Source: Eretmocerus hayati (Eukaryota > Arthropoda > Insecta > Hymenoptera > Aphelinidae). From it: a stretch of DNA of 64,000 bases. The position numbers and the translations under genes were made by a program. Every line of letters starts with the position of its first letter. Position 1 is the first letter of the stretch. The notes beneath the pieces are model-generated. The model was given only the letters and a program-made list of their open reading frames with translations. It did no database searches and was not told the origin of the DNA. Of the stretch, positions 1 through 64,000 are shown in pieces. Location: contig CM056743.1 of NCBI GenBank assembly GCA_029851415.1, positions 118,698,305-118,762,304 on the forward strand, given 5' to 3'.

Positions 1-865
1 TTTGCTATGAAAATTTCTATCTGGAAGAAATAATGCTCTGTCCACTAAAGAGTATATCATTTCCCTCTTTTGTGATAATGGATGATACGAATTGAAATTC
101 AAGACTCTTCCTGAGAATGTTTCTTTGTGATACCATAGTCGTACAAACACGTTTCATCATCTCTACGATGTACTTTTCAACTTCAACATTGAAGAATAAG
201 AATAGCTGAGTGGCGTAAATCCAAGACCAGTGATCCAAAGGTCCTGGGCTCGCAACCCACTGGTGTACAATATTTATTTCTCCAAATGATTTGTTGATTC
301 AAGGATTGTCCATAAACCATATGGTCTGAGTTTTGGTCATTTTCAGCCACCTCCCCACCCCATAGGTTTGCTATAATCTCTGGACCAACCACCCACCGGC
401 CCCCTTAGAAGTCATATAGTTCAAACAAATTCTCGCTCGGAACATTGAGTAATATTCGAATCCGATTAGTTGAAGTCACAATTTTTGACAAATTTTCTTC
501 CGGCGATATCATCAGACGTAGTAAAAGATGAAGTCAGCCATCCATGCAAGTCATCAATGATAGGGAACAAGTCCGGCTCTCCTGTTTGAGGAATAGATGG
601 TATAGAGTTGATACCACCATCAAGGTCTACTTCCGAATGCATCGAAAATTTTGTCTCAGCGTGACTTTTTTAGAGACATAATGAGCTTATTCTCGACCCG
701 ATGTAATCTCGATCAGTGTCTTATCAATGGTGATGGAACAGACGTCGACATCGGCAACGTCGAGTTCCGAGGCAGCTTAATCGACATCAAAATTTGGGAA
801 ACATTCAATGTCGACAAAATTTCCTTTAAAAGATTTAAAGTTTGCGCGGCATATCCATAGAGATA
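1..865. other. No gene seen; AT-rich intergenic DNA left of Tigger
   Basis: Short open frames exist on both strands, but none shows a recognisable domain or codon pattern. The only structure seen is a tRNA-like stretch near 205-260, listed separately. The phrase TGTCCATAAACCATATGGTC near 308-327 recurs inverted near 6378-6397, so part of this stretch is repetitive. Confidence 0.6.
205..262 (+). repeat. tRNA-like SINE head or tRNA pseudogene
   Basis: TAGCTGAGTGG matches the RNA polymerase III A box. About 35 bases later GGGCTCGCAACCC resembles a degenerate B box (GGTTCGAATCC). The spacing suits a tRNA. No clean cloverleaf forms, so I read it as a SINE head or decayed tRNA rather than a working gene. 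Confidence 0.4.
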
Positions 866-867
866 TA

Positions 868-3138
868 CAGGCGTCCCTCGTTTTACGCGGATTTTTTTAA
901 CGCGGATTTGAAATAACGCGGTTCTAAGTTTGACACCTTTGCTCGATTTACGCGGTCATTCCCTTGAAATTACGCGGTTCCATTCGAAAATTTTTCGAAT
1001 TTTCTGGGCCATTTGATTACCAAAACATTGCTGATGAGTTTTGTAGCAGCATTCAGTATGGTCTACACTTAACCAAAATTCGAGTATGTAATCCATCAGA
1101 CACGTAAACAAAATTTCAAGTGTAACTCAATTAGTAAATTCAAGTAGTATTTATTCGACAACGATGGCTCCAACGAAAGCAGCTGATTCTTCGTGCTCAA
1201 AAAGTGGGAAGAAGAGAAAAGTGCTAAGTCTAAGCGAGAAATTGAAAATTTTGAATTTGATCCAAGCTGGAGAAAAAATCAGTACCATCGCTCGAAGATA
1301 CGAAGTAAACGAATCGACTATAAGAACTATCAGAGACAATGGAGAGAAAATTCGGGAAAGTTTCAAACAAAGTGGTGATCAAGCTGTTTCAACTAAGTAC
1401 AGTCGAGACCCAGAATTAGAGCAAATGGAGAAGATGCTGTTTGTTTGGATTGAAGATAGAGTCAACAAAAAAATTCCCCTGAGTTCTATGATTATTCGCG
1501 AACAAGCTTTAGTTTACTATCGACACGTGAGAGAAAGAAACGGAACGGCTGGAAAAGAAAACTTTACCGCTAGCAAAGGTTGGTTTGATAATTTCAAGAA
1601 TAGATACCAATTGCATAATGTGAAATTCAGCGGCGAAAGTGCATCGGCTGATCATGAAGCGGCTGCTAAATTCTCTGTGGAATTGAAGAAATTGATTGAA
1701 GAGAAAAACTACTCGGCCTCACAAATATTCAATTGTGACGAAACCGCGCTATTTTGGAAGAAAATGCCGTCTCGGACTTTTTTAACCAAAGAGGAACTGA
1801 AAGCTCCAGGATTCAAGGCGGCAAAAGATCGGTACACGCTACTCTTGTGCGCAAATGCTTCAGGTACTTTTTAATTTTCCTTCGAATTTTTGGTGATATT
1901 TAAATGGTATCTAACAGCCGCTATTCTACTACACAGGAACGTACAAGTGCAAGCCTATGCTGGTTTATAAGTCTGAGACGCCTCGTCCAATGAAAGGCAA
2001 GAGGAAGGAGCATCTGCCTGTGTTCTGGCGGTCGTCAAAAAAGGCCTGGGTGACTAGAAAGATTTGCGAAGAGTGGTTCGTTCAATCCTTCATACCAGAG
2101 GTGAAGGAATTCTTACAAAAAGAGAACCTCGACTTTAAGGTACTCCTACTCCTAGATAATGCTCCATCTCATCCTGTGACATTGGTCGGAGCTCATCCAA
2201 ACGTGGAAGTCATGTTTCTACCACCTAATACGACGTCACTGATTCAGCCTATGGACCAAACAATAATTTCGACATTCAAGACTTATTATTTGCGTCACGT
2301 TGTGAAAAAGATGCTGACAGTAATCGATGATTCTCCGTTAGATGACAGAAATCCCTCTGAATTGATTCGCACATTCTGGAAGAATTTCAACATAATCAAT
2401 TCAATTGATATCGTGCGAGAGTCTTGGTTGGAGGTGGCGTCATCAAGCTTGAATGCTAGTTGGAGAAAATTGTGCCCCAGCCTCGTAGATGTAAATTCTG
2501 AAACTCAACAAATACCGCTTGGAGAAATTACAAACATGACAAGGCAGATAGAATGTGAAGGCTTCCAAGATATGGGTGAATCTGAACTGTCAGAGGTATT
2601 GAATGCAGATGATAACTTGACAGTCGAAGAGATAGAAGAAATCTTGCGACCGGAATTGCCAGTTGATGAGCCACAAGTGAGTGAAGAGCCAACTCTCACA
2701 TCAAGAGCTGTTTCTGAAATTATAAAATCGATTCGAGATGGAATCGACAAAGCAATCGAGTGTGATCCCATTATGACGAGAAGCTTGAAACTCAAAGAAG
2801 AATGTGAATCAGCTATACGGGCCTACGAGGAAATTCAAAGAGACTTCAGACGACGAGCAAGACAAACTCAATTGACACAGTTTTTCCAACCAAATACACA
2901 CTCCTGAATAGATTTTTATACATACTTTGATATTTATATACATTTATAGTTTCAGAAAACCTTCTATTTCCTTCTACATAAATTTTTTATGAGCTTTATC
3001 GTGATTTTGATTGGCCATTAATGGATGACAGGAACGTAACCCCCCTTTCCCCATAAGAACAATGTCTTGATTTACGCGGTTTTGATTTACGCGGCACTCT
3101 CTGAGAACGCAACCCCCGCGTAAAACGAGGGACGCCTG
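868..3138 (+). mobile_element. Complete Tigger/pogo-type DNA transposon
   Basis: The element begins CAGGCGTCCCTCGTTTTACG and ends with its exact inverse; the terminal repeats are 23 bp and perfect (868-890 and 3116-3138). It is flanked by TA on each side (866-867 and 3139-3140), the target duplication of the Tc1/mariner/pogo superfamily. CAG...CTG ends are typical of Tigger. A further signal is the motif ACGCGG, repeated about five times inside the left end (883-980) and three times at the right end (3070-3120). These are candidate transposase binding sites. It carries one gene, 1164-2907. Perfect ends and an undamaged gene suggest a recent insertion. Confidence 0.93.
1164..2907 (+). CDS. Tigger transposase (DDE_1/CENP-B-like), two exons
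   Basis: This is a predicted 556-residue transposase that would cut and paste the surrounding element. Exon 1 is 1164-1863 and exon 2 is 1937-2907, with an intron of 73 bases (1864-1936) that has GT donor and ACAG acceptor. Splicing restores the conserved run CANASG-TYKCKP-MLVY seen in Tigger proteins, which supports the junction. Residues about 20-70 form the CENP-B/psq-type helix-turn-helix (LSLSEKLKILN...), and about 75-145 the second HTH. Catalytic aspartates are D192 (NCDETALFW), D307 (LLDNAPSHP) and D340 (QPMDQ), giving DD32D. Length and domain order fit the family. I see no stop or frameshift, so it may be functional. The start ATG has a purine at -3. Confidence 0.9.
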
Positions 3139-3140
3139 TA

Positions 3141-3540
3141 TATCCGACGACCAGCGAACACACTGAATGTTTGGTCATGAGCTTCTTATATGGTGACAAA
3201 ATATGGCCATCAAATCTCCAGTTTATAGTTGTAGTAATACAGGAAGGGTTGAAAAGAGGAACGCAGAATGAGAACACGAGAGTAATAATTATAGCATCAG
3301 CGAGAGGGAGCGTAATACATCCTCGTCTGCGATACATAGCTGCTGCTGTTGCAATTGGTCAGATTTCGACAGACGAAATTTTGCCCAAAGTTACCTATAG
3401 CAGCACACTGATCATGTACGGGTAGAATTTCGACGAGAAATTTGATAAGATATCGTTTCGAACTCTACAGTTCTCGCCATGTGCTTGGGTCATATGGCTT
3501 ATGAGGCTTCACCACTGACCCACCTCATATGGCTCAATAT
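3141..3540. other. No gene seen between Tigger and LINE
   Basis: No domain is recognisable on either strand. CATATGGCTTATGAGGC and CTCATATGGCTC near 3490-3535 form a loose inverted pair next to the LINE tail, possibly part of the target. Confidence 0.5.
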
Positions 3541-6360
3541 GATTGATTGATTGATTGATTGAAGACTTTATTGGGGTTATGGGGTGAAACCCTATATGTA
3601 TAGCCCTGAAACGATACACACAGATATAGATTACAGCATGATCAAATAAATAATTTTGAGTAATAAGTTCAAGTCGTACAGAGATAATTCAATATGCAGG
3701 AGGTTAATTACATGTCACAACTTCTTCAAGATTTTCTTACTGATCATATTATTTTAGCGAGCATCATCAGAGTAAGTTTTGGTTACTGTAATAATAACAA
3801 TATTAAGTTGATGTGAGAGAAGCGAAAAAGAAAAACATTTTATGACTCATGGTACTTATTTACTGCTCAGGCAAAAATTAATTAGTTCACAATTATCACA
3901 ATTCAAGCAACAGCCCGTTTAAGTAGGTGTATAAATGCGTCATCATTTGGCAGAGGATTTAAGATAAAATGGTCTCGACCCGCTCTAGTACACCAATTCT
4001 TTGCTTCCTTAAGGAGCAGTTCGTCTCGCATCCTTCGTTTGAAACTATCCGCGAGGTTGACATCGAACACCGTCTCCGGTGCTCGAGAGTTGATACATTT
4101 AGATGCGGTAATATGGAGGGAGTTAGCTAAGGTGTCAGTCCGTGGTGTGGCATACAAGAGTGGTGGGGGTGTATGATGAGTAGATATTCGAAGGGAAGGG
4201 ACATCAATTCTGCGGCGAAATAAGTTGGCGAGGTATGACGGCACTTTGGTTGAGATGATGTTAAAAGCAAGGGATGCTATGAGTAATTCTCGCCTATCTT
4301 CTACAGTAAGCCAGCCCAGGGCAAGGCGGTAAGGCGTCACTGGGGATGCCCAGGGTATGTCACCATACACGAAACGGACGCAAGCTTTTAAGAGTAGGTG
4401 GAGTTTGAGGTTCTGACCTTCACTGACGTCGTTATAAACAGCACACGCATAGTCGAAATACGGGAGTATTAGAGTTTCGACTAATCGTTGCTTGAGATGC
4501 CGAGAGAGTGCGCGCTTGTGGAAGCGAAGCGTGTACAAGGCCCCATGAACACGGCTTGAGATGGAGTTTACATGCTTACACCAGTTGAGAGTAGATTCGA
4601 GCTCTACGCCAAGATCTGTTACGCGATCGGATCGAGGAATGATTGTGCCATTTATAGTGAGTGGCGGCAGCGGGTTGAGGTTAATCGCACGTATGTAGGT
4701 GGAGCTTCCAAGAATTATGAATTTTGTTTTATCTGGATTCAATTCAATTTGGTTGGTTTTCGCCCAATTATACACTCTCATCGCATCTTCATTGATTTTA
4801 TCAATATACTCGTGTAGATCATCTACTCTGCAGTGCACGTAGATCCGTGTGTCATCCGCATAAATGCCGTGCTTGGAATACTGAAGGACGCGAGGTAAGT
4901 CATTTATGAAGACTGAGAAAAGTAGAGGGCCTAGAACGCTCCCCTGAGGAACGCCGGTGAAAATTTCAACCGGCTCAGAAAGGGCTCCACTTTCATCACG
5001 AACTGCTTGGCGCCTTCCAGATAAGTAACTCGCAAACCACTTCACAGCGTTGTCTGAACAGTGGAGGTGTCTGAGTTTTTTTAGAAGTAGTTTGTGAAAA
5101 CAGTATCGAAGGCCTTCGAGAAGTCGAAGAGAATGAGTGGAGTCACCATGTACCGATCTGTAGCCAAACGCACGTCTTCAGTAAAACCAAGCAGAGCAGT
5201 TTGTGTTGAGTGGCGTGATCTAAACCCTGATTGGCGTTCATCTAGAAGTCTATGAGTAATGAGAAAAGTCGATAGCTGTTTGTGTATGATCCTTTCAAGC
5301 AGTTTTGAAATCTCTGGCAAGAGAGCGATCGGTCGGGTATGAGAGAAAGACGACGGTGGATTGCACTCGGCCAGGGGTATGATGGTTGCAATTTTCCAGC
5401 AATCTGGAAAAACCCCAGTCTCTATCGAGGAATTAAACAACTCAACGAGATGGAGACGAATAACAGGGTAGACTGCCTTAAGCATGTTGGTGGAGATTGA
5501 GTCGGGACCGGTGCAATTTTTTGTGGCTTTCTGGAGGGCTTCATCCACGTCTTTACCTGTAATAGTTGAGTTTTCAAATGGCTGCTGAGCTCCGTCTGCC
5601 GAAGGCTTATCTATTATTTGAGCCAGGTCAGTCGACAGAAAAGGCGGAGAGGCACGGGAAATCGCAGCATAATAAAGATTGAGGTCATGAGATGAAAAGT
5701 ACTTCAGAGGAGAGGGAGACTTGGGTGCTCTGATGCGCATAGATTCGAGATGTTTCCAGAGACTTTTAGGGTCTGGTGTGGAATCAAGTAGGGAGGATAA
5801 GTATTCGTTCTTGGAAGTGTCAATCTCATTGCTTACATTGGAGCGAAGTTGCTTCCAGTGCAGAACATCAGCGCTCCGGTTGGTTTCCTTCGCACACCTG
5901 AAAGCTGCATCTCTATTCCTCATCATTGCTCTAATATCACTCGTGACCCAAGGTTTTTGGTTCGCTTTAATTGTGATATTTTTACATGGTGCATGGATGT
6001 AGAAATTCCCTAGTACTGTGGACGACAGGAATTGAGCCATATGAGATACGTCATTGCTACTGCACATTGTAGGGTTTGAGAGCACAGAGGCTAGATCATT
6101 ATGCAGATTTTCAGTATTGATGTTCTTCAGATTTCTTGTAGAAATGATCTTAGGTTCAACATTTTGAGATGGCAAATAAATATTTGTGAGATAAGATCAT
6201 GACCAGCGGCAAAGGGTGCATCTGTCTTTCGATAAGATTTGACATATTTAAGTGAAGGAACGATGAACAGATCGAGCCACGTATTACTCTGCGAGCCGTC
6301 AGGTGCAAGACAGTGGTGAGTTGTGTCAGATGGCAATATGGTACTTTTCACAACCACGCA
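3541..6360 (-). mobile_element. 5'-truncated non-LTR retrotransposon (LINE), minus strand
   Basis: The 3' end on the minus strand is a (CAAT)n tail, seen as GATTGATTGATTGATT at 3541-3563. The body carries the C-terminal end of an endonuclease domain and a full reverse transcriptase. The 5' end stops in the endonuclease region near 6360. The same family, with the same tail, occurs at 49925-54742. The (CAAT)n tail is how this family primes or ends its insertions. Confidence 0.85.
3903..6357 (-). pseudogene. LINE ORF2: endonuclease C terminus plus reverse transcriptase, frameshifted
   Basis: The protein reads from 6357 down to 3903. The first piece (6357-6127) has the AP-endonuclease end STWLD-like (NTWLDLFIV) and GHDLI. 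The next frame (6175-5081) carries a linker and the RT fingers with motif A, FDFSKAFDTV. Frame 5045-3903 carries motif B GVPQGSVLGPLLF, motif C GIYADDT and the thumb WAKTNQIELNPDKTKF. Just after FDTV (around 5095-5105) one base is lost or gained: the frame ends in FTNYF-stop, while the neighbouring frame reads HKLLLKKLRHLH and joins on. A second frame change lies near 6130-6175. It cannot make a full protein now. The clade is Jockey-like. Confidence 0.85.
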
Positions 6361-6849
6361 CCCACCCTCGGCGGACCATATGGTTTATGGACAGCCCCAC
6401 TCCGTACTCTTTGAAAATAGTAATTCAGTTTGAAAAATTTCTGTGCGTAGGCATTCTTTCGAGAAAGAGTCAACGGAATCCTCCTCGAGCTTACGAGCAC
6501 TGATTGAGTCACGCTTATGAGGACCTGCGGAGGCGAGAAAGGATTTAGTGGGGACCCACTAAGAGCTCCTTCAGAGTCCCTTCATCATCATTTTTGAAGC
6601 TCTAATGGATGTCAGATTTCGCTATGCCGGCAGGGCTCCATAAGAGCGACGTTTTCATTGTTCAGAAGTCCGAAGGAGCTCCAATGGAACTCTTTCAGAA
6701 CAGTGTCGTTATCAGGGGTTGCATTTATCAAAACGTCAACCAGCATCTTGTCTCGATATATTCAGAATGAGTGCTAGCGAAGCCGATGCAACCGACTGGA
6801 TCAAGATTGTCCGGAAAGGGTCAACAAGTCCGTTGCCAGATTGAAATGT
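6361..6849. other. No gene seen
   Basis: Low-complexity intergenic DNA. GACCATATGGTTTATGGACA near 6378 recurs inverted near position 308. Confidence 0.5.
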
Positions 6850-7330
6850 CAATATTCATCCGGATGGAGTAGCCATAACAACATAAAACGGATAGACACG
6901 GATATTTTAAAGGATAGGTACGGATACGGATTCACGCGGATGAGTGGCAATGATTTCGGCCACGGGTGGATATGGGTACATGGATGGGCACGGGTGCACG
7001 GGCCAATACGGATACGGAGTCAACCAGATGAAGTGGCCATAACAACTTAAAACGCACAGACATGGATGTCCAACGGATAGGTACGGATACGGAGTCACGC
7101 GGATGGAGTGGCCATAACAACATAAAACGGACAGACACGGATGCCCAACGGATAGGTACGGATACGGAATCACACGGATGAGTGGTAATGACATCGGCTA
7201 CGAGTGGATACGGGTACACGGATGGGCACGGGTATGAAGACGACATCCCTCGAAACGGGTAGACACGGATGCCCAACGGATAGGCACGGATACGGAATCA
7301 CAGGTGCACGGGTTCACACGGACAAGAGAG
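6850..7330 (+). repeat. Tandem array rich in ACGGAT/ACGGGT hexamers
   Basis: A higher-order unit of roughly 70-75 bases recurs about five times, with runs such as GTGGCCATAACAACATAAAA followed by GGATAGGTACGGATACGGA. Inside the units the hexamer ACGGAT and variants (ACGGGT, ACGCGGAT) occur every 6-18 bases. It is open in several frames, but these are repeat artefacts (for instance SVSVPIRW repeats on the minus strand). Confidence 0.8.
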
Positions 7331-9385
7331 TTTGCAAGCACATGGCAGCTCACGGACGTACTGCATAACATTACTATCTCCATTCCACGGACAGACACGG
7401 GCACTTAAGGATAAAGGGGTTTTTCATACGAGTGCGGCTCAATTGTTCACACGGATATACACGATGCGAATGCGAATAACCACTCCCAATAAGTTTCGCC
7501 GATGCAACTAAAGAAGCCATAGCGAAATCATACTCATCAGGGTGGCGCTGATGTGAACAAACTCCCCATTTAACACATGGATTTTGTTTTATTCATGTGG
7601 AACACATATACCGTTATCAGATGGTGTGTTGACATTATAAACCAATATTTCTCGAATGCTATTTTAGCGTTTGAGTACGTACAATTCGACCCGCAAATAA
7701 AAGTAATCGGATTTTAGGCAATATTTCAATGAGAAGACCCTCAACTATTATGGAACAATACAGATACTTGTCAGTCAGTCATACCACGTCAATTGCAACA
7801 ACACGATCATTAACCAAAACTAATGGGCATAGACAAGGTATCAGGGCTGCGCTCTCACGCCTTACCTACATATTAGTCTCAGGAAGTCAGTGTGCATTGC
7901 TTGGGTTAATTGTTGACTTGGCGCAGGCGCACGACCTCGGTGGCCAGCTTAATTACCGCAGATGACGTGGATTACCCTCTCGGTTAAACTGGCGCTCCCC
8001 GCTCTCCCTCTCTCTGATCGTCTGGCTTGATAATTGACGAACCCTCTCGTTCCACTGCCAGGGCCCCGCTTGCTGGCGTTCTCATTTGCCCGTGACGGAT
8101 ATATCCTCTCTCGCGTGGGTACGATGATTGCGTGTCCCCTCTCTACCCTAGCTATGTTTGCGGCTTCACTAACTCTGGCGAGTCTCTTTTCGCAGCTGCG
8201 CCCTTGACCACAGGGTTTGATTGACCCCTCCACGTACGCAGACCCATATGAATCCTAGCATACATCGGAGTGGCTGGCTACTGAATTGGCATGAACAGAG
8301 TATGAGCGAAGACTTTCGCTAGAATGGGCTGACATGGTCGTAAAATTCATACTGCCAACTCGACAAATGAAGGGTCAAGCGATAATCTACAGTCACGGTA
8401 AATGATATCCATCCACTGCACTTTCCTATCATCAAGCGCAATTGTGATGCTTTGATACCTGTTCTTTCTTCCACTTGAAACACGCACAAGCAATGTTTTG
8501 CGCCGATGTGAGTGTCTTCATCAGCTGTGTGCTGGTCCCTATCATATATTTTTAAATAAGGTGAGTGTACCCAGCTCACCCCCATTAAGCCATTTCCTCA
8601 AGAACTCTAATTTACTGTACTACTCTGACCCATCTCGATATTTTCCGAAGTATTTTAGCTCATTTTCAAGCTTGGTTCCAACACTACAAAATGAGCTGAG
8701 GTACGTTGGAAAATGTTGAGATGGACCATGGTAGTGAAGTTGACCAGAGTTGTCGAGAACATGGCTCAATGGGGGCAAGTTAGGTACACGTATCTCATAT
8801 ATTTTTTATAAATGAAAAAGTAGTTAGGAAATATGAGTGTGGTTTCGACCTTTGCAGGACTAATTGACTGAGCTGGATTTTACTTCTCCGTACCAATATC
8901 TCGACGAACTCATTATTATATTGTTGAATTTCCACTCAGCTGCAATCTCGCAAATAAATAAAATTTGAGGCAACTTTGGGGCATCCAAATGGGAAAATAC
9001 GTCGTGCTTCCCCGAGAAGTGGGGAATCTTTGAAACACAATAAGGTATCGAAGAGTATCAACCTTTTTCCGCCTGCGAGAGGAAATTTGGGACACTATAT
9101 GATTGAGCTTCTGAAAGTACAGGATCAGGTTCCAAGATCTTGTCTATGAGGTCTACAATGAATCGTGGTCTCACAATCGGATTCCTAAGGTTTTGAGAAT
9201 AGTGTATAACAGCACATCAACTCACTGTCGAGGTTCCTCACATCATTTCCGTGCATGAGTGTCGCGTTTTTTTGTTTGAAACATCATTTGACGTTATGAC
9301 ACGCAATCTGTGGAATCAGCAGTGGAGTGCTCAATTAATTTCCCATCAATCCCGAGTTTGAGATTGATTCTAGATATATTAGGTA
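7331..9385. other. No gene seen in about 2 kb
   Basis: Open frames are short and match nothing I know. 7950-8235 is GC-richer than its surroundings, with a 94-codon open frame on the minus strand but no motif. Nothing else supports a gene. Confidence 0.5.
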
Positions 9386-9389
9386 ACGA

Positions 9390-9490
9390 AGATAAGATCG
9401 TGACAAATCGCTTGAACACCGTATCGAATTAGGACTTTCTCCTTGCTGAGATGATGCTGTATCATTTGAGCTATCTAGGGCCCGGTGGGC
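9390..9490 (-). repeat. tRNA-derived SINE-like fragment
   Basis: On the minus strand TAGCTCAAATGATACAGCATC resembles an A box with D arm, and GTCCTAATTCGATACGG resembles a B box about 35 bases on. Related minus-strand copies of the same general design lie at 32860-32960. Confidence 0.5.
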
Positions 9491-9832
9491 TCTGTACTTA
9501 CAGGGGGAGCACCAACCTTGCGGGTCGTGGATCTTGACGAAACTTTGGGAGTCATCTTGTTTTGGTGAGAAATGAAGGTACCCAAAAAGATCCCATCGAG
9601 CTTTTGATCCCCAGACCCAGCAATGGCGATTAGTATTGTCAGTATATCTATATATACGACTTTTTAACATGGTCCTATATGGCCAATGCTAATCTCCATT
9701 ACTGTACCTCGGAATAGGGGGCTCATTGGACAAAACCCTTTCAGGCATCTTCATTACTCACCAAAACAAAATGATTCCCAAAGTTTCGTCAATACTCAGA
9801 ACCCGCAAGGTTGGTGTCCCCCTTGTCAGTCA
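9491..9832. repeat. Foldback repeat, arms about 90 bp
   Basis: Left arm 9491-9582 and right arm 9745-9832 are inverted copies, sharing ACCAACCTTGCGGGT, GACGAAACTTTGGGA and TTGTTTTGGTGAG. The spacer of about 160 bases contains nothing recognisable. Identity by eye is about 80 percent, so this is an old element. No target duplication was found. Confidence 0.7.
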
Positions 9833-9879
9833 CATTGACATCCATCCACTAAAATATAGATGAAGCAACGGACGAATTA

Positions 9880-10215
9880 AATTCGGCTTCAGAGGAGGGT
9901 TTTAAATTCAAGCCCACAAATTCCAATGACGTAGTCCGTGCTATCAAACATCTTTCTCGCAAGCCAGTGCGTCAGACGGAATACACCAAAGCGTGGTCGC
10001 AAATGCTCTTCCGACTGTTGGTGACCTCATTGTATATATTTTCAACTCCTTTTTCGCTCATAGTACATTTCCCGGAGCTTGGAAGGAAGCACAGCTGATT
10101 ACATTGAAAAAGACTACAGCTCCATCAATAGTCTCAGGTTGTCGACGTATCGCGCTATTTTGCTTCCTTGCAAAGGTCCTGGAAAAGATCGCACACGACC
10201 AAACCTGTGTGCTTG
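9880..10215 (+). pseudogene. LINE reverse-transcriptase N-terminal fragment
   Basis: The frame from about 9886 reads NSNDVVRAIKHLSRKP. After a frame change near 9970 it gives LPTVGDLIVYIFNSFFAHST, then FPGAWKEAQLITLKK and the decayed palm start IALFCFLAKVLEKIAHDQ. This is the usual opening of a non-LTR RT (IFN-S--G-FP--WK-A). The palm with YADD is absent, so it is a remnant. It is followed directly by an R1-type C terminus, so the join near 10220-10300 is a deletion or a chimera of two elements. Confidence 0.7.
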
Positions 10216-10299
10216 CGGGTATACCACCTATTCATCTGCTTGTACCCGAGAGAGTGTGGGTATGGAAACGCCAAGAAACCCTCCAGAGCGATGCAGTCG

Positions 10300-10764
10300 T
10301 GCTCAACCCCACTCGTAAGGCCCTCATACGTCGAAGAGTGGCAGAAAGAGTGGGAGAGTACAACGAAAGGGAAGTGGACGCGAAGATTGATCCCCAATAT
10401 AGCCAAGAGGATCGACCGAGCTCACGGAAAGCTGGATTACTGGCTGACGCAAACGTTTAGCGGGTATGGCTGCTTCGGAGAGTACCTAGAGCGGTTCCAG
10501 AAGAGGGAGATCCCGGTCTGTCAGATGTGTGAGGCAGACTGGGACGATGCAGAGCACGCACACTTCCAGTGCGTGAACACAGCCGTGGAGAGAGCGGAGC
10601 TCGGGGACCGACTTCGGGCTCAGATCACACCTTAGACCCTAGTGCCGTTCATGCTCCGCAGCAATGAGACGTGGGATGACATCGCCGCCTACATCTACAC
10701 GGCGATTACCCGAAAAGGAGAGCAAGAACGGGTGTTGCAGCGCCAAGTAAGGGGCGCTGCATAG
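10300..10764 (+). pseudogene. R1-clade LINE ORF2 C terminus with premature stop
   Basis: The frame reads VEEWQKEWESTTKGKWT, LIPNIAKRIDRAHGKLDYWL, TQTFSGYGCFGEYLERF and then the zinc knuckle CQMCEADWDDAEHAHFQC. That order and spacing is the C-terminal signature of R1-like LINEs (GRWT-LIP-W-RKHG-LTQ-LSGHG-F-YL-RF, C-C-H-C). A TAG at 10633-10635 interrupts it. The same frame continues as TLVPFMLRSNETWDDIAA to a natural stop at 10762-10764. The broken codon and the missing 5' part make it non-functional. Confidence 0.85.
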
Positions 10765-12030
10765 CGAACAACGACGACTTGAAGAGTGGTCATTGACAAC
10801 GAAGAGAGAAGATAGAAAAGCGGACACACCAAAGAGGAACGCCCCATGGCGCGCGATAGGACTTCTACCTTGAAGTAATGCTAACGCAGTTCCGGGGTGG
10901 GTTGGTTAGATAATGGTTAGCTGCCCCCAGTTCTGCGAAGATTGCTTGCCAACATTGCAGGACTGAGAGCAGGAATATTGCTTTTTATATACCGGGTCCC
11001 TGCCTCTCGGCTCAACCCCGGTTGCCCCCATGGGCGAGGGGCAGGGATACGCCCTGCCAACGCGTCGGTTCGGAGGACGGCCACCACCGAACCACAAGTG
11101 TTCCGACAATGACCCGCTCCTCCTCCCCGACTACCGAATTTCAGGCTCAGCCTCTAGCATAAGGCTGAAACCTACCCCTCGGTGGGGGGTTTAGGAACTC
11201 ATCTAGGCTTCTGAAGAGCCCAGGGAGCCCCTCGAGATGATGGATGAGTCTTCTAGGCTCGCATTGTTATCGCCCGAGGACGATTCCAATGCGAGTCCCT
11301 AGACTCATCCACTCCCGTGGTGCCGGATGGAGATGTGCGGTCTCCACGCTCCGACGGGGCGCTGACTGGGGCCGGGAGCTCGTCAGACTCCAGGGATGAG
11401 GCACCATGCCCCAACCCCCCTTGCAGGTAAGGGCTGAGAGCAGGAATATTGGCTTTTATATACCGGGTCCCTGCCTTTTGGCTCAACCCCGGTTGCCCCC
11501 ATGGGCGCGGGGCAGGGATACGCCCTGCCAGCGCGTCGGGTTGCAGGATGACCAACACCGAACCAGGCTCGGTGATGGCTCAGTCCTCCGCTCCGACCAC
11601 CGACTTTCGGGCACGGCCCCCAGCACAAGGCCAATGCCCACCCCTCGGTAAGGCGTTTCGGGACTCTTTTAGGCTTCCTGAGAGCCCAAAGAGTCCCTCG
11701 GGATGATGGATGAGTCTTACGGACTCGCATTGTTATCGCCCGAGGGCGATCCCAATTTGAGTCCCTAGACTCACCCACTCCCGTGGTGCCGGATGGAGAT
11801 GTGCGGTCTCCTCGCTCTGGCGGGCGGTAACTTGGCCCAGAGGGTCGTCACACCCCAGGGATGAGGCGCCATGCCCCAACCCCCCTTGCGGTTTCCGGGA
11901 GAAGTTAAAGCGCCGAGCACCAGTCTCGGAGCCAGTCTTCTCCCTACCGGCTTCGGGCCTAGGCCCGGGTACGGTGTCCCAGTAACTGGGGCCGGAAAGG
12001 GCTGAGAGCAGAAGGTCTTAGCCTCCAGAG
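10765..12030 (+). repeat. LINE 3' region with 470-bp tandem duplication
   Basis: GC-rich DNA follows the R1-type fragment. The segment starting CTGAGAGCAGGAATATTG at 10963 restarts at 11433 (period 470), and a partial third start (GGGCTGAGAGCAGAAGG) lies at 11999. Each copy contains TATATACCGGGTCCCTGCC, GGGGCAGGGATACGCCCTGC and a closing CCATGCCCCAACCCCCCTTG. I read it as an R1-type 3' untranslated region with internal repeats. Reading frames here are by-products of the base composition. Confidence 0.75.
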
Positions 12031-12881
12031 CACACGGGTGCTTAATTCATGCTCATCCGGTTACCGGGTAAGCAAAATGGAAGCGTCTATGGTCTGCCGG
12101 TGGGAGATCCATCAACGATATCCTGTCATCGGAATTTTATTCCTTATATTCCACTTGAGAAGAAGAAAAGGAGAGAAAAAAACCTTAGTACATTTTTCTC
12201 ATATCCCCTCAGTCGCCCCATTGGTTAATTGATATTAATCTTGGACTACGATTGGTATGGAAAACATAGATAATTCAAATTGTCCTTTGGGACCAGATCT
12301 ATCATTTCAAGGAAGTCTGAAGTTGAGTGGAATGATTGTTTTGCCAGGAGCCTGAGAGCTGTAATTTATTGATACCGGTTTAATCACAAACCTCAGATCA
12401 CTGGCAAAATAACAACCCCAATCAACTTCCAATTTTCACCAAGTGTTAGATCCACGGTCGTATACACAGGTCTTACAACTCCCGTGGTGGGGAATGGTCC
12501 ACTTTTGAGGCAACGTAAGCTTAACTTCTTCGTCACCTTGCGTCTCTACATGTCTTTTGAATCCGCGCCGAGGCGCGAGCCCGCGTGCGATGGAATCTTC
12601 ATCTCCTTCTCTTCGTAGGCAGCAGGTCCTTTGGGGACCTTCTCGCCATCACTGGGCATAGTGAAAGAAACTTCACATTATAATGTTCACATTATACTAT
12701 AGTGCATTGTGTTGTGGATTGGTCGTACTCGATCCGCGTCCACTGCTTGGGTTGGTGATTAGATTCTTGTTGGTTATTGATCCTTTTCTGCTTTTTCACT
12801 CACTAGGCCGTGCAGGCTCCGTCGAACTTTTAATTCACAGTTTTTTAGGGAATCAGTTATGAATTTGGCTTCTTTCCCTTT
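12031..12881. other. No gene seen
   Basis: Mixed-composition DNA. A GC-rich patch (12560-12650) shows no motif. Nothing supports a gene. Confidence 0.5.
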
Positions 12882-13103
12882 TTATTTTGTCGGGATAACA
12901 CCACAGTTGAAGGGATATGGTATTTTAGCTCTGTCAAATCTTTCTATTACAGTTGTGCCTTGACTGCTATACAGGGAGCAATCTAACAAAACATGTTTAA
13001 TGTCCTCCTCTATATAGCCACATGAACATCTTGAAGGCTTGATGATATCTTTCTTGTGGGGACTTTCTCCTAGACTGCAATGGTTAGCTCGCAATCTATT
13101 CAA
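12882..13103 (-). pseudogene. LINE ORF2 C-terminal fragment (post-RNase H zinc region)
   Basis: The minus-strand frame reads LRANHCSLGESPHKKDI, SRCSCGYIEEDIKHVLLDC and SLY. This pattern (LR-GHC-L ... C-CG-EE---HVLL-CPLY) ends ORF2 of many I/Jockey/R1 LINEs. Only about 70 codons remain and the upstream domains are missing, so it is a relic. Confidence 0.7.
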
Positions 13104-13307
13104 GGGAGAAGGAATCGTCTGCCACTACTTCCAGCTTCGACCGACAGCTCAGTTCGGCTTTGATACGGTTTTTTCGTAACCTTGTTCTCATGCAATATTA
13201 TGACGAGCCCCGGTTAGATTCATGGCAGAAACATTTATCAATTAATGCGGGAGCTCGTATGCTAATCTTTCGATATCTCTAAACGCTCGATAATCTTAAG
13301 CCTCGAT

Positions 13308-13556
13308 CAGGACCAACAAGTTAAATGCCAGTTTTGTGAAGCGGGTACTCATGTCTAGCCGTGGTTGAGCGGTTAGCGTGCTTGTTCCATTTCTGCACGC
13401 TTTGATTCCAGGTTCAAATTTTGGTCGGGTTCATTTTTTCCCCCAATACAGCTGACTAATGTGAGCCCATCAAGCATGGTAACATTACTCTTTTCGGTTC
13501 TTTTTCAGAATACAGAATATTCCATAGAAAGCTGAAGTTCTTTGAAACTGATTGAT
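13308..13556 (+). repeat. Left arm of a nested inverted repeat, with tRNA-like SINE
   Basis: This 250-base arm is matched in inverse at 17190-17434 at about 80 percent identity by eye, sharing CAACAAGTTAA, GGTACTCATGT and AGCTGACTAATG. It contains a tRNA-like unit (13357-13425) with A box TAGCCGTGGTTGAGCGG and B box GGTTCAAATTTTGG. It is the outer shell of a block that holds a Penelope relic and a TIR element. Confidence 0.75.
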
Positions 13557-13699
13557 CAACGTTAAGGTGAGGCCTCTGATTGTTGATTTCTCGTCCCCAA
13601 TTGCTTAATACTGATGGATAATTCTTGATCTTGGAGGACTAAATGATAAAGAGTAAAAACACTCTTTTATAGATGGTGATAAGATTTTATTCTTGCAAC

Positions 13700-13732
13700 G
13701 TTTCGTCGACTTTCTTCTGTCGACCTCATCAG
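13700..13732 (-). ncRNA. Hammerhead ribozyme-like motif, left PLE arm
   Basis: On the minus strand CTGATGAG (13725-13732) is followed by GTCGAC, loop AGAAGAAA and GTCGAC (a perfect 6-bp stem II), then GAAAC (13700-13704). This is the conserved core CUGAUGA-stem II-GAAA. Type I hammerheads with very short stem III are described in PLE pLTRs. The cleavage site would lie in the following GTTGCAAGAATA. Confidence 0.7.
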
Positions 13733-13884
13733 GCTGGAATATTAAAAACCAATAAAACATTTTTTCCATTTATCACAAGCAGCGATACAAAATTCAATAC
13801 TACTAAAAACACAATTCACCTAATTTTCACAAAACCACAGTCACATCGCAATATCAAATACGTTTTGTTTTTGACATTTTTTGA

Positions 13885-14590
13885 CATCGATTCCAATCAC
13901 ACCTCACAGCTAAAGAAGAATATTGTTTACAACTTAGTGGATAGATCCATTATTCTTTCACATAAAAAATTCCATCGTGCTAACATTAAAATCATTTCCA
14001 AGATTCTTCTCGATAATAACTATCCTCAAGAATTCATCGATCAACACATCAATAAAAGACTCAATAAAATACGATATATAAAAAAATCAGATCCAAAGAA
14101 AAACCAATTGTTTGCATTACGACAGAAAATTTGTATTCCATACCACCCTGAATTATTCCAGAAATTTACGCATTTATTTGAGAAATATAACATTTGTACC
14201 CTACCAAAAATTGACAAGAATCTGAGTGACGTAGTAATTCTAGGTAAAGACCCCTTAAAAAAGTTTGACAACACACAGGTTGTCTATAAGTTTCAATGTA
14301 AGGACTGCCCGGCGTCTTACGTTGGAGAAACAAAAAGAAACTTGGGCACTCGCATCCAAGAACATATAAATTTCAAAGAACCGAACTCGGTAGTCTCTCT
14401 TCACAGAAAAAATTTGAAACATGAATTTGATTGGGAAAATACGAAGATCTTGGATAGAGAACCCAACTATTTTAACCGATTACTATCCGAAATGTTATAT
14501 ATTAAGTCTGACTCTAATAATATCAATAGAAAAGAGGATGTAGAAAAATTGAACAGAGTTTATGGTACCTTACTGAAAATGTTGCAATAA
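13885..14590 (+). pseudogene. Penelope-like protein C terminus with GIY-YIG endonuclease
   Basis: An open frame runs from 13673 to 14590, but its first 65 or so codons are the inverted arm rather than protein. From about 13885 it reads as PLE: an RT thumb/connector (KKFHRANIKIISKILLDNNY) and then the GIY-YIG nuclease, QVVYKFQCKDCPASYVGET, then KRNLGTRIQEHI, then LKHEFDWENTKILDRE and FNRLLSEMLYIK. In PLEs this nuclease nicks the target for primed reverse transcription. The RT catalytic domain is missing, so this is a 5'-truncated copy. The nuclease domain itself has no stop. Confidence 0.88.
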
Positions 14591-14882
14591 TGTCAAATCC
14601 TACTTTACCGTCACCCATATATATATATGCTTAATAGATATTGCTCACTATGTATGTAATGGATGATATTGTCGATCGTTAGTCAATCATAACACCTGAT
14701 TGCAATGAGACAGCTGACGAGACATGGACGTTTTCCCATGTCAAAAACAAAACGTATTTGATATTGCGATGTGACTGTGGTTTTGTGAAAATTAGGTGAA
14801 TTGTGTTTTTAGTAGTATTGAATTTTGTATCGCTGCTTGTGATAAATGGAAAAAATGTTTTATTGGTTTTTAATATTCCAGC

Positions 14883-14915
14883 CTGATGAGGTCGACAGAA
14901 GAAAGTGGACGAAAC
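14883..14915 (+). ncRNA. Hammerhead ribozyme-like motif, right PLE arm
   Basis: Same core as the left arm: CTGATGAG 14883-14890, GTCGAC, loop, GTGGAC, GAAAC 14911-14915. One C-to-G change leaves a mismatch in stem II, so this copy may be weaker than the left one. Confidence 0.65.
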
Positions 14916-15121
14916 GTTGCAAGAATAAAATCTTATCACCATCTATAAAAGAGTGTTTTTACTCTTTATCATTTAGTCCTCCAAGATCAAGAATTATCCA
15001 TCAGTATTAAGGTGAGGCCGTAGTCCGCTAAATAGACGTAAATCCGTTCGGAGGATAAGTCGAATTTTACTTGACCAAATGACTTGAGATTTCACATGCA
15101 TGTATAGAATGCATGTTTACA

Positions 15122-15281
15122 TCCCGCTACGAAGCCAAATATGTCAATTTCACTCAAAGAAAGTGTCCAGATGAGGTTTACCCGAGACGTCGCAGGTTGC
15201 CGCTCTCTAGCAGATGACGTTTGTATACATCTCGTTTGGATACTTTTTTGAGTGAAATTAACATATTTGGCTTCGTAGAGC
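15122..15281. repeat. Small MITE, about 45-bp inverted ends
   Basis: CTACGAAGCCAAATATGTCA at the left pairs with its near-inverse at the right end (ACATATTTGGCTTCGTAG). The match continues through TTTCACTCAAA and the GTGTCCAGATGAG / CTCGTTTGGATAC block. The whole is about 155 bases and lies nested inside the TTAA element. Confidence 0.7.
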
Positions 15282-15289
15282 TATTGAGA

Positions 15290-15871
15290 CATGACGGGGC
15301 TCGGAATTCCGCTTGCGGGAAACCTCGTCAATGGGGATGAAAATAATTTCACTCCCGCGTCTCGCTGGGCGGAGACGAGATAGTTGAGGGTTGAGCAGTC
15401 TTGTTTTGTTGAGTGGAGGCCTCGGCTTTCAACGCTCCGAGCAGCGCCAAGCGTTTGGCCTGTTGAAGTCCGTAGAGGTCTCGTCGGTGCTCCTCTTCGG
15501 AGCGGGGTACGTAGGTTTTGGAACGTCTCTGTCGTTGACTGGGACGGTCCATCCGTCCGGTCAAGGTGCGTGGGCGTCCTCACGACGTCGTTGGATTAGG
15601 GACGGGGTTAGGCACTCGAATAATTCTCACAGTTTCAAGATACAATTGCGACTCGGTACTCGAGGTGCGAAACACAAACACTATGCACACTTGGTCACTC
15701 ATGCCACCGGGGCAACTTGGTACGGTCGCGGCGGGGCACGTTGAGTCGGGTTCGTCGAGGCCACGGCTGGGCCGAGTGTCGTGGAGACAGCGTCGCGACG
15801 GCGAGCTGGAGAAGACTGATGATGATGGGCTTCGCGAGCGCGGTCTTATATACCCGTGGTCTGCCTATGTT
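15290..15871. other. GC-rich stretch inside the TTAA element, no gene identified
   Basis: This stretch is clearly richer in G+C and CpG than its flanks and is open in several frames (for instance 15281-15583 minus, 15566-15988 plus). None shows a known motif, and the coding signal in several frames at once points to base composition. A TATATA sits at 15848-15853, just ahead of the palindrome array, and could be a promoter element. Confidence 0.45.
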
Positions 15872-16399
15872 TGTACGCTCCGGAAGCGTACAATCCTTAT
15901 GCTCCATAAGATGTGTACGTCGTGTGAGCGTACATCCACCTATGCGAGCACCTTCTTGTACGTCTCGGAGACGTACAATATTCTGTAACACATGCCGAGT
16001 GTACGCTGCGGAAGCGTACAATTCTTTCGATGTCGGATTAGTAATGCAAAGTGTACGTCGCGGAGACGTACACTGGTATCAAACCTACGCGGAAGGTGTA
16101 CGCCCAAGAAGCGTACAGAATGGATCTAATGATTTATGACTCATTGGGTTGTACGCTCGGGGAGCGTACGAAAGTATACTGAGAGATTTATGGCCGGCAT
16201 AACGCGGAGTTTGTACGCTGGAGGAGCGTACGGAATTTGCCTTAAAGATTTGAAATATACCCGAATGTACGCCCGAGCGGCGTACATAGGGTTCGTTACT
16301 TGATTTATAGCCTGGAACGGTGTTAGCGTGTACGCTTGGGAGGCGTACAAAAATGATTGAACAAATTCATATGTCGAGTGTACGTTCCGGCGGCGTACG
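15872..16399. repeat. Array of eleven 21-bp palindromes, TGTACGYY-N5-RRCGTACA
   Basis: Copies start at about 15872, 15914, 15957, 16000, 16052, 16097, 16150, 16212, 16266, 16329 and 16379, with intervals of 42 to 63 bases. Each is an inverted repeat such as TGTACGCTCCGGAAGCGTACA-type. Bases between copies are not conserved. Stem bases vary together: GCT with AGC, GTC with GAC, GCC with GGC. That pattern points to selection or a copying mechanism that keeps the palindrome. It is CRISPR-like in shape only; there are no cas genes and the host is eukaryotic. Confidence 0.85.
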
Positions 16400-16615
16400 G
16401 AATGCGTGCTGCATTAACGAGTTATAATCATGTGGGAAAATTACATATTCGCGACGATCAAAAGAAAAATAAATGCGGGGGTATACCCACGTCAGACATG
16501 CATTCTATAGATGTATATAGAATTCCAAGTCATTTGGTCGAGTAAAATTAGACTTATCCCCCGAACGGATTCAGGGCTACATTCCAAATGGCGGCGGACT
16601 ACGGCCTGGCCTTAA

Positions 16616-17189
16616 TAACTCACCTTCACTGAACTTGAACCATTTTTCTAACGAATCAGTTGGAACACAGTTCACTCGAAAGCGAAGAATTGTTTGAAAC
16701 ACGAATGAAATATGATTGTTTTCGCATCAACCGAACATTATAAGCTTGACGTTTCACAGCTCTGTCGACTTTCAAAAAATCTTTACGAGTCATTCTCTTC
16801 ATTACCAACGAGTTTTTGGTCGATAGTCATGGATTTCTCCGCGATTTTGGTACATACTGTATATTCGCGAGTAGCGCGTCAAGTTTGCAAAGATAAATTT
16901 CGTGACTTACAATCCGTGCTCTCTATCTTCTCCTATTATATACAATATGTAACCAAAATCTCCATGCCTGTCGACCAAAAATTTGTTGATACTAGAAAGA
17001 ATGGATCATCGAGATTTTCGGAAAGATGACAGAACTGTGAAACGTGAAGATTATAATGTCCGCTTGATTCGAAAACAATTGCATATCATTTATGTTCTAA
17101 ACAATTCTTCGCTTTCGAGTGACCTGTGTTCCAAAAGTTCGTCAAAAAAATGGGCCAAGTTCAGTGAAGATGAGTTATTGACGTAGATT
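16616..17189. other. No gene seen; repetitive spacer
   Basis: AT-rich DNA between the TTAA element and the right outer arm. TTTTTGGTCGATAGTCATGGA near 16816 resembles TTTTTGGTCGATGGTCAGGGA near 43734, so this is part of an interspersed repeat. Confidence 0.5.
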
Positions 17190-17434
17190 AATTAGTTTCA
17201 AAAAACTTCAGCATTCAATGAAAGATTCTGTATTCTGGAAGAAAACTGAGAAGAATAATGTACCCACGCATGATGGGCTCTCATTAGTCAGCTGCAATGG
17301 AGAGAAAAAATCAACCTGACCGAAATTTGAACCTGGAATCAAAGCGTGCGAAAAGGAAACGAGTATGCTAACCACTCAACCACGGCTAAACATGAGTACC
17401 CAATTCACAAATCTGCCACTTAACTTGTTGGCCC
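17190..17434 (-). repeat. Right arm of nested inverted repeat, with tRNA-like SINE
   Basis: Inverse partner of 13308-13556. The minus strand carries the tRNA-like unit with A box TAGCCGTGGTTGAGTGG and B box GGTTCAAATTTCGG. The two arms differ at about one base in five, so they are much older than the Penelope arms nested within. Confidence 0.75.
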
Positions 17435-19859
17435 AGTCAGCGTTCAAGATTCTCGTGCGTTTAGCGATACTCAAAGATTAGCACACGAGCACTTGCATTG
17501 ATTGATAGATATTTTTGCTAAAAATCAAACCTAGGCTCATCATCAAATCGCATGAGAACAAGGTCACGTGAAAACCCGTATCGAAGTCGAACCTAGCTGT
17601 TGGTCGAAGCTGCAGATAGCTGATGATCTGATGATCTCCTCTCCTGCGCGCACGGGCCCCGGCACGGACTTCCAGGAACAAGTTGAGACGCGTAGTGGCA
17701 CGCAACAAAACAACAAAACTTCACGGCTTTAATAGTGGACTTGACCCCCCCCCCCCCGTCAAGGGAGTTAAAGGGCCTGCTTATTTGACCGTGGGTAGAT
17801 CTGATCACTGAGTAGAAATAGACATATCTATGGCTTTGCGATATTACACTATTCTCAAAGGAAAATTCGATTCAACTGTTTTTGCTCATATGGTAAGGTA
17901 GAGCTTTCACAAGCCTTCAAAAAACACTCCAAAGTACACCATCGGAGCTCTAACGAACAACAAGAGATTTATATCACACCAGCAAATATACGATCAAAGT
18001 ATTCAGATTCATTTTGCTGTACTGTGGTCCATTCGCTTCCAGAGACATCTTGCTAAGAAAAGCGTATCAACATTCCCTCTTATTGCATGTAGCCTCGTCG
18101 ATGAATGTGCAGTAGGGATTTGTACAAGAAATTTGAACCCCATGCCAAGATGTATCTTTAAAGGTTTGATCTCCTAGGAGAAATTGTTTCTGACTAGAAT
18201 TTGGGTCTCTAACTGTACACAGTGGTGTTTTAGTGGTAAATGTCACTTTTCGTGCCCTCTTCAGAATGTGTGGTTTCGTTCCCTGATACCATGGCATCCG
18301 TGTCATTCTCAGGGAACCGATGAGAAGGAAAATTTATCTACGAAGGCGAGTGAGTTCGTATGTTCTCTGTATGTTCTTAAAAGTCGAAATATGCATCTTA
18401 TAGAATCTTCGCAAGCGGAATTGGGGGTTGGAACCTTTGCATCTCTCAAATATCGAAATTGAGTTCCTCGAAACTTTCTGATTTGATTGTAGAAGTGTTT
18501 CGCATTGAAACGGATGTTATCAGTTGAGACATAATAATATTTTTCATTCAAGTAGATATTAACATAAGATACAACAATCGCAGTGTACGAGTGATAACGA
18601 GATATTGCCCTGATCGATTCCACCTCACATCTGTACAACTGAATTATCTAATTCCAAAATTAACGAGAAGATATATTATGTAGCAGACTAATTACGAGAA
18701 ATTCAATCCAATGCTAGTGTTATTAACGAAATCGTTCTGCCCTGGTGACAATCCCGTATTTGTCTGACGGCAATACTACGTAATAATACAGTCGCATTGT
18801 TTGGACGGCAATACTTTATCTTGAGTAAAGGTAAGTACTTCTTACAGAGATTCAATGCGTAATTTTGAGGAATTGAATTGCTTTGCTTAAGAATTCTCCA
18901 CTTTGTACTCCTTCAACCATAGATTGATGATATCAAAACGTACTCTATTCATTCTTTGGAGACTTGGAATATCTCCACTCACGAATTGAAGAATGATCAT
19001 CGATAACGTCAATATCGCGATATCTCGCGATGAATTGTCGAAAAATAACTTCTATCGTCTAGTTGATGTCGATGCCGAACTCGCGATGATTCGGTTATGT
19101 CGATATCGATATCTATACCGCGAGACGATATCGATGAAATATCGTTTTTTTTCTTTTTCATTTAAAGCATGTGAGTCCACAGAGGACTATCCAGTTTCAC
19201 ATACTTGGCAACACATATTATTATACCTCAATTAGACTAATTTTCTACAAGATTTTAAGAATTGAAAAATGTATTGACATATCCAGCGGGCAAGGTTATT
19301 ATTGAGGACTTCCACGGGAGTTTTATGGGAAATACCACATAGCTTTTCAAGAGTTCCTCGGAAATCGTCTAATTTCCAGCTTCATTAGTTCCCACATAAG
19401 CTTTCCGGAAAGCTTTCAAACACTCCCGGATAGTTCTGGCAATGTTTCCGGGGGACTCTATTGAAGCTCCCAAAAAGCTTGTGCTAAAGCTCCGATAGAT
19501 GGCTTCCGCATAGCTTTTCCAGTTAAGACCGTGTACATTATTTCATGTGGTTTTTTGCTTGTTTGAGCTAGCATCTATAAGGAGCAATGTGCGCATCAGA
19601 AAGAGAATTGAATGTGAGCAGTCTAATATTTTTTTGCAATTGAGAGGTTTGAGTTTGATACAGGATTTCTGAGGGTTAGAGTATAAATCTGAGTTGTAGG
19701 TGATAACTGTTCGTGCTCATTTTTTTTTCCCGTGAGGAGTCTTATACATTCGTGATACATCTCATTAGAAAGATATCGAATTGATATCGAATGGTAGTTT
19801 TTATACCATCAGAATAACGGCCGGATGAAAAATCGTAATTTTCTAACAAATCTTCCACA
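17435..19859. other. No gene seen; minor repeats
   Basis: Contains a poly-C run at about 17745-17758. A loose foldback family (AAGCTTTCCGGAAAGCTTT, CTCCCGGA) covers about 19300-19540, and related sequence recurs at 22260-22540. A 79-codon minus-strand frame (18306-18067) ends in a cysteine-containing stretch but matches no family I know. Confidence 0.5.
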
Positions 19860-21072
19860 CTGAAAGAAAAGACTCAGCAGAATTAGCCAAGACTCTCGGC
19901 AACTTCTGCCGAGTCTCATTTGGTAATTCGGATCCGGCAACTTTTTCTCTCGCGACTCGGCAATTTTTTTCTGCCGTTAAAAATTTTCGATGTAGCTCGC
20001 ACGCTAACCTCAACGTTTCAGGATCAAAACAATGCGCACAGTGTCACTTGGAACCGCAAGAAAATGTATGAATTTACTCGAAATATTCCCAGAAAAATAT
20101 GTAAATGAATAGGACTTGCATTGATGTTCCCAAAGTGAACAAGCTTTTGGTTGTGGTAAACTGTGTGTGTCTTTCAAAGTCGCCTCTCCATCCGTTGAAT
20201 CTCGTAATAAGTAGTGTCGGCACAGTGCTCTTGGAGTGAGACATATTTTGCTATTTGCAGCCACCGGGATTGATACGAGATTAATTGGAGATACCGATGG
20301 GGAAATGAATGTATCCGTGAATTCATGAATGCAAATTACAATGGGTAATAATCGTGCGATATCATTCACTAAATATAAGAAAGGGCATATATTCCGGATC
20401 GGTAAAACTGTAACAGGGAGCAATGAGTGAACTTCCAAATTCTGTGGGAAACTTCAATCATGAGGTGAGCACCGTTAATAGGACTAGAAATATATTGAAC
20501 GATTTATCCTTAGTCTTACCGGATAAATCATGTACAATTTCCCATCAGTCATCATTTACAGATTCATGAGCTTAGTTCTCCGAATTTGAAATCAAACTCA
20601 TGTGTAACGAATAATTGCTCGAACATTTTTCTATCTTCGAATGATTTCTCACAATCCCGATGGCTGCGAATGGCAAAATATTTCTCAATCCAAGATTATT
20701 GTGCCGACACCACTAATCGCGAGATTCAATGAATGGAAAGGCTAATTTGATAGAGACACACAGTTTACCACAACCAAAAGCTCGTTTCATTTGGAAACAT
20801 CAACGCATGTCCTATATACTCATTTACATATTTTTCTGAGATTTTTTCGATAAATTCGTACATTTCATTGCGGTTTCAAGTGATACTGTACGCATTGTCT
20901 TGATCCTAAAACGTTGAGGCCAGCGTGCGATAAAGGCTACATCGAAAATTTTTGACTGCAGAAAAAAATTGCCGATTCACGAGCGAAAAAGTTGCCGGAT
21001 CTGAATTACCCAATGAGACTCGGCAGAAGTTGCCGAGAATCTTGGCTAATTCTGCTGAGTCTTTTCTTTCAG
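19860..21072. mobile_element. Foldback element, arms over 400 bp
   Basis: The element starts CTGAAAGAAAAGACTCAGCA and ends in the near-inverse TGCTGAGTCTTTTCTTTCAG. The two halves match in inverse through CAACTTCTGCCGAGTCTC, AACGTTTCAGGATCAAAACAAT, CCACAACCAAAAGC and GTGCCGACAC. The arms take up most of its 1.2 kb, leaving a centre of about 300 bases. It has no coding capacity. It would form a very long hairpin if transcribed. Confidence 0.85.
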
Positions 21073-24000
21073 TTCATAGACCTCAAGTAAATGAAACTAG
21101 AATCTACCGGGTATGAAATCTGTCTCCAAATGATGCACGTGCATGAGAGATTTTAAACTCGGTTTTCAAAGTAAAATTGGTCAGAAATCTCGAGGTTTTG
21201 TTGCGCAGAATTCTGCTAGACATATTTAATGTTCGAGAATAACAGATTCAAGCCTAGAAGATGTCTGTTTATAGACAACTATGCCTATCAATTCCTTATC
21301 AAATTTTATCCTCGAATTGACTTGATATAAGATTTGCTGGAAGCTGCTCTTCGCATCATCGACATTTTTCAACAGGCGAGCCATTATGCAGCATCTATAC
21401 TCTCGACCGCTCTTTTTTTGTCCAACTTGTGCTGCAATCGCAACGTCTTCGTTGACAAAACTCGACCACGCCTCGCCACAAGCCTGCGTCAGGAAAATTG
21501 ATCCACAAAGAATCAGAGAGTTCGAGGAAACAATAAATATTTTGCCAGGCTCAATTTATTGCTAAGCTTAATTCATTTTTGCAAACGGTAAACGCTTCAA
21601 CAAGTGTTGGAGGTTATGCCATAGTAAATTTGATGAAAATTAGCCTGCAATGATCATGATTTGGAAAAATTACTTATCTGAAATTGTAGAGTTGCAGGAT
21701 AAACCGAGTTCTTGCAAATGGATTACGTATTCAGTTCCCCTGAAAGTTTTTTCTTTGATCCTAACTCGCAGAAATTTTCGAGTCACGAACTTGGTTAAAC
21801 GCTGATTGCTAAAACTGGTCGTGGAAAAATGTAAACATCAAGCAGACTAAAATTTTTTGAATCATCAGATGGCAACCACCCTTGGCTGATAAAAACCTAA
21901 AGTCAGAAGCCGAAGACGACGGACACTAGACTCGTGTGAAAAAGATACAGCCAGCGACAAAATTATGTAGCAACGGTTATGAGCGATGCATGTGCTATCG
22001 AAGCAATTCCTGCCCTTCGAGTTCTCTCAGATATGACACCGAATGAAATTTACGCATAATGCGATAAGGAACTTGTCCCAAATCTTCCACACAAATTATC
22101 ATCACATTCATTGCCAGTTCTCGTTTAGGAATGACCTTATAAAGGTTTGTGCGACGTTGAATAAAGAAATTAAAAAAAAATGTTCTAAGGCGCTGGGCTT
22201 TATTAACGGAATATTTATAGCTCTCATCAACACGTGGAGAGGAATTTCGATGTATTAGAAACCTGGAGAGCTTTCGGGGAGCTGATCGAGAGTCAGCGCC
22301 GCAGCGGAGCTTCTGCGAAGCTATCGGGGAGCTATCAGGGAATTCCCAAGGAGTATCACTGAGAGCTTTATGGCCATAACTAAAAGGCCCCCAGGGTGTT
22401 AATGGTTACCCCCGAGGAATTAAACTGAGCTGGAAATTTGACGGTTTCCCGGGAGTTCCCCGGGAACTCTCACAAGAGCTTTGCAAAAGTTTTTTTGAGC
22501 ACTTCTCGGAAATTCTCGGGGAGCTGTGTTGCCGTCTGGGAGCACGCTTTAACACTTGGGAGAGCAATAAGATTCTTAATTTTCAATGGTAGATGGAGAT
22601 TCATACCTCGCAATTTTTTAAGTAAATTCAGTCTACCACTATTGTACAGATTACACTGCCAACTACATGATTGAAATCTTCATCGTATTGGTCACAGAAA
22701 CATCTCGAGTCTTATTTCGCTTTTATTGAACTCGGCCGCAGCCGGACGGAATCTTGTCACCAAAATCTATGTGTGAGCGCGTCAATGATTACGGTTCGCG
22801 TGAATTTGTGTTAGTTTCGGGCTCTGCGCGTTTCAACATTGTGTCAACGCAAAATGGGTTACTGCGCAGCGTCGGATCTCTCTCTCTTTCTCATTGCATA
22901 TTTATCGGCGCGATCAGCAATCAGCCTCGCTAGAATATCACAGCAGCCGACGATTCTTCGCATACCCTAGAAATTTCACTCTTTCTAGTTTTGATTAATC
23001 AAAACATAATGATTATCAACGAATAGAAATGTTCTCTCTCAGATATGCCTATAACAAGTATGTATAACAACTGCCTGTAGGGCCCATAACCTCCTCGAAG
23101 TGCTGCCACTGCCACGCGATGCTGTCCTGTCAAGCCTAAACTGCTGCTGGCTGTGTTGCTGCTTCTAGTGCTGTGATTGTGATGATTTGATGTTTCTCAG
23201 TTTTCAGCAGTTTTCAGAGTGCGGTCGATCTCGCCTAACTATTGGATTCTTTCAAGTTTTCTGCTCGGTTTTCTGCATGCGGCTTCGCTCTATAGTATGG
23301 TTTCATCAATCTCCACCACGTGTGACTAATAAGTTTGTGATAAGTGTTAGCAGATAAAAAATAACAAGTACCTCTAAGAGTTGAATGGTTTCATCTTCTT
23401 GCAAGTTCAGAGAGGAAGTTGAGGGCTCAGTGGGCAATCAAGTATTGTGGTGTATGTACAGTGAGCGCACTGAGCCAAAGTCCTGGTCTTCAAATCATGA
23501 AGCTCAATCAAGGTGATGAATGATATTTCATGAGACACTCTGTGCTTCTTGATTTGTCATTGCAATAAGACTTTCTCCTCACTGTTAGTATTGTATGCTT
23601 CAAGAAACTTCAGATGAATGACGGAATGGACTACATTCAATTGAAATAGTCACAGTGGCTCTATGCGTTATGAACTCGTTTACTTGAACCATTGAGGATG
23701 TTTCCTGTCAATGCTTGATGCATCACACAGATTCAACAGTATCTTTTGGTTGAATCTTCATGGGTCGAGCCATTATAGTGTAGCATACCTACGGGCTGAA
23801 GACTCATTCCATTTCTAATAAATTTTACTCTACTGATTTAGGAATATGATCATCCATGTTCAAGCTTTGGCATGTGATGTATCATATGATCTTAACGGAT
23901 GGAGATGTCCTGATGATACATTAGTATATCATTAGATGTCTTCATATTCTAGTAATAAGGGTAACACAGCCTCTTAAATGTGGTTTGACTGTAGCTTGTG

Positions 24001-24242
24001 AATCAATTCAGAATTATCGGTATGCTCAACATGAGATGAGGAATTATTTCTCATCAGCCATAGCTGACTGATTTATTCCACTTCTTATTATCAATTTGCA
24101 CTCTGCAGTGCTTGAGCAAATATGAATACCCAAGGAATCTCAAGAATAATATCTCAACATTCTAGCTGATATTAATTTCCTTCATTCAAGTTCTATATTC
24201 AAAGCGATTAGGATAAAACTAAAATTGAGAAAATGAAATAAT
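21073..24242. other. No gene seen in about 3 kb
   Basis: AT-rich DNA with no recognisable domain. 22260-22540 holds a GC-richer block with repeated GGGGAGCT, TTCGGGGAGCT and GGGAATTCC-like units, related to 19300-19540 and probably a decayed MITE. 22860-23300 is a mildly GC-rich patch without open frame. Confidence 0.5.
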
Positions 24243-24432
24243 TAAAAAAAAAAACATTTTAAAAATTCGCTCTTATGTGAAACGTTAAGCATAATAGCAT
24301 GTCAAAATTTGAAGGAAATGAAAACTGGTATCTATGTTCCTGTCATAAACAAAGAGTAAGTCAGTTGGTGTCCAGTTTCACGGATTCCATGATTTCAAGA
24401 TATCGAAATAGTAAAAGCGTGGGTTGTAAACT
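24243..24432 (+). repeat. Left arm of a distant inverted repeat pair
   Basis: Inverse of 27008-27190. Shared blocks are GCATAATAGCATGTCAAAATTTG, ATGAAAACTGGTATCTA and ACAAAGAGTAAGTCAG (each trimmed here). The pair spans 2.9 kb, so this may be one large foldback element or two copies in opposite orientation. Confidence 0.7.
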
Positions 24433-24459
24433 TGACACATTAAGAGGATGGCGAATACC

Positions 24460-24835
24460 GGCCAGAATTCGTCTGCTAAACTTCGCCAAAACCGTAGTCC
24501 CGAAACTACGGGCTCAAATTCCATCAAATTGACCCCAAATTCCTGCCAGGAGTAGTAGAAACCCGTAGAATTGTGGGAAAGTCAGTACTTTGTTTCGAAA
24601 CGATCTCTAGATTTCACAAACTGTCTTGTAAGCAGAAAGCCTCCGAGGTTAGGCCACGATTATACTGTACATATAAGAATTCTGGATGCTAGATTGCCTT
24701 GGAAAAGACTTTCCCACAATTCTACAGGTTTGATCTATCTCTGGACAAAATCTCGAATCAATTCGATAAATTTTGGAGGCGTAGTTCTGGGACTACGGTT
24801 TTGGTAGTACAAGCACAAATATTCCGCATTCCAAA
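24460..24835. repeat. MITE-like foldback, about 375 bp
   Basis: GTAGAATTGTGGGAAAGTC (24567-24585) is matched in inverse at 24708-24726. AAAACCGTAGTCCCGAAACTACG (24489) has an inverse partner at 24783-24806. The arms are about 100 bases, without coding potential. Confidence 0.7.
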
Positions 24836-27007
24836 TTCGAGAATTGTACTTCATCGATTGGCAGCACTGCGGGCTGCGGGTGGACTTTGGATGGACCGTC
24901 GGCCGCTAACAGACAGACTGCGGCTCTCCCGCATTCCCGCATGCCACAAGTGCCTCGTAGCCGGCGTATCGTGAAAGAATCGTGACTTCCCGGTGGAAAA
25001 TAAGAGTGTTGTGGTCGTGCAAGAGTGCATGAGTGGGTGTTGGGTATTGTGTGTGCGCCCGAGATGTGCAAATGCCCTCGCAAACGGGCAGCAGCATGGA
25101 GGAAAACAGGTCTCTACGAAACGCCCCGGCCTTTTCCTAGCACAACTTTGTTATTCATTAGAATAACAAAAGTATAGTCCGGATTCTGAAAATTCATCGT
25201 GTCGGAGGGGTGCACGTCCTCTGAGAAGCTAGGGAAGCCTGAGTGGAGCTTTCTGGTTGTATCCTGACGCCGGGCGTGGGTGACGTTGCAATACTGCATG
25301 TTTTCCTATATTATGATATGGACTTCCTTGTGTCAGTCTAGGAATACCCACCCAAATATTCAAATGGGGACGCATTTACGCCTTTTTTGGATTCAAAATA
25401 TTGTAAAAATTATGGTCTATGGTTTGCAATCTGGAATGGTCATCTACAAACTATTTTACTGGTGTTGCTGATTATTGTTCTTCAATATCCGCAAGTGATA
25501 TCAACTTCGAACTTTATCTCTGTCTTTATTCTTGGTCTCTGAGTATTTGATTATCCCCTTTGAGGCATTTGCAAATCTTGGAAATCCCATTTACCATTCT
25601 TAGACTTCCCAAGTTTGAATGAAAGATGAGTATGCACTCATGGCGAAGAATCGTAGAGAGAGTTTGAATTCTCAGTAGTTCCTAAGGTTCCTAGGAACGA
25701 GTCGAAATGTCTTTGATAGCCCTACTTTGTTGGTTCTGTTTTATAGAATGATTCAGTTTTCCCCACTAATGATTGGTGTAAGTACTTGGACTGCGAGTTT
25801 GATTAGTTCTGATTATAGATATGAATTTATTGATTTTACATAACTATTCAAAGAGTTAATTTACTCTTTTGTAATAATGTACTAATTTGTACATATTGAT
25901 GAATATGGGGGCAGATGGTCATCTACTGATGCGAAGCAACCTGGTTTCCAAGAGAGCGCGAGGCCTGTTCTTGTTTTTTAAGATTAACTTCAAAACTGTC
26001 CACTGGCAAATCTCAAAGAATGATGACTTTCTGGTTGTGATCAGAAGTTTTGAGACAGTGTAAATCAAGATCTTGTTGAAGAATGTCTGGTTGATACTTT
26101 TGCAGTCGACGTGGATGTTTGAATTCATATTGGCTAGGAAAAATTTACTGATTCACTCTTATTGAAGAGTGTTTCCAAATTATCCACGTTTCTGAGCGTG
26201 AAATTTATACCGAACGGCACGGAGATAATTTATGAATTCATCTTGATTTGGAAACATTTGACTTTTCTTGAGGTGAATATATTGAATGTAAAGGCAAGAA
26301 TTTGTGAATTCGTTTTGATTAAAAAAAAGCTGAGTCTTTTTGAAGATTATTCCAAAACTATCCACGTTTGTGAACGTGAACATACTGTTACATGCAAACA
26401 TAAATTTCTGAATTCATCCCAACTTGGAAAAGGATTGCTTCTTTTGAGAAGTATTTTCAAGTTACTTATACTCACGTTTGTGAGCGTGGATGTATTGATT
26501 GCAAATACCTTCTCTTTATGAAGAGAGTTTGATACTATTCACTCTCCAAATCTTTCCGACCAACTTTGCCTGTCGAAGCCTCGACTGTTGAGCCACTCTA
26601 GTTCGACTGCATTTTGGGGTGGTTCGATCGAAATTGACTGACTTTAGACCCGCGGCAAATTGACCGGCGAGAATCAGTCGAAACTCGACTGAATCGGCTT
26701 CAGTCGAAGCTCGAGTGGATCATGACTATAATAGTTCACGCTACTGAGCGTGACTTCATCACTTGATCACGTTGCAATGTTGATTGCTACGTGTATCAAC
26801 ATATATTGTCTCAGCTTTTGAGCGCAGATTTTTGTTCGAGCAACTCGTCTTTGTTGGGGACTCGTGGCAAGAGCTCAGTGCTGCCAACAATGGAAAATCA
26901 CAAACGAGGTGCTCATTCTAAGTGTCGCCATCTACACTTAGAATAAGCCAACTAGCACGAGCCCACCAGATAACCCACGAGGGTACTACATCCTCTTAAC
27001 AGTATTT
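24836..27007. other. No gene seen; degenerate repeats
   Basis: No domain recognised. 26160-26760 holds a set of palindromic motifs listed separately. 26560-26720 repeats the TCGACTG/CAGTCGA unit several times. 26830-26960 contains short inverted segments (CTTAGAAT / ATTCTAAG). Confidence 0.5.
26185..26752. repeat. Four copies of a palindromic CACGTT-N4-GCGTG motif
   Basis: Copies are CACGTTTCTGAGCGTG (26185), CACGTTTGTGAACGTG (26363), CACGTTTGTGAGCGTG (26473) and CACGCTACTGAGCGTG (26737). The first three sit in a degenerate tandem repeat sharing GAATTCAT-C-TT-TTGGAAA. The half-site CACGT is an E-box-like core. Confidence 0.55.
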
Positions 27008-27190
27008 TTCACCAATCAACCCACGCTTTTACCATTTCGATATCTCGAAATCATAGAATTCGTGAAGAAACTGACTTACTCTTTGTTTATGACAGAAACG
27101 TAGATACCAGTTTTCATTTTCTCCAAATTTTGACATGCTATTATGCTTAACGGTTTACATAAAAGCGAATTTTTATAATGTTTTTTTAAA
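27008..27190 (-). repeat. Right arm of the distant inverted repeat pair
   Basis: Inverse partner of 24243-24432, about 85 percent alike by eye. A LINE RNase H remnant begins directly to its right. Confidence 0.7.
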
Positions 27191-27207
27191 ATTATTTTAT
27201 TATAATT

Positions 27208-27411
27208 CTAACTCTGGCTGAAGAGGCAGCCAAGTTGTAATGATTCGCACTTCGTCATGTGCCTGTATTTTATGACTTGCTTTGAGATCTGTGAAGGAAT
27301 CAGAAATGACAAGTCCTCAGGTAATTTAATTGCTTGTTCAGCAAGCACATCAGCTCTTTCGTTGCCAATAATACCAATGTGTGACCGGACCCAGCAGATA
27401 GTGACAGAAAT
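27208..27411 (-). pseudogene. LINE RNase H fragment
   Basis: The minus-strand frame, which has no start codon, reads ICWVRSHIGIIGNERADVLA and EQAIKLPEDL before a stop at 27208-27210. W-SH-GI-GNE-AD-LA is the conserved C-terminal block of RNase H in I- and Jockey-type LINEs (family form WVPGHVGIKGNEIADKLA). The catalytic residues of the earlier part are missing. It is a short relic with no intact partner nearby. Confidence 0.8.
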
Positions 27412-29659
27412 TTAAGGAGATAGAGCTTTGATTTGATAAAATATTGGTCATCGCGGCAGCCCGACTTTTATTGAGCTAGAGTTGATTCTCTCTTCATAAA
27501 CAATTTTCAAATAAGACGAGTCGTGAGCAAAAGAAAAGATGTTGTACTTTTGTAACTACAGGATACCGTACGATCACCTATTCTCAGTATATTTCGATTT
27601 GGTATGAATTCATGAGCATGTCACGGAATAAAATTGAAGCTTCTACGCACAGTGGCTCAAGCTGCGAAGGATTTAATCAATGAACGATCAGCCGATCATG
27701 GCTAATGCGCAAACTAGCCGTTTAATTACCTTCCATGTGCTGGGCAGAGAGGTAGCTGCACGCACAGTGTCAGGGGAGTGAGAAATGCCGCAAGCTTGCT
27801 CTGATGTCACGCTCGCCTCTACATAGCTCACATGGTACGGGAGTACGGCTAGTCATGGAAATGGAGCTGCCGTGGAGTTAAGCACCTAATTGACGTAATC
27901 GAGTGCTCAACTATGTTCACGAGACAGAGCGTTCTCACTACAAGCCTTGCAATCATACTCAGCACTACTCAACCGAAGTTGAGATCTGTCGGTTTCGTGT
28001 ATCACTCAAGGAGCCCACATTCCTAGCACGTTGGAAATCAATCACACGAACATGTGGTTAGATTGCAATTGGGAGTATCACTGATCTCAATCCATGAAGG
28101 AGTTCGGTGAACTTGAACGTACTCCAACACTTGTTTCACGTTGATTCCTCCCATAGGCTCGGTCAGTAGTGGTCTACAATTCTTCTAATTGTTCGTTGCA
28201 ACGTTCACCAGTGCCACCCGGCACGTGATGAAGAAAAGTGCATAAGTGGCTCCCCAAGAATGATTAGCCTTCAGTGTTTCATGATGATCAGTTGTAAAAA
28301 TTTTCTGCCTCGAATATTGGCTAGGAATATGTCTGGGAGATGTTTTCAGGAAATAGTAGTGATAACGAGAGAAAGCTCGGAGGTTGAAAATAATATACAT
28401 CTCGTAGTAATCTTAGCTCGGATGTTAGTGAGGTGAGCTCAATAAGATTCCAAAGAATCTCATTAATTTTTGGTTGTGCGTTGGCTCGAATGCCGGTTGA
28501 TCTTAAAGCGACCAGCAACCGAGTCAAAGATTCGCGCTACTGTTTTCTCCGGTATCTTAATAAAATGACACTTGCGAGACTCCACTATTTAAACAAGTTC
28601 TAGACAAACCAAATCATTCTTGAATGTGTCCGTCGCAGAATTCATTTAATTAAATCGAATTAGTGTAGAAGCCTTGACGTAACATACACATACCAAACAT
28701 CAGAAATCGTAGGTAATACGCGATAGGTAACACAATACAGCTCATGATTTTATTGAATACTGTAAAGAGAATTGAAGTTTCTACGCTTGTGAGATGCGCA
28801 CTATGCGAAGGAGGACAATCAACAAGACATTAACCTTCCTCAAAATGGGCTTTCTTCTAAGTTCTAAGGAATATCTTTGATCAGGAGTGCAGAAAAGCAT
28901 CGAAGTGGATTTTTTCCAGTATTGAGGATTACACATTTTATCCGGTGCCTTTAGAAAGCCCCAACATCACATCAGCAACATTGAAAAATGAGTTCAGATG
29001 GCCAATCGAGTTAAGTATCTGCCTGCAGTAGAAGTGAAGGAACTTCTATGCACGCTGACGGTGATTTTTCGTAACTTTCAATTAGCCAAGATTTTCAAAT
29101 TCACTCTCCGAATGATCGAATAATATGGTGGTAAACTTTTCTCTGACTTGTAATTTATGTTATTGGCAAACCCAACCACCGAGCCCAAATTGAAATTGAG
29201 GATATCATTTGAGCAACCCTCCCCCCCCCCCCCACAAAAAGTAACATTTTGGTCTCAATCTGATATCTCGCAAACAAGAGAAATATTTTTTTTGGATGGT
29301 TCAGATTAAAAATTTGAGCTCAAGGCATACGAGGTTGGGTTCAGATGAAATTATTACAGATGACTTATTCCTGGAGGAGTTATTACTGGAAGACCAATAA
29401 ATTCTCATCACAATTTGATCTAAGGAGCCTGATATGAAAGCTCATTTATAGAAAAAATGCTCTCTCGTTTTCTACAGAGTCAGGTGTCCTTGGACAAGAT
29501 TAAGAGATTCATTCGACCATTTCCTCCAGCACTAATAATCAATCTGTTATTTTAACATGAGAACCGCAATCAACAAGTACAAAGCTGCAGGTAAGACAGC
29601 ACGTTGGAGTTTGTAAAATATGAATTATCACAAATAATCACTTGACCGACTGCAGCTGC
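27412..29659. other. No gene seen in about 2.2 kb
   Basis: AT-rich DNA with short open frames only. A poly-C run lies at 29220-29233. No domain or repeat structure is clear. Confidence 0.5.
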
Positions 29660-31062
29660 ATCGTTTGTAGAGTAGGGAGGGCCGAAAAATGGAATTTTTT
29701 TCCAAATCAAAATGCTGGGGGCACCGTTTTTGCCACCTTGCACGTAAATAAAGAAAGTAGTTTTGCAATTTTTGGAATGAGATTTTCTGCTGGAGCAAGA
29801 GCCCTGAAGATTTTGAAAATGAATTCGTGGTCCGCTCCAGCCTCAGAAGTCGTTGCTCTTCGTGAATCGCGAGATACCGATCCCAGCGGAAAACAGTACT
29901 CTTCCCGGAAACAACCAATTGCTTTGATATTGGTATGCGTGAAGAGTATTCTACCCGTGGGCCCGTGGGTCCAGAATAGCACCACACTACTTTTCCTTAC
30001 GTATTTTAAGCTGCTGCGAACGATCCCGGTGATTTTAGGGAGCTTGGATACATGAAATGTAGATATCAAGCAGATGACGACGAACGATTCACGCTCTTGA
30101 ATGCTTATGCATCAACTGCCTATCGTTACACACGGGCTATGACACCTCGGTCATGAGCTCCTCTTTACTTGAATTTCACGCATCAAGGGAGCCTAAAACC
30201 ACCGGGATCGTTTTCAGCAGGCCAAAATACGTGAGAAGAAGAAGTGTGGTGTTATTTTGGACCCACAAATAGGGAGCTCTCTCACATATATCGAATTCAG
30301 CGCAAAGGGTAGCTTACTAGGGAGTAGCCGTGGCCAATTCCGGCTAATACGGCTAGTTTTGCGGCAAATGCGCGCTACTGCGAGAGACCCACCACAGGTG
30401 CGAGTAGACAGAAGTAGCCAAGAGTGGCCTCGCTGACATTTGAAAGAGTAGCATTTGTGGGGCCATAATCTACTCCAATCTAATTTACCGCCGCTGGAAG
30501 CTACTTCTAGCTACTGTAAAGCTTGTGTTGCGGACCCAACAAGCGCCCGACAGTAGTCAAATATTAGCTTAAAGTAGCCACGAGTGGTCCCTACAGGGTG
30601 AGAGTAGTCGGAAGTAGCCGATATAAGCTGGCATTGGAACCCAGCGGAGAACAGTGCTACTCCCTAGCCCTCTACGGATCACTCGTGGCTACTTCAAGCT
30701 ACTATTCGTCTACTGTTGGTCGCTTGGTGGGTCCGCGACACAAGCTCTGCAGTAGCCAGAAGTAGCTTCCAGCGGCGGTAAAGTAGTTTGGAGCAGAACA
30801 TGGTCCCACAAATGCTACTCTTTCAAATCTCAGCGAGGCCACTCTTGGCTACTCCTGTCTACTTGTATCTGTGGTGGGTCTCTCGCAGTAGCGCGAATTT
30901 GCCGCAAAACTAGCCGTATTAGCCGGTATTTGCCACGGCTACTCCCTAGTGAGCCGCCCCCTGATTCAGCGTGATTGGTTGTTTTCCGAAAAAGTGCCGT
31001 TTTTTTGCCACGATCGGTGTCTTGCATTCTACAGAGAGCCTCCACTTCTGAGGCTCTAGAGG
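29660..31062. mobile_element. Composite foldback hosting a nested foldback
   Basis: Outer arms about 29845-29935 and 30965-31055 are inverse copies (CCTCAGAAGT, CACCGATC/TACCGATC, AACAACCAAT). A second inverse pair lies further in (29935-30060 and 30180-30290, sharing CACCGGGATCGTT and GTGTGGTG). A separate foldback sits at 30316-30950. The segment 29660-29820 also recurs inverted at 39480-39635. Confidence 0.65.
30316..30950. mobile_element. Foldback MITE with AGTAGCC-rich arms
   Basis: Starts ACTAGGGAGTAGCCGTGGC and ends in its exact inverse. The halves pair along nearly the whole 635 bases (CTACTGCGAGAGACCCACCA against TGGTGGGTCTCTCGCAGTAG). Inside, AGTAGCC or GGCTACT recurs every 20-60 bases. 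No coding capacity. Confidence 0.85.
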
Positions 31063-31333
31063 ACAACGAATTTCGTTTCTACGTTCAAAAATACATAAGA
31101 AATAATGGTTTGTGATATGATTTAGATCCCGGGTGCCTCATTCGATCAGTCTAAAAATAACGCAAAACACGCTGCTAAAAGAGATTAGCAGAAAGCTTTC
31201 TCCTAGTGAGATGTGCGATAACTCAGCGAAAATGTAATTTTTCAAGTGACAATTCCTCATTCACTCTTCCATAAATATTCTCGAAGCGACTTTGAGTGGA
31301 TGAAATTTCAACCAATTGATGTAGAGTGATGGG

Positions 31334-32538
31334 TAGGGCTGCCGTCGAGCGAGAAACCCGAGAAATTGGGATATTCTCGTCTCGACGAGAAGAAATTAAT
31401 TGCGTTCTCGTCCTCGGTTTTTGGGACCCGAGGACGAAAAACCTGATCTCGTCTCGCCGAGAAATTTCTCTGCTTTCGACGAGACTTCTTGAAAAAATTT
31501 TGGACTGAGCTATAGCGTTCGGTTCCACGTATGAGTATAGTCGATAAAAGCAATCAATTCAATCAAGATACGATCTGGCGATTTGATAGGAAAGTTTATG
31601 AGAACGGTGTTGAGATGAAGCCTCTCCTCGCTTTCGAAGATGGGCGAGGAGAGTACTGAAACATTCTCGAAGAAGCAACTAGGTTCATTTCATTACGCTC
31701 ATTTTGGATCCAAGCCACAAGGTTGAGTCATTTGATGTCGGCCATTAAGGTTCTGAGTTGAAGGAGAAATCTATCAAGAAATTCCGAGAAATTTACAAAA
31801 ACAAGTAATACATCGATGGATTCAATCAAACTCAAATTCATGAGTCCCAAGACGTTGATGAATGGATTCCGAAAATCAGCGTAAAAATGTTTCCACAGTT
31901 ATGTTTTAGCAGAGGAAACGTTCAGCTTGGAATATTGGAACAAATAATGCTTATCTGAGCGCACAAAGCTTCAGCGGATACTGATGTGTTGGCTTGGTAG
32001 AAAACCTCTGCAGCTGTTTATCCAAATCTGTCACGAATGGCTCGAGATATTTTATGCATCACGCCGACATCGGTTCCACCAGAGAGAGTTTTTTCTCAAG
32101 GGTCTCTGATTGTAACTAAACAAAGATGTTCCTTGAATGACATCATTTTGAGAGCTCTTCTATGTATCAACAGGTCGATGGTTTCAGATTTGGAGAGCTT
32201 CATTCGTAAAATTGATTCATAAATTACCCTTTAAATCCGATTCTACATATTTTGACCCATATTATCACAGGTGTGGTTTACCTGATCATGTTATTAATAA
32301 TGTTTCCAAGTAGTATGTATTTTCGTTCATGATGCAGCACATGTTTTCTAATACTCATTCCTCTATCTCAATTCAGTTTCCGGAATTGTGGAATTCTCGC
32401 GAGAAATCTCGAGAATCGCAGGGAGCTTCTCGTCTCGTCGAGAAATAATTCTACGAGAATTCTCGTGACCTCCGTCCTCGTTCTCGCTCGATCTCGCTTG
32501 ACGAGAACGAGAAATTCTCGAGCTCGGCGGCAGCCCTA
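31334..32538 (+). mobile_element. hAT-type transposon relic
   Basis: The ends are TAGGGCTGCCG and CGGCAGCCCTA, flanked by GTGATGGG (31326-31333) and GTAATGGG (32539-32546), an 8-base target duplication with one mismatch. Sub-terminal DNA on both sides is rich in CTCGTCTCGACGAGAA-like palindromes. It keeps only the C-terminal end of a hAT transposase. Confidence 0.85.
31964..32222 (+). pseudogene. hAT transposase C-terminal dimerisation domain, broken
   Basis: The frame reads KTSAAVYPNLSRMARDILCI, then TPTSVPPERVFSQGSLIVTK and ALLCINRS. That is the hATC dimerisation region (family form ARD-L-IPATSVPSERVFS-AG-I--K-R--L------ALLCL). A TAG at the place of the conserved tryptophan just upstream (VLAW-stop-KT) breaks the frame. 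The catalytic DDE part is gone or unrecognisable, so the protein is dead. Confidence 0.8.
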
Positions 32539-32859
32539 GTAATGGGTATTCAACTTCGGGAAAAATTTGATTTTGGTACATATTTTCAAATAAAATGATC
32601 TATCTACTTCCTTTTCAGTCTCACTCGATCTCAAATTTGAGCTACTAATAGTCATAAAATAGTCCAAGGAAGCAAAAAAATCCGTAAATCATGACCCATC
32701 AGACGGCAATTTCCGAATCCATGTTATCCCACGAGACACTCAAATTCCAAAGCAACTCAAAATGGGATTTTCAATCGTAATTTCGATCGTAGAGATATTT
32801 TCCGATGAAAGTACGTATATAAATGTTTTTAATCGAGAAAGAAATGAGAAGCTCAATAA

Positions 32860-32965
32860 CAAGAAAAATATCCGCCCCTGGACCAAGGATCAAACTGGGA
32901 ACCTTCTTCTTGCCGAGAAGATGCTCTAACATCTTAGCTATCTGGGGCTCGACATCACGTCTCTA
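32860..32965 (-). repeat. tRNA-derived SINE-like fragment
   Basis: On the minus strand TAGCTAAGATGTTAGAGCATC resembles an A box plus D arm. GGTTCCCAGTTTGATCCTTGG holds a B-box-like core. It resembles the unit at 9390-9490. Confidence 0.5.
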
Positions 32966-33109
32966 TCTCAATCTAATGGTAACACAAACTGTAATTAGCA
33001 AAACAACTTGAAGAGTATTCAAATATCGCCAACAAGTCAAGAAATTTACAAAAACCAGCTAAATTTCGTGTTCATCATAATTTTCCGATGATAGATACCC
33101 GTTCTGCGC

Positions 33110-33420
33110 TCTTTCCTAAGGAGCCGTGCGGAAAATTTACTTTTCCGCACAGTTGCACTTTTCTGCACTGGACCCGTGCGGAAATAGTATATTTCGCACC
33201 GAGTTCATGAGGTTGTAGCTTGCTTCCGAGCGAATCGTTCGGAAGCGGGGAACTTCATGGGTGAGGCGCGAAAGTTATTTTTCGCAATTTTGTAGGCACC
33301 CAAACATCGGAAAATTGCGAAAAGTTACTTTTCCGCACGGCTCGTACTTTTCCGCACTCATTTCCGCACGCAAAACTGTGCGAAAAAGTAAATTTTCCGT
33401 ATAGATTCACGCACGCAAGC
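33110..33420. repeat. TTTCCGCAC-rich foldback repeat
   Basis: GTGCGGAAA or its inverse TTTCCGCAC occurs about eight times, forming several short inverted pairs. A related block lies at 44040-44400 (shared GTGCGGAAATAGT and TTTTCCGCAC). Confidence 0.65.
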
Positions 33421-34624
33421 ACAAAGAATATCTTTCTGGAAGAAGACCTAAATAGCTATTTTCCAGAGAGCTTCTACAACGTGATTTAATAGTACTTCCC
33501 GAGAACAAACATTCCGAAAATCGGCGTCATTGCGATTCTTGCATTTTAGTTTCAGATAGATTCATTGAGATCTGACTTGTTGCTTAGCTAATCAATTTTA
33601 TCCCGATTTTCCATCATTCGCGGTGGAAATTTGTCATCACGGGCCATCACGAATGTTATCACGAACGCCATCACATTCGAATGTCAACACGTGCTCTTCG
33701 AGGTTGAAGTATGTTTGAACGGCGATGATTCGGTTAGTCTTTTGCGGGCCGCAAAATCGTGTGATGATGTGTTACGAAGTGTAGATTACCGCAACATTAC
33801 TCCGATACTTTGCAGTGCCATGACGTCATGAATTTTGTAGTGTCAAAATGTGTGGTGTGCCGGAAAGCAAGTGCGGAGCTGTGGAGTGATGTTGTTTTGC
33901 CGATTTGAATCCGTGAGCTCGGGTGATCTGCAATTTTTCATGTTTTCACAGCGGTGCAGCGTCGACAGGAGTCGGCAGAGAAGCACCAGCCTTTTCATAT
34001 CCTAACCAGAGCAGACGCAGCGCGAGAGCGTAAGCGAGTTGTTGTGGGCTGGTGCGTACGCGACAGCTGTTCATCGCTGTTCCTGGCTTTGCGGCGAGTT
34101 CTTGTCAAGTGAGGCAGCGCGCGCCGAGGTCGGCGATCTCGATATGTAGTTGATGGTTTTGTGATTTCGCATCTCGGAATCTGGTGCTGGATGTTTACAG
34201 GCGTCGTTGTCGCACACCGCAGCGAGAAGTGGTTGCAGTGATACAACAATATGGCATTTAGTCTGATTCAGCCTTGGTGTACCTTCGCGCATTCCTTCAA
34301 ATTCCACCAAAAGTCCAGCTGCAGTGTGCCAGATGAGTATCTTGTCTATATTGGGCTGATGATGAGTTTTTCTTCTGTAGAGAATGATGTTTTGTTGTAC
34401 CATTCCCTATTTGAGTATTCTGTGACATCGAAGATGAATGACAGCATTTCTTATGTGCTGCATTAAATTGGATCTGGTCTATGTCTCATTGTTCACATTC
34501 ATCGATAGATCCATTTGGTACCAGCAGATGCAAATTTTTCCTGCTCAGATCCAGATACTGAAACACCAATCCAAGGAGAACTCCAAGATTGTCATGCTTT
34601 GGGTGATGTGCTGAATCTATGAAA

Positions 34625-35295
34625 ATATCCCAAACTGGTCCTGGTGCGATGTCGTGCAGGTTGTCCCGTGGAAGTATCAGACCACCCTGCTCCAGTACCA
34701 AAGTGGTCCCGGACCGGTCCTGCAGGTGTGATGTCGTGCAGGTTCCATGGGAGTGTCGGACCACATCACGCCAGTCCCAAACTGGTCTTGGACCGGTCCT
34801 GGTGCGATGTTGTGTAGGTCCCATGGCAGTGTCGCGCCAGTTCCATACTGGTTGCGGGCCGGACCTGGTGCGATATCATTCAGGTCTCATGGGAGTGTCG
34901 CGCCAGTTCCATACTGGTTCCGGGCCGGACCTGGTGCGATATCATTCAGGTCCCATGGGAGTGTCGCGCTACTCCCACACTGGTCCCAAACCGGTCCTGG
35001 TGTGATATCGCGCGGGTCCCATGGGAGTGTCGGGCTACGTCACGCCGGTCCTAAAGTGGTCCCGGGCCGGTTCTGGTGCAATACTATGCAAGTAACGCGG
35101 GAGTGACGATACTTGCCGAGCCAGTCTACAACTGGTCCTGCACCGGTCCTGCAGCAGTACCGTCAAGGTTCCGAGTAAGTGTCGGACAATGCCACGTCAG
35201 TCCCAAACTGGTCCCGGGCCGGTCCTGGTACGATTTCGTGGAGGTCCCAAGCGAGTGTCAGGCAACGCCGCACCAGTCCCAAACTGGTCTCGAAC
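34625..35295 (+). repeat. 67-bp minisatellite, about ten units
   Basis: Each unit contains GTGTCGCGCCAGT, TCC-ACTGGT, GGGCCGG-CCTGGTGCGAT and CAGGTCCCATGGGA. Units near 34828-34961 are the most alike, and outer units are diverged. It lies exactly in the loop of the foldback element. Confidence 0.85.
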
Positions 35296-35747
35296 GGGTA
35301 CAAAAAAGCATCATTTCCTACAGGAGAAAAACTCATTATCAGTCCAATACAGAAAAAATACTCATCTGACACACTGCAGCTGGACTTTTGGTGAAATTTG
35401 AAGAAATGCGCGAAGGTACACCAAGGTTGAATCAGACTAAATGCGATATTGCTCTAACACTGCAACCACTTCTAGCTGCGGTGTGCGACAACGACGCCTG
35501 TAAATGTCCAACACCAGATTCCGAGACGCGAAATCACAAAACCATCAACATATCGAGATCGCCGACCTCGGCGCGCGCTGCCTCACTTGGCAGGAACTCA
35601 CGGCAAAGCCAGGAACAGCAATGAACAGCTGTCGCGTACGCACCAGCCCACAACAACTCGCTTACGCTCTCGCGCTACGTCTGCTCTGGTAAGGATATAA
35701 AAAGGTTGATGCTTCTCTGCCGACTCCTGTCTACGCTGCACCGCTGT

Positions 35748-35935
35748 CTGTTACGGGCGCAAGCTACACAAGCGCCCGCACTTCAAGTGTATCGCATATA
35801 AGGACCGCCGCTTGGTGCAGCCGGACTAGCTCAGTCAACAGCGTGTCAGACTCTTGATCAAGAGGTCGCCGGATCGTTTCCCGGTGGCCGCACTTTTTAT
35901 TCAGTGCATGAAGGAGAATAAAATCATAACACTGT
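35748..35935 (+). mobile_element. tRNA-Lys-like SINE inserted in one foldback arm
   Basis: These 188 bases are absent from the left arm and are bracketed by CTGT (35744-35747 and 35932-35935). The core 35819-35893 is tRNA-like: A box TAGCTCAGTCAACAG, anticodon-loop-like CTCTTGA as in tRNA-Lys(CTT), B box GGATCGTTTCC, then a TTTTT terminator. Acceptor and T stems pair poorly, so I do not call it a working tRNA. Confidence 0.65.
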
Positions 35936-36280
35936 CAAAACATGGAAAATTGCAGATCACCCGAGCTCACGGATTCAAATCGGCAAAACTACATCACTTT
36001 ACAGCTCCGCACTTGCTCCGCGGCACACCACACATTTTGACACTACAAAATTTATGACGTCATGGCACTGCAAAGAATCGCGGCCCGCGAAAAACTAACC
36101 GAATCATCGCCGATCGAACATACTTTAACCTCGAAGAGCACGTGTTGACATTCGAATGTAATGGCGTTCGTGATGACATTCGTGATGGCCCGTGATGGCA
36201 AATTTCCACCACGAATGATGGCAAATCGGGATGGCTTTCGGAATTTTTGTCCTCGGGGAGTACTATCAAATCACGTTGTA

Positions 36281-38375
36281 TATGCGCGACTATGACTTCT
36301 TACAATATACCTACCTTAAGGTAGCACTCGCGGGTATAGGACGATGAGGGTCATCGATCCCAAAAAATTCCTGAACATACTTCAAATGATTCTCAATCGA
36401 TACCCGTTTGGAAAAAAGAGGTTGCCGACCTCTTTTTCGAGAGAAAAATTCATGAACATCTCGCCCTTATACACGCGTTCTTATGGCGCGGACGCACAAA
36501 AGTGCACATCACTCGTGAACGATGAGCGTGTTAATTCCCCCAAAATTCTGAGAGTTGCATGAAACCTCGAGAAACTGAATGAAACGAGAAAATTCATGGG
36601 TCGCCGATAAAATAGAAAAGATATTGCAAAGCAGACTTATGAACTCGGGTTATAGTATACCGATATATAACGTCGGGAGTGTACCTGCTCGGGGGAGCCC
36701 CACGCTTGGTACGGCCCTACGCGCTAGTGCTACCTTAAGGTTTACTTTGATGAGTTTCTGTCCTGGCTTCCAAATGCGCTGAATCGCTTGTCGATATCTT
36801 CTCCCGTTTCAGAGCGATAGCCGTTTTTATCTGAAAAAGTCAGTGCTTTTTCATCAAATGAGATCGAAAATTGAGCCAATATGCTCACCAACCACGTAAA
36901 ATGTCCTAAGCGGTCGGTGTTTCATCACATTTTGAGATATAAAAACGGAGAAAAGTCATGCCCATAAGATCTGGACATCATCTTTTACCGATCATTCATT
37001 TCACGTGTAATATGTAACTCACGGATCAAGCTTTATACAACCCCCATTTCTTAATTCTCACGAGCTCAAGTTCACGAATCTACCGCGAAATATTGAAAAG
37101 CGCAAGTTCTAATATGGAAAAGCTACGCGTGATCCATCATTTGACCAAATGGCTGGGGTACGGTAGCCGTTCGACCAAAAGGCTGGTTTTAGCCCGCCCG
37201 ATTGTAGAATGAACCGTCTTAAAATGAAACGGCTGATTCTACCAAAGGCTGCCACATATAAATTAGTTGTAATAGGAGATATGCGCATAGAATGAAACTT
37301 AGATAAGATTTTGTTGAGTTATTTTAAAGAGAATCGCTCTTAGAGGAATTCAGATGATCGAAAATAGGGTTTTTGAGCAAGATATATCGTTTGGTTGAGG
37401 GGAAATTTTAATACAGTTTGTGTAAAATCGAGTGTGAAATATATCGAAATGTGGTTCTTTGTAAAATTTGTGATTTTTGGAGGATAAATTGAATTTTAAT
37501 CATATTGAAGGGAATTTAGGAAATTTCGGTATTAACCAAGAAATTTAAATTGTGGTATAAGTATCAATTTAGTTTATTGGAATTTTGTGAAATCAATCTG
37601 AGAAAGAGACATGACGAAAATATGAATATTGAAGAAAATGTTTGTGCTTGTTTTGAGTTATTTTTTTCAGAAAGCTTATTAGGGCGATTGGAGCTATCCA
37701 AACTAGGGTTATTTCAGCAATATCTGAAGTTTGGTTGACACTGAATTTTGATACAGTTGGTTTAAACATGCTTGGAGTTGTCGGATTTCATGGTTTAAAC
37801 ATGAATGGAGTTTTTGGCGAAAATTTTGATTATTTCCTGAAAATTCAAGTGTATGGAGATTGAATCAAATTTTGGTATCAATCAATCGATAGATTAAGCC
37901 GATAAAACCATATCTCAGGTGACCAGAATTGCAGTAAAACAACGGAGGAGAAAAATATCTTACTATGAACTAACACAATTTTAGCAATTTTACCTCAAAA
38001 CGCCTCTAAATTAAAGTCGACTGGGACAGAAGAGCTGACAAATCGCTGGCCTCATCTTCGAATGATTCTATATAACTCGTAGAAAATGAAATTTCGATTA
38101 GGTGAACCGTACAAGAGAAAGCGTGTCGGGGAAAAAACACACACACACACACACGGACAAAGGTACGGAAAGATGGGTCCTTCAAATGTCTTGGAGGCGC
38201 GTGGGAGGAAAAGCTTGAACTCCAATCGATGGATTTTGTCGAGAGGGACAAATTGGTTGAGGCATCATTTTGATAAGAGGAATTTTGTTGGAGAAAATAT
38301 TGGATTAGATGGAAAAATTGATCAAAAATTTGCTGGACCAAGAACATAGCTCTCTCTTTGGAGAAAGCAAAACAA
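36281..38375. other. No gene seen in about 2.1 kb
   Basis: AT-rich DNA. ACCTTAAGGTAGCACT near 36312 and GCTAGTGCTACCTTAAGG near 36722 form an inverted pair that could bound a decayed MITE of about 430 bases. A short (AC)n lies at 38138-38155. No gene recognised. Confidence 0.5.
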
Positions 38376-39468
38376 GTAGGGGAGAACGGGGTACGATGGT
38401 TTCTGCGGGTCAGATGGTCAATGCGATTTCTCCAAAGTTCTTGATGATAAAAATCTGAAAAAAATTGTAATCGATAGTTTTTCACTCTGTCCACTTCCCC
38501 GGTGGAGAAAAATAGCGTGACTTTGCTTTTTTTATTGAAAAAAAATCTACTGTATTTTGACCCATAATCTCGCGAAAAAAGGTCGATTTTCTTCACCGTG
38601 CGATTCATTCAGCAGATAAGCTACGCTTCCCGGGCCAAGCCTATCTTAAAGTACAAGTCCTGAGCTTAAAAATGACCTCTTGAAAAAGTTTTCTAGCTCA
38701 CTGCAAGTAATTAATTTTCCGAGTTGAAAGTGATAAGTTCGACGGGGTAAGACGGTCAGTCCAACGGGGCGGAGATGGCTATGGGAAAACGGAGCGGCGC
38801 GTCGGGCTGGCGCTGCCGTACCTAACCTTACGCGAGATACTCATACCAACTCATACCATATTCGACTCTGACAGGCATGGTTTTTCCGATTGATTACACC
38901 ACGGATTTAATTGTTTTACGATATTATCATCACTAATTCCAAGAATGTTTAACTAAAAATACACTGAAATGAGCTGAAATGGTGCATACAATCCTTGCTT
39001 TGGTATCACTACCATCGACGAATCGTTCACGTTTTGTAAGCAGATTATGGCATTCCACAGTAAACTCTTATTAGATCACATTTATCCGAACATATGAGCT
39101 CAATTCATAAATTCACGCACTTGTCCATGACAAAAACGAGTACTGAATCATTAGATGGCTTTACACGTGCTTTACACAACATTGCTGTCATGTCATAGCA
39201 GAAAGCATACTTCGCTCCTCGGGAATTTGTCCATACCCATCTCCGCCCCACTCGACTGACCATCGTACCCCGTGCGGGGTACGACGGTCAGTTTTCGAAA
39301 AAATTCTCTTACGAAAAAACGAATCGCTCAAAAAATCTGAAAAACACTCAGTTTTGTTCCTTAGGGTCTCTACTTCAAATATATGTTCTTTGAAATCACC
39401 TACAGGCGCAATTGTTCGTGACAGAGCCGTGAACAAAAAAGTGACCGTAGTACCCCGCTCTCCCCTAC
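38376..39468. mobile_element. MITE of the GTAGGGGAGA(A/G)CGGGGTA family, copy 1
   Basis: Left end GTAGGGGAGAACGGGGTACG and right end TACCCCGCTCTCCCCTAC are inverse. The phrase GGTACGA(T/C)GGT or its inverse recurs inside (38390, 38750, 39240-39285). A second copy at 57341-58384 shares an internal segment with ACACCACGGAT. No coding capacity. Confidence 0.75.
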
Positions 39469-39479
39469 AAACCTCAATT

Positions 39480-39635
39480 TTTAAGAGTCTTCAGGGCTCT
39501 TGCTCTAGCAGAAAACCTCATTTCAAGAAACGCAAAAAATTTTTTTCTCTGTCTACGTGCAAAGTCGCAAAAATTGTGACCCCAAGCGTTTTGATTTGGA
39601 AAAAATCAAATTTTTCGGACCACTTCATTGTAGAG
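39480..39635 (-). repeat. Interspersed repeat also present at 29660-29820
   Basis: On the minus strand it repeats, in the same order, the GGGCTCTTGC / GCAAGAGCCC block, the ACGTGCAAAGT-like stretch and CCAAATCAAAA of 29660-29820. It lies immediately beside the MITE ending at 39468. Confidence 0.65.
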
Positions 39636-42035
39636 CCTCGACGAGATCATTATTTGTCAGCAATCGTTCACAAGACGGTATCAGTGGGCAGCTGTTGACG
39701 ATTACGCATGATCGATGACAAATCATTTCCGTGAAATCCGTAACTAGCTTTCTGGAAATGAAAAAAATCCGACGAGAGTCTGCTCATTGTGAATTGCGAA
39801 AGTTCATGGGTCTGCCGCAAATTTATACGTGCAGCCATGCACGGCGCACTCGACCGTACAGCAGACGTCTCCGCTGAGAGTCAAGGGGAGCCAAGTTAGC
39901 TGCGAATTGGCTTGCTTGCGATGACATCGCATCCTTCTCTCTGCTTCGGGTGGACCTCCACTTCACCGTCTCCTCACTAAGATGACATTTTCTGCCATTT
40001 TCCTCAAAATTACATACACCCCTGGTGTGTACTCCAAAATGACTCACACAGACATGTTGAACAGCCTTTATATTCTCCGTGTGCTTTACTCAGAATTTTT
40101 GGTGCAACAACCGCGAATCAATGCTACGCTCAAACCATGCTATGTTACTAGTTGCAATCGCCCCAGTTTACCGAGGGAGCCCACCCTTGCGTTTTCAGAG
40201 CCCCCTTATCGACTCCTTTCGAACAGCGCACTCTCCCCCAATCGACATCGCACATGTGGGCAAAGTTTTGTCTTGCTATCTTGAATGGTTTTGATGATTG
40301 ACATCCACACGTTCCATGTAACAGCCTCTAATTTACTCTTATAAGATTTTGTTGACTTACTCTTTCTCTTTCCTGTATTCGCTCTCTGGCGTGTCTGTAT
40401 CCCTCTCTTGTTTGTCAGTTATTCTTGTATTCTCACTGTGGCTGTATTTCTGACAAGTAAATGTATACCTCACGTTTCAAGCTCTTTTTCGTTAACTCCC
40501 TTTGATTGACTGACTCCTGTTTGGGGCTGAATTGTGGGGGCAACAATTTTGTCACGCAAAAGGGAAAGCTAGTTTCTCGAGGGTGGTAGAAAATGTCCAG
40601 TCTCTCTTCATTTACATAAAACATGGAACACTATTAAAAGTTTCGAGGCAGTGATTCATTCGCACTACGTAGTACACTGAAGCTTATTGACTGACTATGA
40701 AATTTTGTTCCTTTCATTGGTGATTCAGGAATTGATGGGAGATTTTACATGAAAATTAGACAAATATTCAAGGAGAGCAAGTATTCACCCGAGTTTTGAT
40801 TCATAAGTTCCGTAATTTGATACCCAACGAAAAGTCTGATTCTTTGACGCTCATGGTTATGTGATCAAACCGTACTGCTTACTACTCCATCGACGACGCC
40901 ACGGTAATCCGCATAGCTTACTTCAAACAGTTTGTAATTTTCCAATAATTGCAAACTTTTTCGGATCGAAACATTGAGTTAGCGCGCTTCACGCTACAAT
41001 TTTCGATCATTCGAGCTTTGTCGCGTCTCAAAACTCACAATATTTTTCGAATGATTTGAAAAATGGCAAACGTGCATGACCGCGTAGTTCTATGACGCGG
41101 GTGCGATAACTCAAGATTGCAGTTTTCCAAGACATCCAATGAATATCGTGAGTTTTGAGACGCGACAGAGCTCAAATTCTTGAAAGTCTTATCGCGGAGC
41201 ACATTCACTCAATGATTTAATCAGAAAAGTGTCTGCAAATATTTAACAGTTGTTAAAATCACGCCATGTCGATAAAACAGGGCATTATGGATTTGTCATC
41301 AAAAACAAGTCTTTACACGGGATCCGTACAACTGGTGAGATGTGAATCAGGGCTATTTGGAATTTGGAGGAACTTTGTACTCCCTCGTTTTTGGAGTATA
41401 TTTGGCGGGTACCATATCAAAGTGGTACTTTTGCTCAAGCTTAAGTGTGCCAAGAAGTAGGATAAAGTGCCCACAGTTCTAAAAAGTGAACTACATTCGT
41501 TGGAAAACTAGATCAGTAGTTTTGAATACGTATTCGAGAAGAAATGTGAATGACTTGAGTATTCTTCGATTCAATGCTCATTAAGGTGAGCCAAAAAAAC
41601 TTCTTCTCGAGAATTGCTTAGTATCAGTTGGCTGCTGTCATTAAATCTGATCTCGTTGCTTTTAGAAAGTCATCATGTTCCCCGTTTTTATCTTTCTCCG
41701 TTTCCTAAAAGCACGGGATCTTGTCTGGAAGGTTAAAATACCTGATAGAAAGAAAAACATATGGGTGAAACTTCCTGAGCACCAATTATAATGCAATGTT
41801 CACAAAAATCCTAACTCAAAGGGAATATAATGGTAAACCGTTGAATGCCGTTTCCGATACCTATTTTATTAAATTTCAAGGTTCTTGCTCCACCTAAAAA
41901 AACTCGACTCTGCGTAGAAAATTTCATATAATCCCACCCAAAGACAATGAATCCCGGCTAGTGCTCAGTAATTCTCAGAATAAAAACGTTCATACAGTTT
42001 ACCCCTAGTATTTAATCCAGCGTTCAGCCACTTTG
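39636..42035. other. No gene seen; one palindrome
   Basis: No domain recognised. An inverted pair GTCGCGTCTCAAAACTCAC (41022) and GTGAGTTTTGAGACGCGAC (41150) lies in a 240-base foldback repeat at about 40975-41215. Confidence 0.5.
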
Positions 42036-42194
42036 TACACTTGGCGTCAACAAATACTTTCCGATGGTGCAGGGGATCCTTTCCTGCGAGCGAGCATCTG
42101 ATGTCTTCACCACATGAAGGCAGGTTATATTTTGACGGCCGCAGGAAAGGATCCCCTGCACCCTCGGAAAGTATTTGTTGACGCCAAGTGTACA
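42036..42194. repeat. Near-perfect 160-bp hairpin
   Basis: TGTACACTTGGCGTCAACAA at the left is exactly inverted at the right end, and pairing continues through ATACTTTCCGA and TGCAGGGGATCCTTTCCTGC. The arms are about 58 bases with a loop of about 45. This is a small MITE or hairpin RNA source. Confidence 0.8.
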
Positions 42195-44039
42195 ATAGAA
42201 ATTCGCGCGTTCAACATTTCCGAAGGATTTTTTTCTTTTCTTCGTTGCATATTCACTAGAGAATGATATCGCTGTGCCATTGTGGAAATAATGAGTCAGA
42301 TCGACGTTGAGATATCGCTGTTTGAGTTTGATAGTTTGCTAGAAAAAGTTTATGACTATATGTATATTGGGTGTATGTGTGCGAGCACAGTATATTTATT
42401 CAACCCTTTGAGATTCTCTATTAGATATCATGGGTTTGAAACCAAACATGTCAATCTGTGGATTGCAAGGCATTTCAATGGTAACACTCGACAATGTATC
42501 ACACGCAGCCTCAAAATTGACAGCTCACTCAACCCATGAAAGCTTTTCTACGTTTCCTCACTCTCCGAAGTGCGGAAAGCCCATATTCAACCCTCAAATA
42601 CATACAACTCATGGCTTGAGCCCCTTCTCAAAAGCTACTAGTACATATCCGCTGTCTAGCTTGATATTGAGTTCAGGCAGAGTAGTGCTATCGAGCTGCG
42701 AGATTATCAAAGGGGAGCGTGATGTACTCTGTGGCAGAGTCACCCTGTTCTCTTCGTGTTAAGCGCCATCAATGTATGGACATCTGTGCCATTGCAACGC
42801 GAGTCTGATCGCATGTCAAACATTACACACGCACGATTACTTGTGTTTGGGAGATAGATAGTAAACTCTGTACTAGTGATATAGACAATCCGCGTTGTCT
42901 ATTCCTGAGAACTGAGTTTAATCCGAATGAAGATACATGTAGGGGAGAGTGGGGTGAAATTGGATGGATCTTACAGTGGGGCTATTTGGCGATACTTGGG
43001 GCTAAGTGCACTACGAGGCTTTGAAGTTCGAGTGTTGAACAGGCTGTAAAAATTTTTCAGACCCGTAGGTCTCAGTATTCATACTTTTCCTTGAAGTTTG
43101 AAAAAAACTGTCCAAATTCGCCCCGCATTTGGGGGCACATTTGTCAACTTTTGGGGACAAATTTGGACAGCCTTCAAAATCAAGGCATACGGCGATATTC
43201 TCCGCCTATTAGAGTCGCATCTGCTTACACAAACCTGTGGTAATAATCCAAAATCAAGAGGGAAACCCGATCGCGACTTTTACATTCTCCCACAGTCTCA
43301 GCAATTGAGTCATTTTTAACATCATCGGAATAGGCGGTTTATTGGTGCTCTATCGTCTTCAGCAATCAGCAATCGACTTGTATCTTCTAAGAGTCAACTT
43401 TTCTGGTCATCCTTCTTATTGGATGAGCTTACACTTGCTCTACGTCAGATAATGTGTAGTAATCAAGTCAAATGTCAGCAAATGCATGAGGAGAGTGTAA
43501 ATGCGTATAAGCGAGCATTCGAGCTTCGGGAACGTCAACAGCGACAACTCACCTACAATCTAACTCCTAAGATGGTCATTTGACATCGTACGTACAATTT
43601 GTCACCCACTTTTAACAACTCAATTCATCCTCATCCTCGCGCTCCGGCAAACTTGAACAACATATGCTTTTACCCATGTCGTGTTTACGCGTACACATGT
43701 GTATATGAGTCATTCTTTTTATTATTACCAGGTTTTTGGTCGATGGTCAGGGATTTTCCTGTAACTTTAGACACATGTCATACATGATGAAAGAAGATGA
43801 AAAGCAAAGTGTATAGATCTCAAAATTCATCCGTGCGGGCTTGACGCGCTGTTTTCGTTTTTGAAATTTGCAAAAAAATCGACTTTTTCATTTTTTAATT
43901 GATTTTTCACGGATATAAAACTCATTGAAAAATTTCTTTCGAGCACATATTTCGACGTAAAAAAGCTGAATTTCACGAAAAAAAATACTCCCAAATCTGG
44001 AAAAGGTCAACATAAACTCAAAATAGTACATTACGTAAC
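42195..44039. other. No gene seen; solitary MITE end
   Basis: GTAGGGGAGAGTGGGGTGAA at 42941 matches the end of the 38376 and 57341 MITE family, but no partner end was found. 43734-43860 resembles 16816-16880. No gene recognised. Confidence 0.5.
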
Positions 44040-44400
44040 AAGGGTGGAAATTGCATTTTCCGCACGAGTTGCCGCGGCCAGTGCGGAAATAGTGTATTAT
44101 CTGCACGTAGATGGGTAGTTTTGTACTAAGGACTGTTTATGGCACGAGCGAGGCGAGTGTTATAAGTCCTTCGTAACAAAACTGCCCATCTGCACGCAGT
44201 TTCATATGATATTTTATAGCACGAGAATCCAAAAATCATATTCAAATTTGCGATTTTTAGGTTAGAGTGCTATAAAGTTACTTTTCCAAGTCACTATTTA
44301 TATCAACACAAGTTGATATTTTAGAGTGCGGAAGAGTAGGTTTTCCGCACGCATCACGGCATGAGTGCGAAGCACTTCCACCCGCGTTGCGTACACTATT
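44040..44400. repeat. TTTCCGCAC-family repeat, second block
   Basis: Contains TTTTCCGCACGAGTTGCC, AGTGCGGAAATAGTG and TTTTCCGCACGCATCACG, related to 33110-33420. A palindromic stretch around 44110-44200 (GATGGGCAG/CTGCCCATC with TTTTGTACTAAGGAC / TCCTTCGTAACAAAAC) forms a foldback. Confidence 0.6.
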
Positions 44401-46486
44401 TTTTGTGCTGAGTGGGGAAAGCTGTCTCTCCTTCTATGGTAAATGTAATTTGGAGTTGAAAGACCATAGGAGAGTGTATCTGAGTCAGGGAAGCGAGTCT
44501 CACTGTGAGAAAACTTCTGATATAAGTAACACATATGTGATGAAAGCTTCGAAGGTTTCGTGCGGGATACTTCGATAGAGATTTGCAAACAAGACGATTG
44601 ACCAATTTGCTTGAGAGCGTTCCTTTCATAATACCCAGACTGCGACACAGAATTTGAGGTACTTTTGAGAGCGACCCTTAAAAATTTTCGTACATTTCTT
44701 GGAAAGTTTCCAAGGTATTCCCGACGAGTTGTCCTATTTGGATTTGATTAGATGCCTCACAAATCAACTAGTCCGATCTGCGCTCTTCAGACGAGAACCT
44801 CGACAAAGACCGCTAGAGATGTTCTCAACACGTTCCCACCAAATCCCCGCATGTCCTCGTGATGTTTCCAAAAACCTCTCAACATATTGTCGAATTATTT
44901 TTGAGAGATTCTAGAGAATGGGTATGAATATATCGCAATACACTCTTGAGCATTCTGGCGATGAATGGAATGTAGATGATTGGTAAGATTATGACTTAGA
45001 TAGAGTGGTCGGACGAAGAGGAAACTTCCAACATCTACCTCGTTTCAAGTTACAGGTTTCATCTTTTTGTGAGTCGATATGAACTAACTACCGTTTGATA
45101 CTAAATATTGAATTTTTTGGGCGAACTATACCCTGGAAGGAAGTTGAAGAAGTTGACAGTGTACGAAATGTGATTTAGTCGTATGCACTTTTCGACTGTT
45201 GGGGTTAAATTCTGAGTAATTTTAAACCCTGCATTTTAATTCGTACATAATACTTTATTCTCTAATACAAGAAAAAGATTTCACAGAGTATAGCACGACA
45301 TGTGAATCGTGCAAGATCGCTTAGCTTACTGACGCTACTCAGCTCTCGTCTGAGGGTAGAGGGTTCAACCGTCATCGGTACTCACACACATACACACACA
45401 TATATGTACATATGTAAGCATAGGTGGGGTAAGAATGGATACAGGCAGGGTAATTAAATTGAGAATTATAATTTGAAGACGAAAAAGTCATAAAGTCAAA
45501 GTCAAGTATGTTAGCAACTACGTCTCTATTTCTTCGAATCCCTAGTTAGAGTTTTGAATGCATCAGAGCTTATCTCTTTGTGATATTCCCACGAAAAATT
45601 CTCAAAAACCCGGTTTGATATACTTTCACGGCCGTGAATGAATACGCGGTAAGCAAGATTGCAGCCTCACAATTAGAGCCATCATTGTGATTTTCGTGAG
45701 TTAAGCATGATTGGCCTCCATTATCAAGACAATGTAGTTCTGGTGCTGGAGACCGGGATTGAACTTTCCCATTAACAATTTAAAGGAAAACCAGTCTCGT
45801 TTTTGTGCGATATTTTTGTTTACTATGTGACCGTCATAGAGTAGATTGAAACGTGACTTATGACAAAAATTCAACTTTTCTCATCCCACATTGGTAGATC
45901 GAGCTCTACACTGGAAAAACCAAGCGTGATCGGACAAGTTCATTGTTTAAGGGTACGGAAAGCTCAAGGTATTCGTTGAAATAGATGATCTTGTTAAATA
46001 ATTTCTCAAAAAAGTCTGGGAAATCGGCTTGAAATCACTATGAGTTGAAATCGTTGACGTGATTCTGGCGATGTCGACAACCTTATATGAATTACAAAAG
46101 CTGATTCCGACAGATGTGCGCTGAGCTGTTCCACTTCTGTTTTCCAATGAAGTGTAGAAGTTCCACAGAAACGTCTTTATTTGACAAGAACATCGATTAT
46201 ATTAAGGTATCGACATAAACATATATCGTTCAATCACAACTTGTATACAGCCGGATTTTTGTCACTATTTTTATTGAACAGCATATTCATCGAAGATTCA
46301 TTCCGAAGTTATCTAGCCAAAGATATCTGCTGCATGAGGTTTTTTCATTGTCTCCATATGCAAGATACCCAACTAGTGTGTAGGGACAGAGGTATCTTGC
46401 ATCTGAAGATGATGGAAAAATCTTAGCAGATACCTTCAGACAGGTATTTTTAGAGTGAGCCTTCAACAAACGTGCTCTTTAATCGG
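44401..46486. other. No gene seen apart from a SINE-like unit
   Basis: Short frames only, and no domain. The SINE-like unit is at 45300-45400. Confidence 0.5.
45300..45420 (+). repeat. tRNA-like SINE with (AC)n tail
   Basis: TAGCTTACTGACGC resembles an A box, and GGGTTCAACCGTC a B box 40 bases on. ACACACATACACACACATAT follows as a tail-like microsatellite. The order head-then-simple-repeat is typical of tRNA SINEs. Confidence 0.5.
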
Positions 46487-46972
46487 AATAGGCATCTTGC
46501 ATTTCTTTGACCCCCTAAAAAAAGGTTTGGCAAATTCGAGCAAATCAAGATGAGTAGGGTCCAATTGGAAAGAAATTTCCAAGAATTGTTTTCTTCTTGC
46601 GCAAATTGTTTGAAAGTCAGACGATTGTGTCCCTATGACGTCACACGGTGCAAGTCATTTCACTGTCAAACAATTTGCGCAAGACGAAGAAATCTTGTGG
46701 AATTTTTTCTTTAATTGCACAATACTTGTTTCGATTTGCTCGAATTTGCTAAACCTTTTTCCGGAGGGTTCAAAGAAATTGCAAGACGCCATACAATAGC
46801 GGCAGTCGACCACTTTGTCGGAGTGACGTCACACAGCGCAAGTCATCAGACTTTCAAACAGTTTGCGCGAGATGAAACCAATTTTTGGGGATTTTTCTCC
46901 AATTACACCCTACCTGTCTCGATTTGCTCGAATTTGCCAAACCTTTTTTCAAAAAAATACAAGATGCCTATT
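46487..46972. mobile_element. MITE-like foldback with a third half-copy
   Basis: AATAGGCATCTTG at the left and CAAGATGCCTATT at the right are exact inverses. Within, 46491-46635 is inverted as 46655-46795, and a further half-copy spans 46820-46972 (shared GACGTCACAC, GATTTGCTCGAATTTGC). It therefore looks like a foldback with one arm duplicated. Confidence 0.75.
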
Positions 46973-47019
46973 GGGACAAAAACCTTGTAGGATTGTTTGT
47001 GAGAAGTCTTTATATAATA

Positions 47020-47781
47020 CAGTAGATCCTCGCAATAGCGGACACCTTGGGTACCTCGAAAAGTGTCGGCTATTGCGAGCTGTCTGCTATTCCAAGGGTT
47101 ATGAATATCGAGTCAATCATGTCAATGGTCACATATTCATTCATGTGAAACTCATAAAACCTTCCCACACGTGTTTCATTCTCACCAGAATCATCTGAAG
47201 TCAGTCAACATAGATACATACGTCTTATAAGAATGGCGTTATAGACATTTTCATGATCGTTTTTTAGATAAGTACTCGGATATAGATGTTTGCTTCATTT
47301 GCTTGCATATAATGTCATTTTCTTACTGCATTTAAACCAATCTTTTCCTTTTCTGTGCCATGTCAACCTTGATATCCTTTGAAACTTGAGAGAGTACCGG
47401 CAAGGGTGGCTCAGATCGATTGCTTTGGATGAACATATAAAGTAAATACTCTTGAAAATTCAACCGCGGTGTTAATCAATGACAATGTGAATCGTTCGTG
47501 CGTTATTCGGTATTCCTTCTAATAATTTCAATGTTTAAAAATAACTCGGATTTTGGAAGAAAAAGTTGGATGTCTGCTATTGCAAGGTGAAATTACACAG
47601 GATTGGATCATTTTGACATCAGAAATCGTCCGCTATTGCGGGGTGTCCCCTATTGCATCTACCCTCTATTCCAAGGGTTTAGTCCCATAAAAGTCAATGG
47701 AAATCAAATCGAGCGTCGAAGAGTGTCCGCTGTATCGAGGTGTCCGCTATTCCAAGGCGTCCACTATCCAAGGATTTACTG
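47020..47781. mobile_element. pogo/Tigger-type MITE
   Basis: Begins CAGTAGATCCTCGCAATAGC and ends with the near-inverse ATCCAAGGATTTACTG, flanked by TA (47018-47019, 47782-47783). The phrase (T/C)GTC(C/G)GCTATT recurs six or more times near both ends, as with ACGCGG in the Tigger at 868. No coding capacity. Probably mobilised by a Tc1/pogo-group transposase. Confidence 0.8.
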
Positions 47782-47783
47782 TA

Positions 47784-49890
47784 GATAAAGTGACACAGTC
47801 AGATAGAGATGAAGGTATCAATCGCTATGTTTTTGGTGAATGGAAGTAATGTCTGACCAAACTCGTCTTGTTCTACTTGCAGCGTTGTGGTCAGACTCCA
47901 GCCTCGCCGAGATACAAAACTGTTTCACACTACAAAGTACTTACCCGCCCTGTATCCTCAAACACAAGTTCATATATAGGCTAGATGATGTATGTCCATC
48001 ATCTCAACCATATCGTTCATATATCAACTCCCTTCGCATCGCTCGCTGCCTCCATCGGCTGACTCCATAAAGAGACGGTTGTACACGCGGTGGCTATCGC
48101 TGCCATTACTCCCTTGGGCGTGCGACTACGTCATCCCGTGTATATGCGCGCTTTATGGGTATCGGCTGTGCTGAGTGCAGCAAGTACTCATGCTGTACAT
48201 GACTATATGGTGTGGGAGGAGGGAGGAGTTGGTTGAGAGCATGGGTGTGGCATAGTGCATGCACTATGAGATGTGAAGAGCTTCGCGCGCCGAGCAAGAT
48301 CAAAGGGCCTGGCCTCGGCTGAATGCCATAGCGGTTCCACGGTGACGCGCCTACGTTTGCGACGACGGGTATCCATGTGACTCGCCTCGTCGTCTCATCG
48401 GCATTGAGGCGTGTGCATTTCGTATACTCGACGTTGGAACCTTCCATTTGCGTTATGGCTCTTGATGTCGTAGACACGAGCAAGAGCTTTGCGCAATAGC
48501 CCGTATGCAAATATCGCTCGGCTTGTGGGCTTTTAGTCAAATCGCGCCAGCTTGATCTCAACGGCTCGTTTGCTGGCGCTGCTTCAATTTTTCTCGCTCA
48601 AAAAACGCTTCTGTTGCGGTGTCAGAGCCCAAATGATACTGCTGTGAGTTCGCTTCGATCTGACTCGAGCCATTATGTGAAATACGTTGCAGTAGTAATG
48701 AATTGTAACGCTGGGGTTGATTTTTGCAATCTTTGGAATATTCCTGTACTTTCGGGAGTTTATGTTTGCATGGTTTGCTGAAAAATATGGAGTACACTCA
48801 ATATAGGAGTGGTGGGTCTTGGGAAATCGATTATTTGGCAGGCCTACGATATATTAGTCGTAAACTTGTTCCAGCTATGAGAACTTGTTGGACCAGTCAA
48901 CAGCATCAGTATTCGGTGATGATTAAGCAAAAGTTGCAGAGAATCAAATTGGTAACATTTCTAATTGATCGCTTGCTCTTCATGTATCGCAGTTTTACGG
49001 GCTAGCCTTATACTTCCGGTACAAGTACTCTTTATTCTTCTAAAATACTGAAAACTGCAACGATTTTCGATTTCTACCTTTGAGAAGATCTTGGGCCCAA
49101 CGCTGAATTTGAAAGAGATTCGAGTATTCTTCGTGCATTGGTGGTGATGTTGGTACACTAATTGTGATAATTCAAAACCTTGCAAACAAACGTTCAAATA
49201 ATATTGAACATCTTGGAAATGCACGCCTTTACCTCACTTGTATTACATCACACATAGGTCAAGTTCTCAAAATATGGATTGAAAAGTTGACAAGAATTAA
49301 AAATTGGGTGCAAATAATCATGTACGTAATAATTTACAGGTTACACAATCAACTTTGCACGCCATCCCAAAACACGATCCGGTTTCATGAGTATCGCGGC
49401 AAAATATAGTACGGTGAGTTTTGAATGCACGCAGAGACAATATCGCTCGGGCATCAAGCAAAAAAGGGCTTTGGAGTACACTCAATTTTATCCGGGTAGG
49501 TATATGGATTCTCGATCCAGAGCTAATCGCATTGCTGCATATACCCAATTAAAAAGTCGGGATCCATGTGGTGGAAATATTCGAGCGAATGAGTGGACGA
49601 GTGGAATAATCCTCGGGCTTTGGCCTCGACTCTTAGGCAATACTGAAAAAAAGGCAAAATCCAAATGCAAGCTCGCGAATCCCGACAAAGCCCGGCTGCG
49701 CAAGAACGGCTTTCAAATCAGCAATTGAAAAGCAGCCAGTGCTGCATTTCTATAAGCAAGAGCATGTAAAAGTTGTGACGCATTTTAGCGTTGAAATATC
49801 ACGGGGGTCGCTTTGAAGAGTTTCACGTGGTAAAGGCGAGAGCTGCAGAGGGGAACAAAGAGAGCGCAAAAAGAGTCTCAGTAGAGCGAG

Positions 49891-49893
<3 letters not shown>
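47784..49893. other. No gene recognised
   Basis: 48050-48560 is GC-richer, with a 151-codon open frame on the minus strand (48561-48106), but it shows no motif and an unconvincing composition. The rest is AT-rich without structure. Confidence 0.45.

Positions 49894-49924
<31 letters not shown>
49894..49924 (+). repeat. (GA)n microsatellite, left of LINE
   Basis: A run of about 15 GA units directly before the LINE's (ATTG)8 tail (49925-49956). The matching run on the other side is at 54743-54911. Confidence 0.9.
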
Positions 49925-49957
<33 letters not shown>

Positions 49958-50178
49958 AATTTTATTGAGGACGGGGGGAACAACCCCATTCGCCCAGTTA
50001 GAGATTATTACAGCTGGATAATTCAGTAATCACGTAAATTTACAAGAATTTGACAGTGCGTTAGAATATTGGAATGTAAATAAATAAATGACATTTCTGA
50101 GACAGTGTAAGACTTCGTATGAACAATATTTCTCCTGGCGGAGAGAGCTCTCAATTCAGGTGTCATGTGCTGTTCATA

Positions 50179-57340
<7,162 letters not shown>

Positions 57341-58384
57341 GTAGGGGAGAGCGGGGTATGATGGGCAGCTCGAAAATTCGGGGACCCCAATAATAAAATA
57401 CGAAAAAATATTCAAAAACCCAAATGTTCATGAATTTGCATCAGCGTATCACCTAGTTTTCGGTTGGAGAGTTACAAGAAATTTCAAAATGTTTTGACCC
57501 TTCAAAATCGTAGGTCGAAATTCGAGGTCAAATATCGCGTGTCACGCCTGTATGCACTCAACCATTCGTGCGCTAATTTGATCGAAAATACTTGGCTACC
57601 CATATCTCTAATCGGTAGCTTTGTTTGTTAGCTTTAATCTCGAATTTGAAACGAAGTGATCCGATGAGTAGTTTTTGAGCAATAACGATAATACGAAAGT
57701 GAGTCGAACGGAGTATGATGACACAAATTGAGCCGCGTGGCGCGCTACCCAACTTCACCTAACCTCCGCGTCGCCTCGTATTGTTGATATTTTGCTCTCG
57801 CTACACCACGGATGTGATTGGTTATCGCTATTATTGATAATTTTACCTCGACGTGAGTGAATTGTGAGTGCTATCAATGCTGTGCGTGGTGGATTAGAAA
57901 CTGTATCACATAATATGACCACCAGATTCGTGCCATGCATCTAGAATGTATAATAAACTCGTGTGTGCGAGCAAGTGAGATCCTAGCTGTGACATCTTCT
58001 TGTTGAATAATCGAGTTTTACCAACATTTCTCGGCTCGACATAGACGTAAGGCATCAGATTAGGTAGAAAAATGTTTAAATATGCGAATGACGACTATTC
58101 TGTATGTGTAGTGTTATTAGTATACTTGAATATCGTGAATGTCAATCATACCCCACACGACTGTCCTTTATACTTCGCAATTGCCCATCGTGTCCCAATT
58201 ATTAACTTTAGAAAATAGCATTCCTATGAAAATGTGCGAGTGAAAAAATTGAGAAAAAAGTATCCCATCATTCCTGAGATGTTTCTCTGTCGAATGCCCA
58301 CTCGCAGATCCGATTAAAGTAAGAATCGTAGTTGCCGAGTGCGGGGCTCAATTAGCTATGTCCAACATACCCCGCTCTTACCCA
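57341..58384. mobile_element. MITE of the GTAGGGGAGA(A/G)CGGGGTA family, copy 2
   Basis: Left end GTAGGGGAGAGCGGGGTATG, right end CATACCCCGCTCTTACCCAC (inverse with two differences). It shares with the 38376 copy the inner segment around ACACCACGGAT-TGATTG and a similar length (1044 against 1093). Confidence 0.75.
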
Positions 58385-58794
58385 CTATTTGATCCTCTCG
58401 CTTCAAACTATATCAGATAGCTGCGGTATAAACATCCATCGATTCACTTCCGAGAAGTGGCAGCATGCTCTTCTCCGAAAAAAACGACGCGGTGAATGAG
58501 AAATTTATTGCCGTCTAGTAACAAAGTTAAAACATCGATAATTCGTATTCTCGTCCAATTTACTGCAAGTATTTGGTGTGCAGAAGACCGTGCTAAGCGG
58601 AATAAGCGATTTGTTAACTCCCCGATCCGTATACACTGATCAAACACAAAATGTCATTTCCGTAGCCAAATCGCGATCTCGAGCTGAGCTTATATGGGCT
58701 TTAATACGCAAAAATGTTTTCCAACTCCCAATACTTTTTAGTTTTGATCCTCAATCTAGATGATATTAGTGGTGGAATAATCCACCTTACGAGA

Positions 58795-58925
58795 CCAGAA
58801 GTTCATTTTTGGGGCCATCCAGTAATGATGTCACGCCAAAATCTGGATTTTTGATTCCCCCGCCCCCTTGTCACGCCATGTCACATGCTCGTCGACCCCC
58901 CGTTCCGTGATGTCACAGTTGAAAA
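58795..58925. repeat. Fragment of an interspersed repeat (GGGCCATCC...GTCACGCC)
   Basis: GGGGCCATCCAGTAATGATG, TCACGCCAAAATCTGGATTT and the following CCCCCGCCCCCTTGTCACGC are a sequence type I have met in many insect genomes as a dispersed DNA-element piece. Recognition is from memory; no second copy is in this window. Confidence 0.4.
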
Positions 58926-58953
58926 CAGCGACAGTGACTAAAAGGTGCTGCAT

Positions 58954-59936
58954 TCAGAAATGTATAGAATCTAAACAGATACTAAAGCTAATCGAAATTT
59001 CCAAGAGTTTGTCAATCTTTACATGTTGAAATTTTGGTGCATTGTGTGTGATATCAACGGCCAGTTGCACGAATAATGGCATGAATTTTCCAGATGGGTC
59101 GTTGGGATCGTTAATTTGGGTTTGTCTGATTTTCATCGGAGGAGGCAGAAAACCAGTTGGAAGAACAGACCAAAGGTTACTTCTCCGAGGGCCGCAACAT
59201 CTTTCCGACGCACAATCAGCAATTCGTAACAAATATTGAGACCCTCTCACATATTTCGCGTACCATATATGGTTGATACCTTCATCAAGGTTCCGTAGTA
59301 GCTCATCTTTGACATATTGTGACCTCACGCCGTAGCCATCTACAATAAGAGAATTCCAAATATCGCAAAGAACCTCTCCGGCTTCTTCGAAATTTTTCCT
59401 CTCTAAATCACGATCGATAGTCTTTTTTGAACCATCCAAATGGTTACCAAAAGAATTATGAGGTAGAATAACTCCCGCCAGTTCGTGAGAGAGAGGGGCC
59501 ATGCGCCTCTCAACTGGGTTGAAACAGCTCCTTCCGGGTGGATTTGTAACAACATAAACGGCATCTGTATCGTTTTAATAAAATGGTCAATAGCACTCTA
59601 TAAGTATCAACTAAACCAGGGTTACCGAATACTATTTGTCTGTATAGAATGAAGAAAAATTGTAAAGCTTACATGTAGATGAACACTTTTGTACATATTT
59701 TTGCGTCTAGTGATTTGTTCATTCCAAATCTTCACTTGATCATCTACATTTGTTTGCCGTTCAGCCAGGCTTTTACTTTTCCTCTTCACCCCCTCCCGTA
59801 TTTGATTGGCTTTTTCTTGTTGTTGTGCCGGATTTGAATCTACGAAACGAACTTTCGCAGCATCATTAAGTTGTTGATACGGAGTTATCGGTTTGTTATC
59901 ACTTCTCTTGGCTTGTTGAGACATGATCACCGGCAT
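58954..59936 (-). CDS. TE-type protein with NPPGRS / VERRMAPLS motifs, two exons, possibly partial
   Basis: The minus-strand gene starts at ATG 59936 or 59924 (MSQQAKRSDNKP). Exon 1 encodes a basic, Gln-rich segment with NPAQQQEKANQIREGVKRKS and QVKIWNEQITRRKN. A GTAAG donor (about 59676) or a nearer GT (about 59689), and the acceptor CAG at about 59560, remove a stop-containing stretch. The nearer donor keeps frame. Exon 2 reads YVVTNPPGRS, VERRMAPLSHELAGVILPHN, FGNHLD, then WYAKYVRGSQYLL, CASERCCGPRRSN and GFLPPPMKIRQTQ, ending at 58954. I recall many multi-copy insect proteins with NPPGRSAFNRVERRMAPLS and RFLPPP, function unknown and apparently transposon-linked. The family protein continues further, so this copy may be truncated or have another exon. 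Confidence 0.55.
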
Positions 59937-60140
59937 GGCTCAAGATTACAATCAAACGATCAGAAAAGAACAACCGACCTACTATAGAGATGAGCGGAAT
60001 TGCAAATCAAACGGACGATCCGACAAAGAATCTCGAAACAGGTTAGACCATACTGATGCAAAATATAGGCTGTGTACGTTCGCCTGGATCTCAATCAAAC
60101 TATAATACACGTTTGCACAAGTGGGTCACCCATCACTAAC

Positions 60141-61489
60141 TGTTATTTCACACTCAGAGAGATTAATTATTTCGATAATTATTTAATTAACAAGATTTAA
60201 ATCAAGCTGGAACAATCTTATGTTGAACAACTTGCAACTTGCTTGCAGCTGATCGTGCTACGCCAACGCCACTGCGAGCTGCGTCAGCTATGAGGAACAA
60301 CTAGATATAAACGATAATTTATTCACAACGCAATCGGTAAGGTAGAGCGCTGGGTGTGACGTACACGAGATCCGTGTACGTGTGCGTAGCCTGAATAGGT
60401 GTAAGTCTCGAGCACCGCGCGCCAAGTATAAAAAGTATTTCCCACGCGAGTAAACTCATACACGTTATTTAGCAGCAAACTTATCACGGTATAACTTGAG
60501 ATAGAAACAAGATAAGGAGTTCATTCTTTGAGCGCTATTGAAAGGAACATTTCAGGAACTTAACAGTGGAAGAATCTCCTACACGTAATAATATTCTGAT
60601 TGTTTAACGATAATCTACACCTGAGATTTGGCCAAACAAGCCCCGCGCTCATACTATTATAACCATGCAAAAATCATGTATACAAGCTGGCTACAGGGAC
60701 GATTCGGGTATGGCAAAACCCAATACGACCTCAACTCATTACCCAAACAAAACCAGAGTCAAAGATTCATAATTTATCTTATTAGAACCGAAAATTCATA
60801 TCTGACCTTGCACGTCTAGCGTAATACACAATACACACGATTAAATGGAAGGTACAAGAACAAATGCTCGCACTTCACATGTTCTGGAATAGCAAACCCC
60901 AATAATCTATTATATCATTAGCCACCAAGTTAAAAGAGTCTAGAATAATTATCCAGCTTATAAACAACGATTCGAATTCCGTGGGATTTACAGCGTGCTT
61001 TCTTCTGAGAGAGAAGCTTATAAATGCAGCCGCCTTTCGGGCGAGCACTCACTTCTTGGTTTGGCTTCCAACTAAGCACCTCTTGTTCTGACTCTCAACT
61101 GGACACTTCTAATACGAGTTTACTTATCATTTATAGAAGACATAAGTCCAAATATTGTACTCAACTGGTGTATGCAAGACCAACACTATTGTACATCGTC
61201 GGATGTGACGAACCATCATTCTTAGTTATTGTATCAAAGGACGAATAAACCTCCAGTTATATTCACTCGCCGACTATGAGTTCCTGGATTCGAAACCTAC
61301 CGCCAAATCGGCACAACAACGCCATCTAAACGACATAAGGTCGTAACAACTAACCATCATTCTTAGTTATTGTATCAAAGGACGAATAAACCTCCAGTTA
61401 TATTCACTCGCCGACTATGAGTTCCTGGATTCGAAACCTACCGCCAAATCGGCACAACAACGCCGTCTAAACGACATGAGGTCGTAACA
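60141..61489 (+). mobile_element. Putative 5' LTR of an LTR retroelement
   Basis: Borders TGTTA (60141-60145) and TAACA (61485-61489) are inverse, as in retroviral-type LTRs. A TATA box (TATAAAT 61019-61025) and two AATAAA signals (61244-61249, 61385-61390) sit in the expected order, so U3 would be about 60141-61045 and R begins near 61048. Directly after, with two spacer bases, comes a tRNA-like primer site. The left border is a best guess, because the partner LTR lies beyond the window and no target duplication can be checked. Confidence 0.65.
61019..61025 (+). promoter_or_regulatory. TATA box of the LTR
   Basis: TATAAAT followed about 25 bases later by a GAGCACTCACTT start-like region. 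It drives transcription towards the ORF cluster. Confidence 0.6.
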
Positions 61490-61492
61490 ACT
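61211..61492 (+). repeat. 141-bp tandem duplication in the R/U5 part of the LTR
   Basis: Units 61211-61351 and 61352-61492 both begin AACCATCATTCTTAGTTATT. I see only two differences (CGCCATC to CGCCGTC and ATAAGG to ATGAGG). Each carries AATAAA and ends GGTCGTAACAACT. Confidence 0.95.
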
Positions 61493-61505
61493 GGTGACAG
61501 CGGTG
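61492..61505 (+). promoter_or_regulatory. Primer binding site, tRNA-Leu type
   Basis: TGGTGACAGCGGTG is the complement of a tRNA 3' end CACCGCTGTCA-CCA. That matches the end of leucine tRNAs (family form CACCGCTGCCACCA). It would prime minus-strand synthesis. Confidence 0.7.
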
Positions 61506-61718
61506 TCTGGGAACTGGCGGAGTGAATACAGAAAGAAACTGGGGAGGGACATTGACACACAAAATATTGAAGAAACAGTGGATTCATTGCACCGCCAACT
61601 ACAGAGGATCGTCAAGTGGGCTGCAATAAACGGCTTCCGACTCAACACTAACATCTGCGACTCGACAAAGGAACTACCTGCGACCGGACACGTGGCACCC
61701 GCACCGCAGGAGTCTTAA
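61494..61718 (+). pseudogene. RT-thumb-like fragment in the leader
   Basis: The frame overlaps the primer site and reads NIEETVDSLHRQLQRIVKWA, then INGFRLNTN. This resembles the thumb region of non-LTR reverse transcriptases (L--L--I--WA--NGF--N--KT). No RT catalytic motif precedes it. It may be a captured scrap or chance. Confidence 0.35.
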
Positions 61719-61989
61719 TAGACACACCTACTACGACGCACGCCACTCAACGCTACGAGTAATTTCAAGCATCAACAGCAACAAGTATCATCAGTCTCCA
61801 ACGACAGCAACCTCCAAACAGCGACAGCCTCCGAGCAACAGAACCTCCGAGCATCAAATTTCTTCAAGCATCGACATCGAGGGACCAAATTACAAGGGAA
61901 GACTAGACTAAGCATTTATCTTAATCATATAGAATTACTACGAGTGAACATGATAATTTATCTGTGAGGTGAGAATCTGGCAATCGGAC
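61719..61989 (+). other. Leader between RT-like fragment and first ORF
   Basis: CAACAGCAACAAGTATCATC, CAGCGACAGCCTCC and similar A/C-rich runs suggest a low-structure 5' leader. No gene is seen. Confidence 0.5.
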
Positions 61990-62181
61990 ATGGTTAGTAG
62001 GAGGATTTTAAAAAGGAATATTAGGAAAGAAATCAGAGAAATCAGGGACGCGTTGGTCAAAATTAATTTCGGAAACGGAATAACGATTAAGGACTTGGAT
62101 TTGGCAATTTCTATCATCTGCGAATTAACAGACGCAAACGAAAAATTATTACGGGTCGTTGAGGAAATTATACAAGATTGA
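61990..62181 (+). CDS. Cluster ORF1: 63-residue basic helical protein
   Basis: Starts at ATG 61990 (MVSRRIL...). The N terminus is strongly basic (RRILKRNIRKEIREIRDAL). The rest alternates hydrophobic and charged residues, ending in ELTDANEKLLRVVEEIIQD, and is likely a helical bundle or short coiled coil. It lies about 0.5 kb after the primer site and 11 bases before ORF2. No homologue is known to me. The open frame extends upstream to a GTG at 61969, but the ATG is the sensible start for a eukaryote. Confidence 0.6.
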   Translation: MVSRRILKRNIRKEIREIRDALVKINFGNGITIKDLDLAISIICELTDANEKLLRVVEEIIQD

Positions 62182-62192
62182 AATTCCATAGT

Positions 62193-62525
62193 ATGTCGGG
62201 ATTTGAAAGTGGGAACCAAGAATCGAACGAAATACTGTTGGGAAAAATAGAATCAACCGTGAATAGCCAAGCGAACATTCTACGAGAAACTTCAAAAACA
62301 GTCGAGGATCTCAAGATCATTGTGACAGAACAGGAAGAAATAAACGAACAGTGTGAATCACGCTCAGAAGAACAATTTGTCGAAATTGATGCATTTTCAA
62401 ATCAAATCGAGGAAATTTTAAATTTGTTTAGGAATAGTGTAACGGCGGTAGAGGAACAAATTACGCGTTTGGAAAATAAGATAGAGACATTACAAAACAT
62501 CCTGGACTTGGAAAGAAGCAATTGA
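62193..62525 (+). CDS. Cluster ORF2: 110-residue acidic coiled-coil protein
   Basis: Starts at ATG 62193 (MSGFESGNQ). From about residue 15 it is a continuous predicted coiled coil, with heptad-like spacing in ILRETSKTVEDLKIIVTEQE and EEQITRLENKIETLQNIL. The charge is acidic, in contrast to basic ORF1 and ORF3, so these could pair. It has few cysteines and no enzyme motif. The gap to ORF3 is 19 bases. The only in-frame upstream start would be the non-standard TTG at 62178, which overlaps the ORF1 stop. No homologue recognised. Confidence 0.65.
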   Translation: MSGFESGNQESNEILLGKIESTVNSQANILRETSKTVEDLKIIVTEQEEINEQCESRSEEQFVEIDAFSNQIEEILNLFRNSVTAVEEQITRLENKIETLQNILDLERSN

Positions 62526-62544
62526 AGATTGAAGTGTTCATAAA

Positions 62545-62865
62545 ATGAACAATATTGTTTTACGAGGGAAATTGAGGGAAATCATTCAAATTCTTAAAAT
62601 TCAACAACAAGAGACAAAACAAGTCCGCATCGAGCTAAAAAAGATCCAAGCATTCTTTCGGGAACAATACGACGAGAACGAGGTTTGCGTAGTGAGATCA
62701 ATAAATAAATTCAAACGAATCAATAGAGCGAGGGAAGGATTCTTTGCTGCAAGGAAAATTGTAAAAAGAGAAATTAAACGCATCAACCGCCGATTTTGGG
62801 CTTTGGAGAGATTGTTTGAGAGGGCACAAGAAACATACTTCATTTGGGAGATGAGATTTGAATAA
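62545..62865 (+). CDS. Cluster ORF3: 106-residue basic helical protein
   Basis: Starts at ATG 62545 in a good context (AAAATGA). The N-terminal half is helix-like (LREIIQILKIQQQETKQVRI), and the second half is very basic (FKRINRAREGFFAARKIVKR, then EIKRINRRFWALERLFERAQ). This could bind nucleic acid. It is in the same frame as ORF4, with only a stop and six bases between, so readthrough would fuse them. No homologue recognised. Confidence 0.65.
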   Translation: MNNIVLRGKLREIIQILKIQQQETKQVRIELKKIQAFFREQYDENEVCVVRSINKFKRINRAREGFFAARKIVKREIKRINRRFWALERLFERAQETYFIWEMRFE

Positions 62866-62871
62866 AATATT

Positions 62872-63231
62872 ATGCCGCCAAGGGATCTGCCTATAGAAAG
62901 AGTAATTAACGAACGGGCAGAACCAGACTTCAATCAATATTTCGAGATAATTAGCCGACTCGTAACCACATATTGCATGTCACAGAGAAGGGAAATATCG
63001 GAATTTTATATTGGTAATCAAAGCGGGACACAATCGTGTTTAGACTGTTTTGAACAAGAAATTTTTGAACCCAACGAAAGGATTATTGTGTACTCGGATT
63101 TCCACTTGAACGTAGACAGAGATCAGGATATACTTCTGTGCGACCAGTGTAGGGTCCCCCTGGTGTATAAGCGTCTTGCGATTGACTGCGGCGAATGCGT
63201 ACGGATCACGACGAATCAGATTTGCAGTTGA
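62872..63231 (+). CDS. Cluster ORF4: 119-residue zinc-binding-type protein, paralogue of ORF6
   Basis: Starts at ATG 62872 (MPPRDLPIERV). The N-terminal third is mixed-charge. The C-terminal part carries C-x2-C (CLDC), H (FHLN), C-x2-C (CDQC) and C-x2-C (CGEC) with spacings 18, 11 and 12. ORF6 has the same order with spacings 19, 12 and 12, plus similar surroundings (ILLCDQCRVPL and IDCGECVRI against TYACRFCKKNL and IECEICLRI). It is therefore likely a treble-clef or RING-like zinc fold made by duplication. Role unknown; a nucleic-acid or protein-binding accessory factor is a guess. Confidence 0.7.
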   Translation: MPPRDLPIERVINERAEPDFNQYFEIISRLVTTYCMSQRREISEFYIGNQSGTQSCLDCFEQEIFEPNERIIVYSDFHLNVDRDQDILLCDQCRVPLVYKRLAIDCGECVRITTNQICS

Positions 63232-63257
63232 GGGAGACCGGATTTTATTTCTAGGGT

Positions 63258-63437
63258 ATGGAATCGAGAATCGTGGCGGTAAAGAGAAATTGCGTTCTGC
63301 TAAACAGAGTGATAGAAGCCTTCTTGCTAGGGACCATCGGCGGATACAAATCGGGAAGTAATCGCTACATTCAGTTTTACGTTGACGATTGTATAACCCA
63401 AAATCTACAGAAAGGTCTAAGACGATTTGGGGGTTGA
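63258..63437 (+). CDS. Cluster ORF5: 59-residue small protein
   Basis: Starts at ATG 63258 (MESRIVAVKRN) and ends at TGA 63435-63437. It contains a hydrophobic stretch (VLLNRVIEAFLLGTIGG) followed by SNRYIQFYVDDCITQN. It fills the gap between the two zinc-type ORFs, 26 bases after ORF4 and 23 before ORF6. That continues the packed layout and is the main reason to believe it. The motif is too short for family assignment. A competing frame (63176-63361) overlaps ORF4 and lacks an ATG at its start. Confidence 0.5.
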   Translation: MESRIVAVKRNCVLLNRVIEAFLLGTIGGYKSGSNRYIQFYVDDCITQNLQKGLRRFGG

Positions 63438-63460
63438 TTTTTCAATTCGTAGTTACATAA

Positions 63461-63811
63461 ATGTGCTACAAGAGAACCTCTGCGAATCAGGATTCGATCG
63501 GACCGTACCCCAACCAACTGGACTCATTCCTTCTGGAATTGGAAAATTTTGTTTGCCTGAATACAGACAAAAGCGTTGCTATTTATCTTAAAGATTCAGG
63601 GCACTTATACGCGTGCGAAGAGTGTTACAAATTCCATAACTCATTGTTAAAACGGGAGACATTTTTTGTCGAGGAGCGATTCCACAGCATTAAAGAGAGG
63701 ACTAGCGGCGTGACTTATGCGTGTCGATTTTGTAAAAAGAATCTGATTAACGAATCAAACGTTATCGAGTGTGAAATCTGTTTGAGAATAATTTTCAATA
63801 ATTTCACGTGA
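63461..63811 (+). CDS. Cluster ORF6: 116-residue zinc-binding-type protein, paralogue of ORF4
   Basis: Starts at ATG 63461 (MCYKRTSANQ). It carries CEEC, H (RFHSI), CRFC and CEIC, spaced as in ORF4, with an extra H three residues after CEEC (YKFHNSL). The order and the hydrophobic positions around the last two pairs match ORF4, so the two arose by duplication and have diverged strongly. The gap to ORF7 is nine bases, and the two share a frame. It is probably a zinc-stabilised binding domain; function not known. Confidence 0.7.
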   Translation: MCYKRTSANQDSIGPYPNQLDSFLLELENFVCLNTDKSVAIYLKDSGHLYACEECYKFHNSLLKRETFFVEERFHSIKERTSGVTYACRFCKKNLINESNVIECEICLRIIFNNFT

Positions 63812-63820
63812 TCAGACAAA

Positions 63821-64000
63821 ATGTCGAGAACACGAGGGGCGGCTAAGGTCCGGAAATCACCGAGACTGAACCCAAGAGACAAGGGTACAGACGAAATTGA
63901 GAAGATACAAAATATTACAGCGATAGGAAACGTGGAAAGCGTCCCGAACGCGACAGAATTAACTATCGCAATACCCATAAATCAGAGAAACATGAGTGGC
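63821..64000 (+). CDS. Cluster ORF7: basic N terminus of a larger protein, possibly Gag, cut by window end
   Basis: Starts at ATG 63821 in a strong context (CAAAATGT) and stays open for all 60 remaining codons. The first 20 residues are basic (MSRTRGAAKVRKSPRLN). They are followed by a charged linker (DKGTDEIEKIQNI) and a more hydrophobic stretch (ATELTIAIPIN). Position after an LTR, primer site and leader makes gag the natural guess, but nothing in these 60 residues proves it. Confidence 0.55.
   Translation, partial: MSRTRGAAKVRKSPRLNPRDKGTDEIEKIQNITAIGNVESVPNATELTIAIPINQRNMSG

Follow-up and report, generated by a model that had tools for sequence, protein, structure and literature searches.

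The stretch of DNA analyzed here, referred to as the window, comprises 64,000 nucleotides of Eretmocerus hayati (GCA_029851415.1, CM056743.1:118,698,305-118,762,304, forward strand), and in the block at positions 61990-64000 seven ORFs, each starting with ATG, follow one another on one strand with gaps of 11, 19, 6, 26, 23, and 9 nt (Table 1). Together they cover 95.3 per cent of the block, in agreement with a preliminary description of seven closely packed ORFs over ∼95 per cent of 2 kb, while dinucleotide shuffles average 13.8 per cent and reach at most 52.0 per cent (0/2000 as high). Among 1240 two-kb segments, taken in 100-nt steps on both strands, none attained 90 per cent coverage; the top segment (86.4 per cent) overlaps the block, and the best one away from it reaches 83.5 per cent by virtue of two longer ORFs. 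Since two longer ORFs suffice to approach this coverage elsewhere, it is the count of serial ORFs, not coverage alone, that is unusual.

Table 1. Annotated features of the element; positions refer to the window unless another locus is named, and counts refer to sampled copies.
Feature	Position	Strand	Observation
Target-site duplication, 5' copy, TGGG	60351-60354		matching TGGG after 3' LTR at L058:4059-4062
5' LTR, 1135 bp, TGTGAC...GTAACA	60355-61489	+	99.9% match to 3' LTR at L058:2922-4058
5' LTR motifs	TATAAA 60427, 60959, 61019; AATAAA 61244, 61385	+	motif positions
141-nt unit, tandem duplication at LTR 3' end	61208-61489	+	in both LTRs of the window copy
Primer-binding site, TGGTGACAGCGG..., 3' limit approximate	61492-61509	+	starts 2 nt past 5' LTR end
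Leader, LTR to O1	61490-61989	+	almost without ATG; less structured than shuffles
GTGAGG box	61964-61969	+	24-26 nt upstream of O1 in 24/26 copies
O1, 63 aa, helical	61990-62181	+	start context G..G; intact in 26/28
O2, 110 aa, acidic, coiled-coil-like	62193-62525	+	charge -15.5; intact in 23/28
O3, 106 aa, basic	62545-62865	+	charge +11.5; 89 genomic matches; intact in 24/28
O4, 119 aa, zinc protein	62872-63231	+	eight invariant residues (7 Cys, 1 His) across 22 aligned relatives; intact in 26/28
O5, 59 aa, basic	63258-63437	+	DD motif conserved in alignment; intact in 22/28
O6, 116 aa, another zinc protein of the O4 family	63461-63811	+	weak start T..T; intact in 22/28
O7, first 60 codons of gag	63821-64000 (open)	+	whole Gag 416 aa, L010:1-1251; three zinc knuckles by eye

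Both the LTR and the primer site previously proposed upstream of the block are real, and a search to the right, as had been advised, recovered gag, pol, and the 3' LTR. The LTR pair is 99.9 per cent identical over 1137 nt, with the 3' partner lying beyond the window, bounded by the second copy of the TGGG duplication and preceded by the purine tract GGAATAAGGAGGGAGG; the primer site is of the TGG type. Another copy (L059) carries only one 141-nt unit in its 3' LTR. A match to the primer-site pattern on the phage-like contig L001 is due to chance. Gag continues to the right of the window edge and contains a Pfam zf-CCHC match (22.2 bits, exceeding the cutoff), and it is succeeded by RT (RVT_1), RNaseH (RT_RNaseH), and integrase (Integrase_H2C2, then rve at 30.1 bits against a cutoff of 32.6). 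The LTR pair, short duplication, primer site, purine tract, gag zinc knuckles, and RT–RNaseH–integrase order of pol are those of Ty3/gypsy elements (Metaviridae). No aspartic protease was matched by Pfam in L010:1-1248 and 1635-2576. The sole long ORF toward the element's 3' end, of 475 aa, has no match in Pfam, and a spliced or diverged env, as in enveloped insect endogenous retroviruses of the errantivirus type, is conceivable. The end of this 475-aa ORF is tentatively zinc-like (11.3 bits). Because ORF 7 is gag, the cluster first regarded as seven accessory ORFs stands as a series, with an accessory block of six, O1-O6, all conserved and all located upstream of gag and pol.

Among the accessory proteins, coiled coils had been suggested, and 3.5-residue periodicity bears this out for O1 (shuffles as strong in 0/500) and O2 (1/500), with a weak signal in O3 (35/500). 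The duplicated zinc modules are confirmed in O4 and O6, members of a single family of zinc proteins in which eight Cys/His positions do not vary across the 22 relatives. Their similarity was equaled by 0/500 ordinary shuffles and by 6/2000 shuffles with the Cys/His positions fixed, and the signal is gone (847/2000) when Cys/His are masked; O4 and O6 likely share descent, as judged from this eight-ligand pattern. Relatedness of O2 and O3 (2/500 shuffles) is equivocal, as is the status of O5 as a truncated zinc copy (23/500). Searches of Pfam, PHROGs, and PDB with the ORFs gave sub-threshold matches only, resemblances to E6-like, RING-like, and ribosomal zinc-ribbon proteins had non-significant scores, and two structure predictions were of low confidence (pLDDT 35 and 39). 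A complex may form between O2, which is acidic, and O3, which is basic. O4 and O6 may be accessory factors binding RNA or host proteins, with roles in export, packaging, escape from silencing, or spread between cells.

ORF order is identical across the 28 sampled copies, all seven ORFs are intact in thirteen of them, and stop-to-start gaps span 3-30 nt in 124/126 scorable junctions, the O1-O2 gap being 11 nt in 21/21. Between families purifying selection acts on these proteins, with all defined dN/dS estimates at or below 0.54, rather than near 1 in most ORFs, the outcome that the preliminary description had named as refuting its reading. Within the youngest and closest family dN/dS is uninformative given the few changes, with O1 above 1 and nonsynonymous changes not rarer than synonymous ones for O1, O2, and O6. 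The concern that the stretch might be bacterial or viral contamination can be dismissed, as can a phage origin, since genome matches to O4 (111 scored) and O3 are scattered throughout C1-C4 of the host genome. No relatives were found among viral_contigs (queries O4, O6, O3, O2, the first 60 aa of gag, and an O4+O6 alignment), genome_contigs (O4+O6), phages (DNA of 61000-64000), or the protein database (O6, O4+O6, and O3).

The block is further distinguished by a scarcity of ATG codons. Thirteen are present against 37.5 expected, the strongest depletion among all 64 trinucleotides (0/2000 dinucleotide-preserving shuffles), and when protein and codon counts are held fixed only 3 out-of-frame ATGs remain against 18.3 expected (0/5000 synonymous-codon shuffles); these ratios are the lowest among 496 two-kb segments. 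The three leftover out-of-frame ATGs lie in weak contexts and open frames of 9-19 codons. The leader is likewise depleted, with 1 ATG against 7.1 expected at 61494-61989 and 0-3 against 5.8-7.6 in the leaders of the thirteen intact copies. All of these thirteen copies show the depletion within the block (3-8 out-of-frame ATGs against 17.1-20.8, 0/500 shuffles each). Across six family representatives, whose equal-length ORFs share 65-83 per cent DNA identity, 19 of the 23 sites that still hold an ATG do so in a single representative, and the residual ATG at O1 codon 50 is common to four of the six. Gag is mildly depleted as well (tail 5-44 of 500 in 10/13 copies and 174-344 of 500 in the other three; 13 against 17.6 in the window copy, 45/1000), and the boundary of the clearing is therefore graded. 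Distant relatives with looser packing show moderate depletion only, and in two other element types it is non-significant.

We interpret positions 61990-64000 as an accessory operon within a young ∼22.2-kb Ty3/gypsy-type LTR retrotransposon, expressed from a single LTR-driven RNA by linear scanning, and assign this reading a probability of roughly 0.75. The preliminary description had envisaged a polycistronic accessory block served by reinitiation, leaky scanning, or splicing; the block is supported, and the cleared ATGs favor scanning along one polycistronic RNA, probably mixed with reinitiation, over splicing, which still retains some likelihood. Under the proposed mechanism a single RNA from the LTR would carry seven cistrons and 40S subunits would scan it linearly, translating O1 as the first cistron. 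After termination, subunits would restart at an ATG 3-30 nt beyond the stop, and those not yet recharged would scan the ATG-poor body of the next ORF to reach a later start, while the consistently weak O6 start (22/22 copies) would allow many subunits through to gag. A purine occupies -3 at 120/121 of the O1-O5 starts, and leaky scanning alone past O1-O5 should therefore work poorly. Once 59-119 codons have been translated, reinitiation is usually inefficient unless a special factor helps, and no such factor or TAV-like protein was identified in the element. Other devices fit less well: a strong leader hairpin for ribosome shunting finds no support in a leader that folds more weakly than all 100 shuffles (z +2.4), the calicivirus-type TURBS core TGGGA lies near only one of the six junctions in the window, and an MDG1-like early poly(A) site at O3/O4 is rejected given that AATAAA is missing there in several families.

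It is conceivable, though we consider it unlikely, that the conserved ORFs are expressed mainly from subgenomic mRNAs produced by splicing or alternative starts, each of which places a different ORF at its front. The GTGAGG box may possibly be a splice donor or some other signal, it adjoins a donor-like GAG/GTGAGA at 61969 in the window, and the 475-aa 3' ORF would need some route of this kind. By crude criteria, however, a lone acceptor-like site (63453) occurs inside the block and no GTRAGT donor across 61000-64000, and monocistronic spliced mRNAs would not explain why ATGs were cleared from the bodies of upstream ORFs. Considerably less probable is that composition or a low methionine content has produced the scarcity of ATG, with no bearing on translation. 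The strand is purine-rich, internal in-frame methionines number 3 in 632 codons, one lying in gag, gag is itself mildly ATG-poor, and the enriched out-of-frame trinucleotides include the ATG neighbors ACG, ATT, and ATC, but also GGA and CGT. The depletion nevertheless persists in both kinds of shuffle described above, which hold composition or protein fixed, and CAT, the ATG of the opposite strand, is not depleted (26 against 29.0); neither are seven control ORFs in the window (0/7 significant, lowest tail 223/2000) nor the one piece of pol tested.

Finally, frameshifts and stops could have split what was once a single long ORF, or the block could be a relic in decay, and in either case the small ORFs would have no meaning as separate units. 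In the window copy O3 and O4 share a frame and are one stop apart, as are O6 and gag, and 15/28 sampled copies have at least one ORF damaged, lost, or unrecognized. Against this, ORF ends and short gaps are kept in copies whose synonymous divergence is close to 1 or higher, every ORF of the window copy starts at the first ATG past the preceding stop, and a distant clade has recognizable parts in a different order yet keeps every protein separate, such that we give this explanation almost no credence.

Known systems, as presented in excerpts of the respective accounts, offer partial parallels to the accessory operon. In the MDG1 group of Drosophila LTR retrotransposons (412, mdg1, and Stalker) sORF1 and sORF2 lie upstream of gag, evolve with low dN/dS, and are represented by peptides in several members (PMC11952523). 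Small, conserved sense-strand ORFs of low dN/dS between LTR and gag are thus shared, but MDG1 has two sORFs and the Eretmocerus element six, and neither zinc proteins nor a 22-kb size appears in the excerpted MDG1 description (PMC11952523). MDG1 sORF2 is a short membrane protein with an MG start (N-myristoylation) and a polybasic region, whereas none of O1-O6 in the window copy begins with MG or has a clear membrane segment, the top 19-residue hydropathy being 1.32 (O5); O5 of one relative (L008) does start with MG, with no membrane segment evident by eye. RTBV/badnavirus-type plant pararetroviruses, in the same partial accounts, resemble the element in having short, closely spaced accessory ORFs before the main ORF, with internal ATGs cleared and leftover ATGs weak and short-framed. 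They have two upstream ORFs over ∼900 nt with weak or non-AUG starts, whereas here six ORFs occupy 1.83 kb and most starts have a purine at -3. Of the features associated with leaky scanning, upstream ORFs devoid of internal AUGs are closely approximated by the three residual out-of-frame codons noted above, and weak or non-AUG upstream starts are seen at O6 only. Cauliflower mosaic virus translates a polycistronic RNA by TAV-dependent reinitiation (PMC5902531, PMC5972666) and likewise has consecutive cistrons with short gaps on a single RNA, but it requires a viral transactivator, and the excerpted sources name ATG clearing for the leaky-scanning genera instead. Bdelloid rotifer LTR retrotransposons with captured ORFs are similar in that modular extra ORFs are shared among retroelements and differ, as far as the excerpt describes them, in having a single ORF3 besides gag and pol, for which spliced messages are the typical route of expression (PMC5408684). 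Troyka was set aside on the basis of its differing termini (PMC12440569). In titles and abstract openings of the open-licence literature, we found neither an animal LTR element that has three or more ORFs ahead of gag nor one that shows AUG clearing.

Serial genes on one mRNA are rare in eukaryotes. We lean, with less assurance than for the locus itself, toward the broader view that a genuine eukaryotic operon has arisen in a clade of giant LTR retroelements of animals, in which six small genes would be translated serially by scanning and reinitiation along a 2.3-kb path to gag that is largely purged of competing AUGs; the operon would be modular and reordered between clades, with a new eight-ligand zinc family at its core that would also occur at loci carrying a chuvirus-type glycoprotein and an anti-apoptotic BIR-RING gene. 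In the clearing of start codons the sequence itself preserves a record of the way in which ribosomes probably gain access to packed genes, and a natural seven-cistron message renders polycistronic translation testable in animals. The zinc-protein family of O4 and O6 has no Pfam match and occurs repeatedly in retroelements, and the MDG1 sORF theme, with its two accessory proteins, is widened to a toolkit whose parts can be reordered. Searching for ATG clearing could also offer a simple way to detect other operons that lie hidden in transposons and viruses.

Of the seven serial ORFs, six (O1–O6) are an accessory block that precedes gag in an element of the Ty3/gypsy type, because O7 is the N-terminal start of a 416-aa Gag (Pfam zf-CCHC), downstream of which lie reverse transcriptase and then RNaseH and integrase. 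The two LTRs are 99.9 per cent identical over 1137 nt, and with only ∼1 difference between them the insertion must be young. It is flanked by a TGGG target duplication and spans ∼22.2 kb as computed from LTR and flank coordinates; a TGG primer site starts 2 nt past the LTR, and the purine tract is GGAATAAGGAGGGAGG. The LTR and primer site placed left of the ORFs in the preliminary description, and the gag-pol and 3' LTR that it proposed to seek rightward, have all been located. In this copy both LTRs carry a 141-nt tandem duplication; the 3' LTR of another copy (L059) has just one unit. The ∼11.7 kb between pol and the 3' LTR (fetched as L045, L050, L056, and L058) contains one long ORF (475 aa) and is otherwise mostly without long ORFs; it is largely common to one other copy (98–99 per cent) and partly to a second (∼78 per cent). 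The 475-aa ORF has no Pfam match above cutoff, and a weak likeness of its C-terminal end to the zinc family of O4 and O6 scores 11.3 bits. Elsewhere in the window, a pogo-type transposase, seemingly interrupted, lies in two neighboring open frames that carry Tc5/CENP-B-type DNA-binding and DDE_1 domains, and a 305-aa frame with a GIY-YIG match near threshold (20.9 bits, cutoff 22.6) is possibly Penelope-like.

Coordinates of the element, its ORFs and related loci (unprefixed positions are those of the window; C3 and C4 are contigs of the host genome, L numbers are fetched loci)
Feature	Location	Strand	Description
Window	C3:118698305-118762304		within 692-Mb genome
Transposase frames	1092-2907		pogo-type, seemingly interrupted
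305-aa frame	13673-14590		possibly Penelope-like
5' LTR	60355-61489		ends TGTGAC...GTAACA, by reading termini
LTR tandem duplication	61208-61489		141 nt
Block upstream of O1	61964-61989		GTGAGG...TCTGGCAAT
O1-O7	from 61990	+	O1 63 aa, O2 110, O3 106, O4 119, O5 59, O6 116, O7 open
O5	63258-63437	+	DD motif
Pol end to 3' LTR	C3:118768060-118779720		∼11.7 kb
475-aa ORF	L058:394-1821 (C3)		near 3' LTR
527-aa open frame	L060:2948-4531		counterpart of 475-aa ORF in another copy
3' LTR	L058:2922-4058		aligned to window 60353-61489
534-aa ORF locus	L033:293-4001		with O4-like ORF
Glycoprotein locus	L035:56-3168; C3:55938000-55942000		O4 relative, 185 aa, between glycoprotein and BIR-RING
Candidate second such locus	L036; C4:34202800-34207200		ORF order matches L035, sizes equal or similar

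The dense packing described earlier, seven ATG-started ORFs over about 95 per cent of 2 kb, is borne out: coverage from 61990 to the window end is 95.3 per cent, against a mean of 13.8 per cent and a maximum of 52.0 per cent in dinucleotide shuffles, none of which (0/2000) equals it. The block is also repeated, with at least 111 genome matches to O4 (150 of 247 candidates scored) and 89 to O3 (all 113 scored). Among 28 copies examined (8 returned with the O4 genome search and 20 picked from its list), and counting an ORF as present at ≥90 per cent of its window length, O1 was present in 26, O2 in 23, O3 in 24, O4 in 26, and O5 and O6 in 22 each; the gag start was found in 27, and all seven ORFs in 13. 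The gap sequences themselves diverge between copies, and 124 of 126 stop-to-start gaps fall within 3–30 nt: O1–O2 is 11 nt in 21/21, O2–O3 18–21 nt, O3–O4 6 nt (15 copies), 3 (8) or −4 (1), O4–O5 6–30 nt (83 once), O5–O6 23–26 nt, and O6–gag 9 nt (17 copies) or 10 (4).

The comparison of each ORF between genomic copies that had been proposed gave dN/dS values (Nei-Gojobori, nine copy pairs, undefined values omitted) that are all below 0.6 where defined, and that are rough because many of the pairs are close to or past saturation at synonymous sites: O1 0.07–0.50 (8 pairs defined), O2 0.05–0.12 (7), O3 0.07–0.26 (7), O4 0.04–0.17 (9), O5 0.14–0.54 (7), O6 0.23–0.33 (6), and the gag part 0.05–0.12 (7). 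The closest family (five copies, 10 pooled pairs) has too few changes, with ratios of 1.39 for O1, 0.36 for O3, 0.78 for O4, 0.10 for O5, and 0.32 for gag and no synonymous change at all in O2 and O6, and neither backs nor contradicts constraint in the youngest copies.

Start codons have been largely cleared from the block. Positions 61990–64000 hold 13 ATGs, seven of them the ORF starts, versus 37.5 expected (z −5.85, 0/2000 shuffles), and ATG is the most depleted of the 64 trinucleotides there; CAT is at a normal level (26 versus 29.0). Shuffles that keep both the proteins and the codon counts give an expectation of 18.3 out-of-frame ATGs, against 3 observed (0/5000). ATG is again the most depleted out-of-frame trinucleotide (z −5.6), and of the five most enriched (ACG, ATT, GGA, ATC, and CGT) three differ from it by one base and two do not. 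Between the primer site and O1 the leader contains a single ATG, with 7.1 expected, and the R-U5 part of the LTR just before it shows no depletion (5 versus 5.6). No significant depletion is seen in seven control ORFs taken from other parts of the window (lowest tail 223/2000). Taken singly the block ORFs are mostly non-significant because they are too short (for example, tails of 46 for O4, 95 for O1, 168 for O6, and 300 for O2, of 2000), and the signal resides in the block as a whole.

The same clearing is seen in the 13 intact copies, whose O1–O6 contain 3–8 out-of-frame ATGs versus 17.1–20.8 expected (0/500 each) and whose 480-nt leaders contain 0–3 versus 5.8–7.6. Their gag parts have 6–13 versus 8.9–12.7, a mild depletion in 10 (tails 5–44/500) with tails of 174–344/500 in the other three, and the pol piece of the window element is not depleted (9 versus 10.1, 373/1000). 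Across these copies, which are not independent, 51 of 61 out-of-frame ATGs lack both a purine at −3 and a G at +4. Six family representatives retain 29 ATGs at 23 positions, as numbered in codons without correction for alignment; 19 of the positions are private to one representative and one, O1 codon 50, is common to four; since most are private, the clearing is largely maintained anew and not only inherited.

A lack of ATGs in the ORF bodies is of consequence mainly if ribosomal subunits pass through them, and we favor scanning-based translation of a single RNA, with a probability of about 0.75. Pure leaky scanning is unlikely because the O1–O5 starts nearly all have a purine at −3 (120/121 cases) and O6 alone is weak (T..T in 22/22), while the short stop-to-start gaps suggest reinitiation. 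Terminating subunits would therefore reinitiate across the short gaps after O1–O5, those not yet recharged would keep scanning through the ATG-poor bodies, and leaky passage over the weak O6 start would lead to gag; such a mixture is our inference from start contexts and spacing. A shunt is made less likely by the leader, which folds into less structure than shuffled versions of it. For rice tungro bacilliform virus and badnaviruses the absence of internal AUGs is described as a hallmark that allows ribosomes to get to a third ORF ∼900 nt downstream (PMC5902531, PMC3542737); the present block largely lacks them too, but its O1–O5 starts nearly all carry a purine at −3.

That spliced or separate mRNAs carry the ORFs seems to us improbable (splicing was among the routes named in the preliminary description), although a GTGAGG box 24–26 nt upstream of O1 in 24 of 26 copies keeps splicing in play, and env is spliced from an exon upstream of gag in some insect endogenous retroviruses (PMC12992720). 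The non-coding block directly upstream of O1 that begins with this GTGAGG recurs across families, and could be a splice donor or a packaging signal.

O4 and O6 appear from their sequences to be members of one protein family, with C35, C56, C59, H78, C90, C93, C106, and C109 invariant in 22/22 aligned relatives and no significant match among Pfam families or solved structures. Its ligand order (C, CxxC, H, CxxC, CxxC) differs from that of RING domains. O2 is acidic and O3 basic, and one might guess at a heteromeric pair. A DD motif is conserved in O5; in the O5 family, including small ORFs of L031, L037, L038, L040, and L044, it is often Y[VI]DD, a form that resembles the active-site motif of reverse transcriptase.

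The Drosophila MDG1 group has two small ORFs before gag, against six here, with peptides detected and a proposed part for sORF2 in cell-to-cell transmission (PMC11952523); none of the proteins of the window block is, like sORF2, a membrane protein or one that starts with MG. AUG clearing is already known in plant pararetroviruses. Searches of the open-licence literature listed neither a six-cistron block nor AUG clearing for an animal LTR element, nor the O4/O6 zinc family.

Other gene orders occur among fourteen more distant loci. Five (L031, L032, L037, L038, and L043) run zinc, zinc, O2-like, O3-like, small ORF, gag; in L040 there is a single zinc ORF and a small O5-like ORF (47 per cent, E 6e-4), and L044, L041, and L039 are partial. 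O1 was not recognized in any of these. L042 consists of fragments only. The first five and L040, several of them closely related to each other, have larger gaps than the window block and a moderate depletion of out-of-frame ATGs (11–13 versus 16.4–21.3 expected, 0–11/500), with none in their gag. L033 and L034 represent a different type of element: they carry a 534-aa ORF with Ser/Arg-rich stretches (no Pfam match in L033, the one searched), then an O4-like zinc ORF, a small one of 62 aa, and one that is gag-like and has a zinc knuckle. L035 joins a Monjiviricetes-type, specifically chuvirus-type, glycoprotein (PF24664, E 6e-187), a zinc ORF, and an inhibitor-of-apoptosis protein of the BIR-RING type (PF00653, E 3e-20); of L035 and L036, the former was scanned with Pfam, and the O4 genome search gave four O4-like places at 23–24 per cent identity. 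Significant ATG depletion was not seen in L033 or L035. An element of this make-up, with glycoprotein and anti-apoptotic gene together, would be of note if it is repeated.
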